IMG/VR virus record: IMGVR_UViG_3300047557_003198 | Location: 1-28,223 of that record | Direction: 5' to 3' (one strand) | DNA: 28,223 bases | DNA from: a virus | In this document: one piece after another, positions 1 through 28,223 of the stretch | Layout: each line of letters begins with the position of its first letter | Numbering within the stretch: the stretch's first letter is position 1 | Made by a program: the position numbers and the translations under genes | Notes under the pieces: model-generated | What the model saw: only the letters and a program-made list of their open reading frames with translations | Told to the model about the DNA's origin: nothing | Databases searched by the model: none

Positions 1-13
1 GAATGCAGCAGCC

Positions 14-30
14 AAAAAAGCCCGAGCTTT
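14..30 (-). terminator. Weak Rho-independent terminator candidate
   Basis: Read on the minus strand this is a 5-bp stem (AAAGC/GCTTT) with a TCGG loop that runs into six T. It lies about 90 nt downstream of the gene ending at 118. The stem is short, so it is only a candidate. I see no gene in bases 1 to 117. Confidence 0.3.
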
Positions 31-117
31 GCCACCGTGCGCGCATGGCGCAGCAGGCCGGCCCGGCCGTCCGGGTCCGGTGGTGGTTTTCGTGGCGGTC
101 GGGTTAGGCGCAGGCGG

Positions 118-354
118 TCACGCCGACGCATACCGGCGGCCGCTTCGCTGGTCTTCGTCCAATTGGGCGGCGGCTTCGGTCAGTAGCATGGCCCGATGCT
201 GCAGGCGGCCGGCTTCGGCTCGCCACGCGTCGGCGGTCTCGCGCAGGCTATCGGCGGCGGATTTTCCAGGACTTAGGCGCACGTCCAGGGACGTCGGGCC
301 GGATTGAATGCAGGCATAGGCGCATTCCGCGCCGATCAGAGTTTTCACGCGCAT
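118..354 (-). CDS. Small helical phage protein, function unknown
   Basis: A 78-residue protein that I do not recognise. The first residues read MRVKTLIGAE. The middle and C-terminal half (about residues 30 to 70) is Ala/Glu/Arg-rich and should be helical, probably coiled coil. I chose the ATG at 354, although an open frame continues upstream, because the longer frame overlaps the nuclease gene and its extra residues look like non-coding sequence. The ribosome site is weak (AAAGCGAGAAA). A TTGACA box about 70 nt upstream could give it its own promoter. It is the last gene before the left edge and follows the packaging-linked nuclease. Confidence 0.55.
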   Translation of the reverse strand: MRVKTLIGAECAYACIQSGPTSLDVRLSPGKSAADSLRETADAWRAEAGRLQHRAMLLTEAAAQLDEDQRSGRRYASA

Positions 355-399
355 GGTTTTCTCGCTTTCTGTTGCCCGGGCCCATGCCCAGGTCCCGCG

Positions 400-429
400 A
401 TGGTAACGCGTGCCGGTGTTAACTGTCAA
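400..429 (-). promoter_or_regulatory. Candidate sigma70-like promoter
   Basis: On the minus strand TTGACA (429 to 424) is followed after 18 nt by TACCAT (405 to 400). The -35 box is perfect but the -10 matches only 4 of 6. The TTGACA overlaps the TGA stop of the nuclease gene. It would drive the gene at 118 to 354 and whatever lies to the left. Confidence 0.3.
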
Positions 430-848
430 CTCTCGGCCAGGTGCTGGCGCAGTCGGTGCCACATCGGGGCCGCGTAGTTCCACCGGTCCAGGGGTTCCGC
501 GTCAATCCCGAGCTTGACCAGGTCCAGGGCCTGCTCGCCACGGTACAGCAGCAGCTCGGCCTTGCGCGCGGCCACCGTGCCGGGCGGATGATATTCCACC
601 AGGATAAACGTCGGGCAGTCCATATCCGCGTGCGATACGTGGAAGGCCACCTGATGCGGGCGCAGCTCCACCTTTCGGCCACGGCGCACCACCTTGAGCT
701 CGACGGGCACAAAAATGCCCTCGGGCTTCATTGCGATAAGGCAGTCCGGAATGCCCAGGTTCACCCGGTTTTCAATCCGGGATATACGGCAGTTTTCGAG
801 GTTTTCCCGGACTCGGTTGTACAGGCGGCTCTCCGGCTTCACTGGCAT
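426..848 (-). CDS. VRR-NUC / PD-(D/E)XK family nuclease
   Basis: A 140-residue protein with the layout of phage VRR-NUC-type nucleases, a restriction-endonuclease fold found in Holliday-junction and structure-specific nucleases. The core has GIPD (Asp35), then VPVELKVV with Glu50 and Lys52 as the E-x-K pair, then RPHQ (Gln66) starting the helix that follows in this family. Pro34-Asp35, Glu50 and Lys52 would bind the metal. It begins inside the terminase small subunit gene: GGAG lies 8 nt before the ATG, and the first 77 nt are shared in another frame. Its place next to terminase suggests a role in resolving branched DNA before packaging, which is inference. Fold call good, exact substrate unknown. 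Confidence 0.8.
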   Translation of the reverse strand: MPVKPESRLYNRVRENLENCRISRIENRVNLGIPDCLIAMKPEGIFVPVELKVVRRGRKVELRPHQVAFHVSHADMDCPTFILVEYHPPGTVAARKAELLLYRGEQALDLVKLGIDAEPLDRWNYAAPMWHRLRQHLAES

Positions 849-1518
849 GGGGTTCTCCGTTCTCGGGCGGCCGCTCGTCGGCGCTGTCGTCTTCAGGGTC
901 TTCGGCCGGTGCGGTGTCCGGCAGCTCGGCCAGCTCAGGGTCCGATTCCAACTGTCGGGGCGTGATGTCGATCACAGGGCCCCCGCCCTGGCCATACAGG
1001 CGGCGGATTTCCTCCAGCTTGCGCATGACCTCTTCCTTGGACATGCTGTCGATGGTCCCGTGCCTGATTTCCTTGCGGTCAATGTAGATCGTGCCCAGGG
1101 CCTGCCCTCGGCGGTATTCGGCCTGCACGGCCGCGCCATACGCGCCGGCTTGCAGGGCCTGGTCCCGGATCAACTGCAGGTCCCGCATGTGCCGCTCGTA
1201 CGTGGTCCCGTATTTTTCGCCCAGCTCTTTGCGGCGCTCCTGGATCGCGGCCACGATGTGCGGGTTCAGCTCCGGGTCGGTGAGCTCGCGGGCCCGGTTC
1301 TTCGCCCAGGCCTCGCTGTACCCGGCCCGGATGGCCACCTCGCGCATGTTCAGGCGGCCGTCTTCGGCGCAAAATTCCTCGACGAACTTCCATTCCTGCG
1401 GTGTCAGCAGCCGGGGCTTGTGCGGCTTCACGGGCGCAGTGATCCGGGCCTCGACCACGGCCGGCCGTCCGCCCAGGGTTTTGCCCGCCAAGAACTTGTC
1501 GTCCTTGTTGGTCTTCAT
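772..1518 (-). CDS. terS: Phage terminase small subunit
   Basis: A 248-residue protein recognised as a terminase small subunit, the DNA-recognition part of the packaging motor. A basic N-terminal stretch with PHKPRLLTPQEWKFVEEF leads into a helix-turn-helix-like region (about residues 40 to 75: FCAEDGRLNMREVAIRAGYS and following), which resembles the 'Q..FV..Y......A..AGYS' signature of Terminase_2-type small subunits. The middle is helical and the last 60 residues are acidic and Pro-rich (about 185 to 245), which looks disordered. The start overlaps the preceding stop by one base (TGATG). No large subunit is visible; transcription leaves the left edge, where it would be expected. The 3' end overlaps the nuclease gene by 77 nt. 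Confidence 0.82.
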   Translation of the reverse strand: MKTNKDDKFLAGKTLGGRPAVVEARITAPVKPHKPRLLTPQEWKFVEEFCAEDGRLNMREVAIRAGYSEAWAKNRARELTDPELNPHIVAAIQERRKELGEKYGTTYERHMRDLQLIRDQALQAGAYGAAVQAEYRRGQALGTIYIDRKEIRHGTIDSMSKEEVMRKLEEIRRLYGQGGGPVIDITPRQLESDPELAELPDTAPAEDPEDDSADERPPENGEPHASEAGEPPVQPSPGKPRKLPYIPD

Positions 1519-1742
1519 CAGGCCACCCTCCAGACGCGCCAGCCCTTGTCGGCCTCGCGCCAGCGGATGGAAAAGCGCACCCCGTCGTGCCGCTGGGAAA
1601 ACATCCAGGCGGCGCTGCGGGCGTTCTTGACCTTGTCCGGGTTGGTGATCAGGAAACTATCGCCGACGCGCATGTCATAGAACGGGTACTTCTCCCGTTG
1701 ATGCGTTTTCGGCATGGGCACGTGGCTGTCAATTGTCAACAT
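1518..1742 (-). CDS. Conserved phage protein of the KYPF..M.VGDSF type
   Basis: A 74-residue protein with the pattern KYPFYDMRVGDSF, then NARSAAWMFSQRHDGVRFSIRW and the end WRVWRVA. I recognise this pattern from many small phage and plasmid proteins of unknown function. It ends one base into the terminase start, so the two are probably co-translated. The ATG at 1742 has no Shine-Dalgarno site. A -10-like TATAGT ends only 6 nt upstream, so the message may be leaderless. The alternative ATG at codon 10 also lacks a ribosome site. As first gene of the left-hand unit it may lie at the start of the late (packaging) operon. Confidence 0.7.
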   Translation of the reverse strand: MLTIDSHVPMPKTHQREKYPFYDMRVGDSFLITNPDKVKNARSAAWMFSQRHDGVRFSIRWREADKGWRVWRVA

Positions 1743-1748
1743 GCCCGA

Positions 1749-1778
1749 ACTATACAGGGAAGGGCCGGTTCTCGTCCA
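1749..1778 (-). promoter_or_regulatory. Candidate promoter of the packaging unit
   Basis: On the minus strand TGGACG (1778 to 1773), an 18-nt spacer and TATAGT (1754 to 1749) end 6 nt before the ATG of the first packaging-unit gene. The sequence TTCCCTGTATA around the -10 is repeated 58 nt upstream (1819 to 1809), which suggests a second, weaker start or a regulator site. Confidence 0.35.
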
Positions 1779-1804
1779 GAGTCCCTCACGCCAATTTGCG
1801 AAAT

Positions 1805-1995
1805 CCTATATACAGGGAAAGAATGATTGTGCTTTGAGCGTACAAAAAAAAACGCGCGCGACTTTTATATGAATTACACCATTACACCTCTATAAAACAC
1901 TGTAATCCTATCTAACCTATTGATTCTATTCATCTATTACACTATTACATCTCTTCTGTTCTTATACAAACGCTTATAGCGTATTCATTCTTCCC
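1805..1995. repeat. A+T-rich non-coding region with iteron-like 8-mers
   Basis: Non-coding bases 1743 to 2117 contain about 190 bp that are strikingly A+T-rich for this genome. Two tandem pairs of an 8-mer lie in it: ATTACACC at 1873 and 1881, and ATTACACT/ATTACATC at 1936 and 1944. An inverted copy of the core (TGTAAT) lies at 1901 to 1906. A run of nine A is at 1843 to 1851. No ORF or tRNA is seen. The tandem repeats in an A+T-rich stretch between two opposed units look like a replication origin or a regulatory hub; the sequence alone does not decide. Confidence 0.5.
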
Positions 1996-2093
1996 TAGAA
2001 CCTATTCTGCGCGCCACCGCCGCAATGTGGCCCCTGGTCCGTGGTCCTTGCCCCTCCCACCGTGTCTCCTGCCCCTCTCCCCTTTACGCCTAC

Positions 2094-2106
2094 AACGCAA
2101 TGCGTT
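2094..2106. promoter_or_regulatory. Operator-like palindrome before the plus-strand HNH gene
   Basis: AACGCA-A-TGCGTT is a perfect 6-bp inverted repeat with one central base, ending 11 nt before the ATG at 2118. It could be a repressor site or could sit in the 5' leader of that gene. I see no convincing -10/-35 pair for the plus strand here. Confidence 0.3.
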
Positions 2107-2117
2107 AACATTGCCCC

Positions 2118-2426
2118 ATGAACACCCCTGACCCCCACACCCTTGAGCACATCCGCCACATGTTCGAGTACTCCGATGCCGGCATGGGCGCGTTGATCTG
2201 GCGGCACGGCCGTTATCGAGGCGAGCTCGCGGGCACGCCCATGGGCACCACGGGGGAGTGGCGGGTCCGCCTAGACGGCACCTCGTACTCCTGTGCCAAG
2301 ATCGTGTGGTTCTTGGAGACTGGCTTGTGGCCCGAGGTCCGGCTTCGTCACACGGACAAAGACCGGGACAACATCCGGTTTTCCAACCTGGAAGAGACCA
2401 ACCGCCGGGATGGGCCGGGGCGCTGA
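2118..2426 (+). CDS. HNH-endonuclease-like protein, probably impaired
   Basis: A 102-residue plus-strand protein with the layout of small phage HNH_3-type endonucleases. An N-terminal part (about 10 to 40: MFEYSDAGMGALIW) is followed by G..AGT....G.W.VRLDGTSY..AKIVWFLETG.WPE, and then the degenerate HNH core LRHTDKDRDNIRFSNLEE (about 76 to 93). The usual 'DH' is RH here, so the metal-binding Asp is missing, and the frame ends soon after the core. It could still bind DNA. It is the only plus-strand gene in the left 20 kb and converges on the small-gene chain. No clear ribosome site is seen. Family call fair, activity doubtful. Confidence 0.65.
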   Translation: MNTPDPHTLEHIRHMFEYSDAGMGALIWRHGRYRGELAGTPMGTTGEWRVRLDGTSYSCAKIVWFLETGLWPEVRLRHTDKDRDNIRFSNLEETNRRDGPGR

Positions 2427-2441
2427 TGTCCCCGTCCCTGG

Positions 2442-2696
2442 TTACTGCATCGCCCCACCGGCGAGTGACCCATCCAGCAGCTTGACGGCCAGGTGTGCGG
2501 GGATGACCTCCCCGAACTCGATCTCCTGGACATCGCCGACGTGGATGCCCAGGGGCGGGACGTGGAGCACGGGCCCCAGGCAGACCACCTTGTGCCCGTT
2601 GATGGTGAGGACCAGCACCTGGACCGTGGCCCGTGGTTCGAGCTCCTTCCTGATAGCCTCCTGAAACTCCTGAAAGCTATCGAAGGTCCCGTTCAC
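2442..2696 (-). CDS. Small phage protein, function unknown
   Basis: An 84-residue protein, last gene of the small-gene chain. I do not recognise it. It begins with a helical segment rich in Phe/Gln/Glu (FDSFQEFQEAIRKELE), followed by an alternating hydrophobic stretch typical of beta strands (VQVLVLTINGHKVVCLGPVL). The start is the GTG at 2696, which shares GTGA with the stop of the gene before it; the longer open frame would run deep into that gene. Its end faces the plus-strand HNH-like gene with only 15 nt between the stops and no visible terminator. Confidence 0.6.
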   Translation of the reverse strand: MNGTFDSFQEFQEAIRKELEPRATVQVLVLTINGHKVVCLGPVLHVPPLGIHVGDVQEIEFGEVIPAHLAVKLLDGSLAGGAMQ

Positions 2697-2923
2697 GGCC
2701 TCACCTCTGCCCAGGCGGGGCCACCTTGCCCATCCCTGATCCCGAGGTCCAGCGAGAGCTTGTCGATCTCTTCCTTGCACTGGCGCAGCTCCTTGGCCAG
2801 GGATTCGGCCAGGTCGTTTTGCACTTCAATCCGGCGGCGAAGCGCTTGGATGTACTCGCGCAGCTCCAGGCTTTCCACTGGAACGGGCGGCTCTTCGGTC
2901 GAGAAGATTGCGGGTCTCAGCAT
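2693..2923 (-). CDS. Small coiled-coil protein
   Basis: A 76-residue protein of unknown function. Residues 18 to 62 are a heptad-like run (LELREYIQALRRRIEVQNDLAESLAKEL and on), predicted to form one long coiled coil, with a Gly-rich tail. AAGGAG stands about 7 nt before the ATG at 2923. It lies 2 nt behind the preceding stop, so the genes are co-transcribed. It may oligomerise or bind another small phage protein; no catalytic residues are visible. Confidence 0.6.
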   Translation of the reverse strand: MLRPAIFSTEEPPVPVESLELREYIQALRRRIEVQNDLAESLAKELRQCKEEIDKLSLDLGIRDGQGGPAWAEVRP

Positions 2924-2925
2924 GG

Positions 2926-3195
2926 TCAGAACTCCTTGTTCCAGATGTCGTTGATGTAGCGGTAGAGCTTGTGGTGGCCGATTTGCATGCCCTCACCTGT
3001 TTCGGTGTTCCCGATCCAGTAATTCTCCCCGCCTTGGAAGGCCTTGCAATAGTAGTTGCCCACGCGGATGAAGTCGCCCCGGCGGCGCTGCTCCAGCTCT
3101 TGCAGGACCTCTTGCCAGGTGTCGGCGGGGAGGGTGACGGATTCGGCCCCTGCCACGCGGGCCAGGTGCTCGCTCAGTTGCTTGTCAGTCAGCAT
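2926..3195 (-). CDS. Small phage protein, function unknown
   Basis: An 89-residue protein that I cannot assign. The N-terminal half is helical and charged (HLARVAGAESVTLPADTWQEVLQELEQRRRG). The C-terminal half has many aromatic residues (NYYCKAFQGGENYWIG, KLYRYINDIW), which suggests a small beta fold. A good ribosome site (AGGAG, 6 nt before the ATG) fixes the start at 3195. It overlaps the previous gene by 11 nt. Confidence 0.6.
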   Translation of the reverse strand: MLTDKQLSEHLARVAGAESVTLPADTWQEVLQELEQRRRGDFIRVGNYYCKAFQGGENYWIGNTETGEGMQIGHHKLYRYINDIWNKEF

Positions 3196-3493
3196 GGGGG
3201 TCTCCTGTTTTGGGGAGGGCGGGTTTCATGCGTTCTTCGCGTTCCTTGGCCCATGCGTTCAGCTCCTCCACCGTGAACCAGGAGCGGGTGCCGCTGGTGT
3301 CGGGTGACGGCGTGGCCAGGCCGAATACCTTCTGCAGGTGTATCAGGGCGTCGATGGCAAAGCCCAGTTGCGTGTGGTAGCTGCTGCCATGCTGTGCTTC
3401 GGCACGCGCCCGCCACAGGCAGAAGTCCAGGTCGTAGATGGCCTTGCGCATCTCGGCCACGTGCTCTTGAGAGGCAGGGAAGACGGCTGTCAT
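3185..3493 (-). CDS. Phage protein, function unknown
   Basis: A 102-residue protein of unknown function. Residues 1 to 60 are predicted helical (ASQEHVAEMRKAIYDLDFCLWRARAEAQHG, then AIDALIHLQKVFG). The C-terminal part contains WFTVEELNAWAKEREER. The start at 3493 shares ATGA with the stop of the preceding gene; the longer open frame upstream is a shadow of that gene. No domain is recognised and no signal or membrane segment is seen. Confidence 0.6.
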   Translation of the reverse strand: MTAVFPASQEHVAEMRKAIYDLDFCLWRARAEAQHGSSYHTQLGFAIDALIHLQKVFGLATPSPDTSGTRSWFTVEELNAWAKEREERMKPALPKTGDPHAD

Positions 3494-3699
3494 TTGCTGT
3501 CTCCGAAAAGGTCTTGCTGCGCGCCCTCGGTCCGTGGTCCGTGGAGCACGATCATGGCTTTGAGCTCCAGCATCAGGGCTCCGATGGTTCCATAGCACTG
3601 TGCGTGCAGGTCGTTGGCTTCTTGGTAGTTCCTTGTGCCGCGTTGGCACTGGCGCATCACTTTCTCGGCGTCGATCAGTAGGTCGTTGATGTCGGTCAT
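3490..3699 (-). CDS. Small protein with C-terminal sliding-clamp-binding-like motif
   Basis: A 69-residue protein, helical in its first 50 residues (MTDINDLLIDAEKVMRQ and LMLELKAMIVL). Its C-terminus reads AQQDLFGDSK. QQDLF fits the bacterial beta-clamp binding consensus Q-L-(S/D)-L-F, and these motifs usually lie in flexible tails as here. It may bind the host DnaN clamp, either to recruit it or to block it; this is inference from five residues. The end of the gene carries the tandem GGTCCGTGG repeat, which encodes the HGPR stretch just before the motif. The start is one base behind the preceding stop. Confidence 0.6.
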   Translation of the reverse strand: MTDINDLLIDAEKVMRQCQRGTRNYQEANDLHAQCYGTIGALMLELKAMIVLHGPRTEGAQQDLFGDSK

Positions 3700-3700
3700 G

Positions 3701-3913
3701 TCAGTACTCCACCTTTTCAATTTTGAACTCATGCTCGCAGTGTTCGCAGGTCACCTCCCAGTCCTTGAGTCTTTCCCACCGGTTGTTGAAGATGTGGCCC
3801 GAGATGTCGTGCTCGGTGTCATGCTGGGGCCCTGCCAAGTCGTTGGACTCGTCGCACTTCGGGCAGGTAACGTACAGGCTCCAGTCCAGTTGTGCAGTAG
3901 GCGGTCTAGGCAT
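3701..3913 (-). CDS. Small zinc-ribbon-like protein
   Basis: A 70-residue protein with two Cys pairs, CPKC (about 17 to 20) and CEHC (about 56 to 59), spaced as in a zinc ribbon, with several His between them (QHDTEHDISGH). Function is unknown; such small ribbons in phages may bind nucleic acid or host proteins. AGGAG lies 7 to 8 nt before the ATG at 3913. It overlaps the previous gene, which ends in TAG, by 8 nt. Confidence 0.62.
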   Translation of the reverse strand: MPRPPTAQLDWSLYVTCPKCDESNDLAGPQHDTEHDISGHIFNNRWERLKDWEVTCEHCEHEFKIEKVEY

Positions 3914-4424
3914 GGTCCTTCTCCTTGATTTGCTTGGCCACCCAGTCGCGCATCACGCGCCAGCGGCGCTCAGGGGCGGTACCGTCTTGTACGCGAACAC
4001 TGTGGCGCAGGGGCCGGCCCCAGTCGGGTCCCCGCTCGGTGGGCGGCCCGTGCAGCTCGATGTCTTTCCAGTACCAGTCGTCCACGAACTCGTCGTTCAT
4101 CCACATGATCTCTTGAACCAGTGGTGCGGCCACGCCAAAACGCTCGGCCACCAGGCGCTCATCGCAGCCATCCTCTGCGTCGCCCAGGTCGTCCATCTTG
4201 ACGCCACGGGCCGCACCCAGGGCCCCCAGGGTGCAGTACTCGCCACTGGCGGTCGCGAAGCTGTTGGGGTACAGCTTCTTGTCAGGCATGGCGTCTAAAA
4301 CGGCCAGCAGCTCGCGCAGCAGGGCCTGGCCACGCTTGCCACGGATGGAGCTGGCCACACGGCCGCGCCACATGATCAGCCGCCAGTTGTCTTCGATGTC
4401 GTCAGAGTAGCCGCTCCTGCTCAT
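3906..4424 (-). CDS. Conserved phage protein (SGYSDD..D.W family)
   Basis: A 172-residue protein of a family I recognise from many proteobacterial phages but whose function is unknown. The markers are the start MSRSGYSDDIEDNW, then MWRGRV..SIRGKRGQALLRELLAVLDAMP, then EYCTLGALGAARGV and a late IMWMNDEF. Near the C-terminus the usual ERRWRVMRDWV is present. The length is normal for the family. GGAGG stands before the ATG at 4424, which also shares ATGA with the preceding stop. It has no membrane segment and is probably cytosolic. Confidence 0.72.
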   Translation of the reverse strand: MSRSGYSDDIEDNWRLIMWRGRVASSIRGKRGQALLRELLAVLDAMPDKKLYPNSFATASGEYCTLGALGAARGVKMDDLGDAEDGCDERLVAERFGVAAPLVQEIMWMNDEFVDDWYWKDIELHGPPTERGPDWGRPLRHSVRVQDGTAPERRWRVMRDWVAKQIKEKDHA

Positions 4425-4921
4425 AACCGCTTCCTCCTCCGGATCAGGTCCGCAGCCTGGTAGGGCTCGGCCTCATGCGCGATGGCCGCGCAGGCCTCGA
4501 TCTCGTCGTTGATGGCGCGGTCCACCATGGCTTTGACGTAGCCATCCACCGCAGCCAAAACCGCCTTGGCAGCGTCGTCGCAGGGAACGTCCGGGTTGGC
4601 CCAGATGCCGTCCTTGGAGATGCGCAGCACTGCGGTTTGTTCGTCGTTCACCGCACAGTGGAAGATGATGCTGTTGGGCCGTGAGTCGTGGAGCTTGTAC
4701 TGTTGCATTTGCTCCGTGGGCACGCTGTACACCTGGCGCGGGTCGATGCGCTCGCCATCCTTCATCCAGGCGCTGCCCATCGTCGTGACATCGGCCAATA
4801 AGTCCTGCATGAGCTGATCCGGGGTCCGTGGCCCGGTCTCCGCTTTGCAGCGTGCGCACTGCAGCCGGTCGGTGCCCTCGATGAAATGCCAGTCGTGTTT
4901 GCAGTCATTGGGTTGGCTCAT
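4421..4921 (-). CDS. Phage protein with N-terminal zinc motif
   Basis: A 166-residue protein of unknown function. The N-terminus has C-K-H-D-W-H and CARC (about 22 to 25), a possible zinc-binding knuckle of the type seen in small phage proteins. The rest shows no recognised domain; the middle is beta-rich (NSIIFHCAVNDEQTAVLRISKDGIW) and the C-terminal 50 residues are helical (VDGYVKAMVDRAINDEIEACAAIAHEAE) with a basic end RRRKRL. AAGGAG lies 7 nt before the ATG at 4921. It overlaps the preceding gene by 17 nt. Confidence 0.65.
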   Translation of the reverse strand: MSQPNDCKHDWHFIEGTDRLQCARCKAETGPRTPDQLMQDLLADVTTMGSAWMKDGERIDPRQVYSVPTEQMQQYKLHDSRPNSIIFHCAVNDEQTAVLRISKDGIWANPDVPCDDAAKAVLAAVDGYVKAMVDRAINDEIEACAAIAHEAEPYQAADLIRRRKRL

Positions 4922-5150
4922 CGCCTTGCTCCTTTCCGATCAACATCAGTCGGTCCAGCTCCTTGACCACGAAGGCCTTGAACTGCTCGTCGGGCATGCC
5001 GCTTTGCTGTCCGCACATGGCCAGGACGATCAGCAGGGTGTTGACCACCACCGGACCGTCGTAGCTCTCCACGATCACCTGCAGCTTCTTGTACATCTCG
5101 TGAACCGCCAGGTTGTGCATGTTCACGATGTACTCGCGGTCCTCGGTCAT
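4905..5150 (-). CDS. Small helical phage protein
   Basis: An 81-residue protein of unknown function, mostly helical (MHNLAVHEMYKKLQVIVESYDG, then a hydrophobic VVVNTLLIVLAMCG stretch of about 14 residues, then FKAFVVKELDRLM). The hydrophobic stretch is short for a membrane helix but possible. The ATG at 5150 has AAGGAG 6 nt upstream and shares ATGA with the preceding stop. Confidence 0.6.
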   Translation of the reverse strand: MTEDREYIVNMHNLAVHEMYKKLQVIVESYDGPVVVNTLLIVLAMCGQQSGMPDEQFKAFVVKELDRLMLIGKEQGDEPTQ

Positions 5151-5398
5151 GGCTTCTCCTTGAACATGTCGTTGGTCGTGCGGGCCATGTTCCAGCCGGC
5201 CCGGAAAACCGCGTTGACCTTGTTGCCGCCCCAGGCCTCGCGCTCGTAGTCTTCGATGGTTGGCCACGCATAGTCGGCCTTCGTGTACAGCGGCACGTCA
5301 TCAAGGAACGCTCGATGCGATGTCACGGTCGTGGTCACCGAGCCGCCTTCCACCAGCTCTTTGAACCGATCCTTGTCGATCCAGCAGACTTCGTTCAT
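5147..5398 (-). CDS. Small phage protein, function unknown
   Basis: An 83-residue protein that I cannot assign. It has an aromatic, acidic middle (LYTKADYAWPTIEDYEREAWGG) and a C-terminal helix (AVFRAGWNMARTTNDMFKE). A C-terminal A.R.G.N.AR segment of this kind recurs in phage 'DUF' proteins, but the match is too loose to name. It is tied by 4-nt overlaps to both neighbours. Confidence 0.58.
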   Translation of the reverse strand: MNEVCWIDKDRFKELVEGGSVTTTVTSHRAFLDDVPLYTKADYAWPTIEDYEREAWGGNKVNAVFRAGWNMARTTNDMFKEKP

Positions 5399-5817
5399 AT
5401 GCCCAGCTCCTTCGAGTTGATATACCAGTCCCGCAGTCCCCAGGCGTCATACAAGGCATGATGAGGATTGCTTGAAACAGTGTCGACACGCAAAACTTGC
5501 ATAGTCAAAGGCGGTGTGTCGAGTCGTGTGCCCGGACCAGTGACCAACACCTTGCAGAACCACATGATGTCTTCCGGCCAGTCGGCAATTAGATGAATCG
5601 AATCGAACTGACGTAGAAAAGTTTCAAGCTGCTCCTGCAGGCTTTCAAGCGTGATCCACGGCTTTCCTAGTTTTATCATCACATTCTCAGCAACCCACGG
5701 GCCTGGGTTGTCGCATCCCAGCACCTCATAAAACGCCCTGCCGTCTTCCGCAACCAGCGCCAGTGAGATCAACTCGCCTCCGTAGCTGTTCCATTCGCCG
5801 TCAATAAAAATGTTCAT
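5395..5817 (-). CDS. DEDDh-type 3'-5' exonuclease-like protein
   Basis: A 140-residue protein with the marks of the RNase H-like DEDDh exonuclease fold. It starts NIFIDGEWNS (Asp6-x-Glu8 as Exo I), has IADW (Asp79) in the Exo II position, and ends with HHALYDAWGLRDW (His119 or His120, Asp124) as the H-x-A-x-x-D Exo III motif. It resembles bacterial 3'-exoribonucleases of the RNase_AS type more than DnaQ proofreading subunits. The substrate could be RNA or DNA ends. Its codons are visibly richer in A/T than those of the neighbours, a sign of more recent arrival. It is joined to both neighbours by ATGA overlaps. Confidence 0.72.
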   Translation of the reverse strand: MNIFIDGEWNSYGGELISLALVAEDGRAFYEVLGCDNPGPWVAENVMIKLGKPWITLESLQEQLETFLRQFDSIHLIADWPEDIMWFCKVLVTGPGTRLDTPPLTMQVLRVDTVSSNPHHALYDAWGLRDWYINSKELGI

Positions 5818-6023
5818 TCTTGCCTCACAGTGTGCGCGGCGTTCATGCCGCTCATGAAGATGGCCGCCAGGGCCTGCTGGAACGTGCAGCCGCCGTTGGT
5901 CATGGTGGTGAAGATGTCGATGGCCTCGGCTTCGATGAACTCGCGCGCCTGGCGTGATCCGAGGTGCGTGCTACTCATCCCGCGCGGCTTGCCACGCGCC
6001 AGTGTGGGCTTGATCTCGCTCAT
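5814..6023 (-). CDS. Small phage protein, function unknown
   Basis: A 69-residue protein with a basic Arg/Gly-rich start (TLARGKPRGM) and a helical remainder (SRQAREFIEAEAIDIFTTMTNGGCTFQQALAAIFMSGMNAA). The second half resembles small phage proteins carrying 'tFqeaLaaIyltGm..A', which I have seen but cannot name. The ATG at 6023 shares ATGA with the previous stop; the longer open frame has no ribosome site. Confidence 0.6.
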   Translation of the reverse strand: MSEIKPTLARGKPRGMSSTHLGSRQAREFIEAEAIDIFTTMTNGGCTFQQALAAIFMSGMNAAHTVRQE

Positions 6024-6358
6024 TTTTTGTCCCAATCATCGAACAGCTCGTTGTTGCTCTCCGAGCGGCCGTAGCCGGCAAAGAGTCCTTTGATCCGCTG
6101 CCAGGCCAGGCGGCGCAGGGAGATGTTGGCCAACTGCTCGCGCAGGGTGTGCACCTCCAGCAGCAGGTCGTTCGAATGCTTGGACATCAGCTTCCATGCG
6201 GATTCAAACTCCTGCCGCGCCTCTTCACGGCCGTCCAGCTTGCCTCGCAGGTATGCGTCGGCCTCGACGTCCTTGTACGTGCGGCGCGGGCGCTTCTTGC
6301 TCTCACGGGTGGGCGTGATCTCGGTGATCACGATGGGGGTCTCAGTCGTAGTAGTCAT
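6020..6358 (-). CDS. Phage coiled-coil protein
   Basis: A 112-residue protein of unknown function. A Thr-rich N-terminus and a basic patch KKRPRR (about 23 to 28) precede a long helix (about 35 to 85), whose heptad-like part LLLEVHTLREQLANI suggests a coiled coil. The tail is acidic (ELFDDWDKK). GGAG is about 10 nt before the ATG at 6358, and the first 17 nt overlap the previous gene in another frame. Confidence 0.6.
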   Translation of the reverse strand: MTTTTETPIVITEITPTRESKKRPRRTYKDVEADAYLRGKLDGREEARQEFESAWKLMSKHSNDLLLEVHTLREQLANISLRRLAWQRIKGLFAGYGRSESNNELFDDWDKK

Positions 6359-6611
6359 CGGTTTGGTTCTCCATGTGTTCAAAAACTTCCTGCTCCAGGC
6401 GCTCGCATTCGGCGCGATTGCCCTGCAGCTTTTTCTCCAACCACGGCGCGGGTCGGCCCCTGCGGTCGAGGATTTCCCAGTCCCCGCAGCCGCCCTCCGC
6501 CGGGTAGCAGTACTCGGGCGGGCCGCTGACCTTGGCAGGAACGTAGGCCTCCCAGTAGGTCACGCGGACGATGCAAGGGATGCCGCAGCAGGTGGTGTCG
6601 AACTCGGTCAT
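6342..6611 (-). CDS. Conserved Cys-rich phage protein (SGPPE.CYPAEGG family)
   Basis: An 89-residue protein. The N-terminal CCGIPCIVRVTYWEAYVPAKV and the core SGPPEYCYPAEGGCGDWEILDRRGRPAPWLE match a family common in proteobacterial phages, of unknown function. Four Cys (positions 8, 9, 13, 35) plus Cys42 might hold a metal. The acidic C-terminus ends DDYYD. ATGA is shared with the previous stop. Confidence 0.7.
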   Translation of the reverse strand: MTEFDTTCCGIPCIVRVTYWEAYVPAKVSGPPEYCYPAEGGCGDWEILDRRGRPAPWLEKKLQGNRAECERLEQEVFEHMENQTDDYYD

Positions 6612-6817
6612 TGCACCACCTCCGATACCTTGACGCGGATGTTGCCCTGGCCGATGTGGTACATCAGCTTGAGCAAAAACTCCTGGCTCATGGTGCTGCT
6701 GTCGATCTCGATGAAGGCCTCCTGCGAGATCACCATGGCCGCGACCACGGTCCGTGGCCTGCGAACCCTGATCCGTGGCCCGTGGACACTGAACACTGGT
6801 GTTTCATCGTTGGTCAT
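6608..6817 (-). CDS. Small phage protein, function unknown
   Basis: A 69-residue protein that I do not recognise. The N-terminal part (FSVHGPRIRVRRPRTVVAAMV) is encoded by a cluster of the GGTCCGTGG/GATCCGTGG repeat, so these residues may be a repeat insertion rather than an old part of the protein. The rest is an acidic then helical segment (FIEIDSSTMSQEFLLKLMYHIG) with a final strand (NIRVKVSEVV). 4-nt overlaps on both sides. Confidence 0.58.
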   Translation of the reverse strand: MTNDETPVFSVHGPRIRVRRPRTVVAAMVISQEAFIEIDSSTMSQEFLLKLMYHIGQGNIRVKVSEVVQ

Positions 6818-7503
6818 GTCGTCTCCGGCGCAAAGGCCTTCTCGTTGATCTTGTAGTCGTGGAACACCGCGCCGCGCGACTTGTCCCCGACCTCGCAGTT
6901 CTTCACCCACACCTGCTTGCCAGACTTGAGCGTGCGCCAATGCCCACGGCGCTCGTGCCAGCGCGGGCTCGCGTGCGTGCCACCTTGGTCCTCGGACCGT
7001 GGTCTGCGCGGCTCGATCACCACCGTGGTCCAGTCGTAGGACGGGACCTTGCCCTGGCGGATTTTCTTGGCCCAGTTCGCACGCTTGAGCGGCGTGTAGC
7101 CCGTGGCGGGGGCCACGTCCAAGGACTCAAGGAACGCGCAGATGAAGGCCAGCACGCCGGTGGCGGGACTGGTGCGGTAGTCGAACTTGGTGCCGTCTTC
7201 GTGCCGCACCTTGACACCGTCGGGTGTGACGATGAAGGTGAACGGCACGGTCGGGTGGTAGGACTTGCCGTAGAACTGCCAGCCCACCACCGCAGTCACC
7301 GTGCCCACACGGTTGGCCAGGATCAGCACCTTCTTGCCTTCGTAGCCGCACACCAGCGCGGTCTTGGGGAAGGGCAGCGGCCGCTCCAGGAGCTCGCCAC
7401 TGATGTGCTGCTCATGGCGGTAGACAGCGGTCATGTCGAACCACTGGTAGTTGATGGCCTCTTCGGGTTCGAGGCTCACCATCTCCTGCATCAGCGGGCT
7501 CAT
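6814..7503 (-). CDS. Conserved phage protein with RRGHWR..SGK..WV motif
   Basis: A 229-residue protein. The C-terminal signature HERRGHWRTLKSGKQVWVKNCEVGD (about 185 to 210) is found in many phage proteins of unknown role, often ending a longer beta-rich domain as here (VLILANRVGTVTAVVGWQFYG, PFTFIVTPDGVKV). The basic C-terminal motif may touch nucleic acid; this is inference. The ATG at 7503 shares ATGA with the previous stop, and the extra upstream codons of the open frame lie inside that gene. Confidence 0.68.
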   Translation of the reverse strand: MSPLMQEMVSLEPEEAINYQWFDMTAVYRHEQHISGELLERPLPFPKTALVCGYEGKKVLILANRVGTVTAVVGWQFYGKSYHPTVPFTFIVTPDGVKVRHEDGTKFDYRTSPATGVLAFICAFLESLDVAPATGYTPLKRANWAKKIRQGKVPSYDWTTVVIEPRRPRSEDQGGTHASPRWHERRGHWRTLKSGKQVWVKNCEVGDKSRGAVFHDYKINEKAFAPETT

Positions 7504-7820
7504 AGCGGCATATCCCCGTGCCATGGTTCGTCACGCATGCGCTTGAGGTTGAAGATGAACCGGTACTGCGGGTGCACCTTCACGAACAAGCGCGCGTAGA
7601 ACGCGATGTGGTCGTTGCTGATCTTGTAGTCGCCACCGGTGGTCGTGATCATCACCTCCCAGCGGATGCGGTTGATGATGAGCCAATGGCTGATCTTGCG
7701 ATGGCCGGCGTTGATAGCCTCCAGCGTGAAGCGCTCGAAGTACTCCCACACGGCCGGGTTGGCCGCGTTGAATGCGTTGAACTCCCGCTGGCGCAGGTGG
7801 AATGGGGTGTTCATGCTCAT
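7500..7820 (-). CDS. Conserved phage protein (FERFTLEAI..G..K family)
   Basis: A 106-residue protein. The run NPAVWEYFERFTLEAINAGHRKISHWLIINRIRWE, followed by TTGGDYKISNDHIAFYARLFVKVHP, matches a family known from many siphoviruses and podoviruses and annotated only as hypothetical. The length is typical for the family. Highly polar with several Arg/His, probably cytosolic. Joined to both neighbours by ATGA. Confidence 0.7.
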   Translation of the reverse strand: MSMNTPFHLRQREFNAFNAANPAVWEYFERFTLEAINAGHRKISHWLIINRIRWEVMITTTGGDYKISNDHIAFYARLFVKVHPQYRFIFNLKRMRDEPWHGDMPL

Positions 7821-8074
7821 GACTTCTCCCCCACGGCTTTGGCGATAGCAGCGTCTATCATCTCTTGCGCTATCGCGCCTACGAACACGCCGGTTTCCTT
7901 GACGCGCTGCAACGCCTCCAGCAGCTCAGGCGCGGCTGCTACCAGGCGGGCGTCTTCCGGTACAGACGGGCATCGTTTGTCGTCGTGGAAGATGGTCTCG
8001 TTGTTTGCTCCGACCACTGTGATGTGCGTCGCGCTTTCCCGTATCGTCCACGGTCCAGGTGTGTACTTGCTCAT
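7817..8074 (-). CDS. Phage protein with TPGPW...AR..AAAPELLEAL signature
   Basis: An 85-residue protein with a very widespread phage and prophage pattern. The N-terminal TPGPWTIRESATHITVVG forms a small beta part, and EDARLVAAAPELLEAL forms the conserved helix. Function unknown. The ATG at 8074 shares ATGA with the previous stop; the longer open frame upstream is the shadow of the Cys-rich gene. Confidence 0.72.
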   Translation of the reverse strand: MSKYTPGPWTIRESATHITVVGANNETIFHDDKRCPSVPEDARLVAAAPELLEALQRVKETGVFVGAIAQEMIDAAIAKAVGEKS

Positions 8075-8238
8075 GCTGGTACCCCTTCTTTGCAGTCTTC
8101 GTGCAGCTTGATGAACATCTTGGTCTTTTTGCTCAAGGCATCGATGTCCATCGGCAGCTTCAGCGTGAACGTGCCGTTGCAGTGCAAACACAACAGCACG
8201 TTGTTTCGGAACACGCAGTGGTCGGTGTTCTTCTTCAT
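8071..8238 (-). CDS. Tiny zinc-finger-like protein
   Basis: A 55-residue protein with CLHC (17 to 20) and HEDC (46 to 49), which is a plausible C-x2-C...H-x2-C zinc site, with the usual hydrophobic core between (FTLKLPMDIDALSKKTKMF). Phages often carry such ORFs; the role is unknown. The start at 8238 shares ATGA with the preceding stop. Too short for many gene finders to call from the ATG. Confidence 0.62.
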   Translation of the reverse strand: MKKNTDHCVFRNNVLLCLHCNGTFTLKLPMDIDALSKKTKMFIKLHEDCKEGVPA

Positions 8239-8438
8239 GGCTGACCCTCCGGCGTGTCCACGCGGCGGCCGTGCAGCGCTTGCGCCCAGTGGTCGCAGCT
8301 CACACGGTCCACGGTGTACTTGTTGAAGTTCCGTGATTCGCGGTTCAAGCACATCGCTTGCACCGGCCCGTCCCCATTGCACTTGGCAATGAGCTCGGAC
8401 CAGTACTTGCAATCCAGGCACTGGTTGACGCCTCTCAT
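8235..8438 (-). CDS. Small Cys-rich protein
   Basis: A 67-residue protein with CLDC (7 to 10), Cys20, Cys30 and Cys48, arranged like the small phage proteins that carry C-x2-C-x-Y/F-W near the start. It may bind zinc or an iron-sulfur site; the sequence does not settle which. Joined to both neighbours by ATGA overlaps, second gene behind the 8.7-kb promoter. Confidence 0.62.
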   Translation of the reverse strand: MRGVNQCLDCKYWSELIAKCNGDGPVQAMCLNRESRNFNKYTVDRVSCDHWAQALHGRRVDTPEGQP

Positions 8439-8638
8439 GACTTCACCTGCAGCAGCTCGCCCTCGTGATCCTCACCCACGTGCTCAGAGAACAACGTGAG
8501 CTCGAAGTCGCCTTCCGGCGTCTTGATCTCGATGGTCCGTGTGGCGTAGGTACCGTAGCTACCGGCACCGCTGTTGTTTTCCTTGGCAGGTCCGACAATG
8601 ATGTCGGTCACCCGATGGATGTTGAGACTGAAGTTCAT
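8435..8638 (-). CDS. Promoter-proximal small protein, function unknown
   Basis: A 67-residue protein, first gene behind the operator-containing promoter at 8.7 kb. It has beta-rich segments (FSLNIHRVTDIIVG, TRTIEIKTPEGDFELTLFSEH). I do not recognise it. The start is fixed by the AGAAAGGAGAAA element 3 nt before the ATG at 8638; the longer open frame upstream covers the promoter and is not real. Position and ribosome site predict high expression. Confidence 0.65.
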   Translation of the reverse strand: MNFSLNIHRVTDIIVGPAKENNSGAGSYGTYATRTIEIKTPEGDFELTLFSEHVGEDHEGELLQVKS

Positions 8639-8641
8639 GCC

Positions 8642-8653
8642 TTTCTCCTTTCT
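8642..8653 (-). promoter_or_regulatory. Extended Shine-Dalgarno element, copy 1
   Basis: AGAAAGGAGAAA ends 3 nt before the ATG at 8638. It is the downstream part of the 8.7-kb promoter leader. Confidence 0.6.
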
Positions 8654-8666
8654 AAGTTGGCAGTTG

Positions 8667-8703
8667 ATTTTAGCAGGTACCGCGAAGTACCTGTCAAGTA
8701 CTT
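8667..8703 (-). promoter_or_regulatory. Sigma70-like promoter with embedded operator
   Basis: On the minus strand TTGACA (8697 to 8692) and TAAAAT (8672 to 8667) stand 19 nt apart, or 18 nt if the -10 is read as CTAAAA. Between them lies the perfect inverted repeat CAGGTAC-N6-GTACCTG (8674 to 8693). A palindrome AAGTACTT (8696 to 8703) overlaps the -35. The three GTAC cores are 10 to 11 bp apart, on one face of the helix. A protein bound here would block RNA polymerase. It drives the chain from 8638 leftward. Confidence 0.65.
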
Positions 8704-9161
8704 TATTCGACCAAAGACAAAATATCTGCTCCCATGCCGCACCCGGCGCAGTACCGACTGACGATCTCCAGGGCGGTGTGGATGTCCGCGCCGCAGGCCA
8801 GCGCGCCGATGGCGAAGTCGCGACCAGAACCAAAGACGTACCAGCCGTCACTGCGTGCGGCCTCGGTGAAGTCCATCGGGTACGGACTCTTCTCGTACTT
8901 CAGCACACGCTTGTCAGGCGTGATGACCAGGAAGGCCACCCAGTCGTCCTTGTTGCGCATGCAGGCAGGCTCCTTGCCAGGCTCGGCCCCTTGCTCGAAC
9001 CAGTGGAACATCTCCTGCGCCAGGTCCCAATCCCCGGCCGCTGCGCACAGGTGGCCGTTGATGCGGCGGATTTTGGTCACGCGGCGCACCAGGTCACTCT
9101 GTGTCGCCTGCTTGTCAGCGCCGAGCAAACCGTTCTTGTGATCCCAGATGATGACGGTCAT
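8703..9161 (-). CDS. HslV/proteasome-like Ntn hydrolase
   Basis: A 152-residue protein similar to the proteasome beta/HslV family of N-terminal nucleophile peptidases. Met1 is followed by Thr2, the expected nucleophile after Met removal. GADKQAT (Asp16) matches HslV AGDGQAT, and VTKIRRING (Lys30) matches its Lys region. The core AAAGD...MFHWFEQG and FGSGRDFAIGALACG also fit. It is shorter than HslV (about 175 residues) and has no HslU partner here, so its substrate is open; phage members of this family are known only as annotations. Start at 9161 shares ATGA with the preceding gene. It ends at the 8.7-kb promoter. Confidence 0.72.
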   Translation of the reverse strand: MTVIIWDHKNGLLGADKQATQSDLVRRVTKIRRINGHLCAAAGDWDLAQEMFHWFEQGAEPGKEPACMRNKDDWVAFLVITPDKRVLKYEKSPYPMDFTEAARSDGWYVFGSGRDFAIGALACGADIHTALEIVSRYCAGCGMGADILSLVE

Positions 9162-9505
9162 TTGAACCCCACCATGATGCGATCCGGCCGCAGTACGTTT
9201 TGGCCAACAGGCCGCCACAGGTGCAGGCAGTACGGATGGTTGTTGACGTGATCCTTGGACGGCACGTGGAACTGCATGACCACGTCTTCGTCGTCCCAGA
9301 AGAGGTCTTTGACCTGGCACATCTCTTCCCAGGTCGGGCAGCGGTCTTTGCGGCTGACACTCACATGCTCCCAGCCCGCGCCATCGCTGGCCAGAACGAA
9401 GACCACCTGGCTGTGCTTGAGCTTGACCACGAAGGCTCCGTTGCCGGCGTCGCCCTCTGGGTAGCCGGAGAGCTTGACTCGGAACTTCTCAGGCATCCTG
9501 AACAT
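9158..9505 (-). CDS. DUF7694-type phage protein
   Basis: A 115-residue protein. The C-terminal half has CPTWEEMCQVKDLFWDDEDVVMQ, then FHVPSKDHVNNHPYCLHLWRP, which is the signature of a family (DUF7694, by memory) widespread in phages and of unknown function. The N-terminus is beta-rich. The start at 9505 overlaps the preceding TGA by one base (TGATG). A much longer open frame upstream is a shadow. Confidence 0.72.
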   Translation of the reverse strand: MFRMPEKFRVKLSGYPEGDAGNGAFVVKLKHSQVVFVLASDGAGWEHVSVSRKDRCPTWEEMCQVKDLFWDDEDVVMQFHVPSKDHVNNHPYCLHLWRPVGQNVLRPDRIMVGFK

Positions 9506-9672
9506 CAGAACCACCCGAACCAGATGCCCGTGCCGTGCACGCAGCCGACCGGGAAGAACACCGCGCCCGCGATCAGAAAGCCCCAGGAGGCCGTCTTCAG
9601 GCAGGTGATGACGTGCGTGAACCAGGCCAGAATGACCCAGGCTCCGACTGCGAAAGGAAGAAGATCGCTCAT
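9505..9672 (-). CDS. Tiny two-helix membrane protein
   Basis: A 55-residue protein that is nearly all hydrophobic. Two likely membrane helices are visible, at about 5 to 22 (LLPFAVGAWVILAWFTHV) and 30 to 50 (ASWGFLIAGAVFFPVG). GGAGG precedes the ATG at 9672 and ATGA is shared with the upstream stop. It could be an inner-membrane accessory or a holin-like protein, but no lysis enzyme is nearby, so I do not call it a holin. Confidence 0.6.
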   Translation of the reverse strand: MSDLLPFAVGAWVILAWFTHVITCLKTASWGFLIAGAVFFPVGCVHGTGIWFGWF

Positions 9673-10145
9673 GATGCCTCCGATGGACGTTCGACGTAGT
9701 TGTGGATGGGCTTGTAGGGAAAGGTGATGGGGACCATGCTGTCGCGGCTGGTGTAGTGCGACTTGTACTTCTCGCCGGTTTCCTTGTCCGTGTGCCACTC
9801 GTAGAAGACCTTGCCTTCCAGGTCGTAGGCCTGGCCATCAAAGCGGTCGGCCTGCTTGAAGACGCGGCTGCAGCGCTTGTTCTGGAAGACGCCGGTGCCC
9901 ACCTCGGTCCACTCCCAGTCCTCGCCTGTCAGCGGGGCGATGGGTTCGAACATGGCCAGGGTCTTGAACATGTTGGCGGCGTAGGGCGCGGTGCTGCCGC
10001 TGTGGCCTTCCTCGGCGAAGATTTCCAGCAGCTTCAGGACGTGCTGGCAGAGGGCCTCCTGCATGTCGTCCTTGAAGCGGCCGTCCTCGTCGAGCCAACC
10101 TGCGGCCTTGAACTCCAGCCATGCGTGGTCGTTGAGGCGGCTCAT
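9669..10145 (-). CDS. Conserved phage protein (GEDWEW.EVG.GVFQN..CSRVFK family)
   Basis: A 158-residue protein. The marks are APYAANMFKTLAMFEPIAPLTGEDWEW, then TEVGTGVFQNKRCSRVFK, then a late YTSRDSMVPITFPY. This family recurs in phages of Proteobacteria and has no known function. An aromatic, Asp-rich middle suggests a small mixed alpha/beta domain. Joined by ATGA to both neighbours. Confidence 0.72.
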   Translation of the reverse strand: MSRLNDHAWLEFKAAGWLDEDGRFKDDMQEALCQHVLKLLEIFAEEGHSGSTAPYAANMFKTLAMFEPIAPLTGEDWEWTEVGTGVFQNKRCSRVFKQADRFDGQAYDLEGKVFYEWHTDKETGEKYKSHYTSRDSMVPITFPYKPIHNYVERPSEAS

Positions 10146-10510
10146 AGGTCCACCCCGTCGGTCAGGTAGGCCATGCCGTTGTTCAGGCGCTCGATCTGGT
10201 CCGTGAGCCGTGCAACCTGGTCCGCCATCGGCGACTGCGAGGGCGTGGAGTAACCGGTGTCCTTCGACACTTCAGCCGGCTCTGGCAGCGGCCGCGTCAG
10301 CGGCCCGAGCTTCATGGCCAGGGCGTGGAACCGCTCTTCCATAGCCGCCACGTTCTTGGCCAGGCGCTCCATCTGGAACTCGATGCCGCAGCCCAAGCGC
10401 GGGCCGTGGTCCCGGACGATGCTGTGCTGCGGCCCGATCTGCTCGCGCTGATAGGCAGCTTCTTTCTCGGCCTGCTGCTTGGCCATCATGTGCAGTGAGT
10501 TTGGGATCAT
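10142..10510 (-). CDS. Phage coiled-coil protein
   Basis: A 122-residue protein of unknown function. The start MIPNSLHMMAKQQAEKEAAYQREQIG is helical. FQMERLAKNVAAMEERFHALAMKLG (about 45 to 70) and VARLTDQIERLNNGM (about 100 to 115) look like two coiled-coil helices around a Pro-rich linker. GGAAGGAG lies 7 nt before the ATG at 10510, so the longer open frame is rejected. ATGA overlap with the previous gene. Confidence 0.6.
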   Translation of the reverse strand: MIPNSLHMMAKQQAEKEAAYQREQIGPQHSIVRDHGPRLGCGIEFQMERLAKNVAAMEERFHALAMKLGPLTRPLPEPAEVSKDTGYSTPSQSPMADQVARLTDQIERLNNGMAYLTDGVDL

Positions 10511-11007
10511 CGTGCAACTCCTTCCAGACGGTCCGCCACCAACGTGGCATATCCGGCGATATCTTTCCAGTGGTCGACCTTGTCGGGGTTGCCGTTGACG
10601 ATGCGGCCGATCTTGTGGACGATCATCTCCAGGGCTTCCCACTGGTCGTCGCTGAAGGTTTTGTCATGCGCACGCGCGTGATCTGCCATCAGGCGCTTCA
10701 TGCCCTGCATCAGCGCAGCACCGTCCCTGAATGGGCCGTACTCGTGGCCGCGTTCCGTGAGCAGCGCCACGATCTCCCCGTGGTCGTTGGCCGTGGCCGT
10801 CCAGGTCATCTCCACCGGCGCGGCCTCTGCCACAGGCTCCTTGGCGGGCTGCAGGAACTTGATAGGCTTGTCGAACAGCTCCTTGCGCAGCTTGTAGATG
10901 ACCGGCTTGGCCGTCTGGAATCGCTCGGCCAGCTTGGCCACGTCAGCGTTCGGGTTCTTGATCAGGTACTCGCGAATGCGATCAGCTTTTGTTTTCTTGG
11001 CTCTCAT
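10507..11007 (-). CDS. HTH plus DUF6378-type phage protein
   Basis: A 166-residue protein with two parts. Residues 5 to 45 (KADRIREYLIKNPNADVAKLAERFQ) look like a helix-turn-helix. Residues 75 to 160 carry ALLTERGHEYGPF, WEALEMIVHKIGRIVNGNPDKVDHWKDIAGYA, the signature of DUF6378, a helical domain common in phages and prophages and similar in outline to MazG-like nucleotide hydrolases. No E-E-x-x-E MazG motif is seen, so an enzymatic role is not shown. AAGGAG stands before the ATG at 11007. It overlaps the previous gene by 26 nt. Confidence 0.72.
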   Translation of the reverse strand: MRAKKTKADRIREYLIKNPNADVAKLAERFQTAKPVIYKLRKELFDKPIKFLQPAKEPVAEAAPVEMTWTATANDHGEIVALLTERGHEYGPFRDGAALMQGMKRLMADHARAHDKTFSDDQWEALEMIVHKIGRIVNGNPDKVDHWKDIAGYATLVADRLEGVAR

Positions 11008-11485
11008 TGGGTTGCTCCTTCGTGCGGATAAGTTTGGCTTTGCCTTCGCGGATTGTTTTCTCCACGTAGTCGTAGGCCTTCTCGATGTCGTAAACGGTGC
11101 TGTTTTCCAACTGCACCTCGTGAAGGTCCGTGATCAGCTTGAGTGCTTCCCACTCTGCGGCTTTCATCACGAACCGCATGCCCAGCCTGACACCCCGCTC
11201 CGCCAAGGCGTGGAGGTGGTGCTGGGACTCGTTGATCTCCTTGAGCCAGTCGTTGCCCTTGCCATGAATGGCGAGGGACTCCGACATGTTGGCCATGGCG
11301 ATCAATCGGTCAACGTCATCTTTCGTGGCGCGACCTGTGCGCACCTGCTCCAATGCTTCGCGGTTCTTGATCTGGATCATCAGGAACTGGTCTTTCAACT
11401 GGGGCAGGCGCTGCATACCAGACAGTACAAATCCAAGCGGATCAGCCAGCACGGGCTTGGGCCGATACTTACTGCGTTTTCTCAC
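10982..11485 (-). CDS. Conserved phage protein (RSKYRPK..L.DP family)
   Basis: A 167-residue protein. The start RKRSKYRPKPVLADPLGFVLSGMQ and the later DDVDRLIAMANMSESLA, LENSTVYDIEKAYDYVE match a family seen in many beta- and gammaproteobacterial phages, function unknown. It is mostly helical, with a strongly basic N-terminus that may bind DNA. The start is GTG at 11485, sharing GTGA with the preceding stop. Confidence 0.68.
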   Translation of the reverse strand: MRKRSKYRPKPVLADPLGFVLSGMQRLPQLKDQFLMIQIKNREALEQVRTGRATKDDVDRLIAMANMSESLAIHGKGNDWLKEINESQHHLHALAERGVRLGMRFVMKAAEWEALKLITDLHEVQLENSTVYDIEKAYDYVEKTIREGKAKLIRTKEQPNESQENKS

Positions 11486-11721
11486 TTGAACATCTCAGCA
11501 ATGGCCGCGACCAGCATCGACAAGCCGATGAGGTACAACACGTACACCTGGGGACTGGGGCCGTACTCATGCGGGCGCTTGCCCAGCAGGATCGACTGCA
11601 TGCGTTCCTCCTCGCGACCGAGCTGGCGCGGGGGCCGTTGATACTGCAGCCCGATGAGGACCTTGCCGGTGTTGACATAGCGGCCCGAGGCGGCCAGCTT
11701 CTTGTAGAGGTCGGGTTTCAA
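11482..11721 (-). CDS. Small membrane protein with a C-terminal helix
   Basis: A 79-residue protein. The first 55 residues are polar and basic, and a single likely membrane helix lies at about 58 to 77 (VYVLYLIGLSMLVAAIAEMF), so it is probably a tail-anchored inner-membrane protein. The start is an unusual TTG at 11721, supported by GAGGAG 8 nt upstream and by the TTGA overlap with the preceding stop. Function unknown. Confidence 0.6.
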   Translation of the reverse strand: MKPDLYKKLAASGRYVNTGKVLIGLQYQRPPRQLGREEERMQSILLGKRPHEYGPSPQVYVLYLIGLSMLVAAIAEMFK

Positions 11722-11870
11722 AACGGGGCCTCCTCGTAGTCTTCGAGGTCAACCCCCTTCTTGGCCTTCTTGCGCAGTTCCTTGGGCATGAGCTCGGCAG
11801 GCATGACCCAACGGGTACCATCCCACTGAGGGAAGGGCCAGGGGTACGGAAGTAGTGGTTCAGTCTTCAC
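11718..11870 (-). CDS. 50-residue protein behind an internal promoter
   Basis: A short protein. It opens with KTEPLLPYPWPFPQWDG, rich in Pro and Trp, and has a basic stretch (KELRKKAKKG) followed by an acidic tail (DLEDYEEAPF). The start is the GTG at 11870, fixed by AGAAAGGAGAAA 4 nt upstream. It overlaps the previous gene by 11 nt and the next by 4. Function unknown; the charged-tail architecture would suit a small binding protein. Confidence 0.62.
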   Translation of the reverse strand: MKTEPLLPYPWPFPQWDGTRWVMPAELMPKELRKKAKKGVDLEDYEEAPF

Positions 11871-12075
11871 ACTCTTTCTCCTTTCTGTTTGGGAGCCTCA
11901 ATCTTAACCGCTCCAGTTCACTTGTCAACTCCTCAACTCTTTTTTCTGATCTCATCCAGGCATCTCGCCATAGGTGACTGTCGTCCAGCTTATCCGCTGC
12001 CGTCTGCAGAATAGGTGCAATCGGTGCGTGGCTGGGGAAGTCTGCGAGGTACCGGAGGTTGTCCGATAGCTTCAT
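11860..12075 (-). CDS. Small coiled-coil protein
   Basis: A 71-residue protein. The N-terminal half has LRYLADFPSHAPIAPILQTAADKLDD, a pattern of small phage helix-turn-helix-like proteins without known role. Residues 45 to 65 (RVEELTSELERLRLRL) form a coiled coil. Its start overlaps the TAA of the acetyltransferase (TAATG). Its 3' end hosts the candidate promoter for the next gene. Confidence 0.6.
   Translation of the reverse strand: MKLSDNLRYLADFPSHAPIAPILQTAADKLDDSHLWRDAWMRSEKRVEELTSELERLRLRLPNRKEKECED
11875..11886 (-). promoter_or_regulatory. Extended Shine-Dalgarno element, copy 2
   Basis: AGAAAGGAGAAA ends 4 nt before the GTG at 11870. It lies inside the 3' end of the upstream coiled-coil gene. 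Confidence 0.6.
11901..11928 (-). promoter_or_regulatory. Candidate promoter inside a coding region
   Basis: TTGACA (11928 to 11923) and TAAGAT (11906 to 11901) are 16 nt apart on the minus strand, upstream of the second extended ribosome site. Both lie within the coiled-coil gene, so codon constraints could produce them by chance, but the local run of A/T and the downstream element support it. Confidence 0.4.
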
Positions 12076-12506
12076 TACTTTCTCCAGGGGTGTCGTTCAT
12101 ACTCTTCGTGCAAAAAACCATACAGTACCAGGTCGTCCCCATCCGCAAAAACCTTGCGCATGCGTCCTTCGTACTGAAATCCCATGCGCTCTGCAAAGCG
12201 CTGGGTACGTAGGTTGGAGCCCCGGATGAGGCCCGTGATCCGTGGTACTTGCAGCACCTCAAAGGGCAACTGCATCACCGCGTTGTAGTAGCTGCGCGAG
12301 AGCCAGTGTCGGCCAGGCTCGGCAGCCAGGTGCATGTCGATGTTGGTACCGATGTAGGAGGAGAACACGCACACCGCGATGAAGCGGTCGTGCGCGTCCA
12401 CCAGGCTCACTGCGCTGCAGTTGTCACCGATCCCGTCGGCCCCGATACGATCCTTTGTCCAGGCTACTGCAGCGGCGATCCGCTCATTCCTCAGAATCCG
12501 GGCCAT
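12075..12506 (-). CDS. GNAT-family N-acetyltransferase
   Basis: A 143-residue protein similar to the phage GNAT acetyltransferases that begin MARI.RNE.IA. The core strand SAVSLVDAHDRFIAVCVFSSY, then IDMHLAAEPGRHWLSRSYYNAV and the C-terminal SNLRTQRFAERMGFQYEGRMR (motif B region) fit the fold. The GNAT N-myristoyl/ribosomal RimJ-like type is the nearest; the target (host protein, small molecule) is unknown. The start ATG at 12506 lies inside the previous gene's end, and the longer frame is its shadow. Confidence 0.75.
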   Translation of the reverse strand: MARILRNERIAAAVAWTKDRIGADGIGDNCSAVSLVDAHDRFIAVCVFSSYIGTNIDMHLAAEPGRHWLSRSYYNAVMQLPFEVLQVPRITGLIRGSNLRTQRFAERMGFQYEGRMRKVFADGDDLVLYGFLHEEYERHPWRK

Positions 12507-12723
12507 AGGTATCGATGATCTCGTCTTCCCACAGCAGTAGCTGGTCCTCGGAGATACCCTTGGTGATGTCCACCTTGCGGGGCTTGCCAGCCGGGCCGGT
12601 GATTTCAAGCAGGACCGCTGTGACCTCAACCATTGGCGGGAGCATTTCGCCCCGGACCTCCAGTGCTGGCCAGACTTCAAAAATGAGTTCGACCGGTAGG
12701 GTTATTTCGGCGTTGTGCTTCAC
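12484..12723 (-). CDS. Small phage protein, function unknown
   Basis: A 79-residue acidic protein, largely beta (KHNAEITLPVELIFEVWPALEVRGEM, then VEVTAVLLEITGP), with an acidic C-terminal tail (LLWEDEIIDTYGPDSEE). It starts at the GTG at 12723, with GAGG 6 nt upstream, inside the end of the ribbon-helix-helix gene (47-nt overlap). Not recognised; an acidic small protein beside a basic DNA-binding protein could be a partner, which is inference. Confidence 0.6.
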   Translation of the reverse strand: MKHNAEITLPVELIFEVWPALEVRGEMLPPMVEVTAVLLEITGPAGKPRKVDITKGISEDQLLLWEDEIIDTYGPDSEE

Positions 12724-13078
12724 GTTCTTCCTCTTCTTTCTGTCGGCGCTGTTCGATGCGAAGCAGCAGCATTGATTCCTCATACACCTTGTCGAACACA
12801 GGCTCCACGATGTCGGCGATGGTCTGCGACATCGAGGTTTTGCGAAACGCGGCGATCTCTTTGAGCTTGACGTAGGCGTCCGCTGGCACGGTCACCGTGA
12901 TCCAGCGTGCCTTCTTGCGTTGAGACGGGGACAACCGATCTGGCGGGTCCTTCTTTTTGCGGCGCTTTGCACCGAGCTTGCGGGGCCTGCCTGGGCGTCC
13001 GCGCTTGCGCTTGGGGCCCTGTGGCTCGCGCTCTTTCGGCACGAACTCTTCGCCGTCTTCCGGCTCTTCGTGTGGCAC
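12677..13078 (-). CDS. Ribbon-helix-helix DNA-binding protein with AT-hook-like tail
   Basis: A 133-residue protein. Residues 23 to 46 are very basic and hold KRGRPGRPRK, similar to an AT-hook (GRP core). Residues 58 to 105 (ARWITVTVPADAYVKLKEIAAFRKTSMSQTIADIVEPVF) fit a ribbon-helix-helix fold of the CopG/Arc type: a short strand and two helices. The C-terminus is a charged helix. It is probably a dimeric regulator and a candidate to bind the GTAC palindromes. Start is GTG at 13078 with the AGAAAGGAGAAA element 3 nt upstream. It is the first gene after the polymerase terminator. Confidence 0.75.
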   Translation of the reverse strand: MPHEEPEDGEEFVPKEREPQGPKRKRGRPGRPRKLGAKRRKKKDPPDRLSPSQRKKARWITVTVPADAYVKLKEIAAFRKTSMSQTIADIVEPVFDKVYEESMLLLRIEQRRQKEEEEREAQRRNNPTGRTHF

Positions 13079-13081
13079 TGA

Positions 13082-13093
13082 TTTCTCCTTTCT
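13082..13093 (-). promoter_or_regulatory. Extended Shine-Dalgarno element, copy 3
   Basis: AGAAAGGAGAAA ends 3 nt before the GTG at 13078. It lies just below the terminator, and I see no promoter between the two. Confidence 0.6.
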
Positions 13094-13101
13094 AGGTCTC
13101 G

Positions 13102-13129
13102 AAAAAAGCGGCCGCGACGTGCGCGGCCG
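13102..13129 (-). terminator. Rho-independent terminator after the polymerase
   Basis: On the minus strand an 8-bp perfect stem, CGGCCGCG/CGCGGCCG with a 5-nt loop (CACGT), is followed by C and six T. It lies about 45 nt below the polymerase stop and would end the replication transcript, leaving the RHH gene to read-through or its own promoter. Confidence 0.8.
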
Positions 13130-13174
13130 AAGCCCTTGATGAGGGAGGAGACAACTGCTGAAAACCCAGCTCCA

Positions 13175-15052
13175 TTATGCAGCCTCACCCCAGCTTGGAC
13201 CAACTTCCACGTCCACGCGCGAGGGCACTTCCAGTGTCACCGCGTTGGCCATGATCCGTGATGCTTCGACCGCCTCGTCCCGATCCCGGACCGAGAGCGC
13301 GATCTCGTCGTGCACCTGCAGCCGGATGTCGAACCCGGCCTTGGCCAGCGCCACCATGCCCGCCTTGGTCTGGTCGGCGGCCGAGCCCTGGATGAGCCGG
13401 TTCAGGCCCTTGTAGGTGCCCGCCCGCTTGATGCGTCGGCCGTATTCGATGATGGCCTGCTCGTAGGGCAGCGCCTTGTTCACGCCCCACTCCACAGGCT
13501 CCCACAGCGGGAAGCGGCATTTGCGGCCCAGCAGCGTGCGGATCGCGCCGCCCGAGGCCGGGTGCTCGATGCGCTTCATCACCGCGTCCACCGTGCCGCG
13601 CAGGAACGGGACCTTCTGGTGGAAGGTGGCGATCAGCTCGCTGGCCTCGTCCAGGGGCAGCTCCAGGCTGTTGGCGAGCTTCTGTTTGCCCATGCCGTAC
13701 ATCAGGCCCAGGCCGATGGTCTTGGCAGCCTTGCGCTTAATGCCGGCCATGTCCGCGACCATCTGGTGGAAGTCGGTATTGGGGTCATCCCTATACGCCT
13801 GGGCCATCTTTTCAGCCCCCGGCAGGTCCAGCAGCGTGGCATAGTGGACCAGCAATCGCGGTTCCTGCGAGGAGAAGTCGTTTGCCGCCCAAAGCTGGCC
13901 CTCCTCCGGCAGGAACAGGCCCCGCACCAGCGGCCCGATCACCTCGTGGCGCGCGGGCACCTGCTGCAGGTTGGGGTTGGCAGCCGACAGGCGTCCTGTG
14001 ACCGTGCCGCCGTCCTCGTTGCGCATCTGGTTGAAGTGGGTGTGGATGCGCCCATCGGCCGCGCTGTGCTTGAGGTAGGGCTCCAGGAAGGTGCCGTGGG
14101 TCTTGTTCAGCTCACGGGCCTCCACGATCATCTTGGCCATCGGATGGTCGTGGGTGTCCAGGAAGCTCTTGGTAAAGCTGGGCGCGCCCTGCGCGGTCCG
14201 TGGGTACTGGATCGAGAGCTTGTCGAAGGCCTGCGCGATGCTGGCGGCGGCCCAGATGTCCACCTTCACGCCGGCCTGGTTCTTGATGTACTTGAGGATG
14301 TCCTGCTCCTTGCGACGCATCTCCTCCACCTGGCGCTCGCACTCCTCGCGGTTGAAGCGAATGCCCTTGAGCGTGATGTCCACCAGCACCGGCAGCACTT
14401 CGGTTTCCAGCTCGAAGATCGACTGCACCTCGTCGCGCTGCAGCAGGGCCTTGAAGTGGTGCCAGAGCTTGAGCGTGAGCGCCGCGTCCTGCTCGGCGTA
14501 CTCGCCCACGTGCATGGCCGGCAGCTTCCACAGCTCCTTTTTCGGGTGCACACCGAAGTCCGAGGCGGACTCCTTGAGACCCTGCTCCGACTTCACCTCC
14601 TTGAGGTAGTCGAAGCCCAGGCTGTTCAGGGCGAAGCTGAAGCGGTTCTCGTCCAGCAGGGGCGCTGCCAGCATGGTATCGAAGATGCGGCCGTTTACCT
14701 CGAAGCCGGAGGCTCTGAGCCACCCGAGGTCGTAGGCGGCGTTGTGCATGATCTTGTCAGCCGGCGTCGCCAATACCTCGCGAATCCAACGCTCGACAAT
14801 GCGCTTGTCCAGATTGCCGCCACCACCGTGAGCAACAGGAAAGTAGCCAGCCCAGCCATCAACAGCAACGGCATAGCCAACAATGTAGCCATCGTTCCGA
14901 GGCCAGCCCGGCCCCATGGTCTCCATGTTGGGGTCGCAGGTTTCGAGGTCAATTGCAATCTCCTTAGCTGTGGACAAGTTGGGGAAAATCTGTGGAGGAA
15001 CCCACTCGGATACCCGGGGGAACATGGACATGGTCCGTGTGTCGCGCTTCAT
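13175..15052 (-). CDS. polA: Family A DNA polymerase with 3'-5' exonuclease
   Basis: A 625-residue replicative polymerase of the Pol I family without the 5' nuclease domain. Exonuclease motifs: DLE (Asp35, Glu37), NAAYD (Asp108), YAEQD (Tyr185, Asp189). Polymerase: TGRLSAANPNLQQVPAR (352 to 368); motif A with Asp392 in NDFSSQEPR; motif B R440-K-A-A-K444-T-I-G-L448-G-L-M-Y452; motif C QVHDE (His581, Asp582, Glu583). All catalytic residues are present. Leu448 sits where E. coli Pol I has Phe762. The start shares ATGA with the helicase stop, so the two are coupled. It would copy the phage genome with the primase and helicases of the same cluster. Confidence 0.95.
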   Translation of the reverse strand: MKRDTRTMSMFPRVSEWVPPQIFPNLSTAKEIAIDLETCDPNMETMGPGWPRNDGYIVGYAVAVDGWAGYFPVAHGGGGNLDKRIVERWIREVLATPADKIMHNAAYDLGWLRASGFEVNGRIFDTMLAAPLLDENRFSFALNSLGFDYLKEVKSEQGLKESASDFGVHPKKELWKLPAMHVGEYAEQDAALTLKLWHHFKALLQRDEVQSIFELETEVLPVLVDITLKGIRFNREECERQVEEMRRKEQDILKYIKNQAGVKVDIWAAASIAQAFDKLSIQYPRTAQGAPSFTKSFLDTHDHPMAKMIVEARELNKTHGTFLEPYLKHSAADGRIHTHFNQMRNEDGGTVTGRLSAANPNLQQVPARHEVIGPLVRGLFLPEEGQLWAANDFSSQEPRLLVHYATLLDLPGAEKMAQAYRDDPNTDFHQMVADMAGIKRKAAKTIGLGLMYGMGKQKLANSLELPLDEASELIATFHQKVPFLRGTVDAVMKRIEHPASGGAIRTLLGRKCRFPLWEPVEWGVNKALPYEQAIIEYGRRIKRAGTYKGLNRLIQGSAADQTKAGMVALAKAGFDIRLQVHDEIALSVRDRDEAVEASRIMANAVTLEVPSRVDVEVGPSWGEAA

Positions 15053-16581
15053 AGTCGGAAGCCTTTCTGTTCATTCTTGGGAAGCACGATGTGCAGGGAC
15101 TGCTTTGCACGGGTGATGCCCACGTACAGCAGCCGGTTGATGTCGTCGGAGTTGCGCTCGTAGTCCTTGGCGAACTTGGTCGTCAGGTCCGCCAGCAGCA
15201 GCACGTTGTCGGCCTCGCCACCCTTGGCTCCGTGGATCGTGGAGAGCTTGATCGGGGCCTTGCCATTGAGCTTCACGCCCCGGCGCAGCAGCGAGATGAT
15301 GTAGTGGCGCTTGTCCTCGGCGATCTTGGTCAGGGCCTCGTGCCAGATTTCTGTAGAAAGAAGTCCGTGCTTTTCTTTCAGGAGATCGATGGTGTACAGC
15401 GCCCCAGGGTCGGCCGTCTTCAGGCCCTTGTGGCCGTGCTTGACGCAGTCGGTGTCCATGTACTTGTAGATGGCCTTGACCACCTCGAAGGGCACCTCGC
15501 CGCCCTTGCGCAGCCGCTCCCAGCCGAGCACGGCAGTGAGCACTGCCTCGGGCACGGACCGTTGGCCGTGGCGCTCGAACAAGAGCCCCTGGCTCTTCAA
15601 CCAGTCGTGCATGTCGGTGAGCATGTAGTTGGCCGCAGCCAGCACCAGCCACTCGCCATGGGAGACGTCCACGTGGTGCCAGTCGTTGTAGTACTCCACC
15701 ACGCCGGTCTCTTCGCGCGCCTTCCAGACCTTGGGCTGGCGCTTGCGGATGCGGCGCACCACGTTGTTGGCCAGGGCATGCACCTTGGCCGGCACGCGGT
15801 AGGACTGGTCCAGCACCTTGATCTCGCCTTCGAAGCTCAGGAAGCTGTCCACGTCGGCTCCTGCCCAGGTGTAGACGGCCTGGTCGTCGTCGCCTGCCAA
15901 AAACGAACGCTGGGAGCGCAGTGCCAACTGCTCAACCAGCCTCCATTGCAAACGTGAGAGGTCCTGCGCCTCGTCGATGATGAGAACGTCGAGCCGGGGC
16001 AGGCGGTCTGGCTCCAAGAGCACCTGCTCCAGGAGGTCAGTGAAGTCCAGCAGGTTGCGCGACTGCTTGTAGTGCCGGTAGGCGCGTTCCACGTACTCGA
16101 AGTGGAACCACTCCAGCTCCATGGCGGACTGATTGTAGTGGGTCTTCAGGTCCAGGCCCTTGATCCGTGCGATGTTGATCTCGTTGAGGATGGGGTTGTC
16201 CGCCTGCACCATGAAGTCGTCTTCGCCCTGGCCAACGCTGATCTCGATGCCGGCCTCCAGCGCAAACTCGCGGTAGTGCTCTGGCGTCATCATGTCTTTC
16301 GTGCCGATGCCAAGGCACCGGTAGGCCAGGCTGTGCAGCGTGCGAAACCACGGGAAGTCGCTGTCGGGGCGCAGTTGCGGGAACTTGGCCACGGCGCGGT
16401 CGCGTGCTTCGGTTGCGGCCTTCTTGGTGAAGGAGAAGTAGCCGATCTTGGTGGGGTGCACGTTGTCGGCGAGCTCCATCTCGACGACGTTGAGCAGGAA
16501 GGTAGTTTTGCCGCTGCCTGGTTAAGGGGGGCCGAAGACTTTGACGATCTTCGGCCCCATCTCCTTGTCAGATGTGTTCAT
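15049..16581 (-). CDS. UvrD/Rep-type SF1 helicase, interrupted at Walker A by TAA
   Basis: The ATG at 16581 opens with 19 codons ending VKVFGPP. Codon 20 (16522 to 16524) is TAA, and the same frame resumes at once with PGSGKTTFLL. Removing six bases gives GPPGSGKT, a perfect Walker A. The rest is intact: FTKKAA (Ia), DEAQDLS (about 203 to 209), GDDDQAVYTW (III), QSYRVP (IV), STIHGAKGGEADN (V), VGITRAKQS (VI), so a full SF1A 3'-5' DNA helicase is present except for this site. Translation from the next ATG (16479) would lack the ATP-binding loop and has no ribosome site. The gene may be broken, rescued, or misassembled. It overlaps the HNH gene by 14 nt and the polymerase by 4. Confidence 0.85.
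16528..16558. other. Perfect 11-bp hairpin beside the helicase stop
   Basis: GGGGCCGAAGA and TCTTCGGCCCC face each other across a 9-nt loop. The stem ends three bases from the TAA codon and encodes the GPK and FGP residues flanking the start of the P-loop. No T run follows, so it is not a typical terminator. Confidence 0.7.
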
Positions 16582-16984
16582 GTTGAGTGTCTCCATGCCA
16601 GCGTTCCATGCAGTGAATTCGAGCGTGTTCTGCTTGCGTCATCACTGCCAAGTTCTCTGGGCTGTTGTTCCACTTGTCCCCGTCCTTGTGGTGAACAATT
16701 TCACCCGGCAGTAAGGGACGGCCAAGTTTCTGCTCGGCAACGACACGGTGCATGTGTCTGCCTCCCAGTTTGACGTAGTTGGTTCGTTGGCCGCTGTATC
16801 GCAGTGCGTCTTTATCCCGAAACGCTGCGCGCCGGGCTTGTTCCTCTGCGTCGAGGAGACGACTGTTGTGGCCGTTGATGAACCGAAGAGGCTCACCTTT
16901 CTTTTGGCCGCGATTACTGCGTGTGCGCGTAGCAATGGGTGTCGGTAGCCCGCACCCACACTCGCAAAAAGTGGAGTTCGACAT
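16568..16984 (-). CDS. Free-standing HNH homing-type endonuclease
   Basis: A 138-residue protein. An N-terminal zinc knuckle (CECGCG, 8 to 13) is followed by the basic, Arg-rich FINGHN segment, then HRVVAEQKLGRPLLPGEIVHHKDGDKWNNSPENLAVMTQAEHARIH with the HNH core (HH about 98 to 99, Asn106/107, and the Asn-Leu of PENL). This is the common phage HNH layout, and all catalytic positions are present. AAGGGG stands before the ATG at 16984. It is placed between primase and helicase, like a mobile intruder in a replication cluster, and its end overlaps the helicase start. The 97 nt upstream to the primase (16985 to 17081) hold no gene I can support. Confidence 0.85.
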   Translation of the reverse strand: MSNSTFCECGCGLPTPIATRTRSNRGQKKGEPLRFINGHNSRLLDAEEQARRAAFRDKDALRYSGQRTNYVKLGGRHMHRVVAEQKLGRPLLPGEIVHHKDGDKWNNSPENLAVMTQAEHARIHCMERWHGDTQHEHI

Positions 16985-17081
16985 GGCTTTCCCCTTTCAA
17001 AGCCGCCCTGATGAAGAGGTTGACCAGGTGGCCAGGGAAACCACTTTTCACCCCGTCGGGCTAGGTCGATTTCAGTGTATC

Positions 17082-18614
17082 TCAAAACGGGCTCCTTGCT
17101 TTCTTCTGCTCAGGCGTCTCGAAGGGCGAATCCTGCTTGCCAAACATCGGCATGCGCCAGCAGCGTGCGGTGCGGTTTTTGAGGAAGAGGCTGATCGGCT
17201 CCCCGCCTAGCTCGCGGATGCGCTGGGCCATCTTCGGGTGCGTCATGCCCTTGAAGTTGTTGCGCGTGAGGTGGGCTTCGAGGTCCTTCATGCGGAAGTA
17301 GACCTTGGCCTCGTCCTCGTTCACCCAGGGCCGGCCCATGAGAATCTCATCGCGGTCCATGGCCTGTTGCATGTGGGTCGTGAACTCTTCGACCAGATCA
17401 TTGAAACGTCCAGTCAGGCTGGTGTCCTCGGGCGCTTCAGTGATCTGTTCACTCTCGACCATCTCACGAAGCAGGGCGTTGAGGAGCTGCTCCCAGTCTT
17501 GCTTGCGCAGTGTCGGAGGCAGCACGTTGATCTTCTCGACGCAGGCCTTCTGGAAAGCCGATTGGTTGTACAGCGCCTCGGTGTCGAGCTCGATGCGCTT
17601 GCCGTTGATGTCCAGGAACCACAGAGGCGGCTCGCTGTTGTACTTGGACAGGGATGAAAGCTGTGGTGCGTCAGGACCGTCCGCACCGATACCGTACTTG
17701 CGGGTTCTGCACAGACCACTGTTGCAGAAGCTGTTCAAGGGCGCGTCCTTGCACTTGTACTTGTAGTCTTTCTTGTGGAGCTGCTTGATGATGACCTGCA
17801 GCTCGTTGTTGGGGAGCATTGGCTGCACGAACTTCACGTTGTGCTCGGCCAGTTCGTTGTCCCAGGTCGCGGGCTTGGCTCGCTTGAGGAAAATACCAAT
17901 GTTGAACAGGGCGTTGTTGCGTGTCCCCTCGGGGACGCCTTGAGCGCAGATAGCCTGTAGGCATGGTGGGCCGTCCTTGATGGGGTGATCGGGTTTCTTG
18001 GGTTCTTCCGGTGGCTGGATGTCAGGCGGCTGCACCCACTTGGCGTGCAGCTCGTAGAACTCCTCCAGCGTCGCCGCCGTGCCATCGTCTTGGATGGCGT
18101 AGCGCATGGTCTGATCCCCACCGAAGTACGGCAGGTTCAGGAAGTTGCCGGTGTCGCCCCGCTCGACCAGAATTTCGGCCTGCTTGGGAAAAATCTCGCG
18201 CCCTGCCTCGCCCAGCAATGCTGCACAGGCCTTGAGGTAGCGCTGCATGTTGGCGGCCGGAATCGGCTCGCTTACGAACAGGAAAACGTGCGCACCACCA
18301 CTCTTGCTGCGGCATACCACCAGCGGCAAGTTCATCTCGCGGATGCGCTTGATCAGCCCCTGGTGATCCAGCGGGTACTGGTCAATGTCAATGCAGCCCC
18401 AGATGCACGTGTTGTCCGCCCGAATCGGAATGATGCCAAGCGAGGGATCAATGCCCTCCAGGTGCTTGGTCCACAAATCATCCGTCGGTGGCTTGCGCAC
18501 CACGACCGCTTTGCCGGCTTGTTTGCCGCTCTCCTTGGACCCCTCGATCTTGTAGGTTCCGTATGCAATATCGAGTCCGCTGAATATCGCCTTGAACCGC
18601 GTGATGTCTGTCAT
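17082..18614 (-). CDS. Archaeo-eukaryotic-type primase (PrimPol-like)
   Basis: A 510-residue protein of the AEP superfamily, resembling the primases of TOTE-type and phage systems. The first 200 residues hold the active site: WGCIDID (Asp76, Asp78) and SKSGGAHVFLF (His109). Then come GNFLNLPYFGGDQTMRYAI, which follows the core in this family, a Pro-rich linker, and a Cys cluster KCKDAPLNSFCNSGLCRTRKYG (about 283 to 305) that looks like a zinc site and matches the conserved 'C....C..RK.G.G' end of these primases. The C-terminal region may contact the helicase. It would make primers for the family A polymerase. AAGAAAGAAG precedes the ATG at 18614. No DnaG-type primase is seen. Confidence 0.82.
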   Translation of the reverse strand: MTDITRFKAIFSGLDIAYGTYKIEGSKESGKQAGKAVVVRKPPTDDLWTKHLEGIDPSLGIIPIRADNTCIWGCIDIDQYPLDHQGLIKRIREMNLPLVVCRSKSGGAHVFLFVSEPIPAANMQRYLKACAALLGEAGREIFPKQAEILVERGDTGNFLNLPYFGGDQTMRYAIQDDGTAATLEEFYELHAKWVQPPDIQPPEEPKKPDHPIKDGPPCLQAICAQGVPEGTRNNALFNIGIFLKRAKPATWDNELAEHNVKFVQPMLPNNELQVIIKQLHKKDYKYKCKDAPLNSFCNSGLCRTRKYGIGADGPDAPQLSSLSKYNSEPPLWFLDINGKRIELDTEALYNQSAFQKACVEKINVLPPTLRKQDWEQLLNALLREMVESEQITEAPEDTSLTGRFNDLVEEFTTHMQQAMDRDEILMGRPWVNEDEAKVYFRMKDLEAHLTRNNFKGMTHPKMAQRIRELGGEPISLFLKNRTARCWRMPMFGKQDSPFETPEQKKARSPF

Positions 18615-18653
18615 TTCTTCTTTCTTGTAAGGTGGGGCCTACTCATGGTTGGG

Positions 18654-18691
18654 CGGGTACCCGTGTTTTGCCTTCCAGGAGCTACCTGGAA
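18654..18691. promoter_or_regulatory. Palindromes upstream of the primase
   Basis: The 119-bp gap between the ssDNA-binding and primase genes holds the perfect 10-bp palindrome CGGGTACCCG (18654 to 18663) and a 7-bp hairpin TTCCAGG-AGCTA-CCTGGAA (18673 to 18691). The first shares a GTAC centre with the sites at 8.7 and 20.45 kb. No strong -10/-35 pair is seen nearby. Confidence 0.45.
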
Positions 18692-18733
18692 CGACTCAAC
18701 TATCCGTGACCCAACCACTTTCGGCCCCGAAAC

Positions 18734-19510
18734 TCAGAACGGTGCTGGTCCTGCGTGGCTCTCGGCCCCCTCCGCACCTTCGTGCTTGACCTTCACGTCG
18801 CCCGCGCTGACAGACTGCGCGAACTGCTTGCAGGCCATGTAGATGTCATTGGACTCCACCGGACCCGTACGCTCGATTTCCCAGCCAAACCACTTGCCCT
18901 TATCGTTGGACTCGGCCGTGGTGGTCAGGCGGTAGACCTGGCTGTACATCGGCGGGGTGAACAGGCCGTTTTTGCCTGTCATCTTCACCGACTGCATCAT
19001 GCTGTTCCACTTGCGGCTCTTCTTGAGCTGCGTGGACTTCATCACGATCAGCGCAGGGCTGGGGACACCGTTGTCGTCAATCACCATCACGTAGTGATTG
19101 GCGGTGTTCTCGATGTAGTTGCCGTTGTCCAGGTAGTCCTTGTTGTCACCAGGATCGCGATGCGTCTGGGACAGGATGTCGCTGGTAGCCGGGTAGATGT
19201 GCACGGGAGCACCGCTACCTTGGCCACGCGGGGCCCACTCGATGTACTGACGGATGTACGCACAAGGTACCACCTGCACGCCACGCTTGCCGTCAAAGAG
19301 CTCGCCGGTGACGCTGTTGAGGATCATGCCGGGGAGGGCACCATCCACATCGCCGACTTCCGGGCTGGTACTCGTGAGCAGGCGCAGGAAGGGCAGTGCA
19401 TAGTCCTCCTGGCTCATGTTCTCGAAACCTTGACCGGCGTCTTGCTCCAAGTCGCTCATGATCGCCAGTGCGGTGCTGGCCTTTTGTTCCGCAATATCAG
19501 TCTTAGCCAT
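18734..19510 (-). CDS. Putative phage single-stranded-DNA-binding protein
   Basis: A 258-residue protein of a family found beside primase or polymerase genes in many phages and often annotated as ssDNA-binding. The markers are LPFLRLLTSTSPEV, GMILNSVTGELFDG, VQVVPCAYIRQYIEWAPR, then STQLKKSRKWNSMM and GLFTPPMYSQVYRLTTTAESNDKG. The C-terminus has acidic residues and ends in Phe (GPAPF), resembling the tails through which SSB-like proteins bind partners, but it is less acidic than typical. The function call rests on family resemblance and context, not on a visible OB motif. The ATG at 19510 follows GAAAGGA. 29 nt separate it from the next gene. Confidence 0.7.
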   Translation of the reverse strand: MAKTDIAEQKASTALAIMSDLEQDAGQGFENMSQEDYALPFLRLLTSTSPEVGDVDGALPGMILNSVTGELFDGKRGVQVVPCAYIRQYIEWAPRGQGSGAPVHIYPATSDILSQTHRDPGDNKDYLDNGNYIENTANHYVMVIDDNGVPSPALIVMKSTQLKKSRKWNSMMQSVKMTGKNGLFTPPMYSQVYRLTTTAESNDKGKWFGWEIERTGPVESNDIYMACKQFAQSVSAGDVKVKHEGAEGAESHAGPAPF

Positions 19511-19539
19511 GGTTCATGGTCCTTTCTTCGTGGTTCGTG

Positions 19540-20094
19540 TTAAACAGACTTGATGACAGCTTTTTGGCCAATGAATACGCCAAAAAGATCGGTATCGACG
19601 GGCTGCCCCTTCTCGATACGCTCCTTCACCCAGGCCTTGAGGGTCTGGGGCTCAATCTTCTCGGTCTGCTCGGCCGGATAGCCTTGCTCGCCCAGAAGCG
19701 TGAGAAGACGTGAGCACAGTTCGTCCTCGTTGCGACCGAACCGCACGCTCACAGTGTTCTTGATGATGTCGTCAAAGCCGTTGTCGCGCAGCCATTGGTA
19801 CGCTTCAGCTTGACGGGCCTTCGGAATGCTGGCCCCATAGAACGGTTTGATACTGATGCTGCTACCGTCCTCCATCGCGAACGCTTTCATACCTGCTTCG
19901 GCCATGGCCTCAGGTATGGTTTGCTCGGTCAGCTTACGGTACTGCTCGTTCTTCTCGGAGAGGGTTTTCTCCAGGTCCGCGAGCTCCTTCTCCAGCAACT
20001 TCGCACGACGTGCAAGGCCAGAGATACCTGTCACCTGCTCGTCGGAAACTTGCAGGGCGTCAGCATCGTTCTCAAATAAATTCGTAAGACTCAT
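19540..20094 (-). CDS. Conserved phage protein of the replication cluster
   Basis: A 184-residue protein. Residues 25 to 60 (LARRAKLLEKELADLEKTLSEKNEQYRKL) form a coiled coil; the C-terminal part (SISIKPFYGASIPKARQAEAYQWLRDNGFDDIIKN, VSVRFGRNEDE, HPQTLK-like EPQTLKAWVKERIE, FGVFIGQKAVIK) matches a family frequent next to SSB and polymerase genes in podoviruses. Function unknown, but the neighbourhood points to DNA replication or recombination. The ATG at 20094 is set by AGAAAGGAGAAA 3 nt upstream; a longer frame exists but starts inside the previous gene. Confidence 0.75.
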   Translation of the reverse strand: MSLTNLFENDADALQVSDEQVTGISGLARRAKLLEKELADLEKTLSEKNEQYRKLTEQTIPEAMAEAGMKAFAMEDGSSISIKPFYGASIPKARQAEAYQWLRDNGFDDIIKNTVSVRFGRNEDELCSRLLTLLGEQGYPAEQTEKIEPQTLKAWVKERIEKGQPVDTDLFGVFIGQKAVIKSV

Positions 20095-20416
20095 CACTTT
20101 CTCCTTTCTTGAAAAGATCAACCTCCAACGGAATATAGCGCCTTTCGCGCTTGTCCCATTTGAGGCACTTGAAGCGGCCGTTGTTACGGGCCGCAGCTAC
20201 TGCACAGGTGATACCTATGGCAGAGGGGTCGCCGATGAGCAGCAGGAAGTCATCGTCGCAAAACTTCTCCAGCTTGCGCTGGATGCGTCGTACTGTAGGC
20301 ACGACTGAAAACGCGATCTGCGCCATAGGCGGCAGAATGGTCTCGATCTTGCCGTAGTCCAAAGCACTCGCAATGTTGTGATTCGTGGTCTCGGACACGA
20401 CGTACACAGTTGGCAC
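20072..20416 (-). CDS. Conserved phage protein, first gene of the replication unit
   Basis: A 114-residue protein. The start PTVYVVSETTNHNIASALDYGKIETILP and the core DDDFLLLIGDPSAIGITCAVAAARNNGRFKCLKWDKRERRYIPLEVDL resemble a widespread phage family with an alpha/beta fold of about 110 residues, where 'D-Y-I-L-L-T-G' is the best-kept strand. Function unknown. The start is GTG at 20416 (AGAAAGGAGAAA 4 nt upstream), not the earlier ATG-like start in the open frame. The 3' end of the gene carries the ribosome site of the next gene and overlaps it by 23 nt. Confidence 0.7.
   Translation of the reverse strand: MPTVYVVSETTNHNIASALDYGKIETILPPMAQIAFSVVPTVRRIQRKLEKFCDDDFLLLIGDPSAIGITCAVAAARNNGRFKCLKWDKRERRYIPLEVDLFKKGESDESYEFI
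20098..20109 (-). promoter_or_regulatory. Extended Shine-Dalgarno element, copy 4
   Basis: AGAAAGGAGAAA ends 3 nt before the ATG at 20094. It is coded inside the C-terminus of the upstream gene (KKGE). Confidence 0.6.
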
Positions 20417-20420
20417 TGAA

Positions 20421-20432
20421 TTTCTCCTTTCT
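20421..20432 (-). promoter_or_regulatory. Extended Shine-Dalgarno element, copy 5
   Basis: AGAAAGGAGAAA ends 4 nt before the GTG at 20416. It sits in the divergent intergenic region. Confidence 0.6.
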
Positions 20433-20446
20433 GGAAATGAGCGACC

Positions 20447-20456
20447 AGTGTACACT
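20447..20456. promoter_or_regulatory. Operator-like palindrome in the divergent gap
   Basis: AGTGTACACT is a perfect 10-bp palindrome midway between the divergent starts at 20416 and 20501. It carries TACACT on both strands, a possible -10 in each direction, but I find no convincing -35. One protein could control both units from here. Confidence 0.4.
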
Positions 20457-20500
20457 CTCAACAAGGGCCGCGCAAGCCCCCTTCAAGAAAGTGAGAACAC

Positions 20501-21952
20501 ATGGACCGATTCCTTGAGACCTACCCGTTCAAGAACAAGCCTTTCCTGCATCAGCAGGCCTATCTGCAGCGCTTCTGGGACTTCCCTGTAGCGGCACTCT
20601 TTGCCGACATGGGCACGGGCAAGAGCTTCATGCTTATCAACAACGCCGCGATGCTCTACGACAAGGGCAAGATCAACGCGGTGCTGGTGGTGGCACCTAA
20701 GGGCGTGTACCGCAACTGGTATGACACCGAAATCCCCAAGCACCTGCCTGAGCACATTGTGCACCGCATGGCCATCTGGTCGCCGAGCCCACGCAAGGCC
20801 GAGGCAAAGGCGCTCGATGACCTCTTCGTGTCCACCGAGGACCTGAAGATTCTGTGCATGAACGTCGAGGCCTTCAGCACGGCCAAGGGCACGGCCTTTG
20901 CCAAGCGCTTTCTCTTCGTGCACGACGCGATGATGATCATCGACGAGAGCACCACCATCAAGACGCCAGGCTCGGCCCGCAGCAAGAACACGGAGAAGGT
21001 GGGCCGTGGTGCGCGGTACAGGCGCATTGCCACGGGCTCCCCGGTCACCAAGAGCCCGATGGACCTGTACCAGCAGTGCGCATTCCTGTCCGATGGCTGC
21101 CTGAACATTAGCAGCTACTACGCCTTCCAGGCACGCTACGCGGTGGTGGTGGAGCGCCAGCTCGCCAGCCACAGCTTCAAGCAGATCGTGGGCTACCGCC
21201 GGCTCGATGAGCTCAAGGAAAAGCTCGACCGCTTCAGCTTCCGCGTGAAGAAGGAGGAGTGCCTGGACCTGCCAGACAAGCTCTACGTCAAGCGTGAGGT
21301 TGATCTGACGGACGAGCAGGTGAAGGCCTACAACGACATGAAGGCTGTGGCCATGGCGCTGATCGATGGTGGCATGGTGAGCACGGTCAACGCGCTCACG
21401 CAGCTCATGCGGCTGCACCAGATCGTCTGCGGCCACGTCAAGCTCGACGACGGCACGATCAAGGAGCTGCCCAACAAGCGCATCGACGAGCTCATGGCCA
21501 TCGTCGAGGAGACCGACGGCAAGATGATCATCTGGGCCAACTATCGGCACGACATCGAGGCCATCAAGCTCGCGCTGCAGAAGGAATACGGCATGAGCAG
21601 CGTGGCCACCTACTACGGGGACACGGAGGCCGAGGAGCGCCAGCGCATCGTCAACCGCTTCCAGGACATGAACGACGAGCTGCGCTTCTTCGTGGGCAAC
21701 CCGAGCACGGGCGGCTATGGCCTGACCCTGACAGCAGCGGCCACGATGGTCTACTACAGCAACAGCTTCGACCTGGAGAAACGGCTGCAGTCCGAGGACC
21801 GCGCACACCGCATCGGCCAGACGAAGAACGTGACCTACATCGACCTGATCGCCCCGGGCACGGTGGACGAGAAGATCGTCAAGGCCCTGCGCAACAAGAT
21901 CGACATCGCGACCCAGGTTCTGGGCGAGGACATCAAGCAATGGCTCATCTGA
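20501..21952 (+). CDS. SNF2-type superfamily 2 helicase
   Basis: A 483-residue ATPase with the SNF2/Rad54 layout. The motifs are the Walker A ADMGTGKS (35 to 42), VLVVAPKGVYRNW (Ia), DES (148 to 150, motif II in a DEST form), ATGSPV (177 to 182, III), then IIWANYR (IV region), GGYGLTLTAA (V) and QSEDRAHRIGQ (430 to 440, VI). The length is normal for phage members, and all core motifs are present. Such proteins move along double-stranded DNA and often act in recombination, replication restart or early branch migration. It is one of two genes that oppose the surrounding strand and is followed by an exonuclease with a 13-nt overlap, so the two likely work together. The ribosome site is weak (GTGAG). 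Confidence 0.9.
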   Translation: MDRFLETYPFKNKPFLHQQAYLQRFWDFPVAALFADMGTGKSFMLINNAAMLYDKGKINAVLVVAPKGVYRNWYDTEIPKHLPEHIVHRMAIWSPSPRKAEAKALDDLFVSTEDLKILCMNVEAFSTAKGTAFAKRFLFVHDAMMIIDESTTIKTPGSARSKNTEKVGRGARYRRIATGSPVTKSPMDLYQQCAFLSDGCLNISSYYAFQARYAVVVERQLASHSFKQIVGYRRLDELKEKLDRFSFRVKKEECLDLPDKLYVKREVDLTDEQVKAYNDMKAVAMALIDGGMVSTVNALTQLMRLHQIVCGHVKLDDGTIKELPNKRIDELMAIVEETDGKMIIWANYRHDIEAIKLALQKEYGMSSVATYYGDTEAEERQRIVNRFQDMNDELRFFVGNPSTGGYGLTLTAAATMVYYSNSFDLEKRLQSEDRAHRIGQTKNVTYIDLIAPGTVDEKIVKALRNKIDIATQVLGEDIKQWLI

Positions 21953-22632
21953 TCCCCTGGTCTTACCAGTTTGCGTACGAAAAGCTCGAAAAAATAGACA
22001 CGTCGTCAGGACGTGTCTACAAAGTGCCAGAATTTGGACATGTCCCCTCGGTGACAACCATCCTGGACCGCACGAAGGACAAGGCGCAGCTTGAGGCCTG
22101 GGCACAGCGGGTCGGGCCCGAAGAAGCCCTACGGCAGAAAGAGCAGGCGGCCTACATCGGCACGAACATGCACACCACCCTGGAAGCCATCCTGACAGGC
22201 GAGGCGCTGAAGTTCGGCACGGACTGGGCGGCCATGAAGGGGCACCTGATGGCGCTCACGCTGGCCAACAAGTACTTCCCCGAGATCGAGGCAGTCCACG
22301 GGTCCGAGGTGTCAGTGCATCTGGCGGGCCGTTATGCGGGGACCACTGATCTCGTGGCGACCTACCGGGGCAAGCTGGCCATCGTGGACTTCAAGCAGTC
22401 GGTCAAGCCCAAGCGCTTTGAGTTCATCACGGACTACTTCCACCAGCTCGCGGCCTACGCGATTGCGCACGACGCGATGCACGGCACCGACATCGACTTC
22501 GGTGCTGTGCTGATCGCTGTGCAGGACGGCACGACGCAGGAGTTCACCACCACGGGCCGAGAATTCAAGGAATTCAAGGCCGCGTGGATGGAGCGGGTTA
22601 CTGCGGCGGCCGCTGCGCTGCCAGCCCCGTGA
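21940..22632 (+). CDS. PD-(D/E)XK exonuclease (Cas4/RecB/MGME1-like)
   Basis: A 230-residue nuclease. The parts are IPSVTTIL-like VPSVTTILDR (35 to 44), YIGTNMH (72 to 78, motif I His), EVSV after a conserved Glu, then the core GTTD (Asp137), IVDFKQS (Asp150, Lys152) and QLAAYA (Gln169 onward). This order is that of the RecB-like nucleases that include Cas4 and MGME1, which digest single-stranded DNA ends. No Cys cluster is seen, so an iron-sulfur Cas4 is unlikely. With the SNF2 helicase it may form a recombination or degradation pair. Its 3' end overlaps the convergent virion gene by 35 nt. Confidence 0.85.
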   Translation: MAHLIPWSYQFAYEKLEKIDTSSGRVYKVPEFGHVPSVTTILDRTKDKAQLEAWAQRVGPEEALRQKEQAAYIGTNMHTTLEAILTGEALKFGTDWAAMKGHLMALTLANKYFPEIEAVHGSEVSVHLAGRYAGTTDLVATYRGKLAIVDFKQSVKPKRFEFITDYFHQLAAYAIAHDAMHGTDIDFGAVLIAVQDGTTQEFTTTGREFKEFKAAWMERVTAAAAALPAP

Positions 22633-25600
22633 TGCTGTCAAACGGGAAGAGCTGCTGCAGCATGGATGCCGCTCCGCCAGGCGCTGCCGGAGCTGCAGGT
22701 CCACCACCACCGCCACCGGCCTTAGGAGGCTGGCCAGGGCCGCCCTGCTGCATGAACGGCACGCCTCGGGTAGAGGGGGCCGGTGGCATCTGACGCAGCG
22801 CACGCGCTGCTTGGCCCTGCTGGGTGAACGGGGCTTGCGTGCCAGCCTGGGGCGCGGGCTGTGGCTCTTCGTACGTGGCGTAGTTCAAGCCGGACATCAG
22901 CATGTAGCTGTGCAGTGAGCGAGCGATGTTGAGCTTCTCGCGCTCCGTGGTCCCCCGACGCAGCAGCAGCGCCATGAACTGCGGGTCCTGAGCGGCCTGC
23001 TCGATGATGCCCCGGGTGAACATGGTCGGCATCTTGTCAAAGAGCTGGCGCACGGCCTTGGAGCCGGCGCTGGCCGCGATCAGCGAGCCAGGGCCACTGG
23101 GAGCTGCAGCCGTGCCGATGCGCGAACCGATCACGCGCATGGCCAGCTCACTCACCGCATCCGCGCCCTCGACGACGTTGTCGAGCACGCGCTTGTTGCC
23201 CATGGCCTCTTCAATGCGCACCATCGGGTTGATGAGCTGGCGCAGGTTCTTCACCTCCGTCAGCGTCATCAGGTTGTTGGCGCGCATGATGTTGATCAGC
23301 GAGGGCTGATTGGGCGCGATGGGCTTGAAGAGCGCGTCGTCAAAAGCCTGGATGTTGAAGTTGCCGCTGTTGCCGCCGGCCTTGGTGTAGGCGTAGTCGT
23401 ACAGCGTGGACTTCAAGCCGTTGACGGCGTCTTGGCCGCCGGCTGACGCCAGTTTGGCCATGTTGCTGACGTTCTTGACAGGAAAGCGGCTGTTGAGCGC
23501 CTCCGACACCGCAGTGGTCGGGTTCTCAAACTTCAGCAGTTGAGCAAATGCAGCCTGGTTGCGCAGCGTCTTGTTGATGAAGCTGTTCTGCTCCTGCGTG
23601 GCGCGCAGGGCGTTCTCGGCCGTGGTGGCGTTGCGCAGATCACCGGTGATGCCCATCTTGTCGAGCATCGGCTTGTTCTGGACGATGAAGCCTTCGAGCT
23701 GGCGCACATTCAGGCGGCCAGTGGATGGATCAACCGCCTTGGCTGCCATCAGGCGCAGGGCCCGGGCCTGGGCATCCGTGATCGACGACACACGGCTGCG
23801 AGCCAGGTCGGCCTGCGGCTTGAGCGCCAGAGCCTGCGGGCTGCCGGCCCCAAACTGAGCCACCGCGTTGTCGTACTGGGCCGCCATGAACTTCACGGCG
23901 TCCTCGATCTCGGTCATCCGCTGGGCGGTGACGTCGGCGTTGGAGCCGAAGGCGCGCAGCACCAGGGTCTCCGCAGGGATGCGCTGGGCACCGGAGCGGG
24001 TCAGATCGCCCGTCTCAGACGCGGTCTTCGCGAACGTGCGGGTGAAGGTGTCGTTCAGCGCCTTGGAGAACTGGCGAGCGGAGTCGAATGCCGGGTTCTT
24101 CACGCCCTCCAGATCGCGCAGCATGCCCTCGGCCAGGGTGCTGTAGAAGTCGGCGTTGGCCACCTCGCCCCGGCCAGCGGCCTCACGCGAGAGCTTGAGC
24201 AGGTTGGAGCGGTAGTTGATCAGCTCGGCAATGTCCACCTCTTTGGCCTTTGGCACAAAGCGAGCAGGCACCGCACCGGTGTCCATGAACTCCTGGGTGT
24301 TTTTGCCGAGCTTGTATTTGCGCACCACGTCGTCGGTGACGCCAAAGTCGGCCATGATGTCCTTGACCACCTTGGGCATGGTGTTGGTGTACACCGCGTC
24401 GCCGATCTCCAGCGTGCGCTGCAGGAAGTCCTGCACCGTGCGGCTGGGCGCGAGCCGTGGTGCTTGGACCACTTCCTGTGTCACCTGACGCGTGATCGGC
24501 TGGCCAGCAGCATCCACGAGGCCCGTGGGCACCGTGCTGGTGACCGTGGCCTTGCTCGGCTTGGTCAGTTGGGCCAGGCCCGCTTGCCACAGGCTGGACT
24601 CGTAGTCGCGGGCGCTGCGCAGGGCGTTCTCGGTCTCCAGCTTGACGATCTCGCCGATCTGACGGCGTGCCTGGGGCGTGTCGCGAGAGATGAGGCGAAT
24701 CTTGTCTGCTGCAGTCGCATCTGCTGCGGCCAAACGGCCCGCGAGCATCTGGTTGAACGCGGTCTCGCGCAGCTCGGCAGCCTTGCGCAGAGCATCGGGC
24801 GTACCGATGTCTTTGAGGCGGTCTGCCAAGAGCTGATAGGCGCGCATGGCCTGACGGCCCTGCTCCATGCTCTCGCCCATGAAACGGGCGTGGGCCTTGC
24901 CCAGCGTGGTCTCCAGCTCCGACAGCGCAACGCTGCCAGTCTTTTGGGCTGACGTGGGCGTGGTCACGCCACCGGGCAGCGGGCGCTCCAGCTCGCGGAT
25001 CAGACGCGGCACGTCCTCGCCAGCTTCTGTCAGGATTGTGTAAAGACGGTTCGCGGCCCGTGCTTCTCGGCCGGATTGGCTCACCGTCGAGCGCATCTTG
25101 CCGACAAAGTCAGCCGCTGTCGTCGTGCCGTTGATGAGCAGACGGCCAGGGGAGAACAGACCACCGACCACCTCCGCGCCAAAGCGCGTGCCAGCAGCAC
25201 CGGGATCGTAGGCCTCGGCCAGGCCACCACCAACACCCGCGCCACCGGCAGCGGAGGTCTCTGCCAGCAGGAAAGCCTTGGGGTTGCGGCGCGCGGCCGT
25301 GCCAATGCCAGAGACGAACCGAGCCACGCTGTTGGCCGTCATCTGCGGGATGCCGAAGGCCGTCGGAGCGAAGGCAATGGAGTCGCCAAAGGTCTTGCCG
25401 CCCTCGCGGTAGGGGACCAGGTCCTCCCGGGAGACGCCGGGGAACAACTGCTCGGCCTGCCGGCCTGCAAAGAAGCCGGTCGCGCCGCCCAGGATCATGC
25501 CGCCAATGGCACCGTAGGGCGGGAAGAACGGAGCACCCGCCTTCAGGCCCATGTACGCGCCCCCGACCATGGGGCTGGTGCGCACCAGACCCTGGCCAGC

Positions 25601-25765
25601 GCCGAGCAACGTCTCCTTGGCCGCCTCGCCCATGGTGGGCTCTTGAGCCATGCCAGGGTAAGTCTGCGCCAGCTCGGCGTCCTTCTCAGCGTCGGACTTG
25701 CCGGCAGTGTTGATGCCGGGATACAGCTCTTCGAGCGTCGGTGCTTTGGGGGTGGGTGGAGCCAT
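22598..25765 (-). CDS. Large internal virion (ejection) protein candidate
   Basis: A 1055-residue protein. The start MAPPTPKAPTLEELYPG follows the previous stop as TAATG, so the earlier start in the open frame is rejected. Residues 50 to 110 are Gly/Ala-rich and hydrophobic (TLLGAGQGLV, GAIGGMILGGATGFFAG), which resembles membrane-active segments of ejected proteins. The long middle (about 300 to 950) is helical with many Ala/Arg/Glu and no enzyme motif I can name. The last 100 residues are Pro/Gly/Gln-rich. Similar giant proteins lie behind tail genes in podovirus-like phages and are thought to enter the cell with DNA; that role is inference from place and composition. Confidence 0.68.
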   Translation of the reverse strand: MAPPTPKAPTLEELYPGINTAGKSDAEKDAELAQTYPGMAQEPTMGEAAKETLLGAGQGLVRTSPMVGGAYMGLKAGAPFFPPYGAIGGMILGGATGFFAGRQAEQLFPGVSREDLVPYREGGKTFGDSIAFAPTAFGIPQMTANSVARFVSGIGTAARRNPKAFLLAETSAAGGAGVGGGLAEAYDPGAAGTRFGAEVVGGLFSPGRLLINGTTTAADFVGKMRSTVSQSGREARAANRLYTILTEAGEDVPRLIRELERPLPGGVTTPTSAQKTGSVALSELETTLGKAHARFMGESMEQGRQAMRAYQLLADRLKDIGTPDALRKAAELRETAFNQMLAGRLAAADATAADKIRLISRDTPQARRQIGEIVKLETENALRSARDYESSLWQAGLAQLTKPSKATVTSTVPTGLVDAAGQPITRQVTQEVVQAPRLAPSRTVQDFLQRTLEIGDAVYTNTMPKVVKDIMADFGVTDDVVRKYKLGKNTQEFMDTGAVPARFVPKAKEVDIAELINYRSNLLKLSREAAGRGEVANADFYSTLAEGMLRDLEGVKNPAFDSARQFSKALNDTFTRTFAKTASETGDLTRSGAQRIPAETLVLRAFGSNADVTAQRMTEIEDAVKFMAAQYDNAVAQFGAGSPQALALKPQADLARSRVSSITDAQARALRLMAAKAVDPSTGRLNVRQLEGFIVQNKPMLDKMGITGDLRNATTAENALRATQEQNSFINKTLRNQAAFAQLLKFENPTTAVSEALNSRFPVKNVSNMAKLASAGGQDAVNGLKSTLYDYAYTKAGGNSGNFNIQAFDDALFKPIAPNQPSLINIMRANNLMTLTEVKNLRQLINPMVRIEEAMGNKRVLDNVVEGADAVSELAMRVIGSRIGTAAAPSGPGSLIAASAGSKAVRQLFDKMPTMFTRGIIEQAAQDPQFMALLLRRGTTEREKLNIARSLHSYMLMSGLNYATYEEPQPAPQAGTQAPFTQQGQAARALRQMPPAPSTRGVPFMQQGGPGQPPKAGGGGGGPAAPAAPGGAASMLQQLFPFDSITGLAAQRPPQ

Positions 25766-27792
25766 TATTGGGTCCCCTTCTTCTGAGCGTAGACGTAAAT
25801 CTTGCGGTTCGGGTCGAACACCAGATACTCGCCTGGCGCTGCGGCCTTCCACTGATCGGTGTTGTCGATCTTGCGCTGACGCACGCCGAGCAGGTCACGC
25901 ACGAAGTTGACCTCTTCGAGCTTCTTGAAGGCCTCGCGGCGCTTCTCCATGCCCGTCTCGCGCGCTTGGGTGAGCGCGGTGGTCTTGTCCTCGATGCCGC
26001 TGAAGACGTTGTCCAGCGCGATGATCTGGTTGATGAAGCTCTGCTTGTTGTCCAAGAGCCGTGGGCCGAGATTCAGTTCGCTCAGAATCTGCTTGCGCTC
26101 ACCCTCGGCAAAGCGCGGGTTCTCCTGCAGCACGTTGACCACACGGTTGCGCATGTTCTCCAGCATGGTCGTGGCCTGCTGGAACTCCGGCTTGATGCGG
26201 CCAGCGGCCTCCAGCGGGATGTTGCGCGCCACACCGGCCACGAGCACGGGCACGAAGCCGGTGCCAGTGCTGGCCAGGTCGAAGAACGTGGACTGCGGGG
26301 CCGCTTGCGCGACGTTGGCCACATCGGCCGGAAGGTCCGCGACCGACGCGCCAGGAGCCGGCACGGGACGAGCGCGGCCAGGGGCAGCCGTCGCTGGTTG
26401 GGGAGCTGCCGCGCGGCCACCACCAGTGGCAGGAGCGCCGCCAGCGGTCGTCGGCACGGCCAAGTTGCGCGCCCTGAGCGCGGTCACCACAAAGGGAGGC
26501 AGCTCGTTGCGCTGCTCGCGCGTGCCGGTCTCCTGCGTCAGCGGGTTGGTATAAGTGACCAAGGTCGGCTGTGTGTACTGTGTGATCGCGGTCATGAAGG
26601 CGCGATCCTCTTCCGGATCGAGCTTGCCCTCGGCGAAGTCATCGGCCTTCATGTACATGAAGTTCAGAGCGCCGCCGGTGACGCCCTTGCCAAAGATACC
26701 GCCTTGGACATCGCCTTTCTTGCCCGCCGCCTTCAGGATGTCGCCAAACGCCTTGCGCTGGTTGTCCAGCAGCTTGAGGTTCTGTTCCCGGGTGGCACCA
26801 ATGTCCTTCTCGGCCGCCTGCAGCCCCATGAGCTTGAGTTGGCGCTGCTCTTTGTCCGTGGCGGCGATGTACTGCGCCATCTCGCCAGGCAGCGTGCGCG
26901 TGGCACCAGCCAGGCGTGAGACAAAGGAGCCACGCAAGGGACGGCCCTGATCATCGACGTTGCCAGCAAAGCCGAAGGCGCGTTGGCCAAGCGACAGCAG
27001 GAGTTGCGCCTGACGCGACTCTGCGTTGTCACCCATGATCTGCTTGTACATCTGAGCCCGCTTGGCCGATTCAGCGGCCAGGTCTGGCACGGCCAGGGGC
27101 TTCTGCGCCAGCATGTTCGTCAGTTGGGTGCGGGCCATCTGCACCATCTCCGGGGTCGGAGTGAAACCAAGCGAGGACGTTTCGCCAGCAGGGGTCACGC
27201 CGTCCTCGTCAGACCCCGTTTGAAAACGCTGAACGTACCCACCGGCTGCCATCTGCATCGGCGGAGGGCCAGCAGGAGCGCCACCAGGCGGTGCACCCGG
27301 GGGTCCACCAGCACCGGCCAAGAGCGCGGCGATGCCGCCGCTGTCAGGAGGCGGTGCCATCTCTGATCCGGGAGCCATGGGCGGTGCGCCAGGAGGCATG
27401 CCGCCAGGGGCCGCACCTTGCGGAGGAGCCATCGGGGGCTGAGGTCCTTGGGCCATGGCTTGCGAAGGCGGCAGCGCGCCAATCCCACCACCTTGGGCGA
27501 GGATCGGCTGCAGCATCGCCAGCACCGGCTCGGGGGTCTCCGAGGCAGCGGCGTAGCCGACCAGATCGGCCAACTCATCGCGGCGCGCCTCGATGGAGCG
27601 CATGTCGCCGCGCAGGTTGTTCATGAGGATTTCGGGGGAGTCCGGGCGGCGCTCCATGGCGGCCGCATCTTCCTCCTCGCCTTCGAGCTCGTCTTCGTCT
27701 TCGAGCTCGTCCTCCATGTCGTCCATGAAGCCCTGCATGATGCCGACGTTCTCGACATCCTGCTCTTCGTTCATCATCTTGTCGTCCATCAT
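25765..27792 (-). CDS. Phage structural protein with acidic and Pro/Gly-rich parts
   Basis: A 675-residue protein. Residues 1 to 48 are extremely acidic (MDDMEDELEDEDELEGEEED), 49 to 90 contain DSPEILMNNLRGDMRSIEARRDEL, and 90 to 180 are a low-complexity Pro/Gly/Ala/Met run. Then AAGGYVQRFQTGSDEDGVTP leads into a long helical domain. The pattern 'SPEILMNNLRGDMRS...GGxVQRFxxGSDEDGVTP' is one I associate with structural proteins of aquatic podovirus-like phages. No known catalytic motif is seen. AAGGGG precedes the ATG at 27792, 6 nt behind the preceding stop. It probably acts as an internal or portal-near virion part with the two neighbouring genes. Confidence 0.7.
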   Translation of the reverse strand: MMDDKMMNEEQDVENVGIMQGFMDDMEDELEDEDELEGEEEDAAAMERRPDSPEILMNNLRGDMRSIEARRDELADLVGYAAASETPEPVLAMLQPILAQGGGIGALPPSQAMAQGPQPPMAPPQGAAPGGMPPGAPPMAPGSEMAPPPDSGGIAALLAGAGGPPGAPPGGAPAGPPPMQMAAGGYVQRFQTGSDEDGVTPAGETSSLGFTPTPEMVQMARTQLTNMLAQKPLAVPDLAAESAKRAQMYKQIMGDNAESRQAQLLLSLGQRAFGFAGNVDDQGRPLRGSFVSRLAGATRTLPGEMAQYIAATDKEQRQLKLMGLQAAEKDIGATREQNLKLLDNQRKAFGDILKAAGKKGDVQGGIFGKGVTGGALNFMYMKADDFAEGKLDPEEDRAFMTAITQYTQPTLVTYTNPLTQETGTREQRNELPPFVVTALRARNLAVPTTAGGAPATGGGRAAAPQPATAAPGRARPVPAPGASVADLPADVANVAQAAPQSTFFDLASTGTGFVPVLVAGVARNIPLEAAGRIKPEFQQATTMLENMRNRVVNVLQENPRFAEGERKQILSELNLGPRLLDNKQSFINQIIALDNVFSGIEDKTTALTQARETGMEKRREAFKKLEEVNFVRDLLGVRQRKIDNTDQWKAAAPGEYLVFDPNRKIYVYAQKKGTQ

Positions 27793-27798
27793 GACCCC

Positions 27799-28223
27799 TT
27801 AGAAAAGCCCTGCCTTTTTGGCCCCTGCCATCGTCGAGATGGCACCCAAGCCGATACCCACCGCCTGCTGGAACGGGCTGGCCGACGGCTGGCTGGCCAC
27901 CTGTGTGGACATCTGGCTCGACGGCGCACCCTTGTAGATGTCCGACAGGAAGCCCGCCTGCTGGTAGGGCGCGTAAATCTTCTGCAGCTCGCTTGCGCGC
28001 TGCGCATCCAGCGTCTGCTGGTTGAACGCCTGCTGGGCCTGGCCCACGTTGTACAGGAAGTTGATGTCGCCCTGCTGCAGCGCCTGTGCGGTCTGGCCCA
28101 GCGCGCCTTGCTGCACGCCGAGCTGGCCAAGCTGCCCGGCCATCTGGCCAAGACCTGCAGCCTGCTGCTGACCGATGCCGAACTGCTGCGTCGCGAGCTG
28201 CCCGATCCCCTGGCCAAGGCCCT
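27799..28223 (-). CDS. Gln/Ala-rich virion protein, 5' end outside the window
   Basis: The open frame continues to the right edge of the window, so only the last 141 residues are visible. They are rich in Gln, Ala, Leu and Gly with repeated LGQ and QQ units, then helical (VGQAQQAFNQQTLDAQRA) and end YAPYQQAGFLSDIYKG, FQQAVGIGLGAISTMAGAKKAGLF. This tail, with a final Gly/Ala hydrophobic segment, is typical of the internal core proteins coded just before the Pro/Gly-rich protein in aquatic phages. An ATG at 28143 exists, but the upstream frame has the same composition and carries no stop, so I treat the gene as partial. Confidence 0.68.
   Translation of the reverse strand, partial: GLGQGIGQLATQQFGIGQQQAAGLGQMAGQLGQLGVQQGALGQTAQALQQGDINFLYNVGQAQQAFNQQTLDAQRASELQKIYAPYQQAGFLSDIYKGAPSSQMSTQVASQPSASPFQQAVGIGLGAISTMAGAKKAGLF

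Follow-up and report, generated by a model that had tools for sequence, protein, structure and literature searches.

The gap at positions 1743-2117 of the window (the whole stretch of DNA analyzed, a 28,223-base IMG/VR virus record) raises the question of what function is served by an isolated A+T-rich interval in a G+C-rich phage genome. The window has a mean GC content of 62%, and its 150-bp minimum (31%, at 1840-1989) falls within the gap, versus 44% for the next lowest value elsewhere, which bears out the view of the initial annotation that the gap stands alone. The same annotation called the entire gap A+T-rich, a description that fits the middle (1816-1995, 34% GC) but not the right third (1996-2117, 62% GC), the gap as a whole having 47% GC. 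It also placed the gap exactly where the small genes stop and the packaging genes begin; small genes do lie on one side and terS on the other, but the direct borders are a plus-strand HNH endonuclease gene and the 74-aa gene p74. In complete relatives, the gap is the junction of the early and late modules.

Gene order in the window, mostly leftward, is PolA, a UvrD-like helicase, an AEP-type primase, a Pam3-gp34-like protein and many small genes, followed by the HNH gene (2118-2426, plus strand, 102 aa; PHROG 99, with HNH_3 just under the cut-off), the gap, p74 (1518-1742, minus strand; PHROG 10287, with a weak match to Pfam DUF7303) and terS (772-1518, minus strand). The closest annotated relatives are the lake phage DSL-LC04 and the Pelagibacter phages HTVC023P and HTVC027P. 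Relatives of p74 adjoin most copies of the element described below, and the HNH gene adjoins a minority (54 of 177). In two phage contigs (L102 and L170) the p74 gene is doubled, the copies lying about 6.5 kb apart. The terS product, a small terminase subunit of 248 aa (PHROG 51, E 5e-10; Pfam Terminase_2 at the cut-off), has a helix-turn-helix (HTH) at about residues 38-82, and its profile matches solved SF6/SPP1-type TerS structures (4zc3, 3zqp, 2cmp); in the AlphaFold model the HTH region has a pLDDT of about 90 and a fold match to 4zc3 (TMt 0.88). By family profile and modelled HTH fold, the TerS of the window is of the Terminase_2, SF6/SPP1 type.

The middle of the gap is occupied by a compact element. 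Two tandem pairs of 8-mers on the plus strand, ATTACACC ATTACACC (1873-1888) and ATTACACT ATTACATC (1936-1951), begin 63 nt apart, with an inverted copy of the repeat core between them (plus-strand TGTAAT, 1901-1906, minus strand), and are preceded by an A-tract (1844-1860, plus strand) that consists of nine A (1844-1852) and CGCGCGCG (1853-1860). The pairs, the inverted copy and the nine-A run had all been reported by the initial annotation, as had two copies of TTCCCTGTATA, which are found on the minus strand (TATACAGGGAA at 1751-1761 and 1809-1819); the first of these overlaps a conserved promoter, and the second has no counterpart in relatives such as L003. A 14-nt core pattern occurs twice in the window versus 0.05 times expected, a count of two being reached by 0 of 100 shuffles. 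The observation of the initial annotation was correct but understated, as three features had been overlooked: an IHF-type site, a long interrupted inverted repeat and a promoter for p74 and terS. The IHF-type site, TAACCTATTGATT (YAANNNNTTGATW, 1913-1925, minus strand), matches the consensus and lies between the two repeat pairs. The inverted repeat encloses the core with a left arm (1816-1841) and a right arm (1970-1995) of 26 nt each, both given on the plus strand and pairing at 20 of 26 positions. These arms are the top-ranked interrupted inverted repeat of the whole window, but within the gap alone the result is marginal (1 of 100 block shuffles was equally good), so that support for the repeat rests on its genome-wide rank and on the relatives.

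The predicted promoter (TGGACG - 18 nt - TATAGT, 1778-1749, minus strand), found by a consensus scan, has its -10 hexamer 6 nt ahead of the p74 ATG, and the p74-terS transcript expected from it is probably near-leaderless. Among 35 distinct upstream regions of relatives, TANNNT is equally placed in 29 and a CTGGAC/CTTGGC-type box is present at -39/-40 in most; these conserved sigma-70 -35 and -10 hexamers before p74 probably constitute the p74-terS promoter.

Relatives of the element were collected from 73 viral loci via relatives of p74 and from 120 stretches via a 15-mer scan, many of them redundant; about 17 of the 120 matches from the 15-mer scan have neither the element nor TerS and look like chance. 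The initial annotation had let its proposal depend on conservation of the repeats in near relatives, and both the repeats and their layout are conserved in relatives near and distant, from lakes and sea. A core profile detects one element per locus in about 180 (partly redundant) loci and two only in L131, and none of 30 larger records has more than one place that matches the pattern, except G019, where a repeat is doubled, and L131 (G030) with its two copies. The elements of L131 are oppositely oriented and separated by 3.4 kb (27-129 and 3466-3580); the left motif of the second is different, and the pair may reflect a recombinant phage or a chimeric assembly. Relative to the element, TerS keeps one side and one strand in 167 of the 168 loci in which TerS was found. 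A search of the element DNA against annotated phages gave no significant match, no earlier description of the element was found in the literature, and the genome papers that were checked mention neither a packaging site nor an origin.

The layout is more constant than the letters. Among 60 dereplicated cores, an exact IHF consensus is present in 36 (versus 0.6% of shuffles); forward half-sites average 1.2 to the left and 2.2 to the right of the core midpoint near the bend site, and reverse half-sites 1.67 and 0.07, so that inverted copies are essentially confined to the left. Most relatives, psg01 and HTVC027P among them, also have the CG run and T/A-tracts, which are absent in a few (the second copy of L131, L062 and L063). 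The letters of repeats and arms vary (ATTACACC, TTACACC-ATTACGTC, TGTGCCAAG, ATTGTAACAC) within this arrangement. The element of psg01 (MW574966, 13639-13861) contains TGTGCCAAG pairs at a distance of 83 bp, together with CGCGCGCG, TGGCACA in inverted orientation, A/T tracts, arms matching at 20 of 25 positions and a poor IHF-like site; that of HTVC027P (14735-14960) combines repeats of the ATTGTAACAC type with CGCG, an exact match to the IHF consensus (TATCAATAGTTTA) and weak arms of 23 nt; and that of HTVC023P (11622-11842) has TTTTCCTAG repeats and 27-nt arms. In HTVC027P (MN698241, terS at 15254-15944) and psg01 (terS at 14383-14916), terS runs opposite to the other genes, and the element keeps its place and direction, now at the 3' side of terS. 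The seemingly long gaps upstream of the flipped terS genes are largely coding sequence for a VRR-type nuclease, as judged by eye.

Comparison of the arms indicates that the two arms of one genome change in concert at the DNA level. Across 39 dereplicated elements, the mean matching score is 17.4 for arms within a genome versus 10.9 for arms of different genomes (permutation p<=5e-5), although some elements, including those of HTVC027P, L013 and L111, are individually not above the between-genome level. A distance of 11.0 +- 1.0 bp separates the arm axis from the centre of the IHF-type site (86 elements, redundant). In DSL-LC04, the arms of the element, in a 36-nt form, rank first among interrupted inverted repeats genome-wide, and the top-scoring such repeat of psg01 likewise marks the psg01 element; the two arms match at 43 of 44 positions in L314 and at 46 of 52 in L308. 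In an independent set of 54 loci, selected solely for TerS similarity, arms with a score of 22 or more are present upstream of terS in 33 loci, versus 0 of 54 downstream and 0 of 54 composition-matched, block-shuffled upstream regions (Wilcoxon 6e-10). The concerted change may be due to paired protein sites, to use as a hairpin or cruciform, or to conversion between arms, and it presents a genuine problem of mechanism for packaging and origin sites alike.

Partial Mantel tests of element distance against protein distances (21-26 genomes) rank the TerS HTH first among the covariates of element divergence. Element distance tracks that of the TerS HTH after control for each of nine proteins or segments (PolA, helicase, primase, DUF7307, HepA, nuclease, p74, VRR and the TerS C-part; p 0.002-0.012), the last a weakened control because it is very conserved; with gp34 as the control, the same test gives p 0.054. 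None of the control proteins (PolA, helicase, primase, HepA and others) adds to the correlation once the TerS HTH is given (p>0.1). The equally adjacent p74 correlates almost as well (0.51 versus 0.53 for the TerS HTH), and the covariation may partly be linkage because TerS and the element are neighbours. Where TerS is only 25-35% identical (psg01, HTVC027P, HTVC023P), the letters of the repeats differ and the layout is kept.

The initial annotation proposed a replication origin or late control region; the gap does contain the predicted p74-terS promoter, and an origin is a possibility of lesser standing, but a packaging site is favoured. The element may well be the packaging-initiation cis-site (pac/cosB-type) of an SF6/SPP1-type small terminase, beside the p74-terS promoter, a reading given a probability of roughly one half because the divergence of the element follows the TerS HTH better than any replication protein tested. 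Host IHF (or HU) would bind at 1913-1925 and sharply bend the DNA, bringing the left repeats (direct pair and inverted copy) together with the right direct pair; the HTH domains of a TerS oligomer would bind the repeats thus joined, and the looped complex would recruit the large terminase for the first cut on the concatemer. The arms, held in register with the bend site, would probably act either as a second identical pair of binding sites or as a cruciform or hairpin. More tentatively, the element may represent a new site architecture for packaging or packaging-coupled replication, combining an IHF-bent core, TerS repeats and long inverted arms that serve as a hairpin or second synaptic pair for concatemer processing, the arms being alike within each genome and drifting freely between genomes. 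To our knowledge, known pac and cos sites are without such long arms. Contig ends fall near the element somewhat in excess (16 versus 9.4 expected) in a sample ascertained by the search pattern, but they are spread over many positions and reveal no fixed terminus at the element. The packaging reading is weakened by the flipped terS genes of HTVC027P and psg01, which have the element at their 3' side. A recognisable cis-site would give direct access to the start and the cutting of these genomes, and the cultured pair HTVC027P/HTCC1062 allows the site to be tested.

A replication origin is the strongest of the other explanations, though a doubtful one. An initiator (perhaps the AEP primase, a helicase or an unknown early protein) would bind the repeats as iterons, IHF would bend the DNA, the A/T tracts would melt, and hairpins formed by the arms would serve primer synthesis or helicase loading. 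Iterons, an IHF-type site and A/T tracts typify classical origins such as lambda ori, pSC101 and P4 ori/crr, and the element has all three, at the place in the window with by far the highest A+T content; unlike in those origins, the repeats, with an inverted copy among them, flank the bend site, and the element is tied to terS rather than to a replication gene, with no change in skew. In the complete relative DSL-LC04, GC skew simply tracks the coding strand and the element is without the skew shift that the initial annotation envisaged, an absence that counts against an origin but is compatible with one. The primase gene is some 15 kb from the element in the window, whereas terS is always adjacent, and element distance does not follow PolA, primase, helicase or HepA once the TerS HTH is given. 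Phages with related AEP-type primases (29-31% identity: Acinetobacter JeffCo, DMU1 and pB23, Salmonella PMBT28 and Providencia Kokobel2) have arrays of short repeats in the gap that immediately precedes the primase gene, with inverted arms around the array in JeffCo (16/17) and Kokobel2 (18/18); these repeat-plus-arm gaps fit an origin better and therefore weaken the packaging reading, but the arrays have neither the IHF consensus nor sequence similarity to the element. The same phages have a second repeat gap at another place, which in the Acinetobacter phages is ahead of terS, and the TerS proteins of DMU1, PMBT28 and Kokobel2 are also weakly Terminase_2, so that they do not cleanly separate origin from packaging. 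Packaging is favoured over an origin because the element is linked to terS, has its repeats arranged around an IHF-type site and covaries with the DNA-binding domain of TerS. Siphophages with AEP-type primases have two gaps each (L261, 20594-20808 and 42785-43090; L262, 14125-14287 and 39133-39361; L264, 20777-21230 and 43016-13) that share a repeat (GGTAAC, TGGAACC, AACCGAGC) and also contain a hairpin of the TTGTC-GACAA type and terminators, with clear inverted arms in some (JeffCo, Kokobel2); these gaps resemble paired origins or control sites at operon boundaries. No element was found in CRP-901/902, which have a different replication module; as a natural experiment they are uninformative on Terminase_2 packaging, as their TerS matches another family, GP3_package. 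The CRP-901 TerS (OQ401623 gp77) is reported to be homologous to that of HTVC023P (PMC10149686), but its Pfam match, below the cut-off, is to GP3_package and not to Terminase_2.

Control of the late operon is an unlikely function, in which the repeats would be operators or activator sites for a phage regulator and IHF would assist looping to the promoter at 1749-1778. The conserved promoter 40-100 bp left of the arm and the position at the early/late junction in complete relatives agree with such a role; however, the IHF-type site lies between the repeat clusters and not between the clusters and the promoter, the element stays in HTVC027P and psg01 where the inverted terS is unreadable from the element side, and long co-varying arms are unexpected for an operator. 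A structured RNA made from the gap, with the arms as its closing stem, is very improbable. Single-strand folding beats shuffles for the window element (plus strand, z -2.9) and far more so for that of DSL-LC04 (as RNA, minus strand, z -6.4), but the fold as DNA is equally improved because the arms are complementary, and the conserved inner letters are direct repeats, a DNA-binding pattern. An RNA stem was rejected on the grounds that arm mismatches have no G-U bias on either strand (98 versus 102 of 493, the rest being transversions) and that there is no Rfam match.

The preferred reading, a packaging-initiation site, has counterparts in other phages. The cosB site of lambda is arranged as R3 - IHF - R2, R1 with R2 inverted (PMC4669245), and resembles the element in that repeats, one of them inverted, flank an IHF site just upstream of terS and are bound by TerS in lambda (PMC4669245). 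The element differs in having short tandem 8-mers in place of the 16-bp R sequences, no recognised cosN or cosQ, long inverted arms around the core, and a TerS of the SF6/SPP1 Terminase_2 type rather than gpNu1. The pac site (HEX4 - IHF - HEX3, 161 bp) of P1, a phage with terminally redundant DNA, has repeats bound by the small packaging subunit and likewise has two clusters of short repeats around an IHF site within about 160 bp (PMC10028697), but it is located inside pacA and not in an intergenic region, and its repeats are Dam-methylation sites (TGATCA/G), whereas those of the element are without GATC and are accompanied by long arms. The TerS of the window matches solved TerS of the SF6/SPP1 type, and in SPP1 several TerS contact points flank the pac cut; the IHF-centred layout, tandem pairs and inverted arms were not found in the parts of the SPP1/SF6 account compared here, by description (PMC9611059). 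The layout appears to be that of lambda cosB and P1 pac and would work alike in the preferred reading, as an analogy and not as membership of either class. Long co-varying arms are part of neither site, and by its sequence the element may be a known layout, repeats around IHF, to which such arms have been added as a new feature.

Intergenic stretches of the window and its relatives also contain heptad-like GGTCCGTGGTCCTTG (GTCC[GT]TG) repeats, which are found at 2036-2050 of the window, in L207 and to the right of the element in many relatives, and HTVC027P has a comparable low-complexity repeat of the GCTTG type.

Follow-up and report, generated by a model that had tools for sequence, protein, structure and literature searches.

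The window analysed here is a 28,223-base virus record of IMG/VR in which a helicase gene is read on the minus strand. From the ATG at 16581 the helicase frame encodes MNTSDKEMGPKIVKVFGPP, meets a TAA at 16524-16522, continues as PGSGKTTFLL... and is then open down to a stop at 15049. An earlier note on this DNA had described an in-frame TAA and six extra bases in the Walker A codons of a UvrD-type helicase, close to a C/G run, a hairpin and a neighboring HNH enzyme. The interruption was confirmed in the minus-strand reading, the run and the hairpin are both present as described, and Pfam profiles identify the two proteins. The last codon before the stop is referred to below as the take-off codon and the triplet after the stop as the landing triplet. 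The features of the locus, all on the minus strand, are as follows.

17082..18614, minus strand: primase-like gene (AEP-TOTE, 52.3 bits), the upstream flank, which by alignment to the relative L002 ends at the start of the cassette
17006..17071, minus strand: int-alpA RNA (Rfam RF02996, 45.5 bits; gathering score 35.8), directly 5' of the HNH gene
16568..16984, minus strand: HNH endonuclease gene, 138 amino acids, with its end just within the helicase start (Pfam HNH_3, 58.9 bits)
16525..16581, minus strand: 5' coding segment of the helicase, MNTSDKEMGPKIVKVFGPP, 19 codons, with its ATG at 16581
16561..16566, minus strand: AAGGAG, Shine-Dalgarno-like by sequence and with a putative role as such, directly 5' of the hairpin
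16529..16557, minus strand: hairpin with an 11-bp stem, from the predicted fold, its 3' end one base ahead of the take-off codon
16525..16527, minus strand: take-off codon CCT (Pro), the final codon of GPP
16522..16524, minus strand: in-frame stop TAA, directly 3' of the take-off codon
16519..16521, minus strand: landing triplet CCA, where tRNA-Pro is predicted to re-pair (CYN in 35/35 loci, with third-base covariation)
15049..16518, minus strand: remainder of the UvrD-like helicase, GSGKTTFLL..., 489 codons, open to its stop (Pfam UvrD-helicase, 107.1 bits)

The stop TAA and the landing CCA are together predicted to be six undecoded bases within the helicase gene of the window. Between the stop and the codons of Walker A, the frame contains none of the start codons ATG, GTG, and TTG. 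The exact 21-mer of the interrupted site has one occurrence in the record. An Rfam search of positions 16400-17200 at E-values up to 1 returned no intron family, its sole match being the int-alpA RNA.

The best 80 of 148 helicase relatives from IMG/VR were compared with the window. Among these 80, three loci (L006, L011, and L020) share the type of N-terminus, the hairpin and an in-frame stop at the same codon, this stop being TAA in L006 and TAG in the other two, whose helicases are ∼80% identical to that of the window. L002 and most of the other relatives in this set have an unbroken GPPG(S/T/A)GKT. Virus sequences were also searched with a degenerate pattern consisting of GPP, TRR, any codon and G-x-x-GK-T, which permits TGG in place of a stop and any codon after it. 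All 43 viral loci that matched encode UvrD-like helicases of the form GPP-stop-(L/P)-G-x-GKT; a genuine stop is always present, TGG never, and the stop is always followed by C-C-N or C-T-N. A control pattern allowing any six bases matched 72 loci, namely the same 43 and 29 more, and none of the 29 was a helicase in translation. Because these extra loci gave no helicase, six-base inserts at this Walker A site were found only with a stop. The UvrD-helicase profile matched all six UvrD-type proteins checked (the window, L083, L086, L103, L158, and L166). In GTDB, all 30 matches to the UvrD-type pattern were due to chance, and in named phage records all 14 helicase relatives have an uninterrupted motif.

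Including a second helicase family described below, we found 43 distinct UvrD-type and nine SNF2-type gapped sites, including sites in four named phage records and in five bacterial genome assemblies. On the sequences compared, the interruption in the window is far beyond chance. The earlier note had doubted that it was ordinary gene decay, and this doubt holds, as the gaps recur in dozens of contigs and the downstream helicase is kept. A real lesion, a population variant and an assembly error, all of which the note had left open, are contradicted by the dozens of contigs and equally by the four named phage records and five bacterial assemblies. The note had also reasoned that a related genome without the insertion would make it an assembly error, which is too simple, since close relatives exist both with and without the gap, a pattern also known from mobile elements. 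These comparisons indicate that the stop and six bases of the window are neither a lesion nor an assembly error. The stop is probably one of many tiny inserts skipped by the ribosome, often beside a homing gene, rather than damage.

With the window included there are 44 sites with a six-base (+6) gap, of which 35 remained after those >95% identical downstream had been dropped. The position of the stop is constant across the 35 but its identity is not (TAA 13, TGA 13, TAG 9). The landing triplet is CYN throughout, with C as first base in 35/35 and a pyrimidine as second base in 35/35. The third bases of the take-off and landing codons are identical in 22/35 sites against 11.8 expected, a count reached in none of 20,000 shuffles; the shuffle tests ignore relatedness, which dereplication lessens only in part. 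Dereplication at 85% gave 22/32 third-base matches (10.96 expected) and at 75% gave 18/27 (9.2 expected). Taken alone, the CTN landings match in 16/22 sites (8.3 expected), and the CCN landings in 6/13 (3.8 expected), which is not significant (p 0.11). Within the 35 loci a landing CTT is found only alongside a take-off CCT, and CCA is never found alongside CTG. CCC, the commonest codon at this place in ungapped relatives, is used for take-off in 0/35 gapped loci versus 55/153 ungapped relatives with GPP (p 1.8e-6). The middle U of the landing triplet can form a G-U wobble with the middle G of the Pro anticodon. We read these codon rules as the pairing rules of a peptidyl-tRNA-Pro, in which a middle G-U wobble would be allowed and weaker pairing at take-off preferred.

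Hairpins were counted at dereplicated UvrD-like +6 sites with at least 45 nt of upstream sequence, leaving out L083 and L092, which are cut short there. In 33/33 of these sites the bases ending 3-5 nt ahead of the stop pair with an upstream 5' arm, although the pairs come from single-sequence folds and such counts lean towards pairing. Measured against dinucleotide shuffles, the gapped sites have a mean z-score of −4.06, with 30/33 below −2, versus a mean of −0.05 and 0/60 below −2 for the ungapped set, which comprises the first 60 relatives with GPP and was not dereplicated. The mean fold energy is −24.0 kcal/mol for 41 gapped loci, a set that includes six loci with other gaps and the short-cut L083 and L092, versus −12.0 kcal/mol for 56 ungapped loci. 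Pair types vary on both sides of the stem: at position −4 they are GC 11, AT 11, and CG 3, and at position −10 they are GC 23, AT 6, GT 3, and CG 1. A Shine-Dalgarno-like motif is present no more than ∼70 nt ahead of the stop in 28/33 loci; with a wider expression, it starts 41-57 nt ahead of the stop in 30/35. In some loci this motif also serves a start codon within the hairpin.

An in-frame start lies upstream of the gap in all 35 dereplicated loci. The part downstream of the gap is 480-492 codons long in 24 of them; five are cut by contig ends (L082, L101, L109, L112, and L113), and the remaining six have other downstream lengths, from 459 to 961 codons. Comparison of the downstream helicase of the window with that of L097 gave a dN of 0.013 and a dS of 0.166. 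Across the 25 pairs with usable dS, from 41 pairs at ≥70% protein identity, the median dN/dS is 0.17 and the highest 0.31. The low ratios and the retained length argue that the downstream part is kept as a helicase by purifying selection.

Gaps of other lengths were sought by a pattern with 0-30 free bases and by helicase searches without a stop requirement. The pattern gave 20 extra loci, of which eight are real (L154, L156, L158, L160, L166, L168, L169, and L172) and twelve are chance matches; among the latter, L159, L162, L163, and L165 were rejected as natural starts or intact motifs. The UvrD-type gaps of other lengths are listed here, with the landing place deduced from the motif.

CCG TAAT CCT, +7: L160, L169, and L172
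CCG TGAC TCG, +7: L168
CCG TAATT TCG, +8: L158
CCA TGATG CCG, +8: L166
CCG to ACA, +5: L156
CCT to ACA, +13: L154
ACC to GCC around a 6-bp stem, +10: L231
GGT to GAC, +4: L249

In each of these a skip from the pre-stop codon to the triplet ahead of the next Walker A codon restores the exact motif. The gaps in these homologues of the +6 sites are of 4, 5, 7, 8, 10, or 13 nt. A +1 frameshift could formally account for the 4-nt cases, but would lengthen the motif by one residue. In L231 (2485-2506, GGCACC-TGAA-GGTGCC) the take-off codon, stop and landing triplet lie within one perfect small hairpin, like the take-off stem-loop of T4.

The second helicase family came from a viral scan with the HNH protein as query, which gave 12 loci. 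In L387 and L388 an HNH relative lies upstream of an SNF2-type helicase that reads LDMGLG, TGA, GKT. The gap is GGT TGA GGT (+6), with a perfect match between take-off and landing. The Pfam domain SNF2-rel_dom is present in L387, L391, L395, and L426. An HNH relative is also found directly upstream of the SNF2-type helicase in Paenibacillus phage Pd_22F (GGT TA GGT, +5), in Ruminococcus phages NatCom_23091 and NatCom_29429, which are alike here (GGT TGAC AAA, +4; the source of the NatCom record is human feces), and in Glutamicibacter phage Montesquieu (ATG TAG CTA ATC, +9). Of the five named phage records with an HNH gene upstream of an SNF2-type helicase, these four are gapped; the exception is Corynebacterium phage StAB, in which the helicase is unbroken. 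StAB (L393, 2219-2900) has an altered motif, GLGMGKT in place of DMGLGKT, a change that might likewise abolish the cutting site. In the NatCom phages the HNH match (L391/L392, 2233-2761) is split into two pieces and two annotated genes, and the gene may be decayed or may itself need recoding.

A DMGLG-stop pattern was run over 391 and 398 bacterial genomes. It matched 27 distinct places, five of them real (L400, L409, L418, L419, and L423) and 22 due to chance, and the take-off codon is GGT in all five real cases. An HNH gene lies upstream in five of the nine SNF2-type cases (L387, L391, L395, L423, and L426); in the other four (L400, L409, L418, and L419) none was seen in the 1.5 kb upstream. 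No common 5' hairpin is evident before the gaps of the SNF2-type group, which suggests that its stimulators differ. The 5-nt gaps of L395 (2886), L400 (1516), and L409 (1516) resemble tandem copies (TTAGGT-TAGGT, TTAGG-TTAGG), as if produced by fill-in of a staggered cut.

The 35 +6 sites, eight other UvrD-type sites and nine SNF2-type sites together make 52 distinct cases. The take-off residue is Pro in 41 of them, Gly in nine, Thr in one, and Met in one. Skips not divisible by three occur in 15 of the 52; the downstream frame equals the upstream frame in the +6 and +9 cases, to which the window belongs. A stop directly 3' of the take-off codon was imposed by the search for most cases, but it is also present in L231, L249, L387, L391, L395, and L426, which were found without a stop requirement. 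A single tRNA could read both the take-off and the landing codon in the +6 loci. The agreement is weaker in some of the other gaps, in which the landing triplet pairs at two of three positions: ACA (L154 and L156), GAC (L249, the NatCom phages, and L419), AGC (L423), and ATC (Montesquieu).

The earlier note had suspected the adjacent HNH gene, and this suspicion holds too. For 148 dereplicated helicase loci with at least 700 nt of upstream sequence, drawn from three helicase searches, tblastn detected an HNH gene within 1 kb upstream in 8/15 gapped versus 0/133 ungapped loci (Fisher 1.4e-9, not corrected for relatedness). The four HNH queries all came from gapped loci. The independent Pfam profile HNH_3, applied to the same 148 records, again found eight gapped and no ungapped loci within 1 kb; anywhere in the record it matched 10/15 gapped and 20/133 ungapped loci. 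One ungapped locus, L286, has an HNH_3 match ∼1.0-1.1 kb upstream, just beyond the limit. A loose HNH motif scan of 139 upstream open reading frames of ungapped loci gave eight weak matches, none of them HNH-like by eye. The HNH family of the window is also found directly upstream of many other gaps, and the HNH genes beside the gaps of L166 and L156 are too distant to be detected with the HNH protein of the window (L156, HNH_3 31.2 bits; L166, HNH_3 and NUMOD4 both below cut-off). No HNH gene was seen in the available upstream sequence of 7/15 gapped loci. Gapped loci of this kind, for example L006, are consistent with an endonuclease that was lost later, or with a gap acquired by itself.

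The int-alpA RNA (RF02996) was also found directly 5' of the HNH gene in nine of 11 HNH-bearing loci tested besides the window (L082, L086, L088, L091, L093, L095, L109, L110, and L119). This RNA family may often be part of the HNH cassettes. At L094, where no HNH gene was seen, a Mom-family protein (Pfam Mom, 67.6 bits) is encoded 645-39 nt upstream of the gap.

The distribution of the gap was mapped on a helicase tree of 161 proteins, 40 of them gapped, from which three gapped proteins of <150 amino acids had been left out. The tree requires 32 changes of label, 23 of them forced by well-supported branches, versus 36 for shuffled labels; it was built with FastTree, which gave a long-branch warning. 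The ungapped L002, L301, and L337 are 96.4, 97.9, and 98.7% identical to their gapped partners over 900 nt downstream. Such close pairs with and without the gap differ by a block of ∼540 nt holding the RNA and the HNH gene, and in a recoded helicase start. Identity or near-identity returns ∼20 nt past the gap, most clearly in L119/L337. Presence and absence in close alleles, with flanking sequence carried, is seen in L119/L337, L088/L332, L116/L323, and L121/L316.

The best explanation of the locus, which we regard as very likely, is that TAA-CCA is a minimal programmed ribosomal bypass site, a reading absent from the options of the earlier note; the gap and the HNH gene would form a homing cassette. 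Bypassing is suggested because Walker A codons flank an in-frame stop with no start codon between them, because the pre-stop codon and the post-stop triplet obey the pairing of one tRNA, because a conserved hairpin ends just ahead of the take-off codon, and because the downstream helicase is under purifying selection and the gap often accompanies an HNH gene. Release after Pro or Gly is reported to be slow in vitro (PMC7246954, citing Pierson 2016); in the same paper a C-terminal Pro left expression without significant change, and only PP lowered it. With release slow after Pro, the ribosome would pause while Pro-tRNA sits on CCU and the A site holds UAA. The peptidyl-tRNA-Pro would then leave CCU, the mRNA would advance by six bases, and the tRNA would re-pair at CCA. 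Decoding would restart at GGC, yielding GPPGSGKT with Walker A intact. Only one base separates the stem from the take-off codon, so the hairpin could close only as the mRNA moves on. Its re-folding behind the ribosome may help the hop, and the Shine-Dalgarno-like AAGGAG perhaps does so too. For T4 gene 60 it has been proposed that a stem-loop on the 5' side re-zips and thereby tugs the mRNA along (PMC5009743, PMC11194080).

As to the gain of the cassette, the sequence coding for Walker A in ungapped phages would be the cutting target of the HNH enzyme, and the gap would destroy this site. Walker A codons would be present in every target, and an insert there would be tolerable only if it were removed. 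Bypassing would remove six bases without an intron or an intein, and so would allow an essential motif to be interrupted without harm to the protein, as proposed for T4 mobA/gene 60.

Other explanations account for part of these data. In programmed readthrough a near-cognate tRNA would decode UAA, and two extra residues would stay in the P-loop, as the earlier note correctly remarked. A C after the stop is a leaky stop context, and C follows the stop in 35/35 dereplicated +6 loci, a class that is in frame. Nevertheless, all three stops are used, and readthrough predicts neither the constant pyrimidine at the second base after the stop nor the third-base covariation with the Pro codon. Moreover, Walker A would have its first glycine shifted by the two extra residues, and readthrough cannot serve the 15 of 52 distinct cases in which the frame shifts. 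We consider it very improbable. Removal of the gap before translation, whether by RNA processing, polymerase skipping at the hairpin or excision at the DNA level, appears very improbable. The hairpin beside a short C run is compatible with polymerase slippage, but a stop placed directly after take-off and flanking codons that follow tRNA pairing are features read only by the ribosome, and skips of 4 to 13 nt occur without a visible splice signal or, around the window site, an intron family.

It is still harder to envisage two products, with a leader peptide ending in GPP that regulates a helicase starting after the stop. A Pro ending is reported to stall termination (PMC7246954), and a start codon exists downstream of the gap, at 16479. 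However, a helicase made from 16479 would lack Walker A, and conservation in the downstream frame extends to the Walker A codons even though no in-frame start precedes them after the stop; the covariation of take-off and landing codons is also left unexplained. Least credible of all is a dead gene or a wrong sequence (lesion, decay or assembly error) with the HNH gene as a mere neighbor. The close ungapped helicases of L002, L301, and L337 could be taken in its favor, yet it is at odds with 43 distinct UvrD-type and nine SNF2-type gapped sites, with the 480-492 downstream codons kept in 24/35 sites and with the low dN/dS.

Three further candidates were rejected. An intron whose 5' exon would lie beyond the HNH gene was dropped, as the DNA upstream of that gene showed no exon coding for KVFGPP and Rfam gave no intron. 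An alternative genetic code is ruled out by the use of all three stops at the same place. Initiation at the post-stop codon is ruled out because this codon is CCN or CTN and covaries with the pre-stop codon.

The bypass reading can be compared with known systems. In common with T4 gene 60 and mobA, the sites have a stop directly after take-off, take-off and landing codons that match, a stem-loop on the 5' side, a neighboring HNH gene and relatives free of the insert (PMC3014915, PMC5009743, PMC11194080). They differ from T4 gene 60 in that the skips are of 4-13 nt instead of 50 nt, and in that take-off is from Pro or Gly, 9-51 codons from the farthest in-frame start found. In addition, a stem around the stop was seen only in L231, and many phage lineages are involved. 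The window site would work like gene 60 but is not classed as the same element, as judged by gap length and the take-off stem-loop. In the "stop hops" of the laboratory a peptidyl-tRNA likewise jumps a single stop and lands on a similar codon, so that nine bases yield one residue (PMC5009743); those sites were engineered, whereas the sites here are natural and have a hairpin. According to passages of that 2016 review, no natural in-frame stop hop was known, and shorter relatives of the gene 60 bypass had long been presumed (PMC5009743). The mitochondria of Magnusiomyces capitatus also skip many short coding blocks with loose codon matching, but that system is mitochondrial and its bypassing seems independent of mRNA context (PMC5009743). 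Mycobacteriophage Corndog has an HNH gene beside a tape-measure gene that seemingly needs bypassing or an odd start; that case concerns another gene, and the passages on it describe no family of short gaps (PMC4351075). Among the open PMC papers listed by the literature searches, we found no published account of gaps such as those described here.

Group I introns and inteins with homing endonucleases insert into conserved motifs of phage genes, are removed harmlessly and vary in presence between close relatives. The gaps are likewise inserts in a conserved motif whose presence varies between close relatives. Unlike introns and inteins, they show nothing that points to RNA or protein splicing, the insert is of six bases, and the endonuclease gene lies outside the interrupted motif. 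Phages likely have, alongside introns and inteins, a third class of insertion that conceals itself and is widespread: endonuclease-linked gaps placed within Walker A codons in two or more helicase families, where a stop-hopping ribosome would hide them by skipping 4 to 13 bases. This class would include the first natural in-frame stop hops. Next to T4 gene 60 it would be the second bypass system of phages and by far the larger, having arisen or been transferred many times and using several tRNAs (Pro, Gly, and probably Thr and Met). In L103 (3900-5267, minus strand) an intein-like insertion, as judged by eye, seems to be present at the DE(C) motif too, which would give this helicase two kinds of insert. 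The SPO1 intein lies elsewhere in its gene.

The sites amount to dozens of candidate stop hops; the codon rules are clear, the hairpin is conserved and gap-free relatives serve as natural controls. Some of the candidates are in named phages. With them one can test directly what causes a ribosome to let go, how it selects its landing triplet and whether homing endonucleases are what brings bypassing into being. Gene-calling programs miss the Walker A portion of gapped helicases: in Pd_22F, Montesquieu and the NatCom phages the deposited annotation begins the helicase gene 3' of the gap.
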